From positions 186,001 through 250,000 of the forward strand of contig JAHDQO010000021.1 of the NCBI GenBank assembly GCA_018433765.1: 64,000 nucleotides of DNA, read 5' to 3'. This DNA comes from Tissierellales bacterium (GTDB lineage: Bacteria > Bacillota > Clostridia > Tissierellales > Sedimentibacteraceae). The position numbers were made by a program, and so were the translations under genes. Under the pieces are notes generated by a model, which had not been told where the DNA came from, ran no database searches, and saw nothing but the letters and a program-made list of their open reading frames with translations. Below are positions 1 through 64,000 of the stretch, piece after piece (positions within the stretch are counted from its first letter, which is position 1; the number at the start of each line of letters is the position of its first letter).

Positions 1-39
1 TCCCTGAGGACATCCATCTCCATCAATTATAATTCGCAT
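1..39 (-). CDS. YaiI/YqxD family protein (DUF188), N-terminal fragment
   Basis: Only the first 13 codons lie in the window; the gene continues past base 1. The visible peptide is MRIIIDGDGCPQG, which resembles the N-terminus of the YaiI/YqxD (DUF188) family, where an Asp-rich strand followed by a Cys-Pro pair opens a PIN-like nuclease fold. An AAAGGAG ribosome binding site sits just upstream of the ATG at 39. The match rests on very few residues, so the family call is moderate. Confidence 0.55.
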   Translation of the reverse strand, partial: MRIIIDGDGCPQG

Positions 40-130
40 ATTTCTCCTTTTGTATATTTAAATCACAGTAAATTTTATTATATGATTTTAGAATATATAT
101 TAATGCTTATTCTGTCAAGTCAAAATACAC

Positions 131-166
131 AAGGCACAGTTCAATCAAATAAAACTGTGCCTTTTA
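131..166 (-). terminator. Terminator-like hairpin after the TauE pair
   Basis: An 11-bp perfect inverted repeat (AAGGCACAGTT / AACTGTGCCTT) lies downstream of the minus-strand TauE genes and before the YaiI promoter area. The U-tract is short on the minus strand (the better T-run is on the plus strand), so termination strength is uncertain. Confidence 0.5.
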
Positions 167-193
167 ATTACTTCATTAAAATTACAAGATTTC

Positions 194-928
194 TTAAATA
201 AATAGTGTAATGCCTATACAAATAAGCATTATATATACAAATGTTTGAAATTTTCTTACTGATATTTTTATAAGTACCTTATTTCCTATAAATAGTCCTA
301 ATAAAACTGCTGGAAAAAGCAGCAAAAACATATAAAAATGATTCATGGTTATTTGCCCACGTATAAAATATCCTATTATGATGAATGGATTAAGCAGCCC
401 CCAATATAGTGACAGCATTCCACGATAAGTATTCTTATTGTTCGTTACCTTATCCATGTACATTGAAATAAGCGGTCCGCCCATTCCATAAGATGATTGC
501 ATCATACCACTTATAATCGGATATGTGTAGTGATACGACTTTAATTCTTTACTATTCTGTTTATTTGAATAAAGTAAATAGAGACTATATAGTGAATTTA
601 AAATAATAAATATACCAAGTATAATATTTAATAAGTTTTGAGGAACTATATTTCCCAGCATCATTCCTATAATCATACCACAAATTGCTAATGCAAACAT
701 TTTTGCAAAACCAATTAAATCTATAAATTTTCTATCTTTATATGCAATGTTTAAAGATTGGTATATTGACATTATTAAGAATACCGGCAACACATCTAGT
801 CTATCCACAAACAACATGCAAAGTGGTAATGCAAATATAACAGCTCCAAATCCTGTAACTGTCTGTATTGTATATCCACAAAAAGTAAATACAAACAAAT
901 ATATCATAACATATGTTGGTAAATTCAT
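194..928 (-). CDS. TauE/SafE family sulfite/organosulfonate exporter (first copy)
   Basis: A 244-aa polytopic membrane protein of the TauE/SafE (DUF81) family, whose members move small sulfur-containing or carboxylate anions such as sulfite, sulfoacetate or taurine-derived compounds out of the cell. About eight hydrophobic segments are visible. The two family half-repeats each carry a glycine-rich motif, TGFGAVIFALP near residue 25 and SSYGMGGP near 145. The ATG at 928 has a GGAAAGTG ribosome binding site. It follows the second TauE gene by 13 bases, so the two probably form one transcript and perhaps a heteromer. With the sulfur-linked PLP enzyme further upstream it suggests export of a sulfur catabolite, but the substrate cannot be read from sequence. 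Confidence 0.85.
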   Translation of the reverse strand: MNLPTYVMIYLFVFTFCGYTIQTVTGFGAVIFALPLCMLFVDRLDVLPVFLIMSIYQSLNIAYKDRKFIDLIGFAKMFALAICGMIIGMMLGNIVPQNLLNIILGIFIILNSLYSLYLLYSNKQNSKELKSYHYTYPIISGMMQSSYGMGGPLISMYMDKVTNNKNTYRGMLSLYWGLLNPFIIIGYFIRGQITMNHFYMFLLLFPAVLLGLFIGNKVLIKISVRKFQTFVYIMLICIGITLFI

Positions 929-941
929 AATTCACTTTCCT

Positions 942-1691
942 TTAAAAAACTGTCCACAGCATATAAATAGAAACTATTATTGAAAAATAAGCTATTCCTA
1001 ATTTTAATATGCGTTGATTTATTTTACTTGAAATACGTGCACCACCTAAAGTTCCTATGCCGTGGGAAATTGCACATAATAACATTAATAATAAAATATT
1101 TGATAAGCTTGCTTTAGTATAATAACCTATAAAGGCAGGTATTGCAATAAATATTGAATTAAACAAACTCATACCTACTGCTTGTCGTATACTAAATCCT
1201 AATAATGATAACAATGGTACTGATAATATAGGTCCTCCTGCACCGCTGAATGATGAAATTGCTGCTATTAAAGTTCCTACTAAAACTACAAATATATTAT
1301 TATTACGTAGTTTAAATAATTTTGAATTCTCATCACCGCCTTTACGAGAAAACAGTAACGATATACTTGAACACAATACCATTATATACAATACAATTTT
1401 AGCCGTACGTACATCTACCATGCCATTAGCCCATACACCAATAAGTGAACCAATTATACTTCCTATCATTAATTTCATTATAAATTTAAAATCAATATCA
1501 CCAGTTTTGTGATATGATAATGTTCCTATAAGGCCTGAGATGGCAAATGCAGCAAAACTTAATGTCATGCTGTCTGCTACAGGTAGCATAAGTACACCTA
1601 CATAAAACATAGGTAATAAAAACCCTGCTATACCTGATACTCCGATGCTTATACCAACAAGAAAGTTTGCAATAATAATAGCTATAATCAT
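942..1691 (-). CDS. TauE/SafE family sulfite/organosulfonate exporter (second copy)
   Basis: A 249-aa TauE/SafE-family integral membrane protein, the first gene of a two-gene unit with its paralogue at 194-928. It has the duplicated architecture with VSGIAGFLLP near residue 18 and SSFSGAGGP near 148. The start at 1691 follows an AGGAG site. The two copies are clearly diverged, which fits an old duplication or a two-subunit carrier rather than a recent repeat. A strong hairpin at 1712-1745 separates it from the antiporter gene upstream, so it probably has its own promoter. Substrate unknown; sulfite, sulfide-related or carboxylate anions are possible. Confidence 0.85.
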   Translation of the reverse strand: MIIAIIIANFLVGISIGVSGIAGFLLPMFYVGVLMLPVADSMTLSFAAFAISGLIGTLSYHKTGDIDFKFIMKLMIGSIIGSLIGVWANGMVDVRTAKIVLYIMVLCSSISLLFSRKGGDENSKLFKLRNNNIFVVLVGTLIAAISSFSGAGGPILSVPLLSLLGFSIRQAVGMSLFNSIFIAIPAFIGYYTKASLSNILLLMLLCAISHGIGTLGGARISSKINQRILKLGIAYFSIIVSIYMLWTVF

Positions 1692-1711
1692 TTTAACTCC
1701 TACTCTTTTTT

Positions 1712-1745
1712 ATAAAATAAGCCGCCTTTTTCATAAGGCGGCTCA
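1712..1745 (-). terminator. Intrinsic terminator after the NhaC-type gene
   Basis: A GC-rich 9-bp stem (AGCCGCCTT / AAGGCGGCT) with a 6-base loop is followed on the minus strand by TATTTTAT. It lies between the antiporter stop and the TauE pair and should end the antiporter transcript. Confidence 0.75.
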
Positions 1746-1828
1746 ACTACTCACCTACTAAAATTTTTTACTTAAATTTTTACACTATCAACATATTTTA
1801 CTTTAAACTCTAATTAATTTGCAAGATA

Positions 1829-3151
1829 TTATTTTTCGCCTTTAAGTTTTGGTATGCCAAGGAAAAGCATAATAATACCTGATAACATTGCTAATTGCGA
1901 ATATGTTGAATACTTAATTATTTCAACTGCTGCTAATTCACCTGTAGTCATACAAGCTGACGCTGTAGAAGCTGCTGCAAGCATCATGCCACCCCAAGGT
2001 ATGTTAGCCATTGTTGATGTAGCATATAAATCTACATAAGCTGCAGTTTTCCTAGGATCAATACCATGTTTTTTGCTTGTTTCCATTTCAATTGGTGCGA
2101 CAGCAGAAATTGCAACTGTAGAATTTGCAACAAATATTGTAACTAGTACTGTCAAAGCTATATTAGCAAGTACACCAGATTTCTTTCCACGAGCACGTTT
2201 ATCGAGAACTTGTACAATCCATCCTATACCGCCATTATATTTCATAATTTCAATAATACCACCAACAATTAAAACAATCATAGAAATCTTAGCCATACCA
2301 AGCATACCTTTTTGGAATACTTGTAAACATCCTACAATCTGACCATACTCACTTACAAAAGTACCTTGAACTATACCAATTCCACTAGCAAGAGCAATAC
2401 CAATTAACAATACATAAAAAACGTTCACTCCTGCAAGTGCAGTAATAAGTACAACTGCAAATGGTAAAATACGTATCAACTGATATTCACCAGCAACAAA
2501 TGTATAGTCTTGACCAGATGTCATAACACCAAATATTATCATAGTTAATATTGCAGCTGGCAGTACAATGAAGAAATTCACTCGGAATTTATCTCGCATC
2601 TCGACTCCACAAAGTCTAGTAGCCGCTATAGTTGTATCCGATATAACTGACATATTGTCACCAAATGCTGCACCCCCAAGAGCCGCTCCAACAACTAGTG
2701 CTACAGGAATTCCAGTAGCTTCTGCCAGACCAACTGCGATAGGTGCCATAGCAGTAACTGTACCAACTGATGTACCTAATGCTAAAGCAACAAGACTTGA
2801 AACAAAGAATAATCCAGGTACCAACATAAAATCAGGTACGAATGATAAAAAGAAGTTTACAACACTATCTACTGCTCCACCTGCACGAGCAACACCAGCG
2901 AAACCACCGGCAAGCAAGAATATTAAAATCATAATTACAGTGTTTTCATTTGCTGCACCTTTGGCAAAAGTTGAAACTTTATCCATTACTGGTCTGTCTT
3001 TGTTCATGAATATTGCTATAAATGTTGCTATCATAAAAAATACGATTGCATCAACTATTTTTGAACTTCCGCAGTAAAGTCCAAAGCCAAACGTTAGGAA
3101 TAAGAATACTAAAATAGGTGTTAACGCCCAAAAATTTAATTCTTTTTTCAT
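1829..3151 (-). CDS. NhaC family Na+/H+ antiporter-like transporter
   Basis: A 440-aa polytopic membrane protein of the NhaC/ion transporter superfamily (COG1757-like), with about eleven hydrophobic stretches. The typical core GASVGT-like segment appears as LALGTSVGTVTAMAP, followed by GGAAFGDNMSVISDT, the signature loop of this family. Members exchange sodium for protons, or for organic anions such as malate/lactate, and many sit beside amino-acid catabolic genes where they probably move a substrate or product. The ATG at 3151 is preferred over an in-frame TTG 18 bases upstream because GAGAGGAAG lies immediately before it. It follows the PLP enzyme gene by 24 bases, so the two are likely co-transcribed. 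Confidence 0.85.
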   Translation of the reverse strand: MKKELNFWALTPILVFLFLTFGFGLYCGSSKIVDAIVFFMIATFIAIFMNKDRPVMDKVSTFAKGAANENTVIMILIFLLAGGFAGVARAGGAVDSVVNFFLSFVPDFMLVPGLFFVSSLVALALGTSVGTVTAMAPIAVGLAEATGIPVALVVGAALGGAAFGDNMSVISDTTIAATRLCGVEMRDKFRVNFFIVLPAAILTMIIFGVMTSGQDYTFVAGEYQLIRILPFAVVLITALAGVNVFYVLLIGIALASGIGIVQGTFVSEYGQIVGCLQVFQKGMLGMAKISMIVLIVGGIIEIMKYNGGIGWIVQVLDKRARGKKSGVLANIALTVLVTIFVANSTVAISAVAPIEMETSKKHGIDPRKTAAYVDLYATSTMANIPWGGMMLAAASTASACMTTGELAAVEIIKYSTYSQLAMLSGIIMLFLGIPKLKGEK

Positions 3152-3175
3152 ATTATCTTCCTCTCTCAAAAAATT

Positions 3176-4288
3176 TTATTTATGTTCTCTTGTAATAAAA
3201 TCAATAGTTTTTTGATTAAATACATGATAACCGTTAAATAATCCACCAGTACCACCAGTATGAATATATACTACATTGCTGCCTTTAGGAATTTTTCCTG
3301 ATTTAATGTAACTTAATAATCCAGAGAAAGATTTACCTGTATAAACTGGATCTAAGAATAATCCTTCCAACTTAGCTGCCTCTATCATTGCTTCTGCACC
3401 TACTTCAGTTGGAGCACCATATTTCTCGCCAAGATAATTTTGATCTATATTTATTTCAGAACGAATTTCCTCATCTGAAGGACATTCAAGATTAAATTTA
3501 TCATATAGATATTTAATTCTTTCATAAACATCATTCACACCTACTTGCTCTCCGGGTCCGTATCTGCGGTTGTTTATAGAAATAACTTTACAATTAGAAC
3601 CTTTTAATGCTTTTCCAACTACAAATCCGGGAAGTGAACCAGCTGATCCGTTTGCATGGAATATATAATCGACATCGTTTGCATAAGATTTAATTTGTTC
3701 ATAAATTTCATCAAAACAGCGAATATATGAAACCCAACCAGCAGGATGTGTACATCCAACAGGAACATACATTATTTTTTTACCTCTTGCTTCATAATCA
3801 GCCATGATTTTTCTAATCTTTTCTTTAACTTCTTCCCACAACGGATTCAAATTTGGATCATCAGGTGATTCTTTTCTTACTACAAGGTGTATTTCTGTTC
3901 CAAGCAGTGAATTCAAAAGCAAGTTGCCTTTTCTTTCTTTAGGAATACCTTCATTATGGTTGTCCCCTAATACTGCTATAGGATGAATACCGTACAGATT
4001 ACAATATTGTGAAAGCTGAACAGATGCGTTAGACTGATAACCACCCATTGTAATTATTGCGTCAACGTTTTCTTTTACTGCTTCACCAACAATATATTCT
4101 ATTTTACGTACTTTATTTCCTCCAAATGAACTTGGTCCTGACATGTCCTCACGTTTAATGAATACATTTACACCATACTTTTTAGAAATGTTTTCTAATT
4201 TGTGTAATGGTGTTGGATAGAATGCTTTGCTAACTTTCGGAATATCTTTGAATAATTCAGCGATATCTTCACTTGAATATTTTTTCAT
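3176..4288 (-). CDS. D-cysteine desulfhydrase / ACC deaminase family PLP enzyme
   Basis: A 370-aa fold-type II PLP enzyme of the ACC deaminase/D-cysteine desulfhydrase family. Characterised members break D-cysteine to pyruvate, sulfide and ammonia or open 1-aminocyclopropane-1-carboxylate. The PLP lysine is expected at K59 in SFGGNKVRK, and the phosphate-binding HTGGTGGLF loop is near the C-terminus. The usual QSNHxRQ substrate motif is altered to QSNASVQ, so specificity may differ from D-cysteine. The ATG at 4288 has an AGGAGG site; an upstream ATG at 4318 lacks one. It leads a unit with the NhaC-type gene and is divergent from a LysR regulator. RidA at 5777 could quench the 2-aminoacrylate such enzymes release. 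Confidence 0.8.
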   Translation of the reverse strand: MKKYSSEDIAELFKDIPKVSKAFYPTPLHKLENISKKYGVNVFIKREDMSGPSSFGGNKVRKIEYIVGEAVKENVDAIITMGGYQSNASVQLSQYCNLYGIHPIAVLGDNHNEGIPKERKGNLLLNSLLGTEIHLVVRKESPDDPNLNPLWEEVKEKIRKIMADYEARGKKIMYVPVGCTHPAGWVSYIRCFDEIYEQIKSYANDVDYIFHANGSAGSLPGFVVGKALKGSNCKVISINNRRYGPGEQVGVNDVYERIKYLYDKFNLECPSDEEIRSEINIDQNYLGEKYGAPTEVGAEAMIEAAKLEGLFLDPVYTGKSFSGLLSYIKSGKIPKGSNVVYIHTGGTGGLFNGYHVFNQKTIDFITREHK

Positions 4289-4759
4289 TTCTTTCCTCCT
4301 AGTAATATGTTTATACACAAGATCTTTATTATTTGTGCAAACGTAATTATTTTATATATTAGCAAATGATAAAATATTTATTTTAAAGTATAATATTGTA
4401 TCATTTACTTATATTTACTTAAATTAAACAAATATTTACAACCATTAAATAACATACAAATCATTTATAAATATCATACCATATATATTTCAAAATAAAA
4501 GCGATATAATACCTATTAAAATCACTGTGATTTAATAACGGAAAAAATGGGTTTTCAAATTAATAAATAAAAGTTCATTCTTATAGTGTTTTTATATCAC
4601 TAAAATCTTGTTATTTATTATATACAAATAACTGTTTTTAAATGCATTTTAATATTGATAAATAATGGTTTATTAACTATAATAGTATATATACATTATT
4701 GATACTAAAATAACAAACTTATAAATTAATCAATACAAATAATTTTATAGGAGTAGGAT
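4289..4759. promoter_or_regulatory. Divergent control region between the PLP enzyme and lysR genes
   Basis: This 471-base very AT-rich region holds no gene. It must contain both divergent promoters. The clearest element is a perfect 7-bp inverted repeat with a one-base centre at 4519-4533 (AAATCAC-T-GTGATTT), of the dyad type LysR proteins bind. Several AT-rich runs resemble -10 boxes, but I cannot assign them reliably. Confidence 0.45.
4519..4533. promoter_or_regulatory. Candidate LysR operator
   Basis: Perfect inverted repeat AAATCAC T GTGATTT in the divergent intergenic region, about 230 bases from each start codon. LysR regulators generally bind such interrupted dyads (T-N11-A type). Assignment to the neighbouring LysR protein is by position only. 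Confidence 0.4.
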
Positions 4760-5695
4760 ATGGATAAATTAGATATAGAAATTTTTATTGCAGTAATAAA
4801 TGAAGGAAATATTCAACGTGCCGCAAATGTATTATATTTATCACCTTCGACTGTAGGCACAAGATTAAAAATGCTTGAAAAAGAATTAGGTATTGAACTT
4901 ATATCAAGACAAAAAGGTAAAAAAGAAATAATACTTACAACAAGAGGAGAAGAGTTTGTACCTATTGCCAACAACTTAATAGCAAACTTTAATGAATGTA
5001 ACAGACTTAACACATATTCAATAAGTCCGTCTATATCTATTGCAACAGTTGATAGTATGATAGGCGACGTATTTGCACCTCTTTATAGAAACATAGTGTA
5101 TAATGAACCACATTTTAAACTTAATTTAAAATGTTATCCAGCAGATATGATTTATTCTATAATAGAAAAGAAAAAAAGTGATATAGGCTTTGCATTATAT
5201 GAAATAAAAAATAAGGATATATATGTAACTCCGCTTTTTTCTGACCCTATGGTAGTTGTTATGTCTCCGAACAATAAAATAAATAAAAAGACTATTCACA
5301 CTAGCGAATTAGACCCTACAAAAGAAATCAAAATAGGTAAGAACAATGAATTATATAGAGGTTGGGGACCTCAATATAAAATCTGGCATGGTAAAAATTT
5401 TGATAATTCTATTACACCTGCTGTTACAACAACAAGCATAACATTTTCAACATTCTTTTTTAAGCAAGGTGATTTTTGGTCTATCATACCAAAATCAAAT
5501 GCTTTAGGTAATCAAGAACGTTTTGGATACAATATTTTAGAGCTAGAAAATCCAGCTCCTGATAGAGTTTGCTATATGATTACTCATAAAAGCCAAACAT
5601 CTTCATCGCAAAAGAATATTGCATCTTTTACTACTTATCTTGAATCGTATCTTGAGGAACTAAAAAGTAACGGTATAATGAAAATTTTATATTAA
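4760..5695 (+). CDS. LysR family transcriptional regulator
   Basis: A 311-aa LysR-type regulator. The N-terminal winged helix-turn-helix occupies roughly residues 1-60 (QRAANVLYLSPSTVGTRLKMLEKELG is its recognition region, shown in part), followed by a periplasmic-binding-like effector domain. The start ATG at 4760 follows GGAGTAGG. It is divergent from the PLP enzyme-NhaC unit, the standard arrangement for a LysR activator controlling its neighbours and itself. The effector is presumably the substrate of that unit. A bidirectional terminator follows at 5712-5750. Confidence 0.88.
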   Translation: MDKLDIEIFIAVINEGNIQRAANVLYLSPSTVGTRLKMLEKELGIELISRQKGKKEIILTTRGEEFVPIANNLIANFNECNRLNTYSISPSISIATVDSMIGDVFAPLYRNIVYNEPHFKLNLKCYPADMIYSIIEKKKSDIGFALYEIKNKDIYVTPLFSDPMVVVMSPNNKINKKTIHTSELDPTKEIKIGKNNELYRGWGPQYKIWHGKNFDNSITPAVTTTSITFSTFFFKQGDFWSIIPKSNALGNQERFGYNILELENPAPDRVCYMITHKSQTSSSQKNIASFTTYLESYLEELKSNGIMKILY

Positions 5696-5711
5696 CAATT
5701 TTATCAATATT

Positions 5712-5750
5712 AAAAACCCAAAAGCTTCATCTAAAACTTTTGGGTTTTTT
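5712..5750. terminator. Bidirectional intrinsic terminator between lysR and ridA
   Basis: A stem of ACCCAAAAG / CTTTTGGGT flanked by A-run and T-run lies between two converging genes, so it can terminate the LysR transcript on the plus strand and the RidA transcript on the minus strand. Confidence 0.85.
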
Positions 5751-5776
5751 ATGTATTTCAAACTGCTATATTTTTG

Positions 5777-6166
5777 TTATTCTATATAAGCTACTGCTTC
5801 AATTTCAACTAAAGCATCTTTAGGTAATCTACTTACTTCTACACAAGCTCTTGCAGGAGCATAATCAGAAAAGAATTTTGCATATTCTTCATTAACTTCT
5901 GCAAAACAATTTAAATCTTTAACAAAAATTGTAGTTTTAATTAAATCATTTGTAGTTAATTTACATTCTTCTAAAATACTTTTAATGTTTTCCATAGACT
6001 GTCTTGCTTGTTCGCCAGAAGTAGCTTTTTCAATTTTTCCTGTTGCAGGATTAATAGGTAACTGTCCAGAAATAAAAAGATAATTACCTTTTACTACAGC
6101 TTGTGAATAAGGACCTATTGCTGCTGGTGCTTTATCTGTTGATATTACGAAATCATTTTTTTTCAT
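5777..6166 (-). CDS. ridA: RidA family enamine/imine deaminase
   Basis: A 129-aa protein at the usual RidA (YjgF/YER057c/UK114) length. RidA hydrolyses reactive 2-aminoacrylate and related imines that leak from PLP enzymes, protecting other PLP proteins from inactivation. The IGPYSQAV segment (residues 17-24), FISGQLP and the catalytic arginine R106 in APARACVE are all present, so it should be an active deaminase. GAGGCG precedes the ATG at 6166. It is divergent from a YheO/DauR-like regulator, a pairing seen in D-amino-acid catabolism, and lies near a D-cysteine desulfhydrase-like enzyme that could produce its substrate. A second, more diverged paralogue is at 32076-32465. Confidence 0.93.
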   Translation of the reverse strand: MKKNDFVISTDKAPAAIGPYSQAVVKGNYLFISGQLPINPATGKIEKATSGEQARQSMENIKSILEECKLTTNDLIKTTIFVKDLNCFAEVNEEYAKFFSDYAPARACVEVSRLPKDALVEIEAVAYIE

Positions 6167-6247
6167 TCTTAAATCGCCTCTTCCTTTTAAAGTAAATTAA
6201 TATTTTAATTAAGTATAACATATGAAAAATTATAGTGCAAGTTTTTG

Positions 6248-6288
6248 TTTCATGGTGAAATATTTTTTACCACGCAATTTTTAATTGC
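6248..6288. promoter_or_regulatory. Two small dyads in the ridA/yheO-like divergent promoter region
   Basis: Two inverted repeats, TTTCA-TGG-TGAAA at 6248-6260 and GCAATT-TTT-AATTGC at 6274-6288, lie between the divergent genes; the second overlaps the -35 hexamer of the regulator promoter. They are candidate operators for autoregulation, assigned by position only. Confidence 0.4.
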
Positions 6289-6312
6289 ATTTTACCTTAC
6301 TTATGTTATAAT
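6285..6312 (+). promoter_or_regulatory. Sigma-A type promoter for the YheO-like regulator
   Basis: TTGCAT at 6285-6290 and TATAAT at 6307-6312 are separated by 16 bases, placed about 55 bases before the ATG at 6368. Confidence 0.55.
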
Positions 6313-6367
6313 GAATTAACTTATATTACTTTTACACGTAAACAAAAGTAGTTTTTTGGAGGAAATA

Positions 6368-7021
6368 ATGACTAATAAAGAAAAACTATCTAAATATATA
6401 CCTATAGTTGATTTTATAGCAGATATTTGCGGTCCCAAATATGAAGTAGTTCTGCATAATATTTGTAATCCAGAAAACTCTATTGTTGCAATTAGAAATG
6501 GTAATCTTTCTGGTAGAGAAGTAGGTAGCTCTATGACTGACCTAGCTTTAAAAATTATTAAGCAAAAGGATTATTTATCAAAAGATTTTATTTCAAATTA
6601 TGATGGCTTTGGAAAAAACGGACGTAAATTTTTATCATCTACATATTTCATAAAAAACGATGAAAATGAATTAATTGGAATGCTTTGTATTAATAATGAT
6701 GTTTCAGATATTATCAATTTTAAAAATGACCTTAGTGAATTATTAAATAGATTTTCCTTCTTGACAGAAAATAAAGAAGAACATCAATATAAAGAACATA
6801 TAGAAAATTCTGTTGTATCGTTAGCTAATTCAATTATTCATAGAACAATAAACAAATTAAATATACCACCTGAAAGAATGTCTATAGAAGAAAAAGTCAA
6901 AATAGTACATGAATTAAATGATAACGGCATATTCTTATTAAAAGGTGCAGCAGCTGATGTAGCAAATGAACTTAAGATATCTGAAACAACAATATATAGA
7001 TATTTAAATAAAAAACTTTAA
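6368..7021 (+). CDS. YheO/DauR-like PAS and helix-turn-helix transcriptional regulator
   Basis: A 217-aa regulator with an N-terminal YheO-like PAS domain (about residues 5-115, including the GPKYEVVLHNI opening) and a C-terminal helix-turn-helix (about 170-217, with AADVANELKISETTIYRYL). The family includes DauR, which controls D-arginine catabolism, and members often neighbour RidA. The ATG at 6368 directly follows GGAGG; a TTG 12 bases earlier would place that site inside the gene. Divergent from ridA and therefore its likely regulator. A ligand such as a D-amino acid is possible but not shown. Confidence 0.82.
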   Translation: MTNKEKLSKYIPIVDFIADICGPKYEVVLHNICNPENSIVAIRNGNLSGREVGSSMTDLALKIIKQKDYLSKDFISNYDGFGKNGRKFLSSTYFIKNDENELIGMLCINNDVSDIINFKNDLSELLNRFSFLTENKEEHQYKEHIENSVVSLANSIIHRTINKLNIPPERMSIEEKVKIVHELNDNGIFLLKGAAADVANELKISETTIYRYLNKKL

Positions 7022-7167
7022 AAATATTTTCTTATATAATTTTTCTGTTTATAAACTTATCAAAAAATATCCCTGAATTTAGTTATTTATTAAGTATAAA
7101 TCAAAGTATATTTTTCCTTCTATTTCACAAAATATAATAAGATGAAATTTTAAGGAAGGAGATACTT

Positions 7168-7569
7168 ATGCATAAAATTATTGATTTTTTAGAAAACAAT
7201 AGATATGGCAATCTAGCTACAAGTGTAAATGATGAACCCCAAGTTCGACCGTTTGAATATGGTTATAAAACTAATGAAGGTGTTTTCTTTTATACCTCTG
7301 ATAACAAAGGAGTATATTCACAATTAAAAGAGAATCCTAATATCTGCTTTTGTTCAACTGACAAAGATTTAAATTATGTTCAACTTAGAGGTAATATAGA
7401 ATTTACAGACAATATGGAACATAAAGAAAAGATTATAGAAAAAAGTAATTTTGCTAAAGATATTTATAAAAGTGCAGCAAACGAGCACTTAAAAGTATTT
7501 TACATGCCTCATGGTCAGGCTGTTCTTCACGAATTTAGAGGAGACTATACAGATAATCTAAACTTCTAA
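7168..7569 (+). CDS. Pyridoxamine 5'-phosphate oxidase-like flavin-binding protein
   Basis: A 133-aa split-barrel protein of the PNPOx-like family, members of which bind FMN, F420 or haem and reduce small molecules. The N-terminal strand pattern YGNLATSVNDEPQVRPF followed by GVFFYTSDNKGVYSQLKENPNICFC is typical of the short general-stress/NimA-like branch (shown here in pieces of the longer motif). AAGGAGG precedes the ATG at 7168. It appears monocistronic, with a strong terminator at 7577-7614. Substrate unknown. Confidence 0.82.
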   Translation: MHKIIDFLENNRYGNLATSVNDEPQVRPFEYGYKTNEGVFFYTSDNKGVYSQLKENPNICFCSTDKDLNYVQLRGNIEFTDNMEHKEKIIEKSNFAKDIYKSAANEHLKVFYMPHGQAVLHEFRGDYTDNLNF

Positions 7570-7576
7570 TAATATT

Positions 7577-7614
7577 ATGCCGCCTTAATTTGATATTAAG
7601 GCGGCATTTTTAAT
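7577..7614. terminator. Bidirectional intrinsic terminator
   Basis: A perfect 13-bp stem (ATGCCGCCTTAAT / ATTAAGGCGGCAT) with a 5-base loop is followed by TTTTTAATT on the plus strand. It separates the PNPOx-like gene from the converging S-layer-homology gene. Confidence 0.88.
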
Positions 7615-7616
7615 TA

Positions 7617-10037
7617 CTATTCTACTATTAGTTTATACAACTCATACAGCATCTTGGCTGACTCAGCTCTTGTTGCATTATTTAACGGTGCAAATACTTT
7701 ACCTTGTCCATTTGATATGCCATTTATTATTTTCTCTCTTACTGTAAGTGCTACAAATTCTTTTGCCCAATCAGATATTTGGTTATTGTCTTTAAATATA
7801 TTTAACTCTTCAATATCTGCTTTTCTATATGAATTGTTTTCTAATACTTCTGCTATGATTTTAGCCATCTCTTGTCTTGTTATATTGCCTTCTGGATCAA
7901 ATATAGTTCCTGATTTGCCATTTATTAAACCGTTTTTATATGCTGATGCTACTGCATTATAATACCATTTATCTTTTGCTACGTCTGTAAATGGTACTAA
8001 AATACTTTCATCAGTTTTATATTTAAGCATTCTTGATATTAATGCCGAAAATTCTGATCTGGTTATATTGTCTTCTGGTGCAAAAGTATTTGCTGTTTTT
8101 CCATATACTATGTCTCTCTCTGACAAGAAAATTATTTCTTCTTTTGCCCAATGATTTTCAATATCTACAAAATTAATAGCTTCTTCTTTGCTGATAAAGT
8201 ATTTACTAAAATGGTTTGTTTTAAAAACTACTGTCTTTGTTTCAGCATCATATTCTGTTTCCATTTTTTCTATTGTTCCATCGTCTTTTAAGAAGTATAC
8301 TATTATTTTTTCTTCAGTCTTTACTTCTTCGCTATATGGAAAAGTTATTTCAAGATTATTATTAAAGTTGCTTATTCTTTGATCCCCAACTTCAATTTCT
8401 AAATCATATATTGCTGTATTTTTAGGTACTTTAGCTTTAGATGCTGCTGGTACATCTTTTGAATTTAACTTTTGTACCATTAGACTAACTGTTTTACCTT
8501 CTTGTATATCTTTCACTGCATTTATTGGTATATTAAAACTTGCTACTCCTGTTTTTATTACTACATTGTATGCACCTGCTTTTTCTGCCTTTTGCAGCGT
8601 ATCTGAAGGTAAATTTGCTTCTACTTGGTCAGCATCTTTAGTTGGTACTTCTAATGTAACTTTTTTTACTACTCTATCTGAACCCTTTATATCATTATCT
8701 TTTAATGCCTTTTTAAATTTGTCTACTTCATTTAAGTTTTTAAGTACTTCTTTAATATCTTTAGTTGATATTTCTGCTGTTACCTTTTTACCTTGTTTTC
8801 TCACTCGATTATCAGATATTTTATATTTGCTCAATATTTCTGCTGTATATTTAATAAATTCATCTGATTTTTTATCAAGCATTTCTTTATCTCCGCTGTT
8901 TAATTTATTTATCATGTTTGAAATATTTTTCAGCATATCAATTGACATAGTTGTTATTTGTGATTTACTTTTTATTTTATTTAATATTTTTTGAGTATTA
9001 CCTATGTTATCAACTGCTAAATCTACTATCTGTGACTCATTAGTTTTTTCATTACCTAATAATTTATAAATAATATTAAAAATTTGTTCATTTTGTTCAA
9101 ATATGTTTATTGCTTCTTCTTCATCTTCAATATCATTAATAGTTTTTGCTAATAAGTCATTTAAATTATCTAGTTCTTTTAATGCTTCTTTTGCTTTGCT
9201 TGATGTATTAATATTTTTTACTAAATCATTTAATTCTTTTATGGATTCGTTTATATCTTGACTGTTTCCTATATCATTAGGATTATCATATCCACCTACT
9301 GTAAACCAAAAATATATTTTATCTCCATCTTTTATAGCTTGATCTTGTACTCCAGATGCTAGAGAATTATTTATATTATACATCCATCCTGACGATGCTT
9401 TATACTCTGATTCTCCGTCACCATCTATCATAACAAAATACAGTCCCCAGCCATAATCTTGAAAATTATAACTTATATGATTTTCCTCTAATGCTTTAAC
9501 CATTGCATGTGCAGCTTTTGGTTCTTTGAACTTGTCTTCATCCCAATCATTTGAAGGATTAGCAGAAGAACCAGTTCCATCTTTTAAATATGGTTCAAGA
9601 CTAAATATATCAGTAGTTACTTCATAGTTATTAAGAATTTTTTTACCTTTGTACCCTTGTATTGTTACGTATACAGTTACTTCATCAGTAGATGGTGTAT
9701 CTCCTCCTGTTTCACCATCTTTATTTATTTTAAATGTTTTGCTTTCGTCTTCAATTTTAATTGATCCATCATATACTTTACTGCTCTCATATGGAAAGCT
9801 GAAATTAAATATACCATTTTCATCTGTCTTAATAGTATTTAGATACTCTATATTATTATCATCTAATATTTTTATGCTTACTGGTGAATTAAAGTATGTT
9901 GAATCACCTTGAATATCTGCTGCACTATCATTTAGGTTTATATCCAAATTAATACTAGCAAATGCCTGCGGTACTATTAATACTATCGCTAAAATCAAAG
10001 ATAAAAGTACTTTTACAATAAATTGACTTACTTTCAT
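7617..10037 (-). CDS. DUF4430 (transcobalamin-like) protein with three SLH wall-anchoring domains
   Basis: An 806-aa secreted protein. A signal peptide occupies about residues 1-28 (KVLLSLILAIVLIVPQAFA). A DUF4430 domain follows at about 120-250, containing SSGWMYNINN and GDKIYFWFT; this fold forms the C-terminal beta-domain of intrinsic factor and transcobalamin. The long middle is helical and lysine/asparagine-rich. Three S-layer homology domains at about 635-806 (NHWAKEEI, DKWYYNAV, SDWAKEFV) should hold it to the cell wall. The ATG at 10037 has a GGAGG site; upstream in-frame ATGs lack one. It starts 38 bases after the alpha/alpha-barrel gene and is probably co-transcribed with it. With the cobalamin riboswitch upstream, I infer surface corrinoid binding. 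Confidence 0.82.
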   Translation of the reverse strand: MKVSQFIVKVLLSLILAIVLIVPQAFASINLDINLNDSAADIQGDSTYFNSPVSIKILDDNNIEYLNTIKTDENGIFNFSFPYESSKVYDGSIKIEDESKTFKINKDGETGGDTPSTDEVTVYVTIQGYKGKKILNNYEVTTDIFSLEPYLKDGTGSSANPSNDWDEDKFKEPKAAHAMVKALEENHISYNFQDYGWGLYFVMIDGDGESEYKASSGWMYNINNSLASGVQDQAIKDGDKIYFWFTVGGYDNPNDIGNSQDINESIKELNDLVKNINTSSKAKEALKELDNLNDLLAKTINDIEDEEEAINIFEQNEQIFNIIYKLLGNEKTNESQIVDLAVDNIGNTQKILNKIKSKSQITTMSIDMLKNISNMINKLNSGDKEMLDKKSDEFIKYTAEILSKYKISDNRVRKQGKKVTAEISTKDIKEVLKNLNEVDKFKKALKDNDIKGSDRVVKKVTLEVPTKDADQVEANLPSDTLQKAEKAGAYNVVIKTGVASFNIPINAVKDIQEGKTVSLMVQKLNSKDVPAASKAKVPKNTAIYDLEIEVGDQRISNFNNNLEITFPYSEEVKTEEKIIVYFLKDDGTIEKMETEYDAETKTVVFKTNHFSKYFISKEEAINFVDIENHWAKEEIIFLSERDIVYGKTANTFAPEDNITRSEFSALISRMLKYKTDESILVPFTDVAKDKWYYNAVASAYKNGLINGKSGTIFDPEGNITRQEMAKIIAEVLENNSYRKADIEELNIFKDNNQISDWAKEFVALTVREKIINGISNGQGKVFAPLNNATRAESAKMLYELYKLIVE

Positions 10038-10075
10038 GCCTACCTCCTTCTTTATATTAACCATTGACATTAATC

Positions 10076-13000
10076 TCATTGTTCAATGTTAATTATTATT
10101 ATGTTATTGCTTAACACTTTCATATCTTCAATATTATCCCATACAAAGGCTCTTATTTTATAAATTCCTTCTTCAGGTATATTAAATCCTACAGACATTT
10201 CAACTTCTTCTTTTGAATTTATATTTCTACTTACATAACCGTATTTAATCATTTTACCGTTATTATCATACAATGCAGCAATAACTGTTGCTTCTAAAGC
10301 TTCATCATTATTATTAGTTGCTTGTATTTTTATTCTAGCATCATCGCCATTACTAAATGCTTCGTTTCCTACTCTTACAATTTCAAATAGATTATCTTCA
10401 GTTGGCTTTTCAATTGGATTGTTTACAAAATCATATATTGAGCCTTTTTCATCAAGATAATATAAATATTGTTCTAATGCATATATTATTTGTTCTGTTG
10501 ACAGCATAATGCTACCTGCATTATCACATTGCCAGTTAAAACTTCCATCTTCATTTTGAAGACTTAAGATATAATCGATAACATTGTTTCCGTTTTTAGT
10601 AAATTCTTCAGATGTTGGATCTTTTTTATTTGCAGTTATTGCCATTAAGACTTGAGCCGAACTATTTGAATTACCTCCAAATCCTCCATTTGAATCTTGA
10701 ACTAAACTTATTTTTTCTAATGTTTTATTTATAACATTTGTTACTTCTTGACTGTAATTCTGATTATAGTATTTTCCTAATGCTGTCATATTGAAACATG
10801 CTCCATCATTAAACCCAAAATCACCGCTTAATGCAAATCCTCCGTCTGCTTCTATTCCTGTTAATAAGTTGTTTACTAAATCAGTTCTTGTGAATCCTGC
10901 ATCTGCTGATATTTCATAATTTACTGCATCTAATGCTAATACTCCAAATGGTAAAGTATACTGGTTAGTGTCAGTCTTTAAGTTTAGTTCTATAAGTTCT
11001 TCATATAAATTATGTCCATTTATATCTTCTGGATTACCACCAGAAGCTAAAGTACCCAGTATAAATTTTCCGTATTGTCCAGCATTTTTTTCAGGTAAAT
11101 TATTATTTATGTATTCTAAGTAACTGTTTGGAACGTTTTTGCCTGATCTAGCTATTGCAACTGACTGCCAATGGCTTTCACTGTTAAATTGTCCTAATAA
11201 CCAATCAGTTCCTTCGTCTATTGCTCTTTCAACTTGAGTTCTCAAGCTTTCCACTACTACTACTGTTCTTGTTACTTCTACAGCTGCATTCCCTGCGTTG
11301 TCTGAAACATTGTAATGAATAATATATGATCCTAATTCATTTATATCTATATTTTCTACTTGTTGTCCATTTTTTGTATATGTTATTTGTACTTGTAATT
11401 CTTTGTCTACATTGTCTGTTACTAATACTCCTAGATCTTCGTATGTTTTTCCCAGTGTAACTTCTACTTTTTCTGACCCTTTTAATTCTATTACTGGTGC
11501 TTCTGTGTCCTGCATGTCATTTATTGATAATTCACGGTACATTGATTTGTTATTATCTAAATCAACTAAAGCTGCAAGAACCATTCCCGTTGCTTTATCA
11601 TTATAATCTTCATAGCTAGATTTGTAAGAATCATAAATAAAATGGTCATCAACCTTAAATGACATCATAGCGTCTACAATAGTTCTTCCATCTTTTGTGA
11701 AATCTTCTCCTAAAGGATTGATACCTGCTGCAATAAGTGCTTGAATAGCTATTGCATCATATTCAGAAACTTCACTAGCTAAACTATTATCTCCATTGTC
11801 ATAGCTAAATCCTCCTGTTTCCAATTGCATACTCTTTAAATCTTCAATGCAAGCATTGATTTTATCTTCTACTCCATTGATATTTTTATGGTTTGACAAT
11901 GCTATTATAGTGCTTGAAACAGTATATATATCTTTTTTAATACTATCGTCATATTTTGTAATTAAATTTCTTACAGCTTTATCAACATCGTAATTACCAG
12001 CTGCCATATCTAAAGCAATAATTGCATAAGCTTGAGAACTTATACTAAAATCATCTTCTATCTTAAATTCACCATTATCATCTTGTGCATCTTGAAGTTC
12101 TTTTACTTTATTCTTTCCATTATAGTCACTAGGATTTTCTCCAGCTGCAATGATTCCCATTATATCTTTAGCAATCATTTCTACATCATTATCATATACA
12201 ATAATTATTCTATCTTCTTCATCTTTTCTTAATTCAAGCCTTGAAGCTATTTTAGATTTATCAACTCCTATAATATTAAGTGCCATAGCTTGTAAGTAGT
12301 TATAGTGTTGATCATTTTTATAATAATCCTTTACTTCCTTAATGATATTTTTAATAATATCAGATGGATCTAATTGAGGCTCTACATCTTTATACATAGA
12401 TTCACCCTCATAAAGATCTGCTAATGCTGCAAAGGCTCTTTCTGTAGAAGGTATATCAACGTTATTGCCTAATAATTTACAAGCCCTAAAGGTTCCATCT
12501 TCCATTTGATCATGTATCATTGAACTTACTAAATTTCCTTCAACTTTTTTCCATTCACTAGATAAGGGATCTATATCATTTGCCATAAGTGCTTGAATGA
12601 CAACTGCTGTATACTGTGGTGTATCACCACATCCCATCATATCAAAGCCGCCAGTATCTGATTGTTCTGCTTTCAAATATTCTATAGCCGAATTAATTTT
12701 ATCAGTAACCTTATCAATATCTTTATGTTTAGAAAGTGCTATAAGTGCCCATGCTGTTTCATCTATACTTTCAAAATTATTTCCTTTCAACATATTTAAT
12801 AGAGCATTAACTGCATTTTCAACATTGTATTCTGCATGTGCCATATCAAGTGCTATAATTGAATAAGATTGTTTATATACATTTGATTTCTTACCTTCTT
12901 CTATAAACTCTCCAGCCTCATTTTGTAAACTAACAAGTTTTGAAACGTAATCTGTTTCTACATTGCTTAATACTTGTCCTGAAGCAATTATACCCATAAT

Positions 13001-15679
13001 ACTTTCAGCATAGGAAAGCACATTTTCTCCATCTTCTATCTTCAATTTTCCTTGTATATCTATATAGTCACTATTTAAATTATTGCTTGAATGATTTATT
13101 GCTAAAGCTTCCTGCCAGCTGTAATATACATCTATGTCTTGTAAAGATGCATTTTTTCTTTTTTCTGTTGTTGTTAGATAATTTCTTAATTTTGATAATG
13201 AATCTTTTATTATTCCTTGGTAGCTTACAGCATCTTGTACATTTTGATAAGAAGATTTTCTATTTTTTAAATCAGTTAAAGCAATGAATGCCTGCTCTGT
13301 AGCCTCATCTTTATAAAATAATTCGCCATAATCATTATTATAAATAAAACAATTAGATTTTTTAAAAGTTAATAAAGCATCTAAAACATTTTTTTCATTT
13401 TTTATCCAATTAGAATCAGAAAGAGGGTCTATTCCATTAGCAACTAGTGCTGATATCACGTAAGAAATCGCTTGACTGTCCTCACCAAATCCATCAACAG
13501 ATTCAAATCCTCCATTTTCTAACTGTTTAGATTGAATAATGCTAAGCTTATTATTTATAAAATCTTCTACTCCTTCTACATCTTTATGATTTGCTAATGC
13601 TGTTACCGCAACTGCTAGTATTGCAACACTACTTTTTCCTGCATTATCGGTCATAATATATTTTACAGCTTTATCCTTATTGTAATCTGCACCAGCCATA
13701 TCAAGTGCTATAACTGCCCATTCAGTTTGTTCTGCAATGCCTATCTTAAAGCTTCCATCTTCTAACTGTCCATTTTTCAATAAATCAACATATTTACTTG
13801 CGTTTTGCCCAGATGACAAAAGACCAATAATATTCATTGCATATGGAAGAGTTCCTTCTGATTCATTTAATACAAACTTTTCAGCAATGTCTTCAACATC
13901 TTCATCAATATCATTACTTGTTACATTTAATCCCAATGTTTCAATAGGTCTATAAAAAGCTGGGTGCGTTTTAAAGTTTGAATCCGTTCTAGTTTCCATA
14001 GATGTTAAGTAGTCTCTTATTCCATCTATTGCATTTTCTAATATTTCATCATAATCCTTCTCTGTATTAGGAGTTTCTAAAACAAATCTATCATACATAG
14101 ATATTCCGCAGTATACATCTGATAGTGCTGCGAAAGCAAATTGGGTTGCTGCCACATCATCATATCCATAACCCTTTCCTTCTACAAACTCAAAGCCTTT
14201 TCCTTCTACTTTACAAGCAATCAAAGCATCAACTAATGTTCTTTGGCCTTTCTTCCAATCGTCTGAGGATAAGTCTTCTTCTGCCATAACTAAAGCTTGT
14301 ACTACTGGCCCAGTTGAATATGGACTATTTCCCATATCATAATAATCATATCCACCACTTCCTAGTTGATGAATTCCTAAATATTGAATTGATGATGTAA
14401 TTAATTCTTCTACTCCATCAATATCTGTATGTTTTAACAATGCTCTCAAAGCATATGCCGTAGTAGTTACATCTTTATAATAGCCATCTTTTGAAAAGTT
14501 TATAAGTGCATTGACTGCTTCTTCTACATTATATTCTGCTTTAGCCATATCAAGTGCAGTGATAGAGTCTGAAAGAGCAGTAACAGAATCTACATCATTT
14601 GACCCAATAACAAATATTCCATCTTCATTTTGAGCATTTACTAGACTATTTACATAAAAACTTGAATCTTGTCCAGTTGCCAATGAACCCATAATATTTT
14701 CTGCATAAGCTGCCGCATTGTCACTTTCATTAATCTTAAATGTTTTAAAATAATCATTTTCATCATTCATCAAACTGTTATAAGCCATAACTTCCATAGC
14801 ATTTAAATCAGTTTTATTCTTAAACATTTCCTTTAATTCATTTATTATATTTTCTAACTCATTAGTATTACTTCCTTCACTTTCTAATACTAAATGCTGT
14901 CTTACTATTTGAGGAAAGTCATTATCTTTTGATATTTCTACATTATAAGTGCCGGATTTATTTAACGTAACCGAAACTTCTCCATTTTCATCTGTTTTAT
15001 ATAAACTCTCGTTACCTATTTTAATGTTAACATTATTTATAGGCTTGTTACCTACTTCATTGTTAAATACTTTTATTATAAATACTGCTCCATCATTTTC
15101 TACTGTTACTTTAGGTATTTTAGTTGCTAAGTTTGCTCCTGAATATGAGCACATGTAAAATACTAGTTCATCTGTATTTGATTCTCCATTTACATCTGTT
15201 AAACCTTCGAATTGATCTACTCCTACACTAGGTAGAATAATTTCTCCATCCTTAAATTTAACATAATAGCACCAGCCCTGATTTTGGGACTGATTTTCAC
15301 CTAAAATTCCAGTTATGTAATATCCCATTAAAGAGCTGCCTTTACCTTCAATATTTTCTTCTCCTACAGCTGCTTTTAAAAGGTCAAGAGGACGTGTTTC
15401 ATCATTGAAATCATAACTTATTTGATCGTTATACAGCGTTTCACTAAATCCTTCAACCCTCACTTTTACCTCTACCATTGAATCTGTAGTAGACTTAACA
15501 ATTTCTTCACTTGAATCATTAGGTGATAAAGCTATTTCTGTTTCTAAATTCTTAAAATTTTCATTTTCTTGTTGTGCTTCAGCAAATATATTTGTAGGCA
15601 TACCCGGAATAAATATACTGCTAAGCATAATGGCTATAACTAAAATAATACTAAATACTTTTTTTGATTTTGTATTCAT
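10076..15679 (-). CDS. Giant secreted transcobalamin-like protein: DUF4430 plus five prenyltransferase-type alpha/alpha-barrel modules
   Basis: A 1867-aa secreted protein. A signal peptide (about 1-36, ending NIFAEA) is followed by a DUF4430 domain at about 65-165 (QGWCYYVKF, ELVFYMCSY) and a short Ig-like segment. Four homologous alpha-helical modules of roughly 230-260 residues follow, each with IMG-[IL]-[IL]A[ST]GQ-like, DMAxAxYNV, ALxxHKDI and ETGGF/NGGF motifs typical of the prenyltransferase/squalene-cyclase alpha6/alpha6 fold. Then come a DUF5011-type Ig domain (APVIELKG, LGSYIIHYNVSDNAGNA) and a fifth barrel module. Animal transcobalamin and intrinsic factor combine exactly these two folds. 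ATG 15679 has GGAG seven bases upstream; a GTG at 15685 is too close. No anchor of its own; the downstream SLH protein may supply one. Cobalamin binding is inferred. Confidence 0.82.
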   Translation of the reverse strand: MNTKSKKVFSIILVIAIMLSSIFIPGMPTNIFAEAQQENENFKNLETEIALSPNDSSEEIVKSTTDSMVEVKVRVEGFSETLYNDQISYDFNDETRPLDLLKAAVGEENIEGKGSSLMGYYITGILGENQSQNQGWCYYVKFKDGEIILPSVGVDQFEGLTDVNGESNTDELVFYMCSYSGANLATKIPKVTVENDGAVFIIKVFNNEVGNKPINNVNIKIGNESLYKTDENGEVSVTLNKSGTYNVEISKDNDFPQIVRQHLVLESEGSNTNELENIINELKEMFKNKTDLNAMEVMAYNSLMNDENDYFKTFKINESDNAAAYAENIMGSLATGQDSSFYVNSLVNAQNEDGIFVIGSNDVDSVTALSDSITALDMAKAEYNVEEAVNALINFSKDGYYKDVTTTAYALRALLKHTDIDGVEELITSSIQYLGIHQLGSGGYDYYDMGNSPYSTGPVVQALVMAEEDLSSDDWKKGQRTLVDALIACKVEGKGFEFVEGKGYGYDDVAATQFAFAALSDVYCGISMYDRFVLETPNTEKDYDEILENAIDGIRDYLTSMETRTDSNFKTHPAFYRPIETLGLNVTSNDIDEDVEDIAEKFVLNESEGTLPYAMNIIGLLSSGQNASKYVDLLKNGQLEDGSFKIGIAEQTEWAVIALDMAGADYNKDKAVKYIMTDNAGKSSVAILAVAVTALANHKDVEGVEDFINNKLSIIQSKQLENGGFESVDGFGEDSQAISYVISALVANGIDPLSDSNWIKNEKNVLDALLTFKKSNCFIYNNDYGELFYKDEATEQAFIALTDLKNRKSSYQNVQDAVSYQGIIKDSLSKLRNYLTTTEKRKNASLQDIDVYYSWQEALAINHSSNNLNSDYIDIQGKLKIEDGENVLSYAESIMGIIASGQVLSNVETDYVSKLVSLQNEAGEFIEEGKKSNVYKQSYSIIALDMAHAEYNVENAVNALLNMLKGNNFESIDETAWALIALSKHKDIDKVTDKINSAIEYLKAEQSDTGGFDMMGCGDTPQYTAVVIQALMANDIDPLSSEWKKVEGNLVSSMIHDQMEDGTFRACKLLGNNVDIPSTERAFAALADLYEGESMYKDVEPQLDPSDIIKNIIKEVKDYYKNDQHYNYLQAMALNIIGVDKSKIASRLELRKDEEDRIIIVYDNDVEMIAKDIMGIIAAGENPSDYNGKNKVKELQDAQDDNGEFKIEDDFSISSQAYAIIALDMAAGNYDVDKAVRNLITKYDDSIKKDIYTVSSTIIALSNHKNINGVEDKINACIEDLKSMQLETGGFSYDNGDNSLASEVSEYDAIAIQALIAAGINPLGEDFTKDGRTIVDAMMSFKVDDHFIYDSYKSSYEDYNDKATGMVLAALVDLDNNKSMYRELSINDMQDTEAPVIELKGSEKVEVTLGKTYEDLGVLVTDNVDKELQVQITYTKNGQQVENIDINELGSYIIHYNVSDNAGNAAVEVTRTVVVVESLRTQVERAIDEGTDWLLGQFNSESHWQSVAIARSGKNVPNSYLEYINNNLPEKNAGQYGKFILGTLASGGNPEDINGHNLYEELIELNLKTDTNQYTLPFGVLALDAVNYEISADAGFTRTDLVNNLLTGIEADGGFALSGDFGFNDGACFNMTALGKYYNQNYSQEVTNVINKTLEKISLVQDSNGGFGGNSNSSAQVLMAITANKKDPTSEEFTKNGNNVIDYILSLQNEDGSFNWQCDNAGSIMLSTEQIIYALEQYLYYLDEKGSIYDFVNNPIEKPTEDNLFEIVRVGNEAFSNGDDARIKIQATNNNDEALEATVIAALYDNNGKMIKYGYVSRNINSKEEVEMSVGFNIPEEGIYKIRAFVWDNIEDMKVLSNNIIIINIEQ

Positions 15680-15705
15680 TTCCACACTCCTTACTTATAC
15701 GTTAA

Positions 15706-15743
15706 TAAATAAAAAAAGACACACCTTAATTAAATGATGTGCC
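15706..15743 (-). terminator. Intrinsic terminator between the DUF2292 gene and the surface-protein genes
   Basis: On the minus strand an 8-bp stem (GGCACATC / GGTGTGTC, with G-U pairs) and a 10-base loop is followed by seven T residues. It lies between the DUF2292 stop and the ribosome binding site of the giant surface protein, so transcription into that gene needs read-through or a local promoter. Confidence 0.72.
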
Positions 15744-15766
15744 TCCAGTTTTCTGGTCAGCTTTCA

Positions 15767-15916
15767 TTACAATTTAATAGATTTTTTTATTTGTTCTACT
15801 CTTATTGGTTTTTTGTCTTGTATAATAATTTTTATTTCGCCATACCCGATACTTCTCATTAGCTTAATTAGTTTTGTTTCTTTTTCACACAACTCTAGTT
15901 TAACTTGAGACTTCAT
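15767..15916 (-). CDS. DUF2292 (YezD-like) small protein under cobalamin riboswitch
   Basis: A 49-residue protein. After a charged helical start it has RSIGYGEIKIIIQDKKPIR and VEQIKKSIKL, the pattern of DUF2292/YezD small proteins (YGSVxIxIQDGxVxQIExxEK). The function of the family is unknown; members are often found near sulfur, metal or cofactor genes. AGGAGAG precedes the ATG at 15916. It is the first gene behind the cobalamin riboswitch and its terminator at 15941-15970, and has a second terminator after it, so it should be expressed when cobalamin is scarce. Confidence 0.78.
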   Translation of the reverse strand: MKSQVKLELCEKETKLIKLMRSIGYGEIKIIIQDKKPIRVEQIKKSIKL

Positions 15917-15940
15917 TTAAACACTCTCCTATTTAACCCC

Positions 15941-15970
15941 AATTAAAAACCCTACCTTGTTTAGGTAGGG
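15941..15970 (-). terminator. Riboswitch expression-platform terminator
   Basis: An 8-bp GC-rich stem (CCCTACCT / AGGTAGGG) with a 5-base loop is followed on the minus strand by TTTTTAATT. It lies 80 bases downstream of the cobalamin aptamer and before the DUF2292 start: the off state of a transcriptional riboswitch. Confidence 0.85.
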
Positions 15971-16050
15971 ACATTGCACACTAAAGCCACAATTTACAAT
16001 AGCTTGTCTTATTTAACATCCCCTTTCTACGGAAGGTTACTGTAATTTTC

Positions 16051-16188
16051 TATTAGGCAGGTCTCCTGACTTGTGCATCAACGTTTTTCTTCGCCTTCCC
16101 GTTTAAACAGTGGCTTTTTGAAGAATTACTCCTCACTTACAGTGGCCGGACCGCTCAGGATTTACACCTGATTCCCTTTAGCCTAATA
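16051..16188 (-). ncRNA. Cobalamin riboswitch 1 (upstream of DUF2292 and surface proteins)
   Basis: Read on the minus strand, the element has a P1 stem (TATTAGGC / GCCTAATA) closing the aptamer, the GGGAATCAGGTGTAAATCC region, GCCACTGTAAGTGAGG, a GGGAAGGCGAAG segment and the hallmark GTCAGGAGACCTGCC B12-box at its 3' end. These are the conserved parts of the adenosylcobalamin-type riboswitch. With the terminator at 15941-15970 it should switch off downstream transcription when cobalamin binds. Confidence 0.95.
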
Positions 16189-16216
16189 AACTATTAAGTT
16201 ATTTAATACATGTTAT

Positions 16217-16245
16217 ATGATATATGTGTTTAATTATTTTGTCAA
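16217..16245 (-). promoter_or_regulatory. Sigma-A promoter of the riboswitch 1 transcript
   Basis: A consensus TTGACA (16245-16240) and TATCAT (16222-16217) are separated by exactly 17 bases on the minus strand, about 30 bases before the aptamer. Confidence 0.8.
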
Positions 16246-16264
16246 TTAATTATTAAGTTTTTCT

Positions 16265-17050
16265 TTATACCATTAATTTATCTCTATTAGAACTTATCGG
16301 TGTTACTATCGGAACATCATCATCGCCAATTGCAACCTTCGCATTTACTCCATAAATATAACTTATCATATCAGAAGTTATAACAGAAACAGGTTTTCCA
16401 TATGAATAAATTCCTCCCTTACCATCAAGTATAATAACATTATCAGCATACCTAGCAGTAAGATTAAGATCATGTAGTGTAACAATAGAATTAATTTCCC
16501 TCTTTTTTGTTATATATCTTATTAAGCTAATAATCTCTAGCTGATTTTGGAGATCTAAATTATTAGTAGGTTCGTCCATTAACATTAATTTAGGAAACCT
16601 AACCATTAATTGCGCTATAGAAACCATTTGTTTCTGTCCTCCGCTTAGTTCATTAAGCTGCCTAAAGGCTAAATCATCAATACCTAAATCTTCTAGCACT
16701 TTTAATATACTAGATTTTTCTTCTTCACCTACTCTCCAAGATAAAGAATGAAGTTTACCTAAAAGAACTGTTTCAAATACTGTTAAAGCAGAGTTTGAAG
16801 TATTATCTTGAGGAAGATATCCTATTAATTCAGCAATGTCCTCTTTTCTTATACTATTTCTATCTTTTCCATTTAGATATATTTGTCCTTTAGATTTTAA
16901 AACACCAAAAATACATTTTAATAATGTTGATTTACCTGCAGCATTTGGTCCTATAACCACATTAAACATTGGTTTTACTTTTAAACTTATATTATTTAAA
17001 ACAGGAGTTGAATTATAACCAAATGTTAAGTTTTCGATTTCCAAATTCAT
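16265..17050 (-). CDS. Corrinoid/iron-complex-type ABC transporter ATP-binding protein (BtuD/FecE-like)
   Basis: A 261-aa cytoplasmic ATPase of the FecE/BtuD group. Walker A (GPNAAGKST, about residues 34-42), the LSGGQKQ signature (about 139-145), Walker B (LMLMDEPTNNLD) and the switch histidine in VTLHDLN are all intact. It energises the permease encoded immediately upstream (4-base gap). It is the last gene of the riboswitch-2 transcript (methyltransferase, binding protein, permease, ATPase). Cobalamin control suggests a corrinoid, cobalt chelate or other B12-related substrate rather than iron; that is inference from regulation. Confidence 0.9.
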   Translation of the reverse strand: MNLEIENLTFGYNSTPVLNNISLKVKPMFNVVIGPNAAGKSTLLKCIFGVLKSKGQIYLNGKDRNSIRKEDIAELIGYLPQDNTSNSALTVFETVLLGKLHSLSWRVGEEEKSSILKVLEDLGIDDLAFRQLNELSGGQKQMVSIAQLMVRFPKLMLMDEPTNNLDLQNQLEIISLIRYITKKREINSIVTLHDLNLTARYADNVIILDGKGGIYSYGKPVSVITSDMISYIYGVNAKVAIGDDDVPIVTPISSNRDKLMV

Positions 17051-17054
17051 AACT

Positions 17055-18104
17055 TCACACCCTCTTCCTTAAAATTAATGATACAAAAAAGGGTACTCCA
17101 ATAAATGATGTAATAATTCCTATAGGAAATATAGCTCCTGGTATAATTATTTTACTTCCTATAGATGCAGCAGAAAGTAATAAAGCTCCTCCAAGAGCAG
17201 AAACAGGAATAAAAAATCTCTGCTCTTCTCCTACAAGCATTCGTGCAATATGAGGTCCTGCAAGCCCAATAAAACCTATTGTACCTACAAAACAAACTGC
17301 CGTTGCTGTAAGAAGCGAGACTATTATAATTACTTTTAATTTTATTTTCTCAACATCAACACCTAAGCTTTTTGCTTTATCATCTCCCAAGCTTAAAGCA
17401 GTAAGTTTCCATGAATCTTTTGCAAATAAGTAAATGCTAACTGTGAATACTATTGTAGTAATTCCAGCTTTCAACCAAGTAGTCCTTGTAAGACTGCCAA
17501 ATAGCCAAAATACTACAGTCTGTACCTGCTGTTCTGTTGCGATATATTGAAGGAACGCTGTCAGTGCATTAAAAAGAAATAGTAATGCAATACCAAGAAG
17601 AACTATAATTTCAGTTCTTGCTTTCCTTAATTTTGATATGAAATAAATTATAAGTGAAGAAAACAAAGCAAAAACAAATGCATTGATAGATACAATGAAC
17701 TCTTCAGCACAAGGTATTACACCTACTCCTAAAACTAAAGCAAGTGCAGCACCAAATCCTGCTGCTGCTGAAACACCAATTGTATATGGGCTTGCAAGTG
17801 GATTACCTAATATGGTTTGCATTTCTGCACCTGCAATACCAAGGGACGCACCAACAACTACAGCCATAACTGCCACTGGTAATCTAATAGAGCAAACTAT
17901 AAAGTGCGTATTATTATCAACTGAACTGCTGAAAAATGCTGATATAACATCATTTATTGAAAGCCAAGCAGGTCCTGTTAAAATATCAATTGAAAATGTC
18001 ACTACAAGTGCTATAGACATTACTAATAATATCTTAATTTTATGTTTTATCATGTCATTATATATTGCTGTTGAGCGTTCATTAATATTTATCATATTTT
18101 TCAT
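17055..18104 (-). CDS. FecCD/BtuC-family ABC transporter permease
   Basis: A 349-aa permease of the FecCD/BtuC family with about nine to ten membrane segments. The conserved GASLGIAGAEMQTILGNPLA motif (about residues 85-104) and GLAGPHIARMLVG near the C-terminus are present, the latter being the loop that contacts the ATPase. The ATG at 18104 abuts the stop of the binding-protein gene, indicating translational coupling. It should form a homodimeric pore for the substrate delivered by the lipoprotein at 18105-19244. Most close family names say iron-siderophore or cobalamin; the upstream cobalamin riboswitch favours the latter. Confidence 0.9.
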   Translation of the reverse strand: MKNMININERSTAIYNDMIKHKIKILLVMSIALVVTFSIDILTGPAWLSINDVISAFFSSSVDNNTHFIVCSIRLPVAVMAVVVGASLGIAGAEMQTILGNPLASPYTIGVSAAAGFGAALALVLGVGVIPCAEEFIVSINAFVFALFSSLIIYFISKLRKARTEIIVLLGIALLFLFNALTAFLQYIATEQQVQTVVFWLFGSLTRTTWLKAGITTIVFTVSIYLFAKDSWKLTALSLGDDKAKSLGVDVEKIKLKVIIIVSLLTATAVCFVGTIGFIGLAGPHIARMLVGEEQRFFIPVSALGGALLLSAASIGSKIIIPGAIFPIGIITSFIGVPFFVSLILRKRV

Positions 18105-19244
18105 TTATTTTACACCTGTTATCCAAGTTCCACTATAATCTATTACAGCAAATTTGTTATGAAATTCTTTTAAATTTTCTTCTGGATTCAAGTCTTTAAA
18201 TTCTTCTGGATAAAACCATTTAGCAAATGCTTGTAATGGAAAGAAGTTATATATTTGTATACAATGACCCATTGATACACCATAAACTTTATTGTTTTTT
18301 ACTGCATCAAGTGATTCCCATCCTTGTCTATTAAGATGACCTTTAAGAAGTTTTCTTGCTTCATCAGCTTGTACATAATATCCAAATCTTAATGCTTTTG
18401 GTGCACGTTCTGATGAATAACCAGCAATTACAATATTATCAGGATTATTGTTTATAAGATATTCAGGTGCTATATCCCCCATCATACCTTTTACAATATC
18501 TTTAGCAATATTTTCTCCACCTGCTAGTTCAACAATTTTACCCCAAGCAGCATTGCCATACGTTTTTCCGTATTCTGAAGGACCTCTTCCGCCATTTTCT
18601 ATATATACTGTTGGCTTAGGTGTTTTAATATTCTCTAATTTTGAAAAAACTATATCAACTTGATTATTAAAATAGTTTGAAATTTCTTCAGCTCTTTTTT
18701 CTTTTCCTAATATTTTACCCATCAATAGTATACTTTTAGGAGGTCCTTCAATAGGATTTATCGAAAAATCAATGATTGCTACTGAAATGCCCGCATTTTC
18801 TAAAGTGCTAATAGTATCTTCAGCAGTTTTAAGAAACCACGATTGAATAAATACTACATCAGGATTTAACGAAATAATTTTTTCTACATTAAATGATCCA
18901 TCAGAGAAATGTCCAATATCTGCAATATCTTTTATTTCTGGAAAACTATCTGTATATTTATTGTATATATCTTTATCAAACTTTATAAGATCAGATCCTA
19001 TACCTACAAGCTTGTCTGTAAACTTATCACCTTCAATTGCAGCAAATTCTTGTATAAATCTTCCGTTTGCCAACACTACTTTTTCAACTGGTCCTTTTAT
19101 TTCGATTTTTCTTCCAGCTAAGTCAGTAACTATTATAGTTTGCTTTTCTGATACATTTACCTCTTTAGAACAAGAACATGCTATAATACTCAAAACTAAA
19201 CATAAAATTATCAATATTAAACTAATAGATTTTCTTTTATTCAA
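18105..19244 (-). CDS. ABC transporter substrate-binding lipoprotein (BtuF/FecB-like)
   Basis: A 379-aa class III solute-binding protein. An N-terminal signal with lipobox (LSIIAC) anchors it to the membrane. The fold shows the family sequence TDLAGRKIEI, LNPDVVFIQ (end of lobe 1) and HLNRQGW followed by AVKNNKVYGV in lobe 2. A TTG at 19244 is preferred as start because GGAGG lies eight bases upstream; the TTG at 19259 would bury that site. It sits between the methyltransferase and permease genes behind a cobalamin riboswitch. It is the obvious recipient for a corrinoid captured by the surface proteins at 7617-15679, though it could bind another metal chelate. Confidence 0.87.
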   Translation of the reverse strand: MNKRKSISLILIILCLVLSIIACSCSKEVNVSEKQTIIVTDLAGRKIEIKGPVEKVVLANGRFIQEFAAIEGDKFTDKLVGIGSDLIKFDKDIYNKYTDSFPEIKDIADIGHFSDGSFNVEKIISLNPDVVFIQSWFLKTAEDTISTLENAGISVAIIDFSINPIEGPPKSILLMGKILGKEKRAEEISNYFNNQVDIVFSKLENIKTPKPTVYIENGGRGPSEYGKTYGNAAWGKIVELAGGENIAKDIVKGMMGDIAPEYLINNNPDNIVIAGYSSERAPKALRFGYYVQADEARKLLKGHLNRQGWESLDAVKNNKVYGVSMGHCIQIYNFFPLQAFAKWFYPEEFKDLNPEENLKEFHNKFAVIDYSGTWITGVK

Positions 19245-19276
19245 TTTATTATCCTCCAACCATTATTTTTTTACAG

Positions 19277-20098
19277 TTATTTTTTCTTCCACCAAATCAT
19301 AGCATTACATGTTTCTTGTATTAAAGAATATTTTCCATCATCTTCGATTAAAGTAGTTTTCAAATAATCACTAATAATTTTACTAGATTCTGGTGTATGT
19401 AAATTAAAAGTATCCTGCCATTTGTTTACTGCTTGTTCAAAATTTTCATACTGCTGCTTTAATAAACCTGTTTCAATATTAACATTCGCAAATATTCCCA
19501 TTTGATAAAGAATATTATAAATATAAATGTAGTCAGGACTTCCTTTAAATTCTTTACCATATAGTAAACGCCATAAATCTTTATAGTTTCTTGAACCAGC
19601 AATTCCACCTGCAAAAGTAAAAATGCATACTCCTTCCCTTGCAGTGTTATGCATTTTTAAAAGAGCATCTTGCATATCAAACATTGCCATGGAATATGAT
19701 GCGATTACTATATCATGTTCTTCAAAATCTTTGTTTAAAATAACATCTTCCCACTTCTTCTGAATGAATGACACATTATTTAAATTTTCAGATTCTACTC
19801 TTATTTTAAGACTTTCCATCATATTCTCTGAAGGTTCGATGGCAGTAACATACTTAGCATATTCGGCAAAAGGTACTGCCATAATACCTGACCCTGCACC
19901 AACATCTAAAATTGTATATTCTGGATCAATAGAAAGCCTATCTATTACTTTTTTTGCTCTCCAATCTTGTCTTGGCATTTTACTAAATCCCTTGGCTCTT
20001 TTACTCCAAAATCCTACTGAGTCTTTCCACCATTCTAAAGAAGAGTTATTCAACGCTTCTTGCCACATCACATTCCAATTTAAATCTTGTACACTCAT
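19277..20098 (-). CDS. Class I SAM-dependent methyltransferase
   Basis: A 273-aa Rossmann-fold methyltransferase. Motif I (ILDVGAGSG, about residues 58-66), the acidic ribose-binding residue in VTAIEPSENM and a post-I/II region (DIVIASYSM) are visible. It is the first gene of the riboswitch-2 operon, with GGAGG before the ATG at 20098, and precedes a BtuFCD-like transporter. Methyltransferases in this position are not corrin-ring enzymes by obvious sequence. It might modify the transported ligand or a chelator; its substrate is unknown. Confidence 0.82.
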   Translation of the reverse strand: MSVQDLNWNVMWQEALNNSSLEWWKDSVGFWSKRAKGFSKMPRQDWRAKKVIDRLSIDPEYTILDVGAGSGIMAVPFAEYAKYVTAIEPSENMMESLKIRVESENLNNVSFIQKKWEDVILNKDFEEHDIVIASYSMAMFDMQDALLKMHNTAREGVCIFTFAGGIAGSRNYKDLWRLLYGKEFKGSPDYIYIYNILYQMGIFANVNIETGLLKQQYENFEQAVNKWQDTFNLHTPESSKIISDYLKTTLIEDDGKYSLIQETCNAMIWWKKK

Positions 20099-20151
20099 TT
20101 AATATTTTCCTCCTTTATTTTTTATTAATAAAAATTATTACATTATATAAA

Positions 20152-20189
20152 TAAAAAAAAGTTCTTTAGTTAAACATACTAAAGAACTT
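20152..20189 (-). terminator. Riboswitch 2 expression-platform terminator
   Basis: A perfect 12-bp stem (AAGTTCTTTAGT / ACTAAAGAACTT) with a 7-base loop is followed on the minus strand by a run of eight T. It lies between the aptamer and the methyltransferase start, so it is the switchable terminator. Confidence 0.88.
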
Positions 20190-20247
20190 CTCCCATCTTA
20201 CAGATCTTTTATACTCAAAAAAATTACCCTATTTTTTTAGTTTTATC

Positions 20248-20414
20248 TTTAAGGCAGGTCTCCTGACTCACAGGTCATTCTCCATCCTTCCTTCCCGCCC
20301 ATATTATTATAAATATTAGCAGTGGTATCATAGGATTTCGTCTCTGTTTACAGTGTTGGGTACGTTTCGGATTTACACCGAATTCCCTATTCTCCCTTAA
20401 AAGGGCACCTTAAA
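20248..20414 (-). ncRNA. Cobalamin riboswitch 2 (upstream of methyltransferase-ABC operon)
   Basis: On the minus strand the element has P1 (TTTAAGG / CCTTAAA), a CCCTTTTAAGGG helix, GGGAATTCGGTGTAAATCC, a CACTGTAAACAGAGACG segment, GGGCGGGAAGGAAGG and the GTCAGGAGACCTGCC B12-box. These are all core cobalamin-riboswitch parts. It is followed by the terminator at 20152-20189 and the four-gene transport operon ending at 16265. Confidence 0.94.
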
Positions 20415-20433
20415 AATATATATGAAATTTTAT

Positions 20434-21231
20434 TTATTTATATATATCATGAAATTTATGATTTTTTTTATTTAATCCTAAATTTTGTATATCTTCTTTA
20501 ACTTTTTCTTTTGTTTCTATTCCCTGCTTATATACTTCTGAAATAGATTTATACATTATTTCATCTATATTACTATTCCCTTTACCAAACAATTCTTTTG
20601 CTTTCGTAGTATATCTATATTCGCTTTCCATATAAGTATATTTAATTAAATAATCATTATTAATATATGAAGAAGCATCAGTTATATATTTTTTTTGCTT
20701 AAATCTTGTTATAAGAAATTTTAGTGGTACCGCATATTTAACAGTTAACAAATATAATATCTCCGCTAATTCTTCTTTTGACGCTTCATTAACATTTTCT
20801 TTGTTAATGGTAATAAGCCATAAAGAAATTTCTTTAATTAAAGCACTTTCAGGTAACAAAAACTCAGATGCAAATATAAAAGCTTTTTGCTCAATTCTAT
20901 TCTTCAAATTTAATAAAGAAATAACGCTAATATTTTTTTTACTGAAATCATCATTTATAAAAATGTAATATGCGAATGCGGTTACAAATATCTGATTAAT
21001 AAAAGGTTTTTGAGTATTAATAATAAAGAATGTTGCACCATTATCATTTTGTGAAAAATAACTTATAGCATCAATATCTTCACTTTCAAATTCTTCTATC
21101 TCAAAAAAAACACTACTTTCTTTTTCACTAATATATCTAAAAATCTGCTCACCTATAGGTGCTATATTGTAATCTATTCTTTTTTCACTTGCTAAATCTT
21201 TTACTTCTCTTATTTCTCTTTTAGTTAAAAT
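20434..21231 (-). CDS. ImmA/IrrE-like protein without the HExxH zinc motif
   Basis: The open frame spans about 265 codons and contains no ATG before residue M at about 20907. ImmA/IrrE family features are the N-terminal KREIREVKDLASEKR, the IAPIGEQIF and FEIEEFESEDIDAIS region, and EQKAFIFASEFLLPESAL, the helix that normally supplies the third zinc ligand. The segment that should carry HExxH reads FVTAFAYYIFI, so catalytic residues are missing and it is probably not a protease. I propose an AUU start at 21231, eight bases after GAGGTG and overlapping the XRE stop by 7 bases. A -1 shift on the AAAA at the end of the XRE gene, or a decayed gene, are alternatives. Confidence 0.62.
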   Translation of the reverse strand: MLTKREIREVKDLASEKRIDYNIAPIGEQIFRYISEKESSVFFEIEEFESEDIDAISYFSQNDNGATFFIINTQKPFINQIFVTAFAYYIFINDDFSKKNISVISLLNLKNRIEQKAFIFASEFLLPESALIKEISLWLITINKENVNEASKEELAEILYLLTVKYAVPLKFLITRFKQKKYITDASSYINNDYLIKYTYMESEYRYTTKAKELFGKGNSNIDEIMYKSISEVYKQGIETKEKVKEDIQNLGLNKKNHKFHDIYK

Positions 21232-21623
21232 TTTATTAACACCTCTTTATTACTTAGTGAAATATACTTTTCTCTTATCTTTATTCTTTTGATAACCCTT
21301 AAAAGTCTAATATTATCTTTTTCTGATAATTCATAATCTATATTATTATAGTTTTGATTAATTTCCTCTTCTTTTATAAAAAAGTCATTTGGACTTAAAT
21401 TAGCATGACTGCAAAATTCTTGAAGTATTCTTAAAGTTGGAATTTGTCTGCCGTTTTCTAACAAAGATATTGTTGAACGGTTAATATTTAGCTCATCTGC
21501 AATAATATTTTGTGGTCTATTTCCTCTATATTTCTTTAATTCTCTTGTAAATTTTTCAACATCAAATTGAACTAAAATTTCACATCCCTCCAATGTTATA
21601 AATCTTAACATACTAGCAAACAT
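21225..21623 (-). CDS. XRE family helix-turn-helix regulator
   Basis: An XRE-type DNA-binding protein with the helix-turn-helix at about residues 30-75 of the frame (IADELNINRSTISLLENGRQIPTL), followed by a short charged tail. XRE-ImmA pairs typically act as repressor and repressor-cleaving partner in mobile elements or stress switches. The start is uncertain: the ATGs at 21623 and 21611 lack ribosome binding sites. A strong GGAGGG lies inside the frame, eight bases before an AUU at 21578, which would give a typical XRE N-terminus (LVQFDVEKFTRELKKYRG). The downstream ImmA-like frame overlaps its stop. Confidence 0.8.
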   Translation of the reverse strand: MFASMLRFITLEGCEILVQFDVEKFTRELKKYRGNRPQNIIADELNINRSTISLLENGRQIPTLRILQEFCSHANLSPNDFFIKEEEINQNYNNIDYELSEKDNIRLLRVIKRIKIREKYISLSNKEVLIKF

Positions 21624-21663
21624 TTTTCAACATTTTGTTACTATTTTTAACAAGCTCTATTTT

Positions 21664-21759
21664 CTAAGAGCTAAAATCAAAACCTTCACCTAAAACCTCA
21701 TAAGCTGAACTAATAAATATAAATGCTTTTTTATCAATTGTTTTAACAAATTTTTCAAT
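21664..21759 (-). pseudogene. Remnant of a YitT/DUF2179 membrane protein C-terminus
   Basis: An open stretch of about 31 codons ends in KKAFIFISSAYEVLGEGF and a stop. This closely resembles the end of YitT-family proteins, whose DUF2179 domain finishes with a VTDxxEVLGEGF-like motif. An in-frame stop lies directly before it and no membrane domain precedes it, so it looks like a gene fragment left by deletion. Assignment rests on a short motif. Confidence 0.45.
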
Positions 21760-21786
21760 TTAATAAGAAGAAGAACTCTTCTATTA

Positions 21787-21837
21787 TATAAAAAGAGGTA
21801 TTATAGATTTGTACACAAAATAATCTATAGTACCTCT
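21787..21837 (-). terminator. Intrinsic terminator after the first SASP gene
   Basis: A long, nearly perfect stem (AGAGGTACTATAGATT / AATCTATAATACCTCT on the minus strand) is followed by TTTTTATAT. Confidence 0.82.
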
Positions 21838-21879
21838 AGTTCTCCTAGTCAGTATTAAATGTAAGTAAAAAAGAACATC

Positions 21880-22119
21880 CTATGAGTTTACATTATTTGT
21901 ATTTTTGTTGATTAATGATTCTTCTGCTTGTTCAGCCATTTTCTTAACCATTCTGCCGCCTAATCTTCCCGTTTTTGCCATAGCTCCTATTTCTTTAGAA
22001 GTAAAATTTCCCATATCTGGTTTTGATGAAAAGTCAACACCTATTTCTTTAGCAGTTTCTAATTTGAAACTTTCAAGAGCTTGCTTAGCTTCAGGTACAA
22101 CTGGTTTCTTTCTTGACAA
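21880..22119 (-). CDS. Small acid-soluble spore protein, alpha/beta type
   Basis: A 79-aa protein of the alpha/beta SASP family, which coats DNA in the spore core and supplies amino acids on germination. The two conserved blocks are ALESFKLETAKEIGV and IGAMAKTGRLGGRMVKKM, the latter being the DNA-binding region. The usual GPR protease site is not obvious, but KLETAKEIG is the corresponding place. A TTG at 22119 is the likely start: GAGGTGG lies just upstream and the alternative ATG at 22161 has no site. It marks the organism as a spore-former. Expression is expected from a forespore sigma-G promoter. Confidence 0.92.
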   Translation of the reverse strand: MSRKKPVVPEAKQALESFKLETAKEIGVDFSSKPDMGNFTSKEIGAMAKTGRLGGRMVKKMAEQAEESLINKNTNNVNS

Positions 22120-22164
22120 ATTTTCCACCTCTTTTTTATAATAGTATCTGCAAAAAGTCAAAAG

Positions 22165-22914
22165 TTATCTTAACCAATATTTACTACCATCTTTACTTCT
22201 ATCCATATATCCGTATTCTATAAGATATCTTCTTAATAAGACGTAATCTTCATAAATTCTTTTAAGTATTCTATTTACCTCTTTTTCAGTATAATTTACA
22301 TCTCTTCTAAAATTAGTAGATAGTTTTGTTAATATAATTATTTTTCTTTTTTCTTTAGCGGGAAAATCAATAAGTTTACCAGTTCCATCAAAATATCTGC
22401 CGATTATCTTTTCTGATTCTTCTTTAGTTATAGAATATCTTTCATCGATCATTGCTGCTGTATTATGAGGATCAACAAATTTATATTCTTCATTTGTATT
22501 TCCGTCTAAAAGTTCCATGATAGCAGTATATATTTTAGCTTGTTTTTCTTTTTCTCTAAATTTAAATCTATAGTTTCTAATTGTAGATCTAGAAAGTTTC
22601 AGTTTAGCTGAAACATCGCTGTCAGTCATACCTTTTTGAAAGCACATCAAAACTTCTTTTTGATTTTCACTCAGTCCTGTATACTTTTTATTCAAATTAA
22701 TAAGATAATCAAAAACACCATTATGAACTTCTTCTACATGATATTTCATCATCTTTTCTGCATTGTAAAATTTATCTTCTTTTTTATATATTTCACCTTC
22801 ATTAAAACTTTCACCACACATTAAACATATATATTTTTCATCTTGTTTTGAATATATGTATCCATTCTTTAATTCTTGTAAAGATGCATTCCAAAACAAT
22901 TCATTTATATTCAT
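22165..22914 (-). CDS. DUF2087 domain transcriptional regulator
   Basis: A 249-aa predicted regulator. An N-terminal region with a Cys-x2-Cys pair and a His near YHVEEVH could bind zinc (about residues 32-70). It is followed by a LuxR/sigma-like helix-turn-helix at about 85-115 (GMTDSDVSAKLKLSRSTIRNY) and a C-terminal DUF2087 domain at about 175-249 (IIGRYFDGTGKLIDFPAK, EKEVNRILKRIYEDYVLLRRYLI in part). DUF2087 is common in Firmicute regulators of unknown ligand. The ATG at 22914 is preferred because GGGAGTGG lies upstream. It sits between two SASP genes, but nothing shows that it controls them. Confidence 0.82.
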   Translation of the reverse strand: MNINELFWNASLQELKNGYIYSKQDEKYICLMCGESFNEGEIYKKEDKFYNAEKMMKYHVEEVHNGVFDYLINLNKKYTGLSENQKEVLMCFQKGMTDSDVSAKLKLSRSTIRNYRFKFREKEKQAKIYTAIMELLDGNTNEEYKFVDPHNTAAMIDERYSITKEESEKIIGRYFDGTGKLIDFPAKEKRKIIILTKLSTNFRRDVNYTEKEVNRILKRIYEDYVLLRRYLIEYGYMDRSKDGSKYWLR

Positions 22915-23103
22915 ATTTATCCACTCCCTCTTCATATAGTTAATAATTAATAGTTAATAGTTGATAATTAATGGTTTAAATTTTCTTATAAAAATTTACT
23001 AACTTTATTTGAAGTATAAATGATTAGAATTATTTTGTCAACATGTTTATAATTCGTTTAACTATTTTTAGATATATTTAAGATATGTTTATTAAGTTGT
23101 AAT

Positions 23104-23132
23104 AAAAAATAGAGCCCATTTATAAGGCTCTA
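23104..23132 (-). terminator. Intrinsic terminator after the second SASP gene
   Basis: Stem TAGAGCC / GGCTCTA with a 9-base loop, followed on the minus strand by TTTTTTATT, just downstream of the stop at 23143. Confidence 0.85.
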
Positions 23133-23142
23133 TGATATTCTT

Positions 23143-23370
23143 TTATGGATTTGGATCATCTTTCCTGTTATTTATCAATGTCTCTTCACCATTTACTACT
23201 ATCTTTCTTACTGACCTATCTCCAAGCTTTTCTACAGCTTCACTAGGAAAATCTTTACCTAAATCAAGGTTTGGTGCCATATATAAACCTAAATCTAAAC
23301 CAGTTTCCATTTTATAATTTTCAAAAGCTCGTTTTGATTCTGGAGCACTCTTTTTCTTCTTTTTCGCCAA
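23143..23370 (-). CDS. Divergent small acid-soluble spore protein (alpha/beta-like)
   Basis: A 75-aa lysine-rich protein aligning with the SASP at 21880: KRAFENYKMETGLDLG corresponds to the first block and SVRKIVVNGEETLIN to the C-terminal end. The central Gly-rich DNA-contact motif (AKTGRLGG) is replaced by AVEKLGDRSV, so it is a diverged member. A TTG at 23370 is the likely start, six bases after AGAGGTG, the same arrangement as the other SASP. The protein may be a minor SASP. Confidence 0.75.
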   Translation of the reverse strand: MAKKKKKSAPESKRAFENYKMETGLDLGLYMAPNLDLGKDFPSEAVEKLGDRSVRKIVVNGEETLINNRKDDPNP

Positions 23371-23427
23371 TTTTTTCACCTCTTAATTTTTAGTATAAGC
23401 AAAAAAGAAAAAATGATACCTTTATAT

Positions 23428-23982
23428 CTAATATACTGGTGGAGAAATTATTCCTATTCCTTCCAATTCTTCATCAGTAGGATTATACAATAAATGAGGA
23501 GTATTTTCTGGTAAATAAATGCTTCCTCCTTCATTTACTATATATACTTTATCATTAATGTGATATTCTAATGTTCCTTTAGTAACTACTGTACATTCAT
23601 CTGCTTCATGAATCATAACTTCAGTGCTTCCCCAACTTTTTGGCGCTAATTTAAAAAATATTACTTCCATCTTTGGAGAAATATCTCTCTTCCTCTCTGA
23701 TGGTGTCATGAATTCATATTCCATATTTATGTCTGCAAACTTTATTCTTGTTCTTTTTTCTTTTGGAATTTCAACTACTTCACTTTGGGACTCTTCTGAA
23801 AAAAACGATGCTAAAGAAACTCCTAAAGCAGAAGATATTCTCCTTAATACAGAAAGAGATGGATCTATCAAGTCTCTTTCTATTTGAGAAATATAACCTG
23901 ATGTTATGTTAACTCTGTCTGCTAATTCTTTTATTGTTAATTCTTTTTCTTTTCTGATATCTCTTATTTTTTCTCCTATCAT
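23428..23982 (-). CDS. XRE-cupin family transcriptional regulator
   Basis: A 184-aa protein with an N-terminal XRE helix-turn-helix (about 5-60, ELADRVNITSGYISQIE) and a C-terminal single cupin barrel (about 105-180, with HEADECTVVTKG and YLPENTPHLLYN). This SinR/PuuR-like class binds small ligands in the cupin and often represses amine or amino-acid catabolic genes. ATG 23982 follows AAGGGGAAC. It lies downstream of the class III PLP enzyme gene, so it is a candidate regulator of it. The protein at 37717 is a paralogue with the same domain order. Confidence 0.9.
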   Translation of the reverse strand: MIGEKIRDIRKEKELTIKELADRVNITSGYISQIERDLIDPSLSVLRRISSALGVSLASFFSEESQSEVVEIPKEKRTRIKFADINMEYEFMTPSERKRDISPKMEVIFFKLAPKSWGSTEVMIHEADECTVVTKGTLEYHINDKVYIVNEGGSIYLPENTPHLLYNPTDEELEGIGIISPPVY

Positions 23983-24121
23983 CAAGTTCCCCTTATTAAT
24001 TAATTTATATACTGAAAACATAAAATAATTTAATTTTTATTTTAAAAAAAGTTGAAATTTAACGTTTATTAAGTATTATAATAATTATAAATATATACTT
24101 ACTTTATGTCAATATAACATA

Positions 24122-24166
24122 CAAAAGTCCTAATATTTATTGAACTTTATATTAGGACTTTCATTT
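24122..24166 (-). terminator. Intrinsic terminator after the class III PLP enzyme gene
   Basis: Stem AAAGTCCTAATAT / ATATTAGGACTTT with a 12-base loop lies just beyond the stop at 24174; the minus-strand T-run is short. Confidence 0.7.
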
Positions 24167-24173
24167 TATTATT

Positions 24174-25529
24174 TTACCAACCTTGTATTACATCTAATAC
24201 GCTGTCATCTATTTCTCCATTTATATATTCTTGTATAGATTCTTCTATTATATTTAATGCTTTATCTACCTGCTCTTTAGTAATAACTAATGGCGGTTGA
24301 ATTCTTAAAGCACTTTGACCAATAAATATTAGTATAACACCTTTTTCTATACATCTAAAGCATACTTTAGCAGCTGCTTCATAATTTTTTTCCATAGTAT
24401 TTCTATCTTTAACAAGGTCAACTGCTATTGACATACCTAATCCTCTTACATCTCCAATAACATCATATCTTTCTTTCATTTGATTAAATCTGTTCATCAT
24501 ATATTTACCCATCTGCTCAGATTTTTCATTTAAATTTTCCCTTTCGTGTATCTCAAGCATTTTTAGAGCTGCCTTGCATACTGCTGAATTGCCTGTCATA
24601 GAAAATAAATGACCGGGTGAATTTAAACTATCCATTATTTCTTCTTTTCCTATGATCACTCCTAATGGTAAACCCGCACCTATTGATTTTCCTAATGTGA
24701 TTAAGTCTGGTTCTATACCAAAATGTTCAATAGAAAACCATTTACCTGTACGCCCTAATCCCTGCTGTATTTCATCAACTACAAATAAAATTCCGTGTTT
24801 ATTACAAAGTTCATACAGTCCTTTTACATATTTTTTTGGAGGAACAATTAATCCCGCATCACCTGCTATTGGTTCGAAAAATACTGCTGCAACTTCTTCT
24901 GGAGGCAAGTAATGTTTAAATGCATATTCTATTTCCTTCAAGCACTCTAATGAGCAATTTGATTTATTCTTTCCATATTTACACCTTTGGCATATAGGAT
25001 AATTAAAATGGTAGAATTCAGGTAATAAAGGTCCTATTTTTCTTCTCATATTTAAGCTTATTGGAGACAGCGATAAAGCTCCATATGAACTTCCATGGTA
25101 TGCTTCACAAAATGATATAATTTTGCTTCTTCCTGTATACGAACGTACTAATTTAATAGCACCATCATTTGATTCAGAACCAGTTGTGCTGTACATTACT
25201 TTCTTTTTAGAATCTCCCGGAGTTATTTCTACAAGTTTTTTTGCAAGTTCAATGGGTTCTTTGCAATAAAAATATACAATTGTATATTGTGATATGTTTT
25301 CCATTTGTTCTTTTACTGCTTCTGCAATTTCTTTATTTCCGTGACCTATATTTGCTGAAGAAGCACTTGAAAGAAAATCTATATATTCTTTACCATCATA
25401 ATCTCTTACTAATGCACCTTCTCCTTCTTTTATTGCAACAGGATAATAAGGTATCTTCTGTCCTTTAGCTATATACTTTTTTTCACTATTTGCTATTTGT
25501 TCACTATAACATAATGTAGTACTAGACAT
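24174..25529 (-). CDS. Class III PLP aminotransferase-family enzyme, probable amino-acid racemase/epimerase
   Basis: A 451-aa fold-type I PLP enzyme of the class III (acetylornithine/GABA aminotransferase) family. The PLP lysine is in LITLGKSIGAGLPLG, with the upstream aspartate in FVVDEIQQGLGRTG. It carries a Cys-rich insertion (CQRCKYGKNKSNC) seen in the branch that includes archaeal broad amino-acid racemases and lactobacillar isoleucine 2-epimerase. A racemase is therefore as likely as a transaminase. ATG 25529 has GAGGTG upstream. It appears monocistronic. In this D-amino-acid-rich neighbourhood it could interconvert D- and L- branched or neutral residues. Confidence 0.82.
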   Translation of the reverse strand: MSSTTLCYSEQIANSEKKYIAKGQKIPYYPVAIKEGEGALVRDYDGKEYIDFLSSASSANIGHGNKEIAEAVKEQMENISQYTIVYFYCKEPIELAKKLVEITPGDSKKKVMYSTTGSESNDGAIKLVRSYTGRSKIISFCEAYHGSSYGALSLSPISLNMRRKIGPLLPEFYHFNYPICQRCKYGKNKSNCSLECLKEIEYAFKHYLPPEEVAAVFFEPIAGDAGLIVPPKKYVKGLYELCNKHGILFVVDEIQQGLGRTGKWFSIEHFGIEPDLITLGKSIGAGLPLGVIIGKEEIMDSLNSPGHLFSMTGNSAVCKAALKMLEIHERENLNEKSEQMGKYMMNRFNQMKERYDVIGDVRGLGMSIAVDLVKDRNTMEKNYEAAAKVCFRCIEKGVILIFIGQSALRIQPPLVITKEQVDKALNIIEESIQEYINGEIDDSVLDVIQGW

Positions 25530-25658
25530 AATATACACCTCGAATTAATATATTTAAATTATGTTTACTATTTTTAAATATTATACTATATTTAAACATT
25601 TGTTGTCAATATAATATTTACATATAGTAATATAAATTTAAATATATTAAATTTATAT

Positions 25659-25690
25659 TAAAAAAACCTTAAAATTAACATTTTAAGGCT
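25659..25690 (-). terminator. Intrinsic terminator after the EamA transporter gene
   Basis: Stem GCCTTAAAA / TTTTAAGG with a 6-base loop is followed on the minus strand by TTTTTTTAA. Confidence 0.85.
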
Positions 25691-25735
25691 GCTTGAATTA
25701 ATTATATATAATTTTTAGTTCTTATTAATTTAAAG

Positions 25736-26605
25736 TTAAGTATTCTTAATCTTAATAGCTCCTAGTACAACCATAACCATACCTATAATTTGCAATATTG
25801 TCATAGTTTCACCTAAAGCAATAAAAGCTATTATCGCTGTTACTGGAAGCTCCATAGTCCCAATAACTGAAGATTTATATGCACCTAGATTATTTATACC
25901 TTTCATAATAAAAAACATAGGCAAAAAACTAAATGAAAAAGCCATAATAAAAAGCAGTGAAATATTTGAAATAGTAAGGTTAAAATCAAATACTTTTATT
26001 GGATTATATATACTTATAAGAAATATAAATGATATTAATTGAGAGTACATTATTACTACATTTGTATCTATATCATTAAGATTTTCTTCTATATTTAAGT
26101 TATAAAAGGTATAACATAAACTAGCACACAGTCCAAATATCAATCCTTTTGTATTATATACTTTTCCTGCTGTTTGAGGATTTGAAGCTAAAATTAATCC
26201 ACCTATAACTATAATCATAGAAATTATTGAAGTAATATTAAATTTATTATTTCTAAAAATTTTCTTATACAAAAAAATAAATATACAATTTATATATAAA
26301 AGCATAATAGCAATTGATGCATCAATATATAACAAAGATCTATTAAGAAATGTATTGACTAAAGCAACTCCTATGAGTCCTTGTAAAATAATGAATTTGA
26401 TTTTTCTTTTTTCTATTTTTAGTTTATCTCGATTTTTTATCATATTATATACAAATGTTATTATAAATACAAATAATGAAAATAAAGGAGTTAATGTTGT
26501 TTCACTAATACCCATGCTGTAAACTATCTTAACCGTTATTGATAAGATTGAAAATAAAAAAACGCCTATCAGCATATAAATAAAACCTTTATTAGTATCT
26601 TTCAT
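25736..26605 (-). CDS. EamA/DMT family transporter
   Basis: A 289-aa membrane protein with ten hydrophobic segments arranged as two EamA (RhaT/YdcZ-like) repeats, of the drug/metabolite transporter superfamily. Members typically export amino acids or metabolites. Typical features are GVALVNTFLNRSLLYIDASIA (in pieces) in repeat 1 and SVIGTMELPVTAIIAFIALGE in repeat 2, the conserved end-of-repeat P/E region. The ATG at 26605 follows AGGTGA. It stands between the PLP racemase-like gene and the LarA gene, with terminators on both sides, so it is probably a single-gene unit. Substrate not known. Confidence 0.86.
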   Translation of the reverse strand: MKDTNKGFIYMLIGVFLFSILSITVKIVYSMGISETTLTPLFSLFVFIITFVYNMIKNRDKLKIEKRKIKFIILQGLIGVALVNTFLNRSLLYIDASIAIMLLYINCIFIFLYKKIFRNNKFNITSIISMIIVIGGLILASNPQTAGKVYNTKGLIFGLCASLCYTFYNLNIEENLNDIDTNVVIMYSQLISFIFLISIYNPIKVFDFNLTISNISLLFIMAFSFSFLPMFFIMKGINNLGAYKSSVIGTMELPVTAIIAFIALGETMTILQIIGMVMVVLGAIKIKNT

Positions 26606-26681
26606 ATATTCACCTGCTTGTCTATTTTAATTATCGGTTAATTTTAGCATCATTAAAAAAATTTTTCAAACAATTTATAAA

Positions 26682-26732
26682 AAAATAACTGATATATCAA
26701 TACAGTTTTATTAGCTGTTTTGATATACCAGC
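26682..26732 (-). terminator. Intrinsic terminator after the LarA-like gene
   Basis: An imperfect long stem (GGTATATCAA-AACAG / CTGTA-TTGATATATC on the minus strand) is followed by ATTTTTTTAT, just downstream of the stop at 26747. Confidence 0.7.
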
Positions 26733-26746
26733 TCTCTTAATCTAAT

Positions 26747-28033
26747 TTAAATTCTAACTAGTGTTTCACCACAATAAGGTATAATACCAACTTTAGCGTC
26801 TCTTCCCATTAATTCATATGCTAAATCTATAGCTTCATCAATGCTTTCTGCATGCTTAAAACCTAGATCTTGTTTATCTTCAACGCTTAAACCACTTGAA
26901 ATGCAAATAGTTTTAACTCTATTTCTTACCTTAGAATGAAACAAAGGTACATTTATTCCAACTATATCCTCAACTTCTCCATTTTCCACAGCCTTTAATT
27001 GTTTTTCAAATGGCACTAGTGACCATTTCCTTAAAGTTTTTTCATGATGAGGTGCATTCCCGCATAATCCCTCTTCACCTTCAATAACATATATTAATAC
27101 TCCACCTTCTTTAACTCCAAATTGAGAATAAATATATGGTTTACAACCCTGCCAAAAATCTATATCTGAAGGATATGCAGAAGTAATTAAGATATCAGCT
27201 TTCTCAGGTATTTTGGGACACATAACTTTTTCTGCTAATTCTATTCCTTTTCTATGAGCTTTAATATAGTCACCACAAAATAGTCCTAAAATATTTTTAT
27301 TCTCATCTAGTACCGTATTAACTATAAAGTCTAAACCTACTTTACCAGCTATATCTTCCATTTCATGTCTAACTTTATTATCGGCATTACCGCATACCTC
27401 CAATACATTTTGAATAGTACATGCTTTTAAATGAGTTACTTCAGTAGTTTTCTCACTGCAAACTGCTGGTTGAATCATTTTAGCTCCGCCGCCCCAGCCA
27501 GCAGCTATATGCGGTACTATATTACCAATAGCTATTTTAAAATCTGCTTGAAGTACTTCCTTATATACTTCTATTGGTGTTCCATTTTTTGATTCGCCAA
27601 AATTAACAAATCTATCTTTATCCTTATAATCAATATTAATTAAAGAATATCCTTCAATATTTTTCTTACCTATATTTTTATTAATTTCCTCTTCAGTCAT
27701 CTTTCTATGTGTACCTAATCCAATAATAATCTTAATATTATCTTTTGGAACATTCGCCATCTCTAATCTTTTCAATACTTCTGGTAGAAGTATTTTTTTA
27801 GGTGTAGGTCTTGTAATATCATCAACAATTACTACAATTTTCATATTAGGCTGAACTATTTCTTCAAGCTTTCCTGTACCAATAGTATTATTAAATCCTT
27901 CTGTAATTACTATATCTTTATCAGGTATTTCGTCTACTTCTACTGGTAAAGCATTGAAAATAACATTTTTTTCATTCAACTCAAATTCTAATTCTTTCTT
28001 ATTTTTACCACACGGAACTTTATATATAGCCAT
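26747..28033 (-). CDS. LarA-type nickel-pincer racemase (lactate racemase family)
   Basis: A 428-aa member of the LarA/DUF2088 family, which uses a nickel-pincer nucleotide to racemise or epimerise 2-hydroxy acids. The catalytic and cofactor residues of Lactobacillus plantarum LarA (H108, H174, K184, H200) appear one position later as H109, H175, K185 and H201. DDITRPTP (71-78) and GTHRKMT (107-113) are also intact. It should therefore be active if the cofactor is made; the LarB, LarC and LarE maturation genes are not in the window. The ATG at 28033 nearly touches the stop of the M24-like gene (28035), so the two are co-translated. Substrate may be lactate, malate or another 2-hydroxy acid. 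Confidence 0.88.
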   Translation of the reverse strand: MAIYKVPCGKNKKELEFELNEKNVIFNALPVEVDEIPDKDIVITEGFNNTIGTGKLEEIVQPNMKIVVIVDDITRPTPKKILLPEVLKRLEMANVPKDNIKIIIGLGTHRKMTEEEINKNIGKKNIEGYSLINIDYKDKDRFVNFGESKNGTPIEVYKEVLQADFKIAIGNIVPHIAAGWGGGAKMIQPAVCSEKTTEVTHLKACTIQNVLEVCGNADNKVRHEMEDIAGKVGLDFIVNTVLDENKNILGLFCGDYIKAHRKGIELAEKVMCPKIPEKADILITSAYPSDIDFWQGCKPYIYSQFGVKEGGVLIYVIEGEEGLCGNAPHHEKTLRKWSLVPFEKQLKAVENGEVEDIVGINVPLFHSKVRNRVKTICISSGLSVEDKQDLGFKHAESIDEAIDLAYELMGRDAKVGIIPYCGETLVRI

Positions 28034-28034
28034 T

Positions 28035-29114
28035 TTATAAATTCACCTCTCTAATTAAAATATCGTTTCTCAGAACTTTATTTCCATTATAATTTATTTC
28101 AATTTTAGGAAATTCATCAATTATAGTTAGAATTTTGTTTTCCTTACTTCCTACTAAGATTGTATCTTCTGATTTATAACCTGTAATTGATGGATTCCAA
28201 GCATAAACTTGATTTTCTTTAACTTTAAAATCAGTATTAAAATCTGCTTTTAGCTCTCTTGAATTATAACCTGTTAATCCGCCTTGATGATGCTTTTTCC
28301 ATTCATCTTTATATCCATTTTCTTCATACATTTTAACTACTTTATTAAAAATATTGTTTAATCTTTGACCCGGAATAGTATTCTTAATCATCATCGTATC
28401 TATTAGTAAGGTAGTATTTTTCTTATTATTTAATTCCTTACTTATTTTTTGAAAACCTACAAATCTTGTTAAGCATGATATTAGACCGTTTCTTCTTCCA
28501 CATACGGCAATCATAACATAATCATTAAGAATTTTATTTGTAGGCAATGGATGTCTATAACTTTTGATTCTATCATCAGCAGCAACTAAATTAACTACTG
28601 GCTCTATACCCATTTCTATACAGTTTTTAGAGAGCATAGCAGCTATCTGAAATTCAGACATACCTTTTTTAATTTGGAAAGTTGTATTTTTCATTGCATT
28701 TGCAGTATCTTTACATAACTGTTCATACATTGTAATATCATTTTCTTTTAATATTGTTCTTATATTAAATAATTCATCTTCTATATCTTCATCTGTTATA
28801 TATTCTTTACCTAGATATTCATTTATTATCTCATTTTTTTTATTTTGCTCAAACCAATTATATTCATAAATTTCTAATTCACTATTATTGCTTAATTCCT
28901 CATCTTTAATTCTTACTGCCTCTATATTATTTGCTAACAATATAGCTTTACAGTCAGTAATGAGTAATTGAACAGTTGCATCTACTGAAGCTATATTAAT
29001 AAAAAAACGTCCTCCTAATATCCATGCTAAATTATTTTGTTTTTTTATTAGTATTCCTTTTTTATTCTTTTTTTTATAAATTTCTCTAATGTTATTTATT
29101 TTATCTATAAACAT
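28035..29114 (-). CDS. M24 metallopeptidase-like (pita-bread fold) protein with degenerate metal site
   Basis: A 359-aa protein of the M24 creatinase/aminopeptidase P superfamily: a creatinase-like N-terminal half and a C-terminal pita-bread half. The histidine loop survives as HHQGGLTGY and the last acidic ligand as SEDTILV. The two conserved aspartates are V and C (in AVCGRRNG and ISCLTRF) and the first glutamate is N (in AWNPSITG). With three of five metal ligands gone, it is unlikely to be a metal-dependent peptidase. It may work like metal-free creatinase or be a non-catalytic partner. It is tightly coupled to the LarA-like gene, which suggests a shared substrate pathway. Confidence 0.75.
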   Translation of the reverse strand: MFIDKINNIREIYKKKNKKGILIKKQNNLAWILGGRFFINIASVDATVQLLITDCKAILLANNIEAVRIKDEELSNNSELEIYEYNWFEQNKKNEIINEYLGKEYITDEDIEDELFNIRTILKENDITMYEQLCKDTANAMKNTTFQIKKGMSEFQIAAMLSKNCIEMGIEPVVNLVAADDRIKSYRHPLPTNKILNDYVMIAVCGRRNGLISCLTRFVGFQKISKELNNKKNTTLLIDTMMIKNTIPGQRLNNIFNKVVKMYEENGYKDEWKKHHQGGLTGYNSRELKADFNTDFKVKENQVYAWNPSITGYKSEDTILVGSKENKILTIIDEFPKIEINYNGNKVLRNDILIREVNL

Positions 29115-29247
29115 AACTCACCTCATCTTATTTAGACTAATTAACAATGTTTATTATTTATTTACATTTTATCATTGTGTTTTAATATTGTCAATCAATG
29201 ATAGTACTTCTCGATTTGCTATAATCAATTAGACTATTTAATAAATT

Positions 29248-29280
29248 AATCTGAGTTTATATTACAAAACTCAGATTAAT
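29248..29280 (-). terminator. Terminator-like hairpin after the AOR gene
   Basis: Stem AATCTGAGTTT / AAACTCAGATT with a short loop downstream of the AOR stop at 29320. The minus-strand T-run is weak, so termination is probable but not certain. Confidence 0.6.
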
Positions 29281-29319
29281 GTTAATTTATTATTAATATT
29301 ATATTAGGTACAATTAGAA

Positions 29320-31155
29320 TCACTGAAATTTAAAATCTATGTCTAAAGAGGCAAGTGTCTCTTTTGTTGGTATACCATTCTCATCATAACCCATTAAGAC
29401 ATAGTATGATTTTTTTGCTTGCTCTAAATTTTCATTAGTAATCTTTTTATCCTTTAGAGGTCCTTTTAAGAAAGGATTACTAAATCTTTTCGGTAAAGTA
29501 TCCTCTTCCGGCTTTAAACCTCTGCTAATATTAATACATCTTGCCAAAGTTGATGCTCTTTTACCTACTTTAATTAATTCATAAAAATTGGTTTTCCAAT
29601 CTGTAATAGCATCTATTATTTCAACTACATTTCTAGCTGACCAAGGAACAAAATGACACAGTACAGCACAATCAAGAAAATGTCTCCAACTGCTGTATTC
29701 GACTAGAGCATAAGTTTTTTTGCAATTCAGTATCTGTGCATCCATAGATTCAAATATTCCAAAGTTCTTTAAGAATCCGGGGTCTTCATCAAAATCTGTA
29801 TCATGCATATTATGCTGATGGTCTGCACCTGTAGGTGATATTGCATATCCAAGTCCCATACCAAATTTTAATCTCGGTTCATGCAAAGGAAGTTCTTGCC
29901 CTTTGACATGCATTGCATATTTATTTGTATCTTCATCAATAATAGCAGCAGCTTCTTTTACACCTTTTGAAAGTATTTTACCTATGCCTTCTTGATTTGC
30001 TATCTTATGAATGAGTTTAACCATAGCTTCACTATTGCCAAATTTTAATTCTATATTTTGTGTGTCTTTTTTGGTTAAGTAACCATTTTCATAGCATTCC
30101 ATAGCATATGCAATTACACATCCTGTTGAAATTGTGTCTAGTCCATATTCAGTACATAATTCATTACCCTTACAAACGGCTTGCATATCATCAACACTAC
30201 ATAAACTTCCTAAAGCTGCAATAGTCTCATATTCAGGAGCTCCTGTTTTTGATGAAACAACATATTTATCGTTAATTTCTGCTACTGGTTTGCATCTAAT
30301 AGGACATCCATAACATGTCTCATGTTTTATAATATATTTTTCTGTTAAGGATTCTCCACTTAACTTTTCTGCTCCCTCAAAAACACCTTCTTTAAAGTTT
30401 CGAGTGGGTAAACCTCCTAATTCATTCAAACCCATGACTATACCAGCAGTACCATATTTAGTTAGTGATGTTGAATTATTTATAATATCTTTTATATTAT
30501 CCTTTTTAATCTTATTTAAGTAATCATTATTTTTAATTTTTACTTTATTTGTTCCTTTTACAACAATGGCACGAAGTTTCTTAGAGCCCATAACAGCTCC
30601 TAATCCACCTCTACCTGCAAAGCTTCTTAGATCATGAGTTACACAAGAATATGGTATTAATTTTTCTCCTGCTGGTCCACATTGTGCTATATGAACACTT
30701 TTACCGTATTTTTCTCGTATTCTTTCATCAACTTCTATTGTAGATTGTCCTTCAATGCTTTCATCTTGTATTATTTCAACATTATCGTCTTGAATAAGTA
30801 TGTAACACATCTTACTATTTGCACCAATAATTATTATACAATCATAACCTGCTTTCTTTATTTCTGTCCCAAAATATCCTCCAGCTTCACTGCTTGTAAA
30901 ATAATTAGTAAGAGGTGAAATAGATGCAATGCTGTGTCTTCCACTACCTGCAACTGATGAACCAGTAACTATTCCTGATGAAAAAATCAATGGGTTTTCT
31001 TTATCTAATGGCTTAATTGATGAATTAGTTAATCTTGAAATATAATAAGCTGATAAACCTCTTCCACCCATATATTGTCTCATGATTTTTTCTTCTATAT
31101 TTTCTATTTTAATTTCTTTTGTCGTAAGATTTATCCACAGTAATTTACCTTTCAT
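29320..31155 (-). CDS. Aldehyde ferredoxin oxidoreductase family protein (tungsten/molybdenum)
   Basis: A 611-aa enzyme of the AOR family, which oxidises aldehydes to acids (or reduces acids) with ferredoxin using a tungsto-bispyranopterin and one 4Fe-4S cluster. The N-terminal MGGRGL and SGIVTGS region, FAGRGGLGAVMGSKKLRA (cofactor binding), the cluster motif CYGCPIRC at about 288-295 and the fourth cysteine in DCAVLC near 495 are all present. Length matches the family. It is the last gene of the run that begins with the D-aminoacylase at 37186, 11 bases after the DUF6282 gene. It could remove aldehydes formed from amino-acid-derived keto acids or oxidise a pathway-specific aldehyde. Confidence 0.93.
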   Translation of the reverse strand: MKGKLLWINLTTKEIKIENIEEKIMRQYMGGRGLSAYYISRLTNSSIKPLDKENPLIFSSGIVTGSSVAGSGRHSIASISPLTNYFTSSEAGGYFGTEIKKAGYDCIIIIGANSKMCYILIQDDNVEIIQDESIEGQSTIEVDERIREKYGKSVHIAQCGPAGEKLIPYSCVTHDLRSFAGRGGLGAVMGSKKLRAIVVKGTNKVKIKNNDYLNKIKKDNIKDIINNSTSLTKYGTAGIVMGLNELGGLPTRNFKEGVFEGAEKLSGESLTEKYIIKHETCYGCPIRCKPVAEINDKYVVSSKTGAPEYETIAALGSLCSVDDMQAVCKGNELCTEYGLDTISTGCVIAYAMECYENGYLTKKDTQNIELKFGNSEAMVKLIHKIANQEGIGKILSKGVKEAAAIIDEDTNKYAMHVKGQELPLHEPRLKFGMGLGYAISPTGADHQHNMHDTDFDEDPGFLKNFGIFESMDAQILNCKKTYALVEYSSWRHFLDCAVLCHFVPWSARNVVEIIDAITDWKTNFYELIKVGKRASTLARCINISRGLKPEEDTLPKRFSNPFLKGPLKDKKITNENLEQAKKSYYVLMGYDENGIPTKETLASLDIDFKFQ

Positions 31156-31166
31156 AGTTTTACCCT

Positions 31167-32036
31167 TTAATATAAAAGTTTTGTTGGATTATCTTTTATT
31201 AGTTTATATACATCTGCCTCTTTCATACCTTTTTCATGTAAGCATTGGCAGTAAACTCTTAAACTTTCAGAAGGCATAGGATTATGTATTTGCCCTGCAT
31301 CACTCATTAATACTGCTCTATCTACACCAATAGTATTAATTGTATTTAATATTTTATCTACTGATGCATAGTTCCACATAGGTGAAACAGTACAAAAGCC
31401 GAATTCTGCATATGCACCCATATCTGTTAGTTGTTTTAACTCTTCCATTGTAAAATTAGGAATTTTGAAATATGGGTGTGTAATTAAAACTTTTTCTAAT
31501 TTTTGTTCTTTAGCATATTTAACTAATTCATACACTTCTTTTTTAGCTAAATGACATGTACCCAATATCGCATTATATTCTTTTACTAAATTTACAACTT
31601 CTTTAGTATTTTTGCTTATATTTCCTTCTGAATCAAATACAGTAATTCCATCTGCATCTACTTCAGATGGATTTGAATCTTGAACATCATACTTGCCTCT
31701 GCCGCCATGTGCTTTAGCATGATTATCTGCATCTATAGTAGGCATCCAAACTTCTTTTGCTCCTAGCTTTAAAGCTGCTTCAACTGCTTGTGGATTTATA
31801 CCTCCTACATAATAGTTTAAAACAATTCCTCCAAAAACATCTATTCCTTCAAATTCTCTGTTTAGTTCTCTAGCTCTACTTACAGTACTTTCATGATGGC
31901 ATTTCAATAGAACTGCCTTAATTCCTTTAGAAGCAGCATCTACAACTATATCTCTATCATCTCCTATTCTAGGAAATAAACATGGATGTGAATGAATGTG
32001 TAAATCACATGCTCCTTCTATACTAATTCTACTCAT
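31167..32036 (-). CDS. DUF6282 family amidohydrolase-like protein
   Basis: A 289-aa probable metal-dependent hydrolase with a TIM-barrel. The N-terminal GACDLHIHSHPCLFPR carries an H-x-H-x-H metal-binding start. Later histidines appear in LKCHHES, ADNHAKAHGG, GTCHLAK and LITHPYF, and an aspartate in VLMSDAGQI, a pattern shared with PHP/amidohydrolase enzymes. DUF6282 proteins are found in catabolic clusters but their substrates are unknown. AAAGGAG precedes the ATG at 32036. It is flanked by ridA-like and AOR genes in the same direction with short gaps, so it is probably a hydrolase of the same pathway acting on an amide, lactone or cyclic intermediate. Confidence 0.78.
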   Translation of the reverse strand: MSRISIEGACDLHIHSHPCLFPRIGDDRDIVVDAASKGIKAVLLKCHHESTVSRARELNREFEGIDVFGGIVLNYYVGGINPQAVEAALKLGAKEVWMPTIDADNHAKAHGGRGKYDVQDSNPSEVDADGITVFDSEGNISKNTKEVVNLVKEYNAILGTCHLAKKEVYELVKYAKEQKLEKVLITHPYFKIPNFTMEELKQLTDMGAYAEFGFCTVSPMWNYASVDKILNTINTIGVDRAVLMSDAGQIHNPMPSESLRVYCQCLHEKGMKEADVYKLIKDNPTKLLY

Positions 32037-32075
32037 TTTATTTCTCCTTTCATTTTACTGTTTTTTATTTTAAAG

Positions 32076-32465
32076 TTATATTAACTTTTTTAAGCTTGCG
32101 ATTGCTTCAATCTCTATTTTAAATCCTAAATCAGGCGATTCTTTAACTGGTATTGCTGCTCTTGCAGGTTGATGATCAACAAAAAATTCACTATATACTT
32201 TATTAACTTCTTCCCAATATGATGGGTCACTCATAAAAACCGTAGTTTTTAATATATGATTTTTATCACATCCATATTGTTTTAATATATCTTGAATATT
32301 ATTTAATATTAATCGTGTTTCTTCTTCTGCTGACCCTAAAAGCAATTCTCCAGTTTTTTGGTCTGTGGGAAGCTGACCAGAAATATAAATATTATTTTCA
32401 TCTGAAACTGCAAGTGAATAAAACCCTTTAGCTTCTAGTTCATTTATCTTCGTTATTTTTTTCAT
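32076..32465 (-). CDS. RidA family protein (second, diverged copy)
   Basis: A 129-aa RidA-superfamily protein. IYISGQLPTD and the arginine R102 in QPARAAIPV are kept, but the usual GPYSQAV near the N-terminus reads KGFYSLAV, so it belongs to a diverged subfamily (Rid2-7 type) that can act on other imines or enamines. It lies inside the D-aminoacylase-to-AOR run, next to a diaminopropionate ammonia-lyase, an enzyme that produces 2-aminoacrylate. A job in clearing reactive intermediates of this pathway is likely. The ATG at 32465 follows AAGGAAGTG. Confidence 0.87.
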   Translation of the reverse strand: MKKITKINELEAKGFYSLAVSDENNIYISGQLPTDQKTGELLLGSAEEETRLILNNIQDILKQYGCDKNHILKTTVFMSDPSYWEEVNKVYSEFFVDHQPARAAIPVKESPDLGFKIEIEAIASLKKLI

Positions 32466-32526
32466 AATGTCACTTCCTTATTTTTTTTATTATAAATCGC
32501 TTTACGTAACTAAAGCTTCCATAACT

Positions 32527-32556
32527 TTTTACTTTTCACTTTTCACTTTACACTTT
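32527..32556. repeat. Short imperfect direct repeats in an intergenic gap
   Basis: About four imperfect copies of a 7-8 base unit (CTTTTCA / CTTTACA) lie between the ridA-like and PreA-like genes. They look like low-complexity slippage and no function is visible. Confidence 0.5.
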
Positions 32557-32569
32557 TATTTATTACTTT

Positions 32570-33715
32570 CTAATATTTTAATTCTATTGCATTAACCGGA
32601 CACATTTGCACACACATATTACAGCCATCACAATTGCTATTAATTGTAATTTTATTATCAACTTTATGTATAGCATTATAAAAACATACTTTTTCACATT
32701 TATAACATCTTATACATTTGCTTTGATCTACACATGCAAATTTTGGTTTTTCTCTCACTAGCTCATCCATACTAGTAAATTCTTTTAAAGCAATACCTTT
32801 AAAATCATTAATTTTCTCATAACCTTTTAGCTCCATAAATGATTTTATATCTTTGATAATTTTTTCAATAATTCCATAACCATTCCACATAACTGATGAT
32901 ACTATTTGCACTGCACTAGCTCCAATCATTATGTATTCAATTACATCTTTATAATCACTAATACCACCAACTGCACAAATAGGTATGTCTACATTTTTAG
33001 CAACTTCAACTACATGCATTTGAACTATTGGCTTAATAGCAGCTCCACTATATCCAGAAAAAGTTCTTATTCTTGGTTTACCTGTATCAATATTTACACC
33101 ACCAAATGATTTTAGAGAATTACTTATTACAACTCCTGATGCACCAGCTTGTTTAGCTGCTTTTGATGGTTCAACTAAGCTTGTCACATTTGGTGAAAGC
33201 TTAACAATTATTGGAATGTCTGTACTGTTTTTTGCATTTTTAACTTCTTCAAATATCATTTCAGACATATTGCTGTCACTAAATGTAGTATGCATAGGAC
33301 AAGAACCATTTAATTCAATCATATCAACTAAGCCAGTTCTAGCAATTTTATTTATCATCTTTGCAGTATCTTTTTTATCAGGCATAGCCAATACGCTTGC
33401 TACAAATTTACCATTTCTTTTATCTATTTTTACTAGTTCATTTTTAATCCAATAGTTAATATCTATTGTAGAAAAAGATTCTATATTTAACATTCCTATA
33501 TTGGTTTTTCCTATCTTCTTCAAAAACATTCTTCCCGTTCTTGGATGTTTTCTCCATTCAGCTTCTGAACAAAAAGTTTTCGGAACAACAGCAGAAGCTC
33601 CTGATTCAAACGATAAATTAGCACTTCTACCATCCCATGTAGGAGTTGCAGACCCAATCCAAATTGGATTGTCAAATTCTATTCCTCCTATTTCAGTCTT
33701 TATATCAATCATCAT
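32570..33715 (-). CDS. Dihydroorotate/dihydropyrimidine dehydrogenase (PreA)-like FMN and 4Fe-4S protein
   Basis: A 381-aa protein. The N-terminal 300 residues form a dihydroorotate-dehydrogenase-type TIM barrel (MIELNGSCPM, PIIVKLSPNV, PICAVGGISD, the last two binding FMN). The C-terminal 60 residues hold two ferredoxin clusters (CIRCYKCEKVC and CDGCNMCVQMC, each followed by a proline or valine). This is the architecture of PreA, the catalytic half of bacterial dihydropyrimidine dehydrogenase. A PreT partner is not adjacent, so it may take electrons from ferredoxin. The start at 33715 overlaps the end of the preceding gene by about 11 bases. Substrate may be a pyrimidine or another cyclic or unsaturated intermediate. 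Confidence 0.85.
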   Translation of the reverse strand: MMIDIKTEIGGIEFDNPIWIGSATPTWDGRSANLSFESGASAVVPKTFCSEAEWRKHPRTGRMFLKKIGKTNIGMLNIESFSTIDINYWIKNELVKIDKRNGKFVASVLAMPDKKDTAKMINKIARTGLVDMIELNGSCPMHTTFSDSNMSEMIFEEVKNAKNSTDIPIIVKLSPNVTSLVEPSKAAKQAGASGVVISNSLKSFGGVNIDTGKPRIRTFSGYSGAAIKPIVQMHVVEVAKNVDIPICAVGGISDYKDVIEYIMIGASAVQIVSSVMWNGYGIIEKIIKDIKSFMELKGYEKINDFKGIALKEFTSMDELVREKPKFACVDQSKCIRCYKCEKVCFYNAIHKVDNKITINSNCDGCNMCVQMCPVNAIELKY

Positions 33716-34385
33716 TATCACATCCCAATATTTCACTGCATTTCTCAAAAACTATTTGATTACTAGTTATTACAGGAATACTGCATTGCTCTTCAATAAA
33801 TCCTCTAGCTTCCATTGCTCTAAAATTAGTACAAGAAATAAACACAGCATCATAATTATCTTTTTTAACTTCATCTATAACAAATTCAGCAATTTTATTA
33901 GGTTCAACTAATGCTATAGAAAAATTATCATCTATACCTAATCCAATTATTTTTTTCACTTTAGTTCCATCATCTTCTAAACTTTTTTTTATTTTTTCAT
34001 TTAAGGCATCAATATAAGGTGTTGCTACAAGAAGATTCTTTGGGTTTATTTTTTCAAGTCTTTCTCTGACACTTTTTATAACACTTACTGATACAGCATC
34101 TGATTTTTCTTCTATAGTACTGCATATTTGTTTATCATAGTCATTACCTCTTAATGCTCCTGCTGAAGTACATCCAAATACTATAAGCTCAGGTTTAACA
34201 GTAGCTATATCTTTTAAAGCTTTAGGAAAATGCATGTCCAACATTTCTTCTTCCCCTTTTACAGTAGTATCAACTAAATACATTCTTGATGTATGAACAT
34301 TAACACTTTTATCTATATTTCTATAAAAATCTACTTCCATTACAGAATTTGATGATGGTACAATAAGACCTATTCTTTTTGTCAT
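33705..34385 (-). CDS. Asp/Glu/hydantoin racemase superfamily protein (maleate isomerase-like)
   Basis: A 226-aa protein of the two-cysteine Asp/Glu racemase superfamily, closest in pattern to maleate cis-trans isomerase and arylmalonate decarboxylase. The two catalytic cysteines are C72 (in VFGCTSAGAL) and C185 (in VFISCTNFRA), and the N-terminal IGLIVPSSN matches the maleate isomerase branch. Such enzymes invert or isomerise carboxylates by proton transfer between two thiols. The gene overlaps the PreA-like gene and follows the ammonia-lyase gene by 12 bases, so it belongs to the same operon. It could racemise a D-amino acid, a hydantoin or a dicarboxylate. Confidence 0.84.
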   Translation of the reverse strand: MTKRIGLIVPSSNSVMEVDFYRNIDKSVNVHTSRMYLVDTTVKGEEEMLDMHFPKALKDIATVKPELIVFGCTSAGALRGNDYDKQICSTIEEKSDAVSVSVIKSVRERLEKINPKNLLVATPYIDALNEKIKKSLEDDGTKVKKIIGLGIDDNFSIALVEPNKIAEFVIDEVKKDNYDAVFISCTNFRAMEARGFIEEQCSIPVITSNQIVFEKCSEILGCDNDD

Positions 34386-34397
34386 GTTTCATTCCTC

Positions 34398-35606
34398 CTA
34401 TAAATAATATTTCCCTTTCCAAACTATATTTCTATATTCAATTGGGTCTGTATCTCCTTCTGTACTAATAACTAGTACTCTTGAATTACTATTTAGGTTA
34501 AGTTTACTAATTACATCAGCAATGTTATTATCAATAATATATGTTAAAACACCTATGCCTATAGCACCTGATTCTCCAGAAATTATCCTTTTATCATTTC
34601 CTATTGAATTTGAAAGTATTCTCATACCATATGCTGCTAATTCATCTTTACATTTAATAAAATAACTGCTGTAATCTTTTAGTATTTCCCAAGTAATAGT
34701 GTTTGGTTCTCCACATGCCAAACCTGCCATTATAGTTTTTAAGTCACCTTTAACATATTTAGGTTTGCCATTGTCAGACTTTCCTGATTCAAATATGCAT
34801 GCAGCATTTTCAGGTTCTACAACAGTAATAAGAGGCAAATTTTCTTTATAATTTGAAGCTAAATAACCAGTTATTGCTCCTGCAAAAGAACCTACACCAG
34901 CTTGAAGAATAACATGTGTAAACATATTTTCCCCTTTTTGCTGTATTTCTTCTTCTATTTCTTTAATTATGGTTGCATAACCTTGTGAAATCCATGTTGG
35001 GATTTTTTCATAACCTTCCCATGCAGTATCTTGAACCATAATCCATCCGTTTTTTTCAGCCATTTCATTAGCATATCTCACTGCATCATCATAATTAAAA
35101 TCTGTAATTTCAGCATGAGCTCCTTCTTTAATAATATTATCAAGTCTAGATTTTGCTGATCCTTTAGGCATATATACTACTGATTTATGACCCATTTTAT
35201 TTGCAGACCAAGCTACACCTCTACCGTGATTTCCATCTGTTGCTGTTACAAATGTTAATTCACCAGTTTTTTCTTTTATTTCTTTTGATAACAATTCTTC
35301 ATAACTTAATACTCTTTCATATCCAAGTTCTTCTGAAATATATTTTGCAATACAATATGCTCCACCTAAAACCTTAAATGCATTTAATCCAAATCTTTTA
35401 GACTCATCTTTTACCCATATTTTATCTAAACTCAATTTTTTTGCTAAATTATCTAAACTTATTAAAGGAGTTTTTTCATATCCAACAATACTTTCATGAA
35501 ACTTGCTTGAATTTTTAATTTCTTTTTTATTAAAAAATTCTAAATTCAGGTTTTCTTTTTTTATTTTTTTATGCTTATTGCTTATTATTTCAATTTTGCT
35601 TTCCAT
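34398..35606 (-). CDS. dpaL: Diaminopropionate ammonia-lyase
   Basis: A 402-aa fold-type II PLP enzyme of the YgeX/DpaL group. The PLP lysine is K78 in RFGLNAFKVLGG, matching K77 of the Escherichia coli enzyme, and TATDGNHGRGVAW is the diagnostic asparagine loop. The phosphate-binding loop is expected in the QAGVGSFAG region. DpaL converts 2,3-diaminopropionate (D or L) to pyruvate and two ammonia, and also deaminates D-serine. It lies 2 bases from the D-aminoacylase stop and 12 from the racemase start, a coupled operon. It would feed deacylated D-residues into pyruvate, with RidA removing stray 2-aminoacrylate. Confidence 0.92.
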   Translation of the reverse strand: MESKIEIISNKHKKIKKENLNLEFFNKKEIKNSSKFHESIVGYEKTPLISLDNLAKKLSLDKIWVKDESKRFGLNAFKVLGGAYCIAKYISEELGYERVLSYEELLSKEIKEKTGELTFVTATDGNHGRGVAWSANKMGHKSVVYMPKGSAKSRLDNIIKEGAHAEITDFNYDDAVRYANEMAEKNGWIMVQDTAWEGYEKIPTWISQGYATIIKEIEEEIQQKGENMFTHVILQAGVGSFAGAITGYLASNYKENLPLITVVEPENAACIFESGKSDNGKPKYVKGDLKTIMAGLACGEPNTITWEILKDYSSYFIKCKDELAAYGMRILSNSIGNDKRIISGESGAIGIGVLTYIIDNNIADVISKLNLNSNSRVLVISTEGDTDPIEYRNIVWKGKYYL

Positions 35607-35608
35607 AG

Positions 35609-37186
35609 CTAATGCTTTAAATACCTCCCGCTAATTTTACCTGTCAATTTACCATTTTCTAGTACAATTTCACCGTTATTTATTACATAATCTATTCCAT
35701 TAGGTTTTTTAAACGGCTCTTTAATAGATGTGTTATCTTTAATATTTTCATAATCTAAGACAACTAAATCTGCATAATTACCTTTTTTTATCAATCCTCT
35801 ATTTTTTATACAAAATCTAGATGCTGGCAGTCCAGTTATTTTAAAAATTGCCTCTTCTAAACTAAATAATTTTTCTTTTTTACAATAATGTTCTAAAAAT
35901 CTAGGAAAGGTACCATTTTGTCTTGGGTGACATTTAGACCCTTCATTAACCGGAAAACTATCTGAACCAATCATTGTAAATTTTTGTTTCATTATATGTT
36001 TAACATCTTGATCCCAAATTGACATGTAACATGAATTAACTCCATGTCCATTCTCTTCTATTATTTTAAAGGCCATATCTATAGGTTCTAGATTATACTT
36101 ATTAGCTAATTCCAATATACTATAACCATTATACTCAGGACTGTTAGGGGCATCCCCAATTACTATATTGTCAGAAGAACCTACTTGCTTCCAAAAATTC
36201 TCCCAAGTTATATCATTTTCTAAAGAATAAATTATTTTCTCTCTTTCTTTTTTATCATTAAACAATTCTATAATTTCACTGATTTGTTTATTAACTACAT
36301 TTGGAGGTAGTATAGTAGTAAGATTATTACTTGAAAAATCATAAGGATATTGATCTACCATTACATCTACACCATCACTTCTAGCTTCTTTTATTATTTC
36401 TACAGTTCTATGAACCTTTCCCCAATTGTCTTTTCCTGTTACTTTATGATGACTAATTTGTAATTTTACCTTGGATTCTTTTGCAATATTTATTACCTCT
36501 TCTACTGCTTCAATCAGATTATATGATTCATTTCGCATATGAACTGTAAAAACACCATCATATTTTGAAATAATCTTACATAATTCAATTAATTCATATG
36601 TATTTGCATACATACAAGGAGGAAAAATTAATCCAGCACTTAAACCTAATGCTCCTTGTTTCATAGCAGTATCAACTATTTTTTTCATTTCTTCAAGTTC
36701 ATCATGTGTACAAATTCTATTTTCTAGTCCTATAACCATATATCTAACTAAGCCATGGGGTATAGTTGACATAATATTTGTACCTAATTCTATACTATTA
36801 GAATAATCCACAAATTCATTAAAGCTCTGCCATGGATATTCAATTCCTCTGTCAACACCTAATATTTCATTCCAATCATTTTGTATTTCTTTTTTTATTG
36901 GAGCAACACCTAGTCCACAGCTACCACCAATTAGTGTTGTTACACCTTGATATGTTCTATACGGCATTTTACTTCGTAAAAAAGGCATTATCTCCATATG
37001 AGTGTGTGAATCTATAAATCCGGGAACAACATACTTTCCGTTTGCATCAATTAAAATTTTTGCTTTACATTTAGGATCTTTTCCAATAAAAGTAATCCTG
37101 TCTCCTTCTATTCCTATTTCTGCATAATACCAAGGTGCACATGTACCATCTATTACCCTTGCATTTTTTATTAATATATCAAACAT
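35609..37186 (-). CDS. N-acyl-D-amino-acid deacylase (D-aminoacylase)
   Basis: A 525-aa amidohydrolase of the D-aminoacylase branch. The metal-binding VPGFIDSHTHMEI (H-x-H) at about residues 60-72, LQISHHKVTG (second-site histidines) and IGSDSFPVN (catalytic aspartate) are all visible, plus the C-terminal GNYADLVVLDYE beta-sandwich. These enzymes cleave N-acyl groups from D-amino acids; relatives act on hydantoins or N-carbamoyl compounds. The first gene of the run down to AOR, with AGGAGG before the ATG. It lies downstream of the 530-base gap that must hold the operon promoter. It sets the substrate class of the operon: N-acylated D-amino acids. Confidence 0.9.
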   Translation of the reverse strand: MFDILIKNARVIDGTCAPWYYAEIGIEGDRITFIGKDPKCKAKILIDANGKYVVPGFIDSHTHMEIMPFLRSKMPYRTYQGVTTLIGGSCGLGVAPIKKEIQNDWNEILGVDRGIEYPWQSFNEFVDYSNSIELGTNIMSTIPHGLVRYMVIGLENRICTHDELEEMKKIVDTAMKQGALGLSAGLIFPPCMYANTYELIELCKIISKYDGVFTVHMRNESYNLIEAVEEVINIAKESKVKLQISHHKVTGKDNWGKVHRTVEIIKEARSDGVDVMVDQYPYDFSSNNLTTILPPNVVNKQISEIIELFNDKKEREKIIYSLENDITWENFWKQVGSSDNIVIGDAPNSPEYNGYSILELANKYNLEPIDMAFKIIEENGHGVNSCYMSIWDQDVKHIMKQKFTMIGSDSFPVNEGSKCHPRQNGTFPRFLEHYCKKEKLFSLEEAIFKITGLPASRFCIKNRGLIKKGNYADLVVLDYENIKDNTSIKEPFKKPNGIDYVINNGEIVLENGKLTGKISGRYLKH

Positions 37187-37716
37187 TATAAAAACCTCCT
37201 TATTTTATAAGTATAAAACCTACTCAATAATATAAAAAATCGTTTTCATATATAAAACTGCTACCAAATATTAAGTTTTCTACAATTAAGCAGCAGCTTT
37301 ACATAATATAAAAAAAGAGGAAAGAAAATAAAAAAATATGTTAATTATCACTTATTATTGTTAATTTATATTATACAGCAAGTATTACTTAATTACAAGT
37401 TAATATTAGGTATTTTATTTTTTTATATTACACTTTTTACTATTTATATCATTATTATATTTTTTATCTAATTCAGTTAGTTTTAGCAATATAAAAGTAT
37501 TTTTTTGTGTTTTTCATAAAATAAATTAATAAATTAAATAATTTATATAGAATGTATAGAATACCTCTATAAACCATTTTTTTGTATACTTATACTAAAC
37601 AAAATATATTTTAAAGAAATATTAAATTAATTAAAAAGAAAAGTAAACAAGATTGGATATGTTTAAAGTAAAAAGCTTTCTCTATAACATATCTTATTCT
37701 GTTATAGAGAAAGCTT
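37187..37716. promoter_or_regulatory. Long AT-rich control region upstream of the D-aminoacylase operon
   Basis: This 530-base stretch carries no open frame with coding character. It should hold the promoter of the minus-strand D-aminoacylase operon. The right end is the terminator of the XRE-cupin gene (37671-37718). No clear operator dyad stands out; the XRE-cupin regulator at 37717 is the nearest candidate regulator. Confidence 0.4.
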
Positions 37717-37718
37717 TT
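37671..37718 (-). terminator. Intrinsic terminator overlapping the XRE-cupin stop
   Basis: A perfect 19-bp palindromic stem (AAAAGCTTTCTCTATAACA and its complement) with a 10-base loop overlaps the end of the gene at 37717 and continues into a short T-run. Confidence 0.82.
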
Positions 37719-38268
37719 AATATATTGACGGACTTATATTTGATATACCTATAATTTCTTCTTCAGTTTCATTAATCATATCATGAGGGATATTTGATTT
37801 TATATATATACTATCACCCGGCTCGACTAAATATTCTTTGCTGTCTAGTATTAATTTCATTTTTCCTTTCATTATATATATAGACTCGTCTCCGTCATGA
37901 ACTAATGGTTTTTCACTAACTTTTGAATGTGGTTGTACTCTAAATAGAATAGTAACCATTTTAACATCAAAATCTTTATCTGAACTCATAGGCGAAAGAA
38001 ATTCAATTTTCATTGGTGAATCTGGATCGTATAGTTTCTTTCTTTCAGAACTCTTTATTATCATGTGACTTTTTTGTTCATCCATCAAGAAATAATACAA
38101 AGGTACTCCTAGCACATTAGAGATTTTTCTCAATGATGCTATCGAAGGCTCTATCAAATTTCTTTCAAGCTGTGAAATATAGCTTGCAGTTAATTCAGTA
38201 TCTCTAGCTAACTGTCTTAGAGATATGCCTATCTGCATTCGTTTTTCTTTTATTCTACTACCAATCAT
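37717..38268 (-). CDS. XRE-cupin family transcriptional regulator (second copy)
   Basis: A 183-aa regulator with XRE helix-turn-helix (about 5-60, QLARDTELTASYISQLE) and a C-terminal cupin (about 105-180, HDGDESIYIMKG and IKSNIPHDMIN). It matches the protein at 23428 in length and domain order. ATG 38268 has AGGAGGT upstream. It lies between the D-threonine-aldolase/nitrilase/Opp run and the D-aminoacylase operon, so it is the best candidate regulator for the island. Its cupin probably senses a pathway amino acid or peptide. Confidence 0.9.
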   Translation of the reverse strand: MIGSRIKEKRMQIGISLRQLARDTELTASYISQLERNLIEPSIASLRKISNVLGVPLYYFLMDEQKSHMIIKSSERKKLYDPDSPMKIEFLSPMSSDKDFDVKMVTILFRVQPHSKVSEKPLVHDGDESIYIMKGKMKLILDSKEYLVEPGDSIYIKSNIPHDMINETEEEIIGISNISPSIY

Positions 38269-38412
38269 TAACTTATCGTACCTCCTAATTACATGCACAA
38301 CTTATTTATATATAGAAAATTATAACATATTTTGCAGTATGATAATAGAATAACATTAACTAACTGCAAGAACATATAATACTATTATAATATAAACTTC
38401 TCAAATCCAATA

Positions 38413-38438
38413 TTGAACAATTCATTTGGATTGTTGAA
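38413..38438. repeat. Inverted repeat upstream of the XRE-cupin gene
   Basis: TTGAACAAT and ATTGTTGAA are separated by 8 bases, an imperfect 9-bp dyad, between the D-threonine-aldolase-like stop and the XRE-cupin start. It could be an operator for the regulator or a weak hairpin after the preceding gene. Confidence 0.35.
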
Positions 38439-38461
38439 AAACTAATCCACATCCCTTTATT

Positions 38462-39544
38462 CTATCTACAGTCTATTTTTATAATATCTTTTACTTTATT
38501 ATTTCTATCTATTAAATAAAATTTACTGTGCTGATAATTTGTAGTACAGCAATGAGCTGGAATTAATAAATATTTATCCCCAATATTATATTTAGAAGTA
38601 TCTCCATCCAATATATTTGCTTCATAATGTTCATCACTCATAAATGTCATTTCAATGTTATTATCATCAAGTACTACAGTATCTGGATAGTCACTGCTAA
38701 TTGCTTTTTTCCCTGCATCAAATACTATTTTGTTACTAAATTTACTAATAATTGTACTTAGAACAAACATAGAATTTTGAAATTCAACTCCTTGCTTTCT
38801 GTATATATTGTCACTATACACATAAGAACCAGGTTGTATTTCAGTAATTTTGTCAAATTTAGCCATTTGCTCAAAATTACCTGTTCCTGCAACAGATATT
38901 GTTTCTAGCTTAATATCATTACTATCTAATAAATTTACTACCTTTTCAATTTCTTTATATGATTTTTCGCATGTTTTTTCTCGTTCTTCTTTATTTTTTA
39001 TAAAATTTGCGCCACCGTTATAAGACATTAATCCTTTTAATTTTAGATACTCTGAATGTTTTATTTTTTCTGCAATATTTAACGCTTCATCGTATGTTTT
39101 TATTCCACATCTGCCATATCCTGTATCGTAATCTAAAAACAAATTTATATAAGTTTTGTTCTCTTTAGATAATTTATCAAATATTGAAACTACATCTATA
39201 TTTTCTACGGCAAAATTAATATTAACTGTCTTAGATAATTCTACAGCTCTTAAAATTTTATCACTGGTTACTATTTCATTTGCCAATAGTATATTATTTA
39301 TTCCATTTTCAGCCATACATTCACATTCATCTATAGTTGCACAGCATATTCCAACAGCACCTTCGTTAATTTGCTTTTTAGCTACATATGAAGATTTATG
39401 TGTTTTTATATGTGGTCTTATATTTACATCGAATTTTTTAGCTTTATTTTTCATTAATTCGATATTATTATTTAATTTGTCTTCAAAAACTACTATACAT
39501 GGTGTAGTTAAATCCTCAATATTAGCTCCAATCTTATTTTTCAT
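38462..39544 (-). CDS. D-threonine aldolase / D-serine dehydratase-like PLP enzyme
   Basis: A 360-aa fold-type III PLP enzyme of the D-threonine aldolase-like family. The PLP lysine is K47 in RPHIKTHKS, and the C-terminal metal site with His-Cys pair is present as PAHCCTTN. Such enzymes cleave D-3-hydroxy-amino acids (D-threonine to glycine and acetaldehyde) or dehydrate D-serine. Gene spacing (4 bases after the nitrilase-type gene) indicates one transcript with it and the Opp transporter. An aldehyde product would suit the AOR at 29320. It is the strongest D-stereospecific enzyme signal next to the peptide importer. Confidence 0.87.
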   Translation of the reverse strand: MKNKIGANIEDLTTPCIVVFEDKLNNNIELMKNKAKKFDVNIRPHIKTHKSSYVAKKQINEGAVGICCATIDECECMAENGINNILLANEIVTSDKILRAVELSKTVNINFAVENIDVVSIFDKLSKENKTYINLFLDYDTGYGRCGIKTYDEALNIAEKIKHSEYLKLKGLMSYNGGANFIKNKEEREKTCEKSYKEIEKVVNLLDSNDIKLETISVAGTGNFEQMAKFDKITEIQPGSYVYSDNIYRKQGVEFQNSMFVLSTIISKFSNKIVFDAGKKAISSDYPDTVVLDDNNIEMTFMSDEHYEANILDGDTSKYNIGDKYLLIPAHCCTTNYQHSKFYLIDRNNKVKDIIKIDCR

Positions 39545-39548
39545 AATC

Positions 39549-40436
39549 TCACTCCGTCCTTTTACTTATTTCATAGAACACTTCGGGTTTTCTAGTTCTA
39601 AGCGGATTACACTCCTCTTTATGTCTCATTTTTATTATTTCTGAACTTAATATTGCATAAACAATTTCATCTTTTATTGATTCCGATTTAGATTCTGCTA
39701 CTATTTGAGCATAAGGATCAATAAGCATACATCCTCCAATATGTGTTGAAGGTAAACTATCTATATGAGGTGCTGATATTCCACACATATTTGTCAATGC
39801 AACATAAACATTATTATCTCCTGCTCTAGCTCTTTGTAATATGTTCCAACCCTCTTTGTACATCTTTATAGTGTTTTTTATTTCTTCTTCAGTCATTGAA
39901 TTTTCTTTGTTTAGTGCTCTAGATGCATGAGGTGCTAGTATTACTTCAACTCCCTTTAAAGCCATAACTCTAGCCATTTCAGGATGCATATTATCATAAC
40001 AAATAATCATACCAACTTTTGCAAATGGAAGTTGAAATACATTTATTTGAGAACCACCTCTAAAATAAAAGTACTCATCACCTGATAAATGTATCTTCCT
40101 CTGCTTACCTACATATCCTTCTGGTCCTACAATAAATTGAGTATTATAATGAACTCCATTATCTATTTCTGCAATACCTGCACAAATATATACATTCTTT
40201 TCTGCTGCTGTTTTTTCTAATGTTTTTACTGCATTTCCATTAGGTACTTCTTCTGCTTGAGATATTATATCAGAATGTCCTACATGTCCTGTTATATTAA
40301 GTTCTGGCATTAAGATAAGCTTGACATCTTTATCTTTTACAGCTTCATTTACTAAATTTATAATTTTCTTTAAACTATTTTCTTTTTCCATAACAACACT
40401 TTCATGCTGTATTATAGCTATTTTAAAATCTTTCAT
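39549..40436 (-). CDS. Carbon-nitrogen hydrolase (nitrilase superfamily amidase)
   Basis: A 295-aa nitrilase-superfamily hydrolase. The Glu-Lys-Cys triad is E45 (MPELNITG), K114 (RKIHLSGDE) and C146 (MIICYDNMHPE). The family includes N-carbamoyl-D-amino-acid amidohydrolases, beta-ureidopropionase and omega-amidases. The length and the HLSGDE segment are typical of N-carbamoyl or amide hydrolases. GGAAGGTG precedes the ATG at 40436, 4 bases after the OppF stop. An N-carbamoyl-D-amino-acid or amide substrate would suit its neighbours, but specificity is inferred. Confidence 0.87.
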   Translation of the reverse strand: MKDFKIAIIQHESVVMEKENSLKKIINLVNEAVKDKDVKLILMPELNITGHVGHSDIISQAEEVPNGNAVKTLEKTAAEKNVYICAGIAEIDNGVHYNTQFIVGPEGYVGKQRKIHLSGDEYFYFRGGSQINVFQLPFAKVGMIICYDNMHPEMARVMALKGVEVILAPHASRALNKENSMTEEEIKNTIKMYKEGWNILQRARAGDNNVYVALTNMCGISAPHIDSLPSTHIGGCMLIDPYAQIVAESKSESIKDEIVYAILSSEIIKMRHKEECNPLRTRKPEVFYEISKRTE

Positions 40437-40440
40437 TTAC

Positions 40441-41397
40441 TCACCTTCCAAATACTTCACATGAAACGAAATGTCCATTGTTAATTTCTACTAAATCTAA
40501 TTCTTTTCCTGAACACGCAGGTACAGCATATTTGCATCTTGGTGCAAATCTACAGCCCGGTTTTGGCTCAATTGGTGATACTACTTCACCTTTTAGAATT
40601 TCTCTTTCTCTCTTATTATCTATATCTATTACAGGAATAGCACTTAACAATGCCTTAGTGTATGGATGTATTGGATTTTCAAACAGCTCATCACTTTTGG
40701 CTCTTTCTATAACTTTGCCTAGATACATTACAACTATTTCATCAGATATGTGTTTTACAACTGATAAATCATGTGTAATAAACATGTAAGTTAATCCCAT
40801 ATCTTCTTGCAAATCCATTAATAAATTTAATATTTGTGCTTGTATACTAACATCTAATGCTGAAACAGGTTCATCACATATAATAAATTCAGGATTTAAA
40901 GCAAGAGCTCTAGCTATACCAATTCTCTGCCTTCTTCCTCCATCTAATTCATGAGGGTAACTATTACGCAATCTTTTTGCTAATCCAACTATATCCATAA
41001 GTTCTAATGTTCTCTTATAAGCTTCTTTCTTATCAGTTATTATTTTATTAAAAGTTATTGGTTCCATTATAATTTCAGAAACAGACATTCTTGGATTTAA
41101 AGAAGCATAAGGATCTTGAAAAATTATCTGCATTTTAGATCTCATTTTTCTCATTTTATTGCTGCTAAGCTTTATAATATCTTTACCATCATAGATGACA
41201 CTGCCTGAAGTTGGTTCGAGTAATCTAAGAACTGTTCTACCCAAAGTACTTTTCCCACAGCCTGATTCGCCTACTACACCTAAAGTCTGTCCCTTATATA
41301 TATTTAAATTTATATTATCTACTGCATGTAAATTACCAGCACTAGTTTTAAAATATTTTTTTAGATTTTTAGTTTTAATTAATATTTTATTGTCCAT
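40441..41397 (-). CDS. Oligopeptide/dipeptide ABC transporter ATP-binding protein (OppF/DppF-like)
   Basis: A 318-aa ATPase of the Opp/Dpp group: Walker A GESGCGKST, Walker B FIICDEPVSALD, switch histidine in FITHDLS, and the C-terminal oligopeptide-transporter extension with its conserved cysteines (PGCRFAPRC, PAC, SCEVF). The usual SGGQRQ signature reads LDGGRRQRIG, with the serine replaced by aspartate; this may lower ATPase activity or be compensated by the partner. ATG 41397 lies within the end of the OppD gene (11-base overlap) with GAGGAGG upstream. It pairs with OppD to power OppBC. Confidence 0.92.
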   Translation of the reverse strand: MDNKILIKTKNLKKYFKTSAGNLHAVDNINLNIYKGQTLGVVGESGCGKSTLGRTVLRLLEPTSGSVIYDGKDIIKLSSNKMRKMRSKMQIIFQDPYASLNPRMSVSEIIMEPITFNKIITDKKEAYKRTLELMDIVGLAKRLRNSYPHELDGGRRQRIGIARALALNPEFIICDEPVSALDVSIQAQILNLLMDLQEDMGLTYMFITHDLSVVKHISDEIVVMYLGKVIERAKSDELFENPIHPYTKALLSAIPVIDIDNKREREILKGEVVSPIEPKPGCRFAPRCKYAVPACSGKELDLVEINNGHFVSCEVFGR

Positions 41398-42367
41398 GTT
41401 TATCCTCCTCAAATAAATGACAAAGAATCTTGTGATTATCATTTATATAGTATTTAGGATGAATAGTTCTGCATTTATCCATTACATGCGGACATCTATC
41501 TTGGAAGTAACAGCCTACAGGTAATTTTGTAGGATCTGGTAACAATCCAGATATTGGTTTTAATCTTTTAGATTTATCTTTTATATTAGGTATAGATCCG
41601 AATAATCCAACCGTATACGGATGATGTTTATCACCTTTATAAATATCTCTTAAGCTTCCATATTCAACTATTTGTCCAGCATACATAATTGCAACTTCAT
41701 CACACATTTCAGATACTACTCCTAAATCATGAGTAATTAAAATCATAGATGTGTTTAATGCTCTTTTCAAATTTTTCATTAAATCTAAAACTTGTGCCTG
41801 AATAGTTACATCTAATGCTGTAGTCGGTTCATCAGCAATTAGTAGCTCTGGTTCATTTATTAAAGCCATAGCTATTACAACTCTCTGCTTCATCCCACCT
41901 GAAAATTCATGGGGAAAATTGTTCATTCTATTTTCAGATATACCAACCATATTTAAAACATTTTTTACTTTTGTATCTATATCTTCTTTAGATAAATTGC
42001 TGTGCATTCTTACAGCTTCTGATAACTGTTCATGTACAGTAAAAATAGGATTTAAACTTGTCATAGGATCTTGAAATATCATGGATATTTCTTTACCCCT
42101 AATCGATCTAATAGTTTCATAATCCATATCTAATATTTCTTTCCCTTTAAATTTAATAGTACCAGAATCAATTCTTCCAGTCCTTTCAGGAAGTAAATTC
42201 ATTATTGATAAACTTGTTGTTGTTTTCCCTGCTCCTGTTTCTCCTACAATACCAACTGTTTTTCCCTTTTCTAAAGATATACTTATGCCATTTACCGCGT
42301 GAACATCTGCATTTCCTGATTTATATCTAACTGTAAGATTATCTATTTCTAATATTTTTTCAGACAT
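41387..42367 (-). CDS. Oligopeptide/dipeptide ABC transporter ATP-binding protein (OppD/DppD-like)
   Basis: A 326-aa ATPase with intact Walker A (GETGAGKTT), signature (FSGGMKQRV), Walker B (LLIADEPTTALD) and switch histidine (LITHDLG). It has the C-terminal OppD extension with the conserved Cys residues (PVGCYFQDRC, CRTIHP, LCHLFEED). ATG 42367 is preferred; GGAGAG lies before it and the upstream in-frame ATG at 42385 overlaps the OppC stop. It is the partner of the ATPase at 40441 in the same importer. Confidence 0.93.
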   Translation of the reverse strand: MSEKILEIDNLTVRYKSGNADVHAVNGISISLEKGKTVGIVGETGAGKTTTSLSIMNLLPERTGRIDSGTIKFKGKEILDMDYETIRSIRGKEISMIFQDPMTSLNPIFTVHEQLSEAVRMHSNLSKEDIDTKVKNVLNMVGISENRMNNFPHEFSGGMKQRVVIAMALINEPELLIADEPTTALDVTIQAQVLDLMKNLKRALNTSMILITHDLGVVSEMCDEVAIMYAGQIVEYGSLRDIYKGDKHHPYTVGLFGSIPNIKDKSKRLKPISGLLPDPTKLPVGCYFQDRCPHVMDKCRTIHPKYYINDNHKILCHLFEEDKHGQ

Positions 42368-42384
42368 TTTATCTCTCCATTTCA

Positions 42385-43287
42385 TTAATCTTTTAGCTTC
42401 GGATCTAGCGCATCTCTTAAGCCATCACCTACAAAATTAATCATCAAAACAGCAATTATAATGAAAATTCCTGGAAAAATTACCATATGAGGCGCAACTC
42501 TAAGAAATTGTCTTCCACCTGAAAGCATAGCACCCCATTCTGGATTAGGAGGTTGTATTCCTAAACCAATAAAACTTAAACCTGCTGCTGATAATATCGT
42601 ACCAGCTATGCTCATAGTTGCATTAACTAATATTGGTGCCATACAATTAGCTATAACATGCTTGAAAATTATTCTTCCATCCCTTAATCCTATAGCTCTT
42701 GCGGCTTCAACATATTCAACATCTTTAACAGATAATACTACAGCTCTAACTAATCTTGTATACCCAGGAATATTAGCAATAACCAATGCGATTAATAAAT
42801 TAGTCATACCTATTCCAAGTGCAGCCACAATTGTTATTGTCAGTAAAATTGCAGGTATTGCCAGAAATATATCGGCTATTCTCATAATTACATTATCAAT
42901 CATTCCGCCATAGTATCCTGCTATTCCACCTAAAAGACACCCAAAGAAAACTGATATAGCTACAACTATTACTCCTATTGACAGTGATACTCTTGAACCA
43001 TGTATAATTCTTGCTAATATATCTCTGCCGAATTCATCCGTACCAAACCAATGTTTGCCACTTGGAGGCTGCAATCTTTCAGGCATATTAGTTTTTACTA
43101 CTACATTATCATAATCAACTATAAGATCAGCAAAAATAGCTATTAAAATCAATATTAGCAATATGATTAATCCCATAACTGCAAGTTTGTTCTTTTTTAA
43201 TCTAAACCAAATTTCTTTTAATTGACTAGTTTTCTTCTCCTCTTTTAAAACTTTGTTTTTATTTTTTTTATTCTTTTTATTAGTCAT
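42385..43287 (-). CDS. Oligopeptide/dipeptide ABC transporter permease (OppC/DppC-like)
   Basis: A 300-aa inner-membrane permease. The N-terminus is a basic cytoplasmic tail (runs of lysine) followed by the OppC family LAVMGLIILL first membrane segment. The DppC-type signature HWFGTDEFGRDILARIIHGSR (in part) precedes the five-helix core, and the EAA loop reads YVEAARAIGLRDGRIIFKHV (in part). It pairs with OppB. The gene starts 14 bases after the OppB stop. Confidence 0.94.
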   Translation of the reverse strand: MTNKKNKKNKNKVLKEEKKTSQLKEIWFRLKKNKLAVMGLIILLILILIAIFADLIVDYDNVVVKTNMPERLQPPSGKHWFGTDEFGRDILARIIHGSRVSLSIGVIVVAISVFFGCLLGGIAGYYGGMIDNVIMRIADIFLAIPAILLTITIVAALGIGMTNLLIALVIANIPGYTRLVRAVVLSVKDVEYVEAARAIGLRDGRIIFKHVIANCMAPILVNATMSIAGTILSAAGLSFIGLGIQPPNPEWGAMLSGGRQFLRVAPHMVIFPGIFIIIAVLMINFVGDGLRDALDPKLKD

Positions 43288-43301
43288 AATTAGATACTCC
43301 T

Positions 43302-44231
43302 TTATTTTGAGTATTGAGCTTTTATTCTTGGATCTAAATATCCATATAGTAAGTCAACAATCAAATTACATAAACTAAATATTGCTGCGAGAAAAATAAC
43401 CCCTGCCATTACCACAGGAATATCTTTTGTTCCTATAGCATCAAACATAAACGTTCCTACTCCTTGAATTGCAAATACTTTTTCTATTATCAAAGTACCA
43501 CCTAATCCTCTAGCAAAAGACATCCCTACGACAGTAACTATAGGAATCAATGCATTTCTTAATGAATGTTTAAAAACTATTATTTTTTCATATACCCCTT
43601 TAGCCCTAGCAGTTCTTATATAATCTTGTCTAATTACTTCTAGCATAGATGATCTAGTTAATCTAATTAAAGATGCTGCTTGACCTATAGCCATAATGCC
43701 TACTGGCATAATATATCCTTTCCAGCTTTCTAGTCCTGTAGATGGCAAAATTTCTAAATTTAACGAAAATAGAATTATCAGCATAAAACCTAACCAAAAA
43801 GTCGGTATAGAAGCTATAAGCAGTGCAAAAAACGTTGAAAAAACATCTAAGGCACTATATTGTTTTACTGCTGATAATATTCCTATAGGTATTCCTATAA
43901 TAGTTCCAATAAGCAATGATAATATTACCAATTTTAATGTTGTTGGTAATCTCACCATTAAATCATCAAAAACAGGTCTTTGGGTTCTATATGATACTCC
44001 AAAATCTCCTTTTAATATATCTATAATATAATTACCAAACTTTAAAGGTAGCGGGTCATAAAAACCAAACTCATCATTTAATTTATCTACAGCTTCTTGA
44101 GTTGCACCCTGCCCTAAAATCATTCTCCCCGGATCTCCCGGTGTAAGCGACATGATAAAAAATACTATTAATGTAATACCCAATAAAATTGGAATCATAA
44201 GTAGAATTCTTTTTATAACATATTTATACAT
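43302..44231 (-). CDS. Oligopeptide/dipeptide ABC transporter permease (OppB/DppB-like)
   Basis: A 309-aa permease with the OppB start (YVIKRILLMIPILLGITL in part), FIMSLTPGDPGRMILG loop, and EAA motif YIRTARAKGVYEKIIVFKH (in part) that docks the ATPases. ATG 44231 is chosen because it follows GAGAGG by nine bases; ATGs further upstream have none. It is preceded by a structured intergenic region after the binding-protein gene, which could lower permease expression relative to the binding protein. Confidence 0.94.
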   Translation of the reverse strand: MYKYVIKRILLMIPILLGITLIVFFIMSLTPGDPGRMILGQGATQEAVDKLNDEFGFYDPLPLKFGNYIIDILKGDFGVSYRTQRPVFDDLMVRLPTTLKLVILSLLIGTIIGIPIGILSAVKQYSALDVFSTFFALLIASIPTFWLGFMLIILFSLNLEILPSTGLESWKGYIMPVGIMAIGQAASLIRLTRSSMLEVIRQDYIRTARAKGVYEKIIVFKHSLRNALIPIVTVVGMSFARGLGGTLIIEKVFAIQGVGTFMFDAIGTKDIPVVMAGVIFLAAIFSLCNLIVDLLYGYLDPRIKAQYSK

Positions 44232-44341
44232 ATAATACATCCTCTCAATACATAGTACTTGAGAGTCTTTTACAAGGCTCCCATGCTTATTGACAAACAT
44301 TTACTTCTTAAAACTTCAAGCTGCCAAAATCTTTTTTTAGT

Positions 44342-44386
44342 TTATTGACTTTGTCAATAAGCTGAGAGCCTTCGGTAAGGCTCTCT
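44342..44386 (-). terminator. Paired hairpins between the binding-protein and permease genes
   Basis: Two adjacent hairpins lie after the binding-protein stop: GAGAGCC/GGCTCTC at about 44364-44386 and TTATTGAC/GTCAATAA at about 44342-44360. Neither has a good T-run, so this looks like partial attenuation or mRNA stabilisation, a common device for making more binding protein than permease. Confidence 0.55.
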
Positions 44387-44395
44387 ATGTTGTTG

Positions 44396-45928
44396 CTACC
44401 AGCTTAATTTATAAACATTAAATTGAACGAATAATTCTTCTACATTTTTTAACTGTTTGTTTGCTAAAAATATATCATCTCGCCAAAACAATGGTATTAT
44501 CGGCACTTCATCATTTACAATTTTTTGTACTAATTCAGCTTTTGGATTTCTTTCTTTAGGATTTATAGAGCTGTTTAATACATGCAATGCCTCATCTAAT
44601 TGTGTATTAGAATAATATGACAAATTATACATTTCTCCAGTTTCAAGCATAGTAGAAACCTGTGATGCATCAGTTGTACTATTGTCAACAGCAAACCATC
44701 CCATTTCATGTTTACCATCTACCATATCTTGAATAAAAGCTGACGACTCTATGCTTTGTATACTTACGTCAATGTTAATTTCTTTCAAATTAGCTTGGAC
44801 CATTTCTGCAATTTTATTAGAATATCCTTCAGTTATAAGTATTTGTAATTTAAAACCATCTTCATAACCAGCTTCTTTCAAAAGTTCTTTAGCTTTATCA
44901 ACATCATATTGTCTATATTCAATAGAATCACTATATCCTTCTGCATCTTTTCTTACAACCGAATCAACTACAGTAGCATATCCTTCAAGAGCTGATATGG
45001 CAACTGAATCCTTATCAATAGCATGTGCAATAGCTTGTCTTACTTTAACATTATTAAGTGGTTCTTTATTTGTGTTTAACACTAAATAATTAAAATGAAA
45101 AGAAGGACTCTCATAAATTGATACTTTCTCTTTATCTATTGCAGGTATATCTGCTGCAGAAATATTGTCTGTAAAATCAACTTCTCCTGATTCAACTGCT
45201 ATTGTTGCAGTTGTTGGCTCTGGTAAAAATCTAAATACAGCTTCTTTAATTGGTGCAGCGCCCCAATGATAATCTTCAAATCTTTCTAATATTACTTTAC
45301 TTCCTCGTTCCCACTCTTTTATAACATATGGTCCAGTTCCTACAGGATTTTCATAAAAAGCTTCAGCACCTGCACTTTCTCTAGCATTTTTTGATATAAT
45401 GCCAGCACCGTCTGGTCTACATAATTTTTCTAAAAAAATAACATATGGTTCTTTAAGCTTAATTTCAACTTTATATGGATCTAAAACTGTTATACTTTCC
45501 ATTTTGTTTAAAGAACTTGTAAAAGGAGATTCTTTTGCTAAATCTAGTGAATATTTTACATCTTCAGCTGTTAACTCCGTTCCATCATGAAACTTAACAC
45601 CTTCTTTTAAGTCAAATGTATATACTAATCCATCATCACTAATGTTCCAATCTGTAGCTAAATTTCCTACAATATTTCTATTTTCATCATATTGTACTAA
45701 ACCATCAAACAATTGAAGTTCAACAGTATTTGAAAATCCATCTCCAGTTTGAGTAGGATCAAATCCTAATGGTTCTCCGCGAACACCAAGAACTACATCT
45801 TCTCTTTTTTGTTCTGCATTTTGCTCATTAACTGGTACTCCATTTTCTGTCTTTCCTCCGCAACCTGATAGCACTGAAAATAACATTGTTATTATCAGAA
45901 AATTAGCAAACATTTTCCTCATATTCAT
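44396..45928 (-). CDS. Oligopeptide/dipeptide ABC transporter substrate-binding lipoprotein
   Basis: A 510-aa family 5 solute-binding protein. Signal peptide with lipobox (FSVLSGC) anchors it to the membrane. Family hallmarks are FDPTQTGDGFSNTVELQLFDGLV (in part), WNISDDGLVYTFDLKEGVKFHDG (in part) and NVKVRQAIAHAID. These proteins bind peptides, nickel complexes or small amides. AAGGAGGAG precedes the ATG at 45928. It is first in the Opp operon that also contains the nitrilase and the D-threonine-aldolase-like genes, so peptides with D- or modified residues are a plausible cargo. Confidence 0.93.
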   Translation of the reverse strand: MNMRKMFANFLIITMLFSVLSGCGGKTENGVPVNEQNAEQKREDVVLGVRGEPLGFDPTQTGDGFSNTVELQLFDGLVQYDENRNIVGNLATDWNISDDGLVYTFDLKEGVKFHDGTELTAEDVKYSLDLAKESPFTSSLNKMESITVLDPYKVEIKLKEPYVIFLEKLCRPDGAGIISKNARESAGAEAFYENPVGTGPYVIKEWERGSKVILERFEDYHWGAAPIKEAVFRFLPEPTTATIAVESGEVDFTDNISAADIPAIDKEKVSIYESPSFHFNYLVLNTNKEPLNNVKVRQAIAHAIDKDSVAISALEGYATVVDSVVRKDAEGYSDSIEYRQYDVDKAKELLKEAGYEDGFKLQILITEGYSNKIAEMVQANLKEINIDVSIQSIESSAFIQDMVDGKHEMGWFAVDNSTTDASQVSTMLETGEMYNLSYYSNTQLDEALHVLNSSINPKERNPKAELVQKIVNDEVPIIPLFWRDDIFLANKQLKNVEELFVQFNVYKLSW

Positions 45929-46109
45929 TTTTACTCCTCCTTGTTAACTTATTTTAAGTTATGTTAATTATATATTAACATATTTGACGTTGAATCTCAA
46001 GTGTTTTTTAAGTTCGACTTTACTTAATTTAAACTAATACATATTGAATCAACAATATTTTAAATAGTTATATATCTGTTAAGTATGTTTTAACTTTGTT
46101 GGCAAAAAC

Positions 46110-48038
46110 TTATATTTTGCTAGACTGTCCTGATATAGTTATGCTTTCAATAAAATAATCATATTCTATATTTTTTTTAACATCCATATCCACATAAACT
46201 GATGTATTTAAATTAATACTATTATTCAAAAGATTATATTCTTCTTTATTCTTTTCTTTTCTATATATTTTATAATGAAGAAAATCTTTTTCTTTTGCTG
46301 ACTGCCATTTCAAGAAAATTTGCCTGTTACCATTTGCTCCTATTTCTTCTTCTTGCTTTATAATTATAGGTTTATTAGGTTTATTACAGGTTTTAGGCAT
46401 AAGCATTATTAATGAAACTCCATGATGTGGTATATTTGTCTCCACTATTAATTTTTTACCATCAATGAATATATCCTCTATAGGTTCATATATTTCTAGA
46501 TTTTCATTAGCTCTTAATTGTTTTATTTGTTCTATGCTTGGTTTTTTAGGTTTACCCATCTGTTCCCAACAATTGTATGAACTGCTGTGTGTCTTATCTA
46601 TTCTATAATGAACCTTTTTATATTCTCCTTTAAATGGTAAGTTTTCTATATCCAGTATAAACTTAAGTGGATTTCTTCCTCCCTCTTCTACACTATCTTC
46701 AAAGTTCCAAATCATTACTGCCATGGATTCTTCATCAAAGGTAGGTAAAACTCCATATTTAAATCCAAATCCATAATCAAATTTTTCTTTTACACTACAC
46801 TTAGGTATTACCCTTTTGTTCCTAAGCTTTGATAATAATACATAGGCATTGAATGCTGGTTTTTTTATTAAATCTGCTGATGGATATTCATATAACGGTG
46901 TTAACTGTGATCTATTGCCGCTAAATAATGATTTTTCCCACTGGAGATGGCAGTTATCACTATCTACAACAGTTAAGTTCATTTTCCATCTGTCAACAGA
47001 CCTTGAATAGTATGCATCAACCATCTTACAAACAAAGCCAGGAAAATAGTGCGTATTTCTAAAATTCATCCAGCTTAATTCATCTGTACCTATATCACCG
47101 CACCAAACTATATCAGATTCATCATTTAAAATTTCAATATTTTTATATTCAGGATATTTATATATAATATTTTTAAATTTATCCAACGTATCAAACAAAT
47201 ATAAATCCATGGAAGGTGAACCATGTTCTACGCCGCCAGCTTTGCAGTGAATAGAAATAAAATCTAATCTCGTTCCCCACTTTCCTGTTGCGTAATTTAC
47301 TCCTTTACTGCAGTGTTCCAAAAATTTAGGTAAAAAGATCATACCAGTTGGCAGCTGCTTTACAGCCGGACCTCCAACTTTTAGTTTTTTATTGATAGAT
47401 AATACTCCATCTACCATGTAATCATACAATGCTAAAAAAGCACTTATATCTGATTTATCTTCTCTCCAAATAGGATATCCATCTGGTTCATTCCAAATCT
47501 CAAAATACCATGTTTCTATTTCCCCATCACCATATCTATCTTGTAAATGTTTGACAAATTCTCTTATTATTGTTCTCCACTCATTATAATCATGAGGTAT
47601 ATTGTGTCTAATTCCATCTTTTCTAATTACAGAAGGGATATATACTGTTTCTACAATAGGCTTAAACCCGTGTTCTAGTATAATGTCATAAACTTTATCT
47701 ACTACTTCCCAATCATATTCTAATTGTCCATTGTCATTTCTTTTTACTACAATATCGGGCTTTTCTTTATATTTATCTAAAAATAACCCTATTGGATTAT
47801 CATTAGGATCACCATGTTTAAAATAATAATCTCCTTCACCATGACAGGTTAAAATATTATGAAGTCTCATATACTTTTTATCATTTAAATCACTTGAATA
47901 TGATGAAAGATAATCGTACATCCTAACAAAATTTTTCATATAAGTGAAATCAGTATTTGCGTATCCAAATGATAGAAAATTAGTGAACATTTCTTTAACA
48001 TCTTTTGAAAAATTTATTTTAACAGGTATTTGTCTCAT
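46110..48038 (-). CDS. GH39-family glycoside hydrolase (alpha-L-iduronidase/beta-xylosidase-like), copy A
   Basis: A 642-aa protein with a TIM-barrel GH39 catalytic domain (about 1-350), a beta-sandwich and a C-terminal fibronectin-like domain (about 560-640). The acid/base glutamate is E184 in EIWNEPDG, and the probable nucleophile E307 in EILNDESDI. The positions and the domain order resemble alpha-L-iduronidase, though beta-xylosidases share the fold. There is no signal peptide, so it acts in the cytoplasm on imported oligosaccharides. It is closely similar throughout to the protein at 50311. It is the last gene of the serine hydrolase-GH39 run. Its role beside peptide genes is unclear; a glycopeptide or a uronic-acid glycoside is possible. 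Confidence 0.83.
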   Translation of the reverse strand: MRQIPVKINFSKDVKEMFTNFLSFGYANTDFTYMKNFVRMYDYLSSYSSDLNDKKYMRLHNILTCHGEGDYYFKHGDPNDNPIGLFLDKYKEKPDIVVKRNDNGQLEYDWEVVDKVYDIILEHGFKPIVETVYIPSVIRKDGIRHNIPHDYNEWRTIIREFVKHLQDRYGDGEIETWYFEIWNEPDGYPIWREDKSDISAFLALYDYMVDGVLSINKKLKVGGPAVKQLPTGMIFLPKFLEHCSKGVNYATGKWGTRLDFISIHCKAGGVEHGSPSMDLYLFDTLDKFKNIIYKYPEYKNIEILNDESDIVWCGDIGTDELSWMNFRNTHYFPGFVCKMVDAYYSRSVDRWKMNLTVVDSDNCHLQWEKSLFSGNRSQLTPLYEYPSADLIKKPAFNAYVLLSKLRNKRVIPKCSVKEKFDYGFGFKYGVLPTFDEESMAVMIWNFEDSVEEGGRNPLKFILDIENLPFKGEYKKVHYRIDKTHSSSYNCWEQMGKPKKPSIEQIKQLRANENLEIYEPIEDIFIDGKKLIVETNIPHHGVSLIMLMPKTCNKPNKPIIIKQEEEIGANGNRQIFLKWQSAKEKDFLHYKIYRKEKNKEEYNLLNNSINLNTSVYVDMDVKKNIEYDYFIESITISGQSSKI

Positions 48039-48056
48039 TGCAACTCCTTTAGCTTT

Positions 48057-48872
48057 TTAATTATCTAAAACCATTACTTCATACGGACAAGTTTGTTTAT
48101 AATATTTAACTTCAATATTTTTATACTGTTCATCTAAATAATCTGCCATTTTTTCTATTGCCCATTCTTCTGCAACATTGTGATTTATTGATATAGTAGA
48201 AATACCTATTTCTTCAGTTAAAACTCCATACCTTACATGTAAGTAATAATCATCTGTTATAATCCCTACGTCTGCTCCTAGCTCTTTCATTTTTATAGTA
48301 TCTACAGAAACGCCTGTACCAGTAGCAACTTTAGAAACTATTTTATTTTTATCTCCGCACAAAAGAACACCATTCTGCTTTAACCCTTTAATTTTTATTA
48401 ATATAGTTTTAGCTAGTTCTTCTAAAGTTATAGGTTTTATTTCTGTCACATAATAAGGATAATTATCAGCTATTATTTTACCTTCTGGAAGAAGACTATC
48501 TCTCCATGTATCTCTAACTCCTAATTTTTTTATCCTATCCCATAAGTCATGGCATCTATAAATAACTATATTATTGTTATTTATGAATTCAAATTTTTCT
48601 TTTTCTTGTTCTAAAGAGAAATTAAATTCAGTTTTATTTGAATCATTTTGTGTTAAAGCTGCTATAGATTCATGACATACTATAAAATTACACCCTTCTT
48701 CATAAGCTTTAACTATATCTTTATATTTAGGTTTCCACATAACTGCAATTTTGTTTATAACAGTATTTTTGTCTCCTGCTTTAAATCCATCAGTAGTACG
48801 TTCCTTTACATCCCACTTCCATAAACTATTAAGATGTTCTTCTATATCCATACATCTAATTTTTTCTGTCAA
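48057..48872 (-). CDS. NIF3-like protein (atypical)
   Basis: A 271-aa protein resembling the NIF3/DUF34 family, a metal-binding fold whose role is uncertain but often linked to cofactor or nucleotide repair. Matching parts are AYEEGCNFIVCHESIA, VATGTGVSVDTIKMKELGADVGIITD and the C-terminal NHNVAEEWAIEKMADYL. The usual HHP metal motif is CHE here, so metal binding may be altered. A TTG at 48872 is the likely start, after AGGAGG and overlapping the upstream serine-hydrolase stop by 17 bases. It is embedded between two members of the duplicated serine hydrolase-GH39 set. Confidence 0.68.
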   Translation of the reverse strand: MTEKIRCMDIEEHLNSLWKWDVKERTTDGFKAGDKNTVINKIAVMWKPKYKDIVKAYEEGCNFIVCHESIAALTQNDSNKTEFNFSLEQEKEKFEFINNNNIVIYRCHDLWDRIKKLGVRDTWRDSLLPEGKIIADNYPYYVTEIKPITLEELAKTILIKIKGLKQNGVLLCGDKNKIVSKVATGTGVSVDTIKMKELGADVGIITDDYYLHVRYGVLTEEIGISTISINHNVAEEWAIEKMADYLDEQYKNIEVKYYKQTCPYEVMVLDN

Positions 48873-50286
48873 AGTATAATATTCCTCCTTCTGATTCTGG
48901 AAGTTCCCATACAAGTTTATTTATTTCACCATTAAAATTATCCTCAAATTTAACTCTCATATAAATATCTGCTTCGTCAAAATATAAAACAAAAGTATTA
49001 TAATGATAATGCTTCAATTCAAATTCAAATGGATGATAGCATAAGAATAGTTTTCCAGATTTATTTATAATCTTTAATTCACCATAACCTTTTTCAGTAT
49101 AAGTTCCTACAAAATCATCTAAATCTCTGCTGTTAGTATTTTTAACAGCCTTATTTAGCAGCATTTCATTATAGCTATTGGATTTTTTACTTGCTTTACT
49201 CATTAAATCATTAAATCTATTAGTCCAGTTAATTTCTTCTAAATTAAGCATCTTGTCAATAATTGCATTAGCCAGTACATAAGTTAATGTAGTGTGATCC
49301 ATATTAGTTAATGTTATAATTCCTAAATTTTCTTCAGGTATCATAGTAACGAGTGATGTCCATCCATATCCATTGCCGCCATGACTTACCATTCTGTAAC
49401 CTCTATAATCATCTATAAACCATCCTAATCCATAGTGAGAAGTACCAAATTCTTTAAAACTAGTAAAAGGTAATATATTTGAAATAGCATGAGGTGAATG
49501 CAGTTGCTTAATATTTTCTTCTGATACTATCTGCTCGCCTTTAAAATTACCTTTGTTTAACATCATCATTGTATAATTAGCCATGTCTATTATTGAGCAT
49601 TTTAACCTACCTGCTGGTGCAGATGCTTTGTGCAATTCTGTTTTATAATCAATTTTGTATAGTTTTTCATTTCTATATCCATATGGAGTCATATGATCAG
49701 AATCGTTAAGCATATCATCTAACTCTATTACACTTCTATTCATTTCTAATGGATTTAATAGTTTCTCAAAAACCATAGTTTCCCATTCTTTTCCCCATAC
49801 TTTATCAGGTATGTAGCCTAAAGTAGCAAATACTTGATTTTGATATCTAGCTTCTTCCCTAAAGCCAGCATATATTTTTAAGTGTTTAATCCTTTTTACA
49901 AATTCATCTCTTTCACCTAGAAAATTAAATCCCATTAAGTCATGTCTCATCATTCCAGTTCTATGACTTCCTAAGTCTTTTAAAGTAACTATCCTATTTA
50001 AGTCTTTATCATTCAATTCAAACTCAGGCATTATTTCAGATACTTTGGTATCCCAAGTAAGACCTTTCTCCTGCAACGCTATTGAAGCAAGTGCAGATGT
50101 AAATGATTTAGTTATTGATGCTATAGGAAATATTGTGTCAGTAGTAACCTCTAATTTATCTTCAACATTTCGTAATCCATGTCCCTGTGCATAAATTATT
50201 TCATTATCTTTTATTACTGCAACTGCAGCTCCTGGAACATGCATTTCATTCATTGCATTATCAATTAAATTTCTTAACCAATTCAT
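48856..50286 (-). CDS. Beta-lactamase-fold serine hydrolase (class C/esterase/D-aminopeptidase-like), copy A
   Basis: A 476-aa cytoplasmic protein of the serine beta-lactamase/D-Ala-D-Ala carboxypeptidase superfamily (S12 type). The catalytic SxxK is S57-I-T-K60, a YQN follows near residue 145, and the third motif HGGNGYG lies near 300. A C-terminal lipocalin-like domain follows (about 370-476). Family members include D-aminopeptidases, esterases and amidases; no signal peptide is visible, unlike secreted carboxypeptidases. ATG 50286 follows GGAGG. It is paired with the NIF3-like and GH39 genes and is homologous to the protein at 52267. D-amino-acid peptide or ester hydrolysis is likely but not certain. 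Confidence 0.83.
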   Translation of the reverse strand: MNWLRNLIDNAMNEMHVPGAAVAVIKDNEIIYAQGHGLRNVEDKLEVTTDTIFPIASITKSFTSALASIALQEKGLTWDTKVSEIMPEFELNDKDLNRIVTLKDLGSHRTGMMRHDLMGFNFLGERDEFVKRIKHLKIYAGFREEARYQNQVFATLGYIPDKVWGKEWETMVFEKLLNPLEMNRSVIELDDMLNDSDHMTPYGYRNEKLYKIDYKTELHKASAPAGRLKCSIIDMANYTMMMLNKGNFKGEQIVSEENIKQLHSPHAISNILPFTSFKEFGTSHYGLGWFIDDYRGYRMVSHGGNGYGWTSLVTMIPEENLGIITLTNMDHTTLTYVLANAIIDKMLNLEEINWTNRFNDLMSKASKKSNSYNEMLLNKAVKNTNSRDLDDFVGTYTEKGYGELKIINKSGKLFLCYHPFEFELKHYHYNTFVLYFDEADIYMRVKFEDNFNGEINKLVWELPESEGGILYFDRKN

Positions 50287-50310
50287 TAACTTAACCTCCA
50301 CTTTTTATAT

Positions 50311-52227
50311 TTAGTCACTGCATACTTTAGACATGTTTACAGTTTTAACTAAATAATCATATTTAATATTTTCTTCAACATCCATATCCACATATACTGC
50401 TGTATTTAGATTGATATTGTCACAAATTAATTTGTATTCTTCTTCTTCTTTTTCTTTTCTGTACAATTTATAATGTAGAAAATCTTTTTCTTCTGCTGGC
50501 TTCCATTTTAAGAAGATTTGTCTATTACCGTTTGCTCCTATTTCTTCTTCTTGTTTTATAATTACAGGTCTATTAGGTTTATTATCATTTTTAGGTGCAA
50601 ACATTATTAATGAAATACCATGATGAGGAACATCTACTTCTATTACTAATTTTCCATCAATAGATATATCCTTTATAGGTTCATATATTTCAAGATTTTC
50701 ATTAGCTCTTAACTCTTTTATTTGTTCTATACTTGGTTTTTTAGGTTTACCCATTTGTTTCCAACAATCGTATGAACTGCTGTGTGTCTTATCTATTCGA
50801 TAATGTACCTTTTTATATTCTCCTTTAAATGGTATGTTCTCTACATCTAATATAAACTTAAGCGGGTCTCTACCCCCTTCTTCTACGCTATCCTCAAAGT
50901 TCCAAACCATTAATGCAATAGATTCATCATCAAATGTAGGTAAAACTCCATATTTAAATCCAAATCCATAATCATATTTTTCTTTTACATGACACTTAGG
51001 TATTGCCCTTTTACTCCTAAGCTTTGATAATAATACGTAAGCATTGAAAGCTGGTTTTTTTATCAAATCTGTTGATGGATATTCAAATAATGGTGTTAAT
51101 TGAGATCTATTGCCGCTAAACAAAGATTTTTCCCATTGAATATGGCAGTTATCACTATCTACTATCGTTACATTCATTCCTAATTTATCTATTAATCTTT
51201 CGTGATATGCATCCACCATTTTACATACAAATCCGGGAAAATAATGAGTATTTCTAAAGTTCATCCAGCTCAAATCATCTGTTCCTACATCACCAGACCA
51301 AACTATATCTGACTCATCATTAAAAATTTCAATATCTTTATATTCTGAATATTTAAATATAATATTTTTGAATTTTTCCATAGAATCAAACATATATAAA
51401 TCCATTGACGGCGAATTATGTTCTACTCCTCCACCTTTACAATGAACAGATATAAAGTCTAATCTTGTACCCCACTTACCTGTTGCATAATTAACACCTC
51501 TACTACAGTGTTCTAAGAATTTTGGCAGAAAATACATTCCCGATTCCAATTGTCTTAAAGCTGGTCCTCCAACCTTCAGTTTATTATTAATTGATAAAAC
51601 TCCATCAACCATATAATCATACAAGGCAAAGAAACTGCTCAAGTCTGCATCTTCTTCCTGCCATAATGGTATACCATCTGGTTCATTCCAAACTTCAAAA
51701 TACCATTTTTCAATTTCTTCTTTACCATATCTATTTTGCAAATGTGTTACAAATTCTTTTAGAACTAATCTCCATTCGCTATAGTCTTCTGGTATATAGA
51801 GATGTGTATTTTTTCTTCTTATTACTGTAGGCATAAATATAGTCTCTACGATAGGTATGAACCCATGTTCAAGCATAATATCATATACTCTGTCAACTAT
51901 TACCCAGTTGTATTTAAGCTTTCCGTTTTTATCTCTACTAACTACTACATCTTGAAAGCTATCTTCTCTCTCATCTCTGTGATCTCTAGTATTGCCATAA
52001 GTTTTACCTTCAACTCTAAAAAAATAATCTCCTCTACCATGACATGTTAAGATATTGTGTACTCTCATATATTTCTTTCCATTATGATAAGATGATAGGT
52101 AATCATACATTTTCTTAGTTGGCTCAGTATAGGTATAATCAGAGTTTGCATACCCAAATGCAATAAAGTTATCAATATTTATGCTTTTATAGTCATATAG
52201 ATTAATTTTAACTGGTATTTTTTTCAT
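50311..52227 (-). CDS. GH39-family glycoside hydrolase (alpha-L-iduronidase/beta-xylosidase-like), copy B
   Basis: A 638-aa close paralogue of the enzyme at 46110, collinear over its whole length. The acid/base is E182 (EVWNEPDG) and the nucleophile E305 (EIFNDESDI), near the human alpha-L-iduronidase positions I recall (E182/E299). A C-terminal fibronectin-like domain is at about 560-638. ATG 52227 follows AAAGGAATGG. It has no signal peptide. It sits 24 bases from the serine hydrolase downstream and 39 from the one upstream. Two diverged paralogues suggest different linkages or substituents of the same substrate class. Confidence 0.83.
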   Translation of the reverse strand: MKKIPVKINLYDYKSINIDNFIAFGYANSDYTYTEPTKKMYDYLSSYHNGKKYMRVHNILTCHGRGDYFFRVEGKTYGNTRDHRDEREDSFQDVVVSRDKNGKLKYNWVIVDRVYDIMLEHGFIPIVETIFMPTVIRRKNTHLYIPEDYSEWRLVLKEFVTHLQNRYGKEEIEKWYFEVWNEPDGIPLWQEEDADLSSFFALYDYMVDGVLSINNKLKVGGPALRQLESGMYFLPKFLEHCSRGVNYATGKWGTRLDFISVHCKGGGVEHNSPSMDLYMFDSMEKFKNIIFKYSEYKDIEIFNDESDIVWSGDVGTDDLSWMNFRNTHYFPGFVCKMVDAYHERLIDKLGMNVTIVDSDNCHIQWEKSLFSGNRSQLTPLFEYPSTDLIKKPAFNAYVLLSKLRSKRAIPKCHVKEKYDYGFGFKYGVLPTFDDESIALMVWNFEDSVEEGGRDPLKFILDVENIPFKGEYKKVHYRIDKTHSSSYDCWKQMGKPKKPSIEQIKELRANENLEIYEPIKDISIDGKLVIEVDVPHHGISLIMFAPKNDNKPNRPVIIKQEEEIGANGNRQIFLKWKPAEEKDFLHYKLYRKEKEEEEYKLICDNINLNTAVYVDMDVEENIKYDYLVKTVNMSKVCSD

Positions 52228-52266
52228 ACAACCATTCCTTTCACTCTGCATTAAGCAAGGTTTATA

Positions 52267-53688
52267 TTATTTCTTTTCAAACTTGCCAAATGCATCTACA
52301 TCAATACTGATGATATTATCATTTTTTTCAATAAATCTAACTTTTATTGTCGGCCAAATTGGATCATCCCATATAGTAAAGAATTCGTTGTCTCCTAAAT
52401 AGCCAAGTTCTCCATTCCAATCAAATCTATCAATACACAATTTATTGTTTTTAATAGATATTTCTTGAACTCCAAAAAGTTTACTATGAAATGAGCCGCA
52501 GTATTTATTTAAATTAGGTATTTCTTTTTGTTTTTCTTTTAATTCTTTTAATTTAAGTTCATTCTTTTCAATTTTATCTAGTTTTTCTTTATGTCTTTTT
52601 AAGAATGGCTCATTATAGTTATAAATATTGCTTTTATTTGTTACAAGATCAATAATATATCTCATTATAGGCTGATGCATATAATTTTGGTCCATATTAG
52701 ATAGTATTACTATACCTAAATTGTATTCTGGACATAAAACGTTAAATGCTGAATAACCATCAATTGAGCCTCCATGTAAGAAACATTTAACACCGTTAAA
52801 TTCATAAACAAACCAACCTAATCCATAGCATGGAATAAAAATGTCCTCCATAGAGTCTCTTTCAAATAAGTCCAAATCAATTACAGTATGCGCTCTATGC
52901 ATTTTCTCCATATCTTCTTTTCTTACCAAATCACGTCCATCAGAAAGATTGAATTTTAACCACTCAACCATTTCATCTACTGATGACACTATTGAACCTG
53001 CAGAACCAGCATTATCAATATTTCTTCTTTTTATTTTAGCTATTTTACCATCAATTATCATATGAGGCTCTGTTTTTTCTTTATGATTTTCCATATATTC
53101 ATGTAGCGAATTACTTTCTTTCATACCTAAATAATCAAGAATTTCTTTTTTTACAAATTCATGCCATATCATGCCTGTAACGTTTTCAACAATCTTTCCT
53201 GCTATTATAAAGTTTAAATTTTCATAAAAGAAAAAATCCCTAAACTCCAAATCAAACGGTATATATTTAGACCTTTTAATCATTTCATCATTAGTAAAAC
53301 GAGAACCATAAAACAAGAAGTTACCATATGGTTTATAAGTATATCCGCTTCTCATACTTAGTATGTCTTTTATACTCATATGTTCTGTAGCATATTCACA
53401 AGATGTCTCAAAATCTGGTATATATTTTTTAACCTTATCTTCCCAGCTGTCAATCAGTCCTCTTTTTATTAATATAGCAATACATAAAGATGTAAAAGAT
53501 TTCGAAGCTGAACCTATAGAAAATAGAGAATTAGTTTCAACAGGTGTTTTTTTATCTATATCCTTGTACCCATACCCCTTTTTGAAAATAACCTGATTGT
53601 CTTTTACCACTCCAACTGCCAAACCTGACATTTTCCAATTTTCTAGATTTTCATTGATAAATTCGTCAATTTGTTCAAAATTATACAT
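52267..53688 (-). CDS. Beta-lactamase-fold serine hydrolase, copy B
   Basis: A 473-aa S12-type serine hydrolase. The SxxK motif is S60-A-S-K63 (SIGSASKSFTS), YEN follows near residue 155, and HGGSIDGYS near 310 is the third motif; a C-terminal beta-rich domain follows. It is homologous to the 48856 protein with only partial identity, so the duplication is old. ATG 53688 follows GAGGAGGTC. It is the first gene of the serine hydrolase-GH39 duplicate run. It could remove D-residues or ester groups from the substrate of the GH39 neighbour. Confidence 0.83.
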   Translation of the reverse strand: MYNFEQIDEFINENLENWKMSGLAVGVVKDNQVIFKKGYGYKDIDKKTPVETNSLFSIGSASKSFTSLCIAILIKRGLIDSWEDKVKKYIPDFETSCEYATEHMSIKDILSMRSGYTYKPYGNFLFYGSRFTNDEMIKRSKYIPFDLEFRDFFFYENLNFIIAGKIVENVTGMIWHEFVKKEILDYLGMKESNSLHEYMENHKEKTEPHMIIDGKIAKIKRRNIDNAGSAGSIVSSVDEMVEWLKFNLSDGRDLVRKEDMEKMHRAHTVIDLDLFERDSMEDIFIPCYGLGWFVYEFNGVKCFLHGGSIDGYSAFNVLCPEYNLGIVILSNMDQNYMHQPIMRYIIDLVTNKSNIYNYNEPFLKRHKEKLDKIEKNELKLKELKEKQKEIPNLNKYCGSFHSKLFGVQEISIKNNKLCIDRFDWNGELGYLGDNEFFTIWDDPIWPTIKVRFIEKNDNIISIDVDAFGKFEKK

Positions 53689-53788
53689 TTTGACCTCCTC
53701 ATTAATATTCATTAACTTAATCCTTCAACCATCAATCAAGTCTAAACAATTAAAATTCTTTATTTATATAAATTTAAAATTGTTTCTA

Positions 53789-54817
53789 TTATTTTAAAAC
53801 CTTTTTAAAAATCTCCATAAAATTATTTCCCAAAATATCAGTAATTTGTTCCTGACTAAAATTCCTTCTTTGCATTTCTTCTATTATATTTGGAATATCA
53901 GCATATCCTTTTATTGAATCAAAAGATTTTCTGCTTATACCTTTTAATTCTTCTTCTGCTACATACTTCATAATTTTATCGCATAAATCAAAACCAAATC
54001 CTACATATTTATGTCCAACTAGGTTTGCTATATGTTCAATATGATCTACATAACCTTTTATGTTTGCTTTAGAGTCTGTTTCGTCTGAAACTAGTATGTT
54101 AGCACAATTTATACCTATAATGCCACCTGCTTTAGCTATAGCTTTTATTTGTTCATCAGTTAAATTTCTCATAATGTTTACTAATGCTCTACTGTTTGAA
54201 TGCGAAGCAATAACTGGCTGATTAGAATACTCTATTACATCCCAAAAGCCTTCATCATTTAAATGAGTTACATCTATTAGCATACCTAATTCTTCTGCTT
54301 TCTCTATAAGGCTAACACCAAATTCAGTCAATCCACCTTTTTTTCCTTCTTTAATTGTCCCAAAATAGCAACCATCACCAGCAAAATTTCTTCTTGACCA
54401 AGTTAAACCAACTAGTCTAACTCCTAGTTTATAAAAAACATTTAATAAAGATATATCATTATATAATGGTTCTACTCCCTCAAATGAAAGTAATATAGCA
54501 ATTTTTCCATCGTTTATAGTGTTAATAATATCATTATATGAAAGACATAAAGCAAAACTATCTTTTGATTCTTCAATCTCTTCATATAAAGAATTGATTT
54601 GCTTTAGTGCTCTTCTTAAAGCCATTTCTGGCAGAAACTCTCCATCTAAATATATTGAAGAAACTATTACGTTTACTCCACCTTTTTTAAAATCTTCAAG
54701 ATAATCTTCTATCAATACTTTCTTTCTGCCATATTTTCTTTGACGAACTAAGTCAAATAATAAATCTAAATGTGAATCTATAATTATACTGTTATTTAAA
54801 ATATTTTTTTTGTCCAT
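53789..54817 (-). CDS. Membrane dipeptidase (peptidase M19, renal dipeptidase family)
   Basis: A 342-aa zinc amidohydrolase of family M19. The HxD metal motif is in IDSHLDLLFDL; the bridging glutamate is in SFEGVEPL, and VTHLNDEGFWDV and IASHSNSRAL provide the further histidines. Members hydrolyse dipeptides, including those with C-terminal D-residues, and beta-lactam-like dehydropeptides. There is no signal peptide, so this is a cytoplasmic form. It lies between the serine hydrolase and MFS genes in the same direction. It fits the theme of taking apart short D-residue peptides after import. Confidence 0.93.
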   Translation of the reverse strand: MDKKNILNNSIIIDSHLDLLFDLVRQRKYGRKKVLIEDYLEDFKKGGVNVIVSSIYLDGEFLPEMALRRALKQINSLYEEIEESKDSFALCLSYNDIINTINDGKIAILLSFEGVEPLYNDISLLNVFYKLGVRLVGLTWSRRNFAGDGCYFGTIKEGKKGGLTEFGVSLIEKAEELGMLIDVTHLNDEGFWDVIEYSNQPVIASHSNSRALVNIMRNLTDEQIKAIAKAGGIIGINCANILVSDETDSKANIKGYVDHIEHIANLVGHKYVGFGFDLCDKIMKYVAEEELKGISRKSFDSIKGYADIPNIIEEMQRRNFSQEQITDILGNNFMEIFKKVLK

Positions 54818-54858
54818 ATAATTCTCCTTTTTAGTAATTATGCATTAGCCTTATTTTC

Positions 54859-56184
54859 TTAATCTAGATTATTTCTTAACATCTTATTGTCTTTACAATT
54901 ATCACAAAATATGTTTGTCAATATAACTAAACCACATGGAATAAAAATAAGAGCAACAACTATATAACTTGTCAAATAAGGTGACTCTAGTGTAAATAAA
55001 TATCTATTAAATATTACACCTCCTAAAATTTGAGATAATCCCATAGTTAAATAATTCACTGCACTCATTTGAGTTCGCAGTTCATTACCAGAAATATTCA
55101 TAAGTATTTCTGCATTAATACCTCTTAATCCTGTATATACTCCATTTCCAATTAATATTAATGATATAGTCAAATAGATATATATATTTATTGATGTATC
55201 AACAGATTTATTTAAGAGATATATAAAGATGAAGAAGATTCCAACAACTATTTGTATAAGACCTCTTGTTTTAAATATCCCAACTCTTTTAGATAATGCT
55301 GAATTAAAATATATTAAAAGCATAGGAATAAAACTATTGATTACCATTACTATTGATACATTTTGTCTATCAATCCCCAATGAACTAAATACTATAGAAA
55401 AAAAAGGTTGTACAAATGAGTATGCTAATGATGTAAATGCAGTTAATATAATATATATTATTATTTTTTTGCTCTTAACAATTTTAGAAAAATCAAATCT
55501 CATATTGTTAGGATTAATATTTTTAACTCCATAATCACTTGTTCTTTCATTTAAAAAAATCAAAGGAATAAAGCCAAACAATAATACTATTATGCTAATA
55601 TAGAAAATCATGTTATATGAGTGAAGGTATTGACTTAAAACGCTTGCATTTAATTTACTTATTTCTGCTGTTAACATTTTTGCCTCTTTATAAGAAACAC
55701 CTAATAATTTAGAAAATTTATAAACTACAGAAGTCCCTCCTAACAGCATTCCAAGAGTTGTTCCTAACATGTTTGACAAATACACTTTTGTATATGAACT
55801 TGTCTTTTGTTCTACAGTTGAATAGATATCAACAAATGGAATTGCTAATATATCAAAAGTCATTAACCCTATTGAAAAACTGATAACAGCTAATGAAAGT
55901 GCAATATTGCTAGAAGCAAATATAAATAGAAAAAATGGTAAAGCAATTAGTAATAAACAAAAAATCATAAGTTTCTTATATGTTATACTATTTACCTTGT
56001 TAGACATAACAGAGCCTATAATAGCTCCTATACCCATAAAAACAGAATAATAGCTTACTAATATTCTAGTATCTGGAGAAGAATGTAAAAAAGTAGGTAT
56101 TATATCTAGGCACACTCCAGAAACGAAACCAGTTGAAAAAAACAAACAAATAAATAAATTAATATTTCTATTTTCTCTTGTCAT
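54859..56184 (-). CDS. Major facilitator superfamily transporter
   Basis: A 441-aa polytopic protein with about twelve membrane segments arranged as two bundles. Features include a motif near 36-62 (VSYYSVFMGIGAIIGSVMSNK in part) after TM2 and a long loop near 185-225. The family is MFS by pattern only; no substrate-specific motif was recognised. TTG-ATG start, ATG at 56184 with AGGAG upstream. It is the first of the M19-MFS pair, 41 bases apart, so it may import or export the M19 substrate or product. Confidence 0.8.
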   Translation of the reverse strand: MTRENRNINLFICLFFSTGFVSGVCLDIIPTFLHSSPDTRILVSYYSVFMGIGAIIGSVMSNKVNSITYKKLMIFCLLLIALPFFLFIFASSNIALSLAVISFSIGLMTFDILAIPFVDIYSTVEQKTSSYTKVYLSNMLGTTLGMLLGGTSVVYKFSKLLGVSYKEAKMLTAEISKLNASVLSQYLHSYNMIFYISIIVLLFGFIPLIFLNERTSDYGVKNINPNNMRFDFSKIVKSKKIIIYIILTAFTSLAYSFVQPFFSIVFSSLGIDRQNVSIVMVINSFIPMLLIYFNSALSKRVGIFKTRGLIQIVVGIFFIFIYLLNKSVDTSINIYIYLTISLILIGNGVYTGLRGINAEILMNISGNELRTQMSAVNYLTMGLSQILGGVIFNRYLFTLESPYLTSYIVVALIFIPCGLVILTNIFCDNCKDNKMLRNNLD

Positions 56185-56187
56185 CAA

Positions 56188-56494
56188 AAATACTCCTATT
56201 CATAGCTAGCATATAATATTTGTGTTAAATAAAATTAATCATAGCAATAATAATTAATTATTTAAGAGTACTATGTTTGTTAATTTTAAATTAACATTGT
56301 TAAGTATATTGTATATTAATTTTTTTATCTTGTCAATTAATATACAAATAAATTAGAAACATTTAATGTTGAAAATATTTAGAAAAGTAAAGGTTTTATT
56401 ATTATGATTTAGAAAAGTATTAAAAATATTAAGTGTATATAAACCTCTATCCTTTATTAGCAATCTATATACACTTTAATTTATTAATTATTGC
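56188..56494. other. Gap between the MFS and CysK-like genes
   Basis: About 300 bases of very AT-rich sequence. The left part must hold the promoter of the MFS-M19 run. The right part contains a long stem (about 56429-56477, AAGTGTATATA / TATATACACTT) with a large loop, the probable terminator of the CysK-like gene. No gene is visible. Confidence 0.45.
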
Positions 56495-57463
56495 CTATTT
56501 ATATTGCCATAAGTCGGAACTTAAATATTTAGTACCTGAATCAGGTGCAATTATTACTATATTCTTACCTGAATATTCATTTTTTAAAAGTTTGACTGCT
56601 GCCGCCAAATTTGCACCAGTTGAAATACCTGCGAATATACATTCTTCAGATGCTAAAAGTCTTGTATGTTTAATTGCTTCATCATCTGTTATAGATATAA
56701 AACCATCTATATAATTCTTAGTTTCTTCATTAATAAATGGCAAATCCATCATATATCCTCCGCCCTGTATAGAATGCTCAAAAGTTCCAGTACTCTGCGG
56801 CTTGCCATATTTAACAGCATTGTTAGGTTCTATACCAAAGCATTTAACTTGTTTGTTGTATTTTTTAAATGCCTTTGATATACCAATAAAACTTCCACCA
56901 GTACCCATAAAATCAGTAAAAACATCAATTTTTCCATCAAGTTGATCTATTATTTCTTTTGCTGTTGATAGTTCCCCAGCTCTGTAAGTGCTAGGATTTT
57001 TAAATTGGTCTGCTCTAAATGCATTATATTTGTTTGTAAGTCTTTGAGCTTCTTCTTCTACTAGCTGTAAATCTCCACCTGATACTTGTCCCTTAATAGA
57101 TTCAGGCAGCTGCGGTACTAATACTACTTTAGCTCCAAAAGCTTTCATCATTTTAGCTCTTTCTATTGAGTTACCTTCTGACATTACAGCAATAAATTCA
57201 TATCCTTTTAATTTACAAGCTATAGCTAATCCAGTTCCCATATTTCCACTGGTCAATTCAACTATAGTCTGACCTTTTTTTAGAAATCCTTTATTCTCTG
57301 CATCTTTAATCATTTGGATAGCTACTTTATCTTTTTTACTAAGTCCAGGTGATAAATACTCTAGTTTAAGAAATATATTACCATCTATATTTTTTGTTAT
57401 ATTATTTAATTTTATCAGGGGTGTATTACCTATTGTCTCTAAAACGTTTTTACAATATTTCAT
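56495..57463 (-). CDS. Cysteine synthase-like PLP enzyme
   Basis: A 322-aa fold-type II enzyme of the CysK/cystathionine beta-synthase family. The PLP lysine is K44, but the surrounding PGGSVKDR consensus reads LSPGLSKKDKVA, and the TSGNTGIGLA loop reads TSGNMGTGLA. GTGGSFIGISKA is the phosphate loop. These changes imply a substrate other than O-acetylserine, for example in making or breaking 2,3-diaminopropionate or a thio-amino acid. Its promoter region overlaps the ROK terminator. Gene-level function is not certain. Confidence 0.78.
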   Translation of the reverse strand: MKYCKNVLETIGNTPLIKLNNITKNIDGNIFLKLEYLSPGLSKKDKVAIQMIKDAENKGFLKKGQTIVELTSGNMGTGLAIACKLKGYEFIAVMSEGNSIERAKMMKAFGAKVVLVPQLPESIKGQVSGGDLQLVEEEAQRLTNKYNAFRADQFKNPSTYRAGELSTAKEIIDQLDGKIDVFTDFMGTGGSFIGISKAFKKYNKQVKCFGIEPNNAVKYGKPQSTGTFEHSIQGGGYMMDLPFINEETKNYIDGFISITDDEAIKHTRLLASEECIFAGISTGANLAAAVKLLKNEYSGKNIVIIAPDSGTKYLSSDLWQYK

Positions 57464-57564
57464 CTCTACCTCCAGAATTTTTATTTATTCTTATTATACA
57501 GTGGTAAATTATACTTTACAAGCACATAGTTAATTTTTACTTAACAAGCAATTTGAAAATCACA

Positions 57565-57604
57565 AAAAAATAAGGCACTTAATTATTACACATTAAGTTA
57601 CCTA
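57565..57604 (-). terminator. Intrinsic terminator after the ROK gene
   Basis: Stem GG-TA-ACTTAAT / ATTAAGT-G-CC with a 7-base loop is followed on the minus strand by TTATTTTTTT, just past the stop at 57623. Confidence 0.65.
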
Positions 57605-57622
57605 TTATTTTTAAATACATTT

Positions 57623-58762
57623 CTATAAAGAAATGTTTTCAATTTTTAAGAAACTTTTTATATTATTCACTGCTGCCCCATAAGCACATGAATTTTCTCC
57701 AAAATCAGATAACACTATTTTCTTATAATTATTCATAGTAGATTTTAAATTATTTTTCAATTCATCTAACATATAAGGAAACTTTCTAATTATATTACTA
57801 TTAATTATTATAATTTCAGAATTAAAAGTATTTATAACATTATTTAACCCTAGAGATAAATAATCAATAAATTCTTTTAAAACTAAATTATTTTCTGGCT
57901 CTTTAATATTCTCTAAAATACTATTTATTTCAGAATTCTTATATTCTTTTTTTAGCATATCTAAAACGACTTTCTCTGAACAATATCTTTCTAAACAACC
58001 TCTATTACCGCATGGACAGGGTCTGCCATTTAGATCAACTATCATATGCCCTATTTCACCAGCAAAACCATTTAAACCTTTATATATTTTATTGTCAATT
58101 ATTATTCCTAAACCAAGACCTGATGTTATGTTTAAATATAATATATTTTTATTACTATTATAATTAAATATTTTTTCAGCAAAAACACTAAATTGATTAT
58201 TATTTTGAATAAAAACATCAACATTATATTTTTCTTCTAATAATTGTTTTAGTTTTATATCTTTCCAGTTTAAAGAAGGACTAAATATTATGTCACCATT
58301 ATTATTTACTACTCCATGAATCCCAATAGAAATACCAATAACACCAAATTTGCAAGAAGGTAATTTTTTAATTAAATTATCTATATTTGAATACAATTTA
58401 CTTATTATATTATCAAAAAAAGTATTATCTATATTTACTTGAATATTATTAATTAATTCACCTACTAGGTTAGTGACTATAAAAACCATTTTATTGAAGT
58501 CAATTTCTACACCAATTGAATATCCTGCACTCTTATTTATTGATAAAAGTATAGGATTTCTTCCAACATTTGCAGTTTCAGTTTTCTTTTCTATCAAAAG
58601 TTCATCATTTAAAAGTTCTGAAACTTGTGAAGAAACAGTTACTTTATTAATGTATGTTTTCTTAGAAATATCTGCACGTGATATTTCTTTGTTATTTACT
58701 ATTTGTTCAATAATTTTACTTCTATTTATATTTTTTATATATTTTGAATCTGCTGTTACCAA
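57623..58762 (-). CDS. ROK family transcriptional repressor (NagC/XylR-like)
   Basis: A 379-aa ROK regulator. A MarR-like winged helix occupies about 1-70 (SRADISKKTYINKVTVSSQVSELL in part). The ROK domain keeps the zinc motif GHMIVDLNGRPCPCGNRGCLE (in part) and FGVIGISIGIHG, but the kinase aspartate region reads QNNNQFSVFAE, so it senses sugar rather than phosphorylating it. A TTG start at 58762 follows AGGAGGTGA by seven bases. It is divergent from uxaC, so it should repress the hexuronate operon until a uronate or its metabolite is present. A dyad with XylR-like half-sites lies at 58860-58885. Confidence 0.9.
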   Translation of the reverse strand: MVTADSKYIKNINRSKIIEQIVNNKEISRADISKKTYINKVTVSSQVSELLNDELLIEKKTETANVGRNPILLSINKSAGYSIGVEIDFNKMVFIVTNLVGELINNIQVNIDNTFFDNIISKLYSNIDNLIKKLPSCKFGVIGISIGIHGVVNNNGDIIFSPSLNWKDIKLKQLLEEKYNVDVFIQNNNQFSVFAEKIFNYNSNKNILYLNITSGLGLGIIIDNKIYKGLNGFAGEIGHMIVDLNGRPCPCGNRGCLERYCSEKVVLDMLKKEYKNSEINSILENIKEPENNLVLKEFIDYLSLGLNNVINTFNSEIIIINSNIIRKFPYMLDELKNNLKSTMNNYKKIVLSDFGENSCAYGAAVNNIKSFLKIENISL

Positions 58763-58826
58763 TAAATCACCTCCTAAAATAAAATACCATAATTTCTAAA
58801 AAATTTAAATGATTTTAATTTTATAT

Positions 58827-58855
58827 TTGATATTTTTATTATTATATACTATACT
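58827..58855 (+). promoter_or_regulatory. Promoter of the hexuronate operon
   Basis: TTGATA (58827-58832) and TATACT (58850-58855) are separated by exactly 17 bases, about 80 bases upstream of the uxaC start. Confidence 0.65.
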
Positions 58856-58859
58856 ATAA

Positions 58860-58885
58860 TTAATTTGTTAAGTAAACTAACTATT
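58860..58885. promoter_or_regulatory. Candidate ROK operator
   Basis: An imperfect dyad (AATTAATTTGTT / AAGTAAACTAAC) immediately downstream of the -10 box contains the TAAACTAAC half-site typical of XylR-type ROK operators. This is the classical place for repression. Assigned from pattern and position only. Confidence 0.5.
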
Positions 58886-58935
58886 AATATATTGACCTCT
58901 AATTTAAATAATAAAAGTTAAAGAAAGGTGTTTAT

Positions 58936-60336
58936 ATGAAGAAATTTATGTGTGAAAATTTTCTTTTAAAGACGAAAACTTCAGAAAAACTTTATCATGA
59001 TTACGCTAAAAAAATGCCTATATGTGATTACCACTGCCATATATCTCCTAAAGATATAGCAGAAAATAAGAAATTTAAAAACATAACCGAAATTTGGCTT
59101 TATGGCGACCATTATAAGTGGAGAGCTATGAGAAGTAATGGTGTAAATGAAGAAGAAATAACCGGCAGTGCAGACGATAAAACTAAATTTAATCAATGGG
59201 TAAAAACTATTGAACAATGTATTGGAAACCCGCTATATCATTGGACACATTTGGAGCTTCAAAGATATTTTGGAATAGATGAAGTTTTAAACAGTAAATC
59301 TACTAACTATATATGGAATAAATGTAATGAAAGACTTACTGAAAGCAGCTTTTCGGCTAGAGAAATAATAAAAAAATCTAATGTGAAGGTAATTTGTACT
59401 ACTGATGATCCAATAGATACTCTCAAATATCATAATATGATTGCAAATGATGACAGCTTTGATGTAAAGGTATTACCTACTTATAGACCAGATAAAGCAG
59501 TAAATATTGATAAAGATACATATAAAGATTGGATTAAAAAACTTGAAAACGTAACTCATAAGGATATTAAAAACTATGATGATTTAAAAAATGCATTGAT
59601 AGATAGAATAAATTACTTTGAAAAAGCTGGATGTAAAATATCTGACCACAGCCTTGAATTACTAGTTTATTGTGAAACTAATCATGATGAAGTAAGTAAA
59701 ATATTTGATAATTATTTAAAAGGAATTAGCTTATCTGAAACAGATATTTACAAATATAAAAGTGATTTAATTAACTTTTTTGGCAAAATATATGCTGAAA
59801 AAAATTGGGCTATGCAGCTTCATATCGGTGCACTAAGAAATAACAATACAAGAATGTTCAAAAAGCTTGGCCCTGATACCGGCTTTGATTCTATAAATGA
59901 TTGTACATTTGCTGAAAGTTTATCAAAATTACTAAATGAAATGGATAAAGAAAACAAACTGCCTAAATGTATTTTATATTGCTTGAATCCTAGAGATAAC
60001 GAAGTTATCGCAACTATGATTGGTAATTTTCAAAGTGAAGGCATAAAAGGAAAAATTCAATTTGGTTCTGGATGGTGGTTTAACGATCAAAAAGACGGTA
60101 TTGAAAAACAATTAAAAGCTCTTGCTAATCTAGGTCTATTAAGCAACTTTGTAGGTATGTTAACAGATTCAAGAAGTTTGCTTTCATACACAAGACATGA
60201 ATATTTTAGAAGAATATTATGTAATCTCATTGGTCAGTGGGTTGAAGATGGAGAATTTCCTAATGATTATGAATTTTTAGGAAAAATAATTGAAAATATC
60301 TGTTATTACAATGCTGTAGAATATTTTAATTTTTAA
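58936..60336 (+). CDS. uxaC: Uronate isomerase
   Basis: A 466-aa amidohydrolase-superfamily isomerase converting D-glucuronate to D-fructuronate (and galacturonate to tagaturonate). The HxH motif is ICDYHCHISPKDIAEN (in part), and other family blocks are WLYGDHYKWRAMRSNG, TTDDPIDTLKYH, LQLHIGALRNNN-like (MQLHIGALRNNN), GSGWWFNDQKDG and LTDSRSLLSYTRHEYFRR (in part). Length and motifs are full. First gene of the hexuronate operon, with AAAGGTG before the ATG; the divergent ROK gene and the promoter at 58827 control it. Confidence 0.97.
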   Translation: MKKFMCENFLLKTKTSEKLYHDYAKKMPICDYHCHISPKDIAENKKFKNITEIWLYGDHYKWRAMRSNGVNEEEITGSADDKTKFNQWVKTIEQCIGNPLYHWTHLELQRYFGIDEVLNSKSTNYIWNKCNERLTESSFSAREIIKKSNVKVICTTDDPIDTLKYHNMIANDDSFDVKVLPTYRPDKAVNIDKDTYKDWIKKLENVTHKDIKNYDDLKNALIDRINYFEKAGCKISDHSLELLVYCETNHDEVSKIFDNYLKGISLSETDIYKYKSDLINFFGKIYAEKNWAMQLHIGALRNNNTRMFKKLGPDTGFDSINDCTFAESLSKLLNEMDKENKLPKCILYCLNPRDNEVIATMIGNFQSEGIKGKIQFGSGWWFNDQKDGIEKQLKALANLGLLSNFVGMLTDSRSLLSYTRHEYFRRILCNLIGQWVEDGEFPNDYEFLGKIIENICYYNAVEYFNF

Positions 60337-60395
60337 GCTAAAGATGACTCAATATTTACTAAACATTAAATATTTAATTATATTAGGAGGTATTT

Positions 60396-61040
60396 ATGAT
60401 TGAAAAAATTAATACATTAAAAAGAATAACTGATGTAGGAGTTGTTGCTGTAATTAGAGCAGAAAACAGTCAGCAAGCAGAGAAAATTTCAAAAGCTTGT
60501 ATTAAAGGTGGAATTTCAGCAATAGAAATTACTTATACAGTACCCGGTGCTACAGAAGTTATAAAGTCACTAAAAGAGACATTTACAGAAGATGAACTAA
60601 TTGTTGGAGCTGGTACTGTATTGGACTCAGAAACTGCTAGAACTGCCATTTTAGCAGGAGCTAAATATATAGTTAGTCCAGCATTTGACTTACCTACATG
60701 TAAGCTATGCAACAGATATCAAATACCATATATGCCGGGATGTATGACATTAACAGAAATGATTCATGCAATGGAAGCTGGAGCAGATGTTTTGAAAGTA
60801 TTTCCAGGAAGTGCGTTTGGACCAAGTATTATAAAAGCAATTAAAGGACCCCTTCCACAAGCTGTATTAATGCCTACAGGCGGAGTAAGTTTAGATAATG
60901 TAGGTGAATGGATAAAAAATGGCTGTATTGCAGTAGGAGTAGGAGGTAAACTTACTGCCGGTGCAAAAACTGGAAATTATGAAAAAATTACAGAAACAGC
61001 ACTATCCTTCGTAAGTAAAGTAAAAGAAGCAAGAAAATAG
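60396..61040 (+). CDS. eda: KDPG/KHG aldolase (2-dehydro-3-deoxy-phosphogluconate aldolase)
   Basis: A 214-aa class I aldolase splitting KDPG to pyruvate and glyceraldehyde-3-phosphate. The AVIRAENSQQA opening, GAGTVLDSETA, and the Schiff-base lysine in DVLKVFPGSAFGPS (the FPG-phosphate region) are characteristic; the catalytic lysine normally lies in the YIVSPAFD-adjacent CKLCNRYQIPYMPGCMT segment and the DVLKVFP strand. GGAGG precedes the ATG at 60396. Gap of 59 bases from uxaC, so same operon. Together with KDG kinase it ends the pathway. Confidence 0.96.
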   Translation: MIEKINTLKRITDVGVVAVIRAENSQQAEKISKACIKGGISAIEITYTVPGATEVIKSLKETFTEDELIVGAGTVLDSETARTAILAGAKYIVSPAFDLPTCKLCNRYQIPYMPGCMTLTEMIHAMEAGADVLKVFPGSAFGPSIIKAIKGPLPQAVLMPTGGVSLDNVGEWIKNGCIAVGVGGKLTAGAKTGNYEKITETALSFVSKVKEARK

Positions 61041-61112
61041 TTTTATTAAAACAAAATATAAAATAATAGAGACTAGGAATAATGATATTTTTTAAGTAAG
61101 GAGGATTTTTAA

Positions 61113-62141
61113 ATGAGTAAAAAAGTAGTTACTATGGGAGAAATAATGTTAAGGTTATCTACTCCAAGTTATGAAAGATTTAGTCAGGCTAAAAGTTTTG
61201 ATGTCGTATATGGAGGAGGAGAAGCAAATGTTGCAGTATCATTGGCTAATTATGGATTTGATTCATATTTTGTAACAAAACTTCCTGAAAATCCAATAGG
61301 ACAAAGTGCTGTAAATCATCTGCGAAGGTTTGGAGTTAATCCAGATTACATATCAAGAGGTGGAGAAAGAGTAGGAATATACTTTCTCGAAACAGGAGCT
61401 TCAATGAGACCTTCAAAAGTGGTTTATGACAGAGCAAACTCTGCAATAGCAGAAGCAGTTGAAGAAGATTTTAATTTCGATGAAATATTTAGAGATGCAG
61501 AATGGTTCCATTTTTCAGGTATAACACCAGCATTAAGTGAGAAGGCTGCTACTTTGACTGAGAAAGCTTTGCAATCAGCTAAAAAACATGGTGTTACAGT
61601 TTCTGTAGACTTAAATTATAGAAAGAAATTATGGACTCCAGAAAAAGCTAAAGAAATAATGACTAACTTAATGCAGTATGTAGATGTATGTATAGGAAAT
61701 GAAGAAGATGCAGAGAAAGTACTCGGATTTAAGCCTGGCAAAACTGATGTAACTAAAGGCGATCTTGAGTTAGAAGGATATAAAGATATTTTCAGACAAA
61801 TGAAAGAGCAGTTTAATTTTAAATATGTAGTTACTACGTTAAGAGAAAGCTATTCAGCATCTGATAATGGCTGGTCAGCATTAATCTATGATGGAAACGA
61901 GTTTTACCATTCAAGAAAATATGATATAAGAATAGTTGATAGAGTAGGCGGAGGAGATTCTTTTGCCGGAGGACTTATCTACGGGTTATTGAATCCTAAT
62001 AAAGACTTTAAACAAGCATTAAATTTTGCTGTAGCTGCATCAGCACTTAAGCATACTATTAAAGGTGATTTTAACTTAATGACAATAGATGAAGTAGAAA
62101 CTCTAGTTAATGGTGATGCTTCAGGAAGAGTTCAAAGATAG
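61113..62141 (+). CDS. kdgK: 2-dehydro-3-deoxygluconate (KDG) kinase, PfkB family
   Basis: A 342-aa PfkB-type sugar kinase that phosphorylates KDG to KDPG. The N-terminal [15 protein letters not shown] signature, [11 protein letters not shown], and the C-terminal anion hole with catalytic aspartate ([17 protein letters not shown], where GGGDS is the second PfkB signature) are clear. AAGGAGG precedes the ATG at 61113. It overlaps no neighbour; the UxuA ATG follows 13 bases after its stop. Confidence 0.96.
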
Positions 62142-62154
62142 GAGAGTAATGTTT

Positions 62155-63201
62155 ATGAAAATGACATTTAGATGGTACGGAGATGAAGATCCCGTAACTT
62201 TAGATAAAATAAGACAAATACCAGGTATGACAGGCATAGTATCTGCTATATATGATATCCCAGTTGGAGAAGCATGGCCTTTAAATAAAATTATAGCATT
62301 AAAAGAAAAAATAGAAAAAAAAGGTTTGACTTTAGAGGTAATTGAAAGTGTTCCAGTTCATGAAGATATAAAGCTTGGTCTTCCAACTAGAGATAAATAT
62401 ATAGAAAATTATATAACCACACTCAAAAACCTAGGAAAAGCAGGTATTAAAGTAGTATGCTACAATTTTATGCCAGTTTTTGATTGGACTAGATCTTCAT
62501 TGGATTATGAACTTAGCGATGGTTCAAATGCTTTAATGTATGATGAAAATCACATAAAAAACATTGATCCATTAAGCGGAGAATTGGAATTGCCTGGATG
62601 GGATACTAGTTATCAAAATAATGAACTAAAAAATTTATTAGACAAATATAAAGTAATTGATAATGAAAAGCTTTGGAATAATCTTAAATATTTTTTAGAA
62701 AAGATAATACCTACTGCTGAAGAATCAGATGTAAAAATGGCAATCCATCCAGATGATCCACCATGGTCAATTTTTGGTCTTCCAAGAATAATAGTTAATA
62801 AAGAAAGTCTTGAAAGATTTATAAACCTCGTAGATAGTCATTATAATGGAATAACTTTATGCAGTGGTTCATTTGGTGTAGACAGAGAAAATGATATACC
62901 TGAATTAATTAGATGCTTTGGGAAAAAAGGCAGGATTCATTTTGCTCATGTTAGAAATATAAAAATAACAGGTGATAGGTGTTTTGAAGAATCATCACAT
63001 AGATCAGAAGATGGATCACTTGATATATATGAAATAATGAAAGCTTACAGCGATATAAACTTTGAAGGCTATCTAAGACCTGATCATGGAAGAATGATAT
63101 GGGGAGAAACAGGAAAACCCGGTTATGGATTATACGACAGAGCATTAGGAGCAACTTATATAAACGGATTATGGGAAGCGCTAAAAAAAGCCAATAATTA
63201 A
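62155..63201 (+). CDS. uxuA: Mannonate dehydratase
   Basis: A 348-aa enolase-independent xylose-isomerase-fold dehydratase making KDG from D-mannonate. The [14 protein letters not shown] opening and [21 protein letters not shown] (in part) are diagnostic; the metal-binding region [19 protein letters not shown] and the FAHVRNI motif are intact. The ATG at 62155 is preferred over 62149 because the family usually begins [16 protein letters not shown] is upstream. It acts between the reductase at 63242 and KDG kinase. Confidence 0.96.
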
Positions 63202-63241
63202 GAGTTGATAGTTGTATTTAATGGAAGAAAGGAATGATATT

Positions 63242-64000
63242 ATGAAAATACCATTTAATATAGATTTAGAAAACAAAATAGCAGTTGTAACAGGCGGTGG
63301 AGGAATTCTATGCAGTGCATTTGCAAAGGCTCTTGCTCAGTGTGGAGCCAAAACAGCAATACTAGATTTGAACAAAGAAAAAGCCGATATTGTAGCTGAC
63401 GAAATTAATAAAAATGGTGGTACAGCTATAGGAATAGCTGCTAATGTTCTTGAAAAAGAAAGTCTAGAAAATGCAAGAAAAATTGTTAATAAAGAATTAG
63501 GAACATGCGATATTTTAATAAATGGTGCTGGTGGTAATCATCCAAAAGGCACTACTTCAAAAGAATTTTTATTTAAAGAAGACATAAGTTCTGATGAAAG
63601 TATTATAACATTTTTTGATTTAGATCCTAAAGGAATAGAATTTGTCTTTAATTTAAATTTTATAGGAACATTACTGCCGTCACAAGTATTTACAAAAGAT
63701 ATGATAGGAAAAGATGATTCTGTTATTATTAATGTTTCTTCAATGAATGCATTTACACCACTAACAAAAATTCCTGCATACAGCGGAGCAAAAGCATCTA
63801 TAAGCAACTTTACTCAATGGTTGGCTGTACATATGTCAAAAGTAGGTATACGTGTTAATGCAATAGCGCCAGGATTCTTCTTAACTGATCAAAACCGTTC
63901 ATTATTAACTAATAAAGATGGTTCTTTTACCAAACGTGCAGAAAAGATACTTAATAATACACCTATGAGTCGTTTTGGCGAACCAGAAGAACTTATAGGT
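63242..64000 (+). CDS. SDR family oxidoreductase, probable fructuronate reductase (partial at window end)
   Basis: A short-chain dehydrogenase, 253 codons visible, the C-terminus lost at the window edge. NAD-binding region TGGGGILCSAFAKAL, NGAGGN, catalytic serine in NVSSMNAF and YSGAKAS (YxxxK) are present; AIAPGFFLTDQN is the typical SDR C-terminal loop of the uronate branch. In many Firmicutes this SDR replaces UxuB, reducing D-fructuronate to D-mannonate, which fits its place after uxuA. AAAGGAATG precedes the ATG at 63242. Confidence 0.88.
   Translation, partial: MKIPFNIDLENKIAVVTGGGGILCSAFAKALAQCGAKTAILDLNKEKADIVADEINKNGGTAIGIAANVLEKESLENARKIVNKELGTCDILINGAGGNHPKGTTSKEFLFKEDISSDESIITFFDLDPKGIEFVFNLNFIGTLLPSQVFTKDMIGKDDSVIINVSSMNAFTPLTKIPAYSGAKASISNFTQWLAVHMSKVGIRVNAIAPGFFLTDQNRSLLTNKDGSFTKRAEKILNNTPMSRFGEPEELIG

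Follow-up and report, generated by a model that had tools for sequence, protein, structure and literature searches.

A cobalamin riboswitch-headed pair of predicted secreted proteins with DUF4430 and alpha/alpha barrels: a probable corrinoid capture module in a Tissierellales bacterium

The window, as the term is used here, is the whole 64,000 nucleotide stretch of DNA that was analysed. Two adjoining genes on its minus strand, P1 and P2, encode predicted secreted proteins under a cobalamin riboswitch, and a second cobalamin riboswitch heads a neighboring BtuFCD-like unit. The features are listed by window position.

7577–7607, both strands: terminator-like hairpin 3' of P1 (terminator scan)
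7617–10037, minus: P1, predicted secreted; DUF4430, linker and three SLH domains
7644–8171, minus: the three SLH domains of P1 (110.6 bits, 3 stretches)
9300–9509, minus: DUF4430 of P1 (Pfam 44.1 bits, cut-off 23.8; 47.7 bits in the whole-genome match)
10076–15679, minus: P2, predicted secreted; divergent DUF4430, then four alpha/alpha barrels, an Ig-like domain and a fifth barrel
10406–11155, minus: P2 barrel module 5, residues 1511–1760 (HMM)
11255–11491, minus: P2 Ig-like domain PF16403 (44.2 bits, cut-off 27)
11519–12235, minus: P2 barrel module 4, residues 1151–1389 (HMM)
12359–13096, minus: P2 barrel module 3, residues 864–1109 (HMM)
13214–13918, minus: P2 barrel module 2, residues 590–824 (HMM)
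14054–14779, minus: P2 barrel module 1, residues 303–544 (HMM; AlphaFold2 model with high pLDDT, alpha/alpha toroid)
15137–15490, minus: divergent DUF4430 of P2, about residues 66–183 (hhalign probability 86.6, E 4.5e-6)
15718–15743, minus: second hairpin and T run, between the DUF2292 gene and P2 (fold of 15690–15760, z −3.65)
15767–15916, minus: small protein of 49 aa with DUF2292 (26.4 bits in Pfam, cut-off 22)
15950–15970, minus: intrinsic terminator directly 3' of the P2/P1 aptamer (8 bp stem, then TTTTT)
16039–16201, minus: cobalamin riboswitch heading the P2/P1 unit, RF00174 aptamer (111.2 bits, E 5e-27; gathering score 31.5)
16217–16245, minus: promoter-like site TTGACA-17-TATCAT (consensus scan, 11/12 matches)
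16265–17050, minus: BtuD/FecE-like ATPase (profile matches)
17055–18104, minus: BtuC/FecCD-like permease (FecCD 281.6 bits; best NCBIfam match BtuC)
18105–19259, minus: BtuF-like substrate-binding lipoprotein (Peripla_BP_2 69.1 bits; lipobox pattern)
19277–20098, minus: SAM-dependent methyltransferase, first gene of the BtuFCD-like unit (profile matches)
20236–20427, minus: cobalamin riboswitch of the BtuFCD-like unit (114.6 bits), with a terminator-like hairpin at 20154–20194

The preliminary description had placed a promoter, a cobalamin riboswitch and a terminator on the minus strand ahead of these genes, and all three were found. Both riboswitches of the window cover the full length of the RF00174 model (1–189). 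Because shuffled sequence averages 3.9 promoter-like sites, and the leader of P2/P1 does not exceed the shuffles, the number of such sites is no evidence by itself. A terminator scan of the two strands returned 2 terminator-like sites against 0.1 expected in shuffles. One is the stem at 15970–15950, which is presumed to be the OFF switch of the riboswitch; the other lies on the plus strand within the aptamer. The hairpin at 15718–15743 is missing from the scan list because its loop is above the limit of the scan. A DUF2292 gene was also present after the riboswitch and terminator, as described earlier. Its membership in the system is weakened by the ortholog locus L075, where the space between the terminator, placed by eye, and the start of the P2-like gene is too small for a DUF2292 gene.

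P1 likely starts at the ATG at 10037, which lies behind GGAGG, while the listed open reading frame begins at 10079. Its N-terminus is hydrophobic; the signal sequences of both P1 and P2 were judged by inspection. Solved S-layer structures include SLH domains related to those of P1 (E 3.9e-15). Thus P1 has a signal sequence and three SLH domains, the two marks of an SLH wall-anchored surface protein, and the combination of DUF4430 with three SLH domains first noted for this protein was borne out by profile scores for each.

The listed frame of P2 runs from a GTG at 15685 to 10076, and the ATG at 15679 is preferred as the start. The five barrel modules are homologous to one another. The DUF4430 of P2 had no Pfam match and no match to a family HMM built here (E≤10). 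It was recognized by profile comparison, in which control alignments with the barrel and SLH families gave probabilities of 0.4 and 0.1, and blastp matched the N-terminal part of P2 to DUF4430-bearing stretches of four related loci (L068, L072, L078 and L086). The claim that one protein holds five barrels and a DUF4430 therefore stands, with HMM evidence for the former and profile-profile evidence, not Pfam, for the latter. No SLH domain was found in P2 by HMM, nor an LPxTG-type or lipobox motif, so the recognized wall anchor is on P1 only. The wall anchoring first attributed to the system as a whole thus applies to P1 and not to P2.

The BtuFCD-like importer proposed to receive the corrinoid does have its own riboswitch, but it does not lie 1 kb upstream. 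A gap of 63 bp separates the stop of its last gene, at 16265, from the P2/P1 aptamer. The unit resembles the BtuFCD cobalamin ABC importer in having a binding protein, a permease and an ATPase by Pfam under a cobalamin riboswitch. It differs in that none of the NCBIfam cut-offs was reached (BtuC 213.4 of 334, BtuD 126.5 of 281 and BtuF 32.6 of 234 bits); for this reason its proposed corrinoid substrate is deduced from riboswitch regulation.

An AlphaFold2 model of barrel 1, the only module modeled, reached pLDDT ≥80 in 23 of 26 ten-residue blocks (model residues 211–470). The model matches the intrinsic factor (IF) and transcobalamin (TC) folds with Z of 17.9 and 18.0, respectively, a resemblance that is not specific. 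Class II terpene cyclases fit better (Z 22.4), the best matches being drimenyl diphosphate synthase and squalene-hopene cyclase (Z about 22), and GH76, GH105 and epimerases score about 18–19. With terpene cyclases ahead of IF and TC, the fold by itself does not mark the barrel as part of a cobalamin carrier. In the P2 and P1 models the DUF4430 portions were unreliable; that of P1, built from 3 sequences, had a pLDDT of 37.

Sequence searches gave a similar picture. The whole-protein scan of P2 gave Prenyltrans (37.5 bits) and Cobalamin_bind PF01122 (31.2 bits), with the best stretches in module 5. Scanned singly, module 5 scored 17.6 and 18.1 bits, under both cut-offs (25 for Cobalamin_bind). 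Among 28 barrels scanned singly the matches were SQHop_cyclase_C (20), Prenyltrans (15) and Cobalamin_bind (2). Whole P2 matched nothing in the PDB at E≤0.1. The barrel profile had 25 PDB matches at E≤0.01, comprising squalene/terpene cyclases, prenyltransferases and alpha-2-macroglobulin-type proteins, and IF and TC were absent from them. A profile of the most PF01122-like barrels, searched to E≤0.1, found squalene-hopene cyclase alone, again not IF or TC. The DUF4430 profile, searched up to E 1, had a single PDB match, transcobalamin-2 (E 0.65). PF01122 is rare. It matched in 3/99 genomes of the class (1/99 over the cut-off), in a whole-genome scan that missed the match of P2 itself, and weakly in 2/299 of the phylum (0/299 over the cut-off).

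Ten cobalamin riboswitches of this genome scored above the cut-off. They head CobT (DBI_PRT), CbiK, two CobQ/CbiA-type amidotransferases, NrdD, a NifH-like gene, a BtuF-like protein, the methyltransferase-BtuFCD-like unit, P2/P1 and a second barrel/DUF4430 locus, C13, which also encodes an ECF transporter. All profile matches of the genome at E≤0.001, 7/7 for the barrel and 4/4 for DUF4430, are confined to the P2/P1 and C13 loci. These results and the strong aptamer score support cobalamin regulation of P2/P1.

Related genomes were surveyed for the same linkage. DUF4430 is present in 51/99 sampled genomes of the class. Among the matches listed, an RF00174 lies ≤20 kb upstream and in the same orientation for at least 32 of 79 DUF4430 clusters, and one lies on the opposite strand within 20 kb on either side for 3/79. 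The remaining 47/79 have none ≤20 kb upstream among the matches listed, although one cluster counted as unlinked, G009:C40, does have a riboswitch. A separate set of 17 loci (L075–L086 and L092–L096) was drawn from 12 genomes with barrel matches; the choice went by similarity to the barrels of P2 and was blind to riboswitches. L075–L086 were hand-picked among the higher-ranking matches and L092–L096 were added later. Left outside this set were G031, which is in another locus set and has a riboswitch in both its loci, G142:C8, which matches residues 1694–1859 only, and matches confined to the Ig-like or C-terminal part of P2. RF00174 was found in 11 of the 17 loci, an EcfT homolog in 11, and at least one of the two in 15. 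The two loci with neither, L094 and L095, lie on contigs of 5.0 and 9.3 kb.

Of a further 20 loci (L055–L074), 18 were taken because their DUF4430 cluster was linked to a riboswitch. The other two, L055 and L056, were taken for a PF01122 match, and both turned out to have a riboswitch. In a 34-locus set a barrel or DUF4430 gene follows 28/35 riboswitches at ≤500 nt, a figure that is biased because 18/34 loci were fetched knowing the linkage. A barrel occurs in 34/34 loci, including the 18 chosen for DUF4430 and riboswitch only. By count from the locus table, short DUF4430 genes directly adjoin EcfT in 18/34. A profile of six linked S-components matched 6fnp_A in the PDB at E 9.6e-17, the next match being FolT at E 0.086. 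6FNP is the ECF-CbrT B12 transporter, and the profile match suggests that chain A is CbrT itself.

Several relatives are informative individually. L075 repeats the P2-P1 pair under a riboswitch, with 60% identity over P2 residues 68–1393; no BtuFCD match was found in that locus. In L055 a single riboswitch-headed gene (1395 aa) encodes PF01122 (51.4 bits), DUF4430 (49.9 bits) and SLH. PF01122 in L056 is also over the cut-off (45.8 bits). The order of alpha-domain then beta-domain in one chain is seen in relatives such as L015 (1343 aa) and L055. A contig search with P2 and its ortholog found one locus, L087 of Anaerophilus nitritogenes, where barrel, SLH and DUF4430 genes follow a MoxR-DUF58-BatA-VWA series and the 16 kb covered contain no riboswitch. 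This context argues against a universal B12 role for the barrel and DUF4430 modules.

We propose that P2 and P1 form a B12-repressed surface module that captures corrinoids and feeds BtuFCD-like or ECF importers, a reading to which we assign a probability of roughly 0.7. At low cobalamin levels in the cell, the riboswitch would let transcription proceed past the terminator; the aptamer and the terminator are seen in the DNA. Both proteins would then be secreted, P1 being held in the wall by its SLH domains and displaying a DUF4430 of the transcobalamin beta-type, and P2 supplying five barrels of the transcobalamin alpha-type fold together with its own divergent DUF4430. In transcobalamin the beta-domain binds first and the alpha-domain closes over the ligand, and isolated domains can bind (PMC11107200, in excerpt). 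By analogy, DUF4430 may bind a corrinoid and a barrel close over it, either within P2 or between P1 and P2, and the corrinoid would then be passed to the neighboring BtuFCD-like transporter, to the ECF transporter of the C13 locus, or to both. Five barrels would probably give more capacity or breadth for different cobamides, and not all of them need be active. Of the surface trap for times of B12 scarcity in the preliminary description, cobalamin regulation, the two domain types and the anchor on P1 are supported, while the fold proved not to be specific to cobalamin carriers.

Might the barrels take no part in binding? P2/P1 could scavenge corrinoids through DUF4430 alone, with the barrels as spacers or partner-docking modules. 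Cobalamin is bound by beta-domains in isolation, and in some organisms the beta-domain occurs by itself (PMC11107200, in excerpt), the recurrent short gene beside EcfT encodes a lone DUF4430 protein, and modules 1–4 of P2 deviate in alignment from the consensus of other barrels. This arrangement is nonetheless unlikely, as a barrel accompanies all 34 loci, even those 18 chosen for DUF4430 and riboswitch only, and Cobalamin_bind is above its cut-off in whole P2, L055 and L056. Less likely still is that barrels and DUF4430 are general adhesion or wall-binding modules, induced by B12 shortage for attachment to, for example, B12-producing neighbors or surfaces, that hold no corrinoid. SLH and Ig-like domains are features typical of surface proteins, the toroid fold is common to many unrelated proteins, and in L087 these modules have neighbors with no apparent tie to B12. 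Set against these points are the confinement of the genome's barrel and DUF4430 matches to cobalamin-riboswitch-headed loci and the position of short DUF4430 genes next to EcfT, with S-components that match 6FNP, where adhesins are not expected.

The structural matches of barrel 1 to drimenyl diphosphate synthase and squalene-hopene cyclase, and to GH76, GH105 and epimerases behind them, also fit an enzyme of terpene-cyclase or glycosidase-like type acting on a surface polymer or lipid and co-regulated with B12 uptake. DxDD is the acid motif of class II terpene cyclases. It was not found in P2, and it is present in 4/60 barrel modules surveyed; class II cyclase activity was rejected for the P2 barrels on this ground. 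P2 is also predicted to be secreted, and we know of no cyclase in which tandem barrels are laid out with DUF4430. An enzymatic role is therefore very improbable.

The capture module that we favor shares with animal IF, transcobalamin and haptocorrin an alpha/alpha toroid, DUF4430 and, in whole P2, L055 and L056, PF01122 above the cut-off. Unlike them it is bacterial, riboswitch-headed and anchored to the wall through P1, and both the PDB searches and the scan of module 5 by itself show a weak sequence link. The transcobalamin order is reversed in P2, where DUF4430 comes first and the barrels are fivefold, and P1 has DUF4430 without a barrel. For this reason P2 and P1 were not filed in the transcobalamin family. 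The co-occurrence of PF01122, DUF4430 and SLH in the one riboswitch-headed protein of L055 raises a bolder idea: Clostridia and their relatives may have true wall-anchored transcobalamins, surface receptors whose alpha/alpha barrel and DUF4430 clamp a corrinoid and deliver it to CbrT-like or BtuFCD importers, and the animal carriers may share ancestry with them or descend from them. We regard this as tentative, with the odds somewhat against it.

A link between DUF4430 lipoproteins and cobalamin ECF transporters already exists as a database-style name. K8Q211/LGG_02295 of Lacticaseibacillus rhamnosus is called an 'Additional lipoprotein component of putative cobalamin ECF transporter'; a Lacticaseibacillus DUF4430 protein of that name lies near rtpR, an adenosylcobalamin-dependent reductase gene (PMC9963975, in excerpt). 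By this description K8Q211 is like the short DUF4430 genes that adjoin EcfT. It differs in being a lone domain of 14.3 kDa, and the excerpted text mentions no barrel, SLH anchor, riboswitch, transcobalamin comparison or functional test. DUF4430 is also mentioned in the excerpt of PMC4350170. ECF-CbrT (6FNP; PMC5997447) is related through the linked S-components, but the P2/P1 unit adjoins BtuFCD-like genes, not ECF genes; in the part of that paper available the word transcobalamin occurs in the reference list only. In Bacteroides the surface lipoprotein BtuG and the B12-binding protein BtuH are encoded with B12 transport genes (PMC6143338 and PMC8941943, in excerpt). The likeness is one of role, in that corrinoids are caught before import, as they would be by P2/P1. 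BtuG, however, works with the outer-membrane transporter BtuB, whereas P1 is SLH-anchored and P2 secreted. No paper returned by searches of the open-licence PMC literature has a title or abstract that describes barrel/DUF4430 surface proteins for B12.

Extracellular cobamide capture in Gram-positive-type bacteria is little known. The recurrence of riboswitch-linked barrel/DUF4430 proteins beside B12 importers in related genomes points to a widespread, largely undescribed capture of B12 at the cell surface. If this is true, a family that Pfam still names a domain of unknown function gains a function and the known B12 importers gain an extracellular part, with bearing on how members of anaerobic communities compete for B12 and on where the animal B12 carriers came from. 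In viral contigs neither a barrel nor a DUF4430 alignment found a relative, and plasmids gave one DUF4430 record, which adjoins EcfT.

Two adjoining units lie on the minus strand of the window, with a full-length cobalamin riboswitch (RF00174) at the head of each. Behind the first are a methyltransferase gene and then BtuF-, BtuC- and BtuD-like genes; behind the second are a DUF2292 gene, the barrel protein P2 and the SLH protein P1.

20236-20427, minus strand: cobalamin riboswitch of the BtuFCD-like unit, 114.6 bits
16245-16217, minus strand: promoter-like site of the P2/P1 unit
16039-16201, minus strand: cobalamin riboswitch of the P2/P1 unit, 111.2 bits
15970-15950, minus strand: terminator hairpin of the P2/P1 unit
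15718-15743, minus strand: second hairpin, terminator-like, lying after DUF2292 and ahead of P2

The promoter-like site, riboswitch and terminator of the P2/P1 unit (16245-15950), followed on the same strand by the DUF2292 gene and two protein genes, were all found as the preliminary description had them. The transporter was wrongly placed 1 kb away, as the gap between aptamer and BtuD-like gene is just 63 bp. These aptamers and terminators are directly observed, as is the domain anatomy of P2 and P1. A scan of the window found no sigma-70-like promoter behind the second hairpin, and P2 expression may need read-through past it or a second control. The first gene after the riboswitch of the BtuFCD-like unit (19277-20098) encodes the SAM-dependent methyltransferase.

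P1 has DUF4430, known in InterPro as the transcobalamin-like C-terminal domain, and three SLH domains. P2 has five mutually homologous alpha/alpha barrels, and these parts of the proposed make-up stood. The DUF4430 domain attributed to P2 lies ahead of the barrels and has diverged beyond Pfam detection. It was recovered by comparing a two-sequence profile of the P2 N-terminal region with the DUF4430 alignment (probability 86.6, E 4.5e-6; controls, barrel 0.4 and SLH 0.1) and by blastp alignment to DUF4430-bearing stretches in four other proteins. Each protein has a hydrophobic, signal-peptide-like N-terminus, and a motif scan found neither an LPxTG-type motif nor an N-terminal lipobox in either.

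The pair recurs in related genomes. At L075 a riboswitch and a terminator (identified by eye) precede a P2-like gene, whose product has five barrels and 60% identity over P2 residues 68-1393, and a DUF4430+SLH gene; the space between terminator and P2-like gene is too small for a DUF2292 gene. L080 resembles the pair, with DUF4430+barrel then DUF4430+SLH under a riboswitch. The order of a barrel protein lacking SLH and then a DUF4430 protein anchored by SLH is therefore seen repeatedly. A search for BtuFCD in the L075 locus gave no match, so its position next to P2/P1 may be peculiar to our genome.

The 4.19 Mb draft genome containing the window has 10 cobalamin riboswitches over the cut-off and two weaker ones. 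The ten stand before CobT (DBI_PRT), CbiK, two CobQ/CbiA-type amidotransferases, a BtuF-like lipoprotein, the methyltransferase-BtuFCD-like unit, NrdD, a NifH-like gene, P2/P1 and, on contig C13, a locus with barrel and DUF4430 genes (L015). All barrel-profile matches (7/7) and all DUF4430 matches (4/4) in this genome fall in the last two loci. The C13 locus runs from a riboswitch through barrel+DUF4430 (1343 aa), DUF4430+SLH (638 aa), barrel+SLH (551 aa) and a short DUF4430 protein (258 aa) to EcfT and a protein in which two ATPase domains are fused to an S-component. Directly 3' of the riboswitch at C17:10151-10337 (L009) are the NifH-like gene and, downstream of it, an ORF with a lipoprotein-like start. 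Two sub-threshold cobalamin riboswitch matches adjoin on one strand of C35 (96888-97009 and 97013-97204), possibly a tandem riboswitch.

A riboswitch-blind check used 17 loci in 12 genomes, chosen by barrel match to P2 among 60 genomes of the order. Cobalamin riboswitches were present in 11/17 (L075-L081, L083, L086, L092 and L093), with two each in L079 and L093; the Rfam scan found none in L082, L084, L085 and L094-L096. EcfT homologs were also present in 11/17 (L077-L079, L081, L082, L084-L086, L092, L093 and L096), and 15/17 loci had at least one of the two. Neither was found in L094 and L095, on contigs of 5.0 and 9.3 kb, each with a barrel and a DUF4430 gene. Apart from these, Rfam matched a pair of CRISPR repeats, a purine riboswitch and a guanidine-I riboswitch in the 17 loci; the two riboswitches overlap at L078 14279-14475, downstream of the ECF/DUF4430 locus.

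A larger set of 34 loci was made up of L055-L086 (32 loci), L015 and the window. Of its riboswitches, 28/35 have a gene for a barrel or DUF4430 protein within the next 500 nt, a figure biased because 18 of the loci were fetched with linkage known. Barrels are present in 34/34 loci, and a short DUF4430 gene adjoins EcfT in 18/34. A profile of six linked S-components matched 6fnp_A (E 9.6e-17), followed by a folate S-component (E 0.086). The 6FNP structure is that of ECF-CbrT, a transporter for vitamin B12 (PMC5997447), and the matched chain is probably CbrT. L062 (genome G031) has three cobalamin riboswitches within 14 kb, the third of only 34.6 bits, preceding a barrel gene, a barrel+DUF4430+SLH gene and an EcfT gene.

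Structural likeness to intrinsic factor (IF) held in part. An AlphaFold2 model of P2 62-548 from seven alignment rows had pLDDT of at least 80 in 23/26 ten-residue blocks over model residues 211-470; its DUF4430 part was unusable, and the P1 DUF4430 model was unreliable (pLDDT 37). Foldseek with the barrel model ranked drimenyl diphosphate synthase 1st (E 3.3e-5), IF 3kq4 12th (2.4e-4), rat transcobalamin (TC) 23rd and human IF 2pmv 25th. In VIA-align, cyclases (Z ~22) fitted better than TC 7qbg (18.0) and IF 2pmv (17.9). These rankings therefore confirm, for the predicted model, that the P2 barrel is a toroid, and do not single out a cobalamin carrier. The DUF4430 profile matched only transcobalamin-2 in the PDB up to E 1 (E 0.65). 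Whole P2 scored 31.2 bits for Cobalamin_bind PF01122 (cut-off 25) and 37.5 for Prenyltrans; module 5 alone scored 18.1 and 17.6. Among 28 barrels scanned singly, PF01122 matched 2, SQHop_cyclase_C 20 and Prenyltrans 15. The L055 protein, downstream of a riboswitch, reached 51.4 bits for PF01122, with no Prenyltrans match listed at E<=0.001; further along the same chain are DUF4430 and three SLH domains. Weak PF01122 matches led to L088 and L090, with barrel, DUF4430 and SLH ordered as in L055, and to L091, where barrel and SLH share a chain and the following gene encodes DUF4430. L089 has partial barrel matches only.

One paper states that cobalamin binds the beta-domain of transcobalamin first and the alpha-domain then closes over it, that isolated domains bind cobalamin, and that some organisms have the beta-domain alone (PMC11107200). 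We infer that the riboswitch would let P1 and P2 be produced under cobalamin scarcity. P1 would present a wall-fixed beta-type domain and P2 its barrels and own beta-type domain; the two would pair, P2 would be attached to the wall, and bound corrinoid would be handed over to BtuFCD or ECF. The Anaerophilus nitritogenes locus L087 (9854-16097) is counter-evidence to this B12-capture reading and is not explained away: its barrel+SLH, barrel and DUF4430+SLH genes lie behind MoxR, DUF58, BatA and VWA genes, and the 16 kb examined contain no riboswitch.

DUF4430 is already published as a transcobalamin component (PMC4350170), and surface B12 capture is known from Bacteroides. A Lacticaseibacillus rhamnosus DUF4430 protein, encoded near rtpR, is left without a function in the text and named 'Additional lipoprotein component of putative cobalamin ECF transporter' in a table (PMC9963975); the DUF4430-ECF part of the link is therefore already an annotation. 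Searches of open-licence papers, largely by title and abstract, turned up no account that links barrel/DUF4430 proteins at the cell surface with cobalamin riboswitches and B12 importers.

Across the class, DUF4430 occurs in 51/99 genomes, its 120 matches forming 79 same-strand clusters. At least 32 clusters have a same-strand cobalamin riboswitch within 20 kb upstream (at least 29 within 5 kb), a lower bound because riboswitch figures come from the matches listed; among these matches, an opposite-strand riboswitch lies no more than 20 kb to either side of 3/79 clusters. At least 27 of the 51 genomes have a linked cluster. The other 47 clusters have no upstream riboswitch among the matches listed; part of them may sit at the ends of contigs, and others may use DUF4430 for something else. 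One cluster scored as unlinked (G009:C40) does carry a cobalamin riboswitch. DUF4430-like stretches, with 40-48% identity to a clostridial DUF4430 protein, also occur in three phage records of human faecal origin, filed as 'Bacteriophage sp.' without annotation (MT837027, MT839226 and MT835727).
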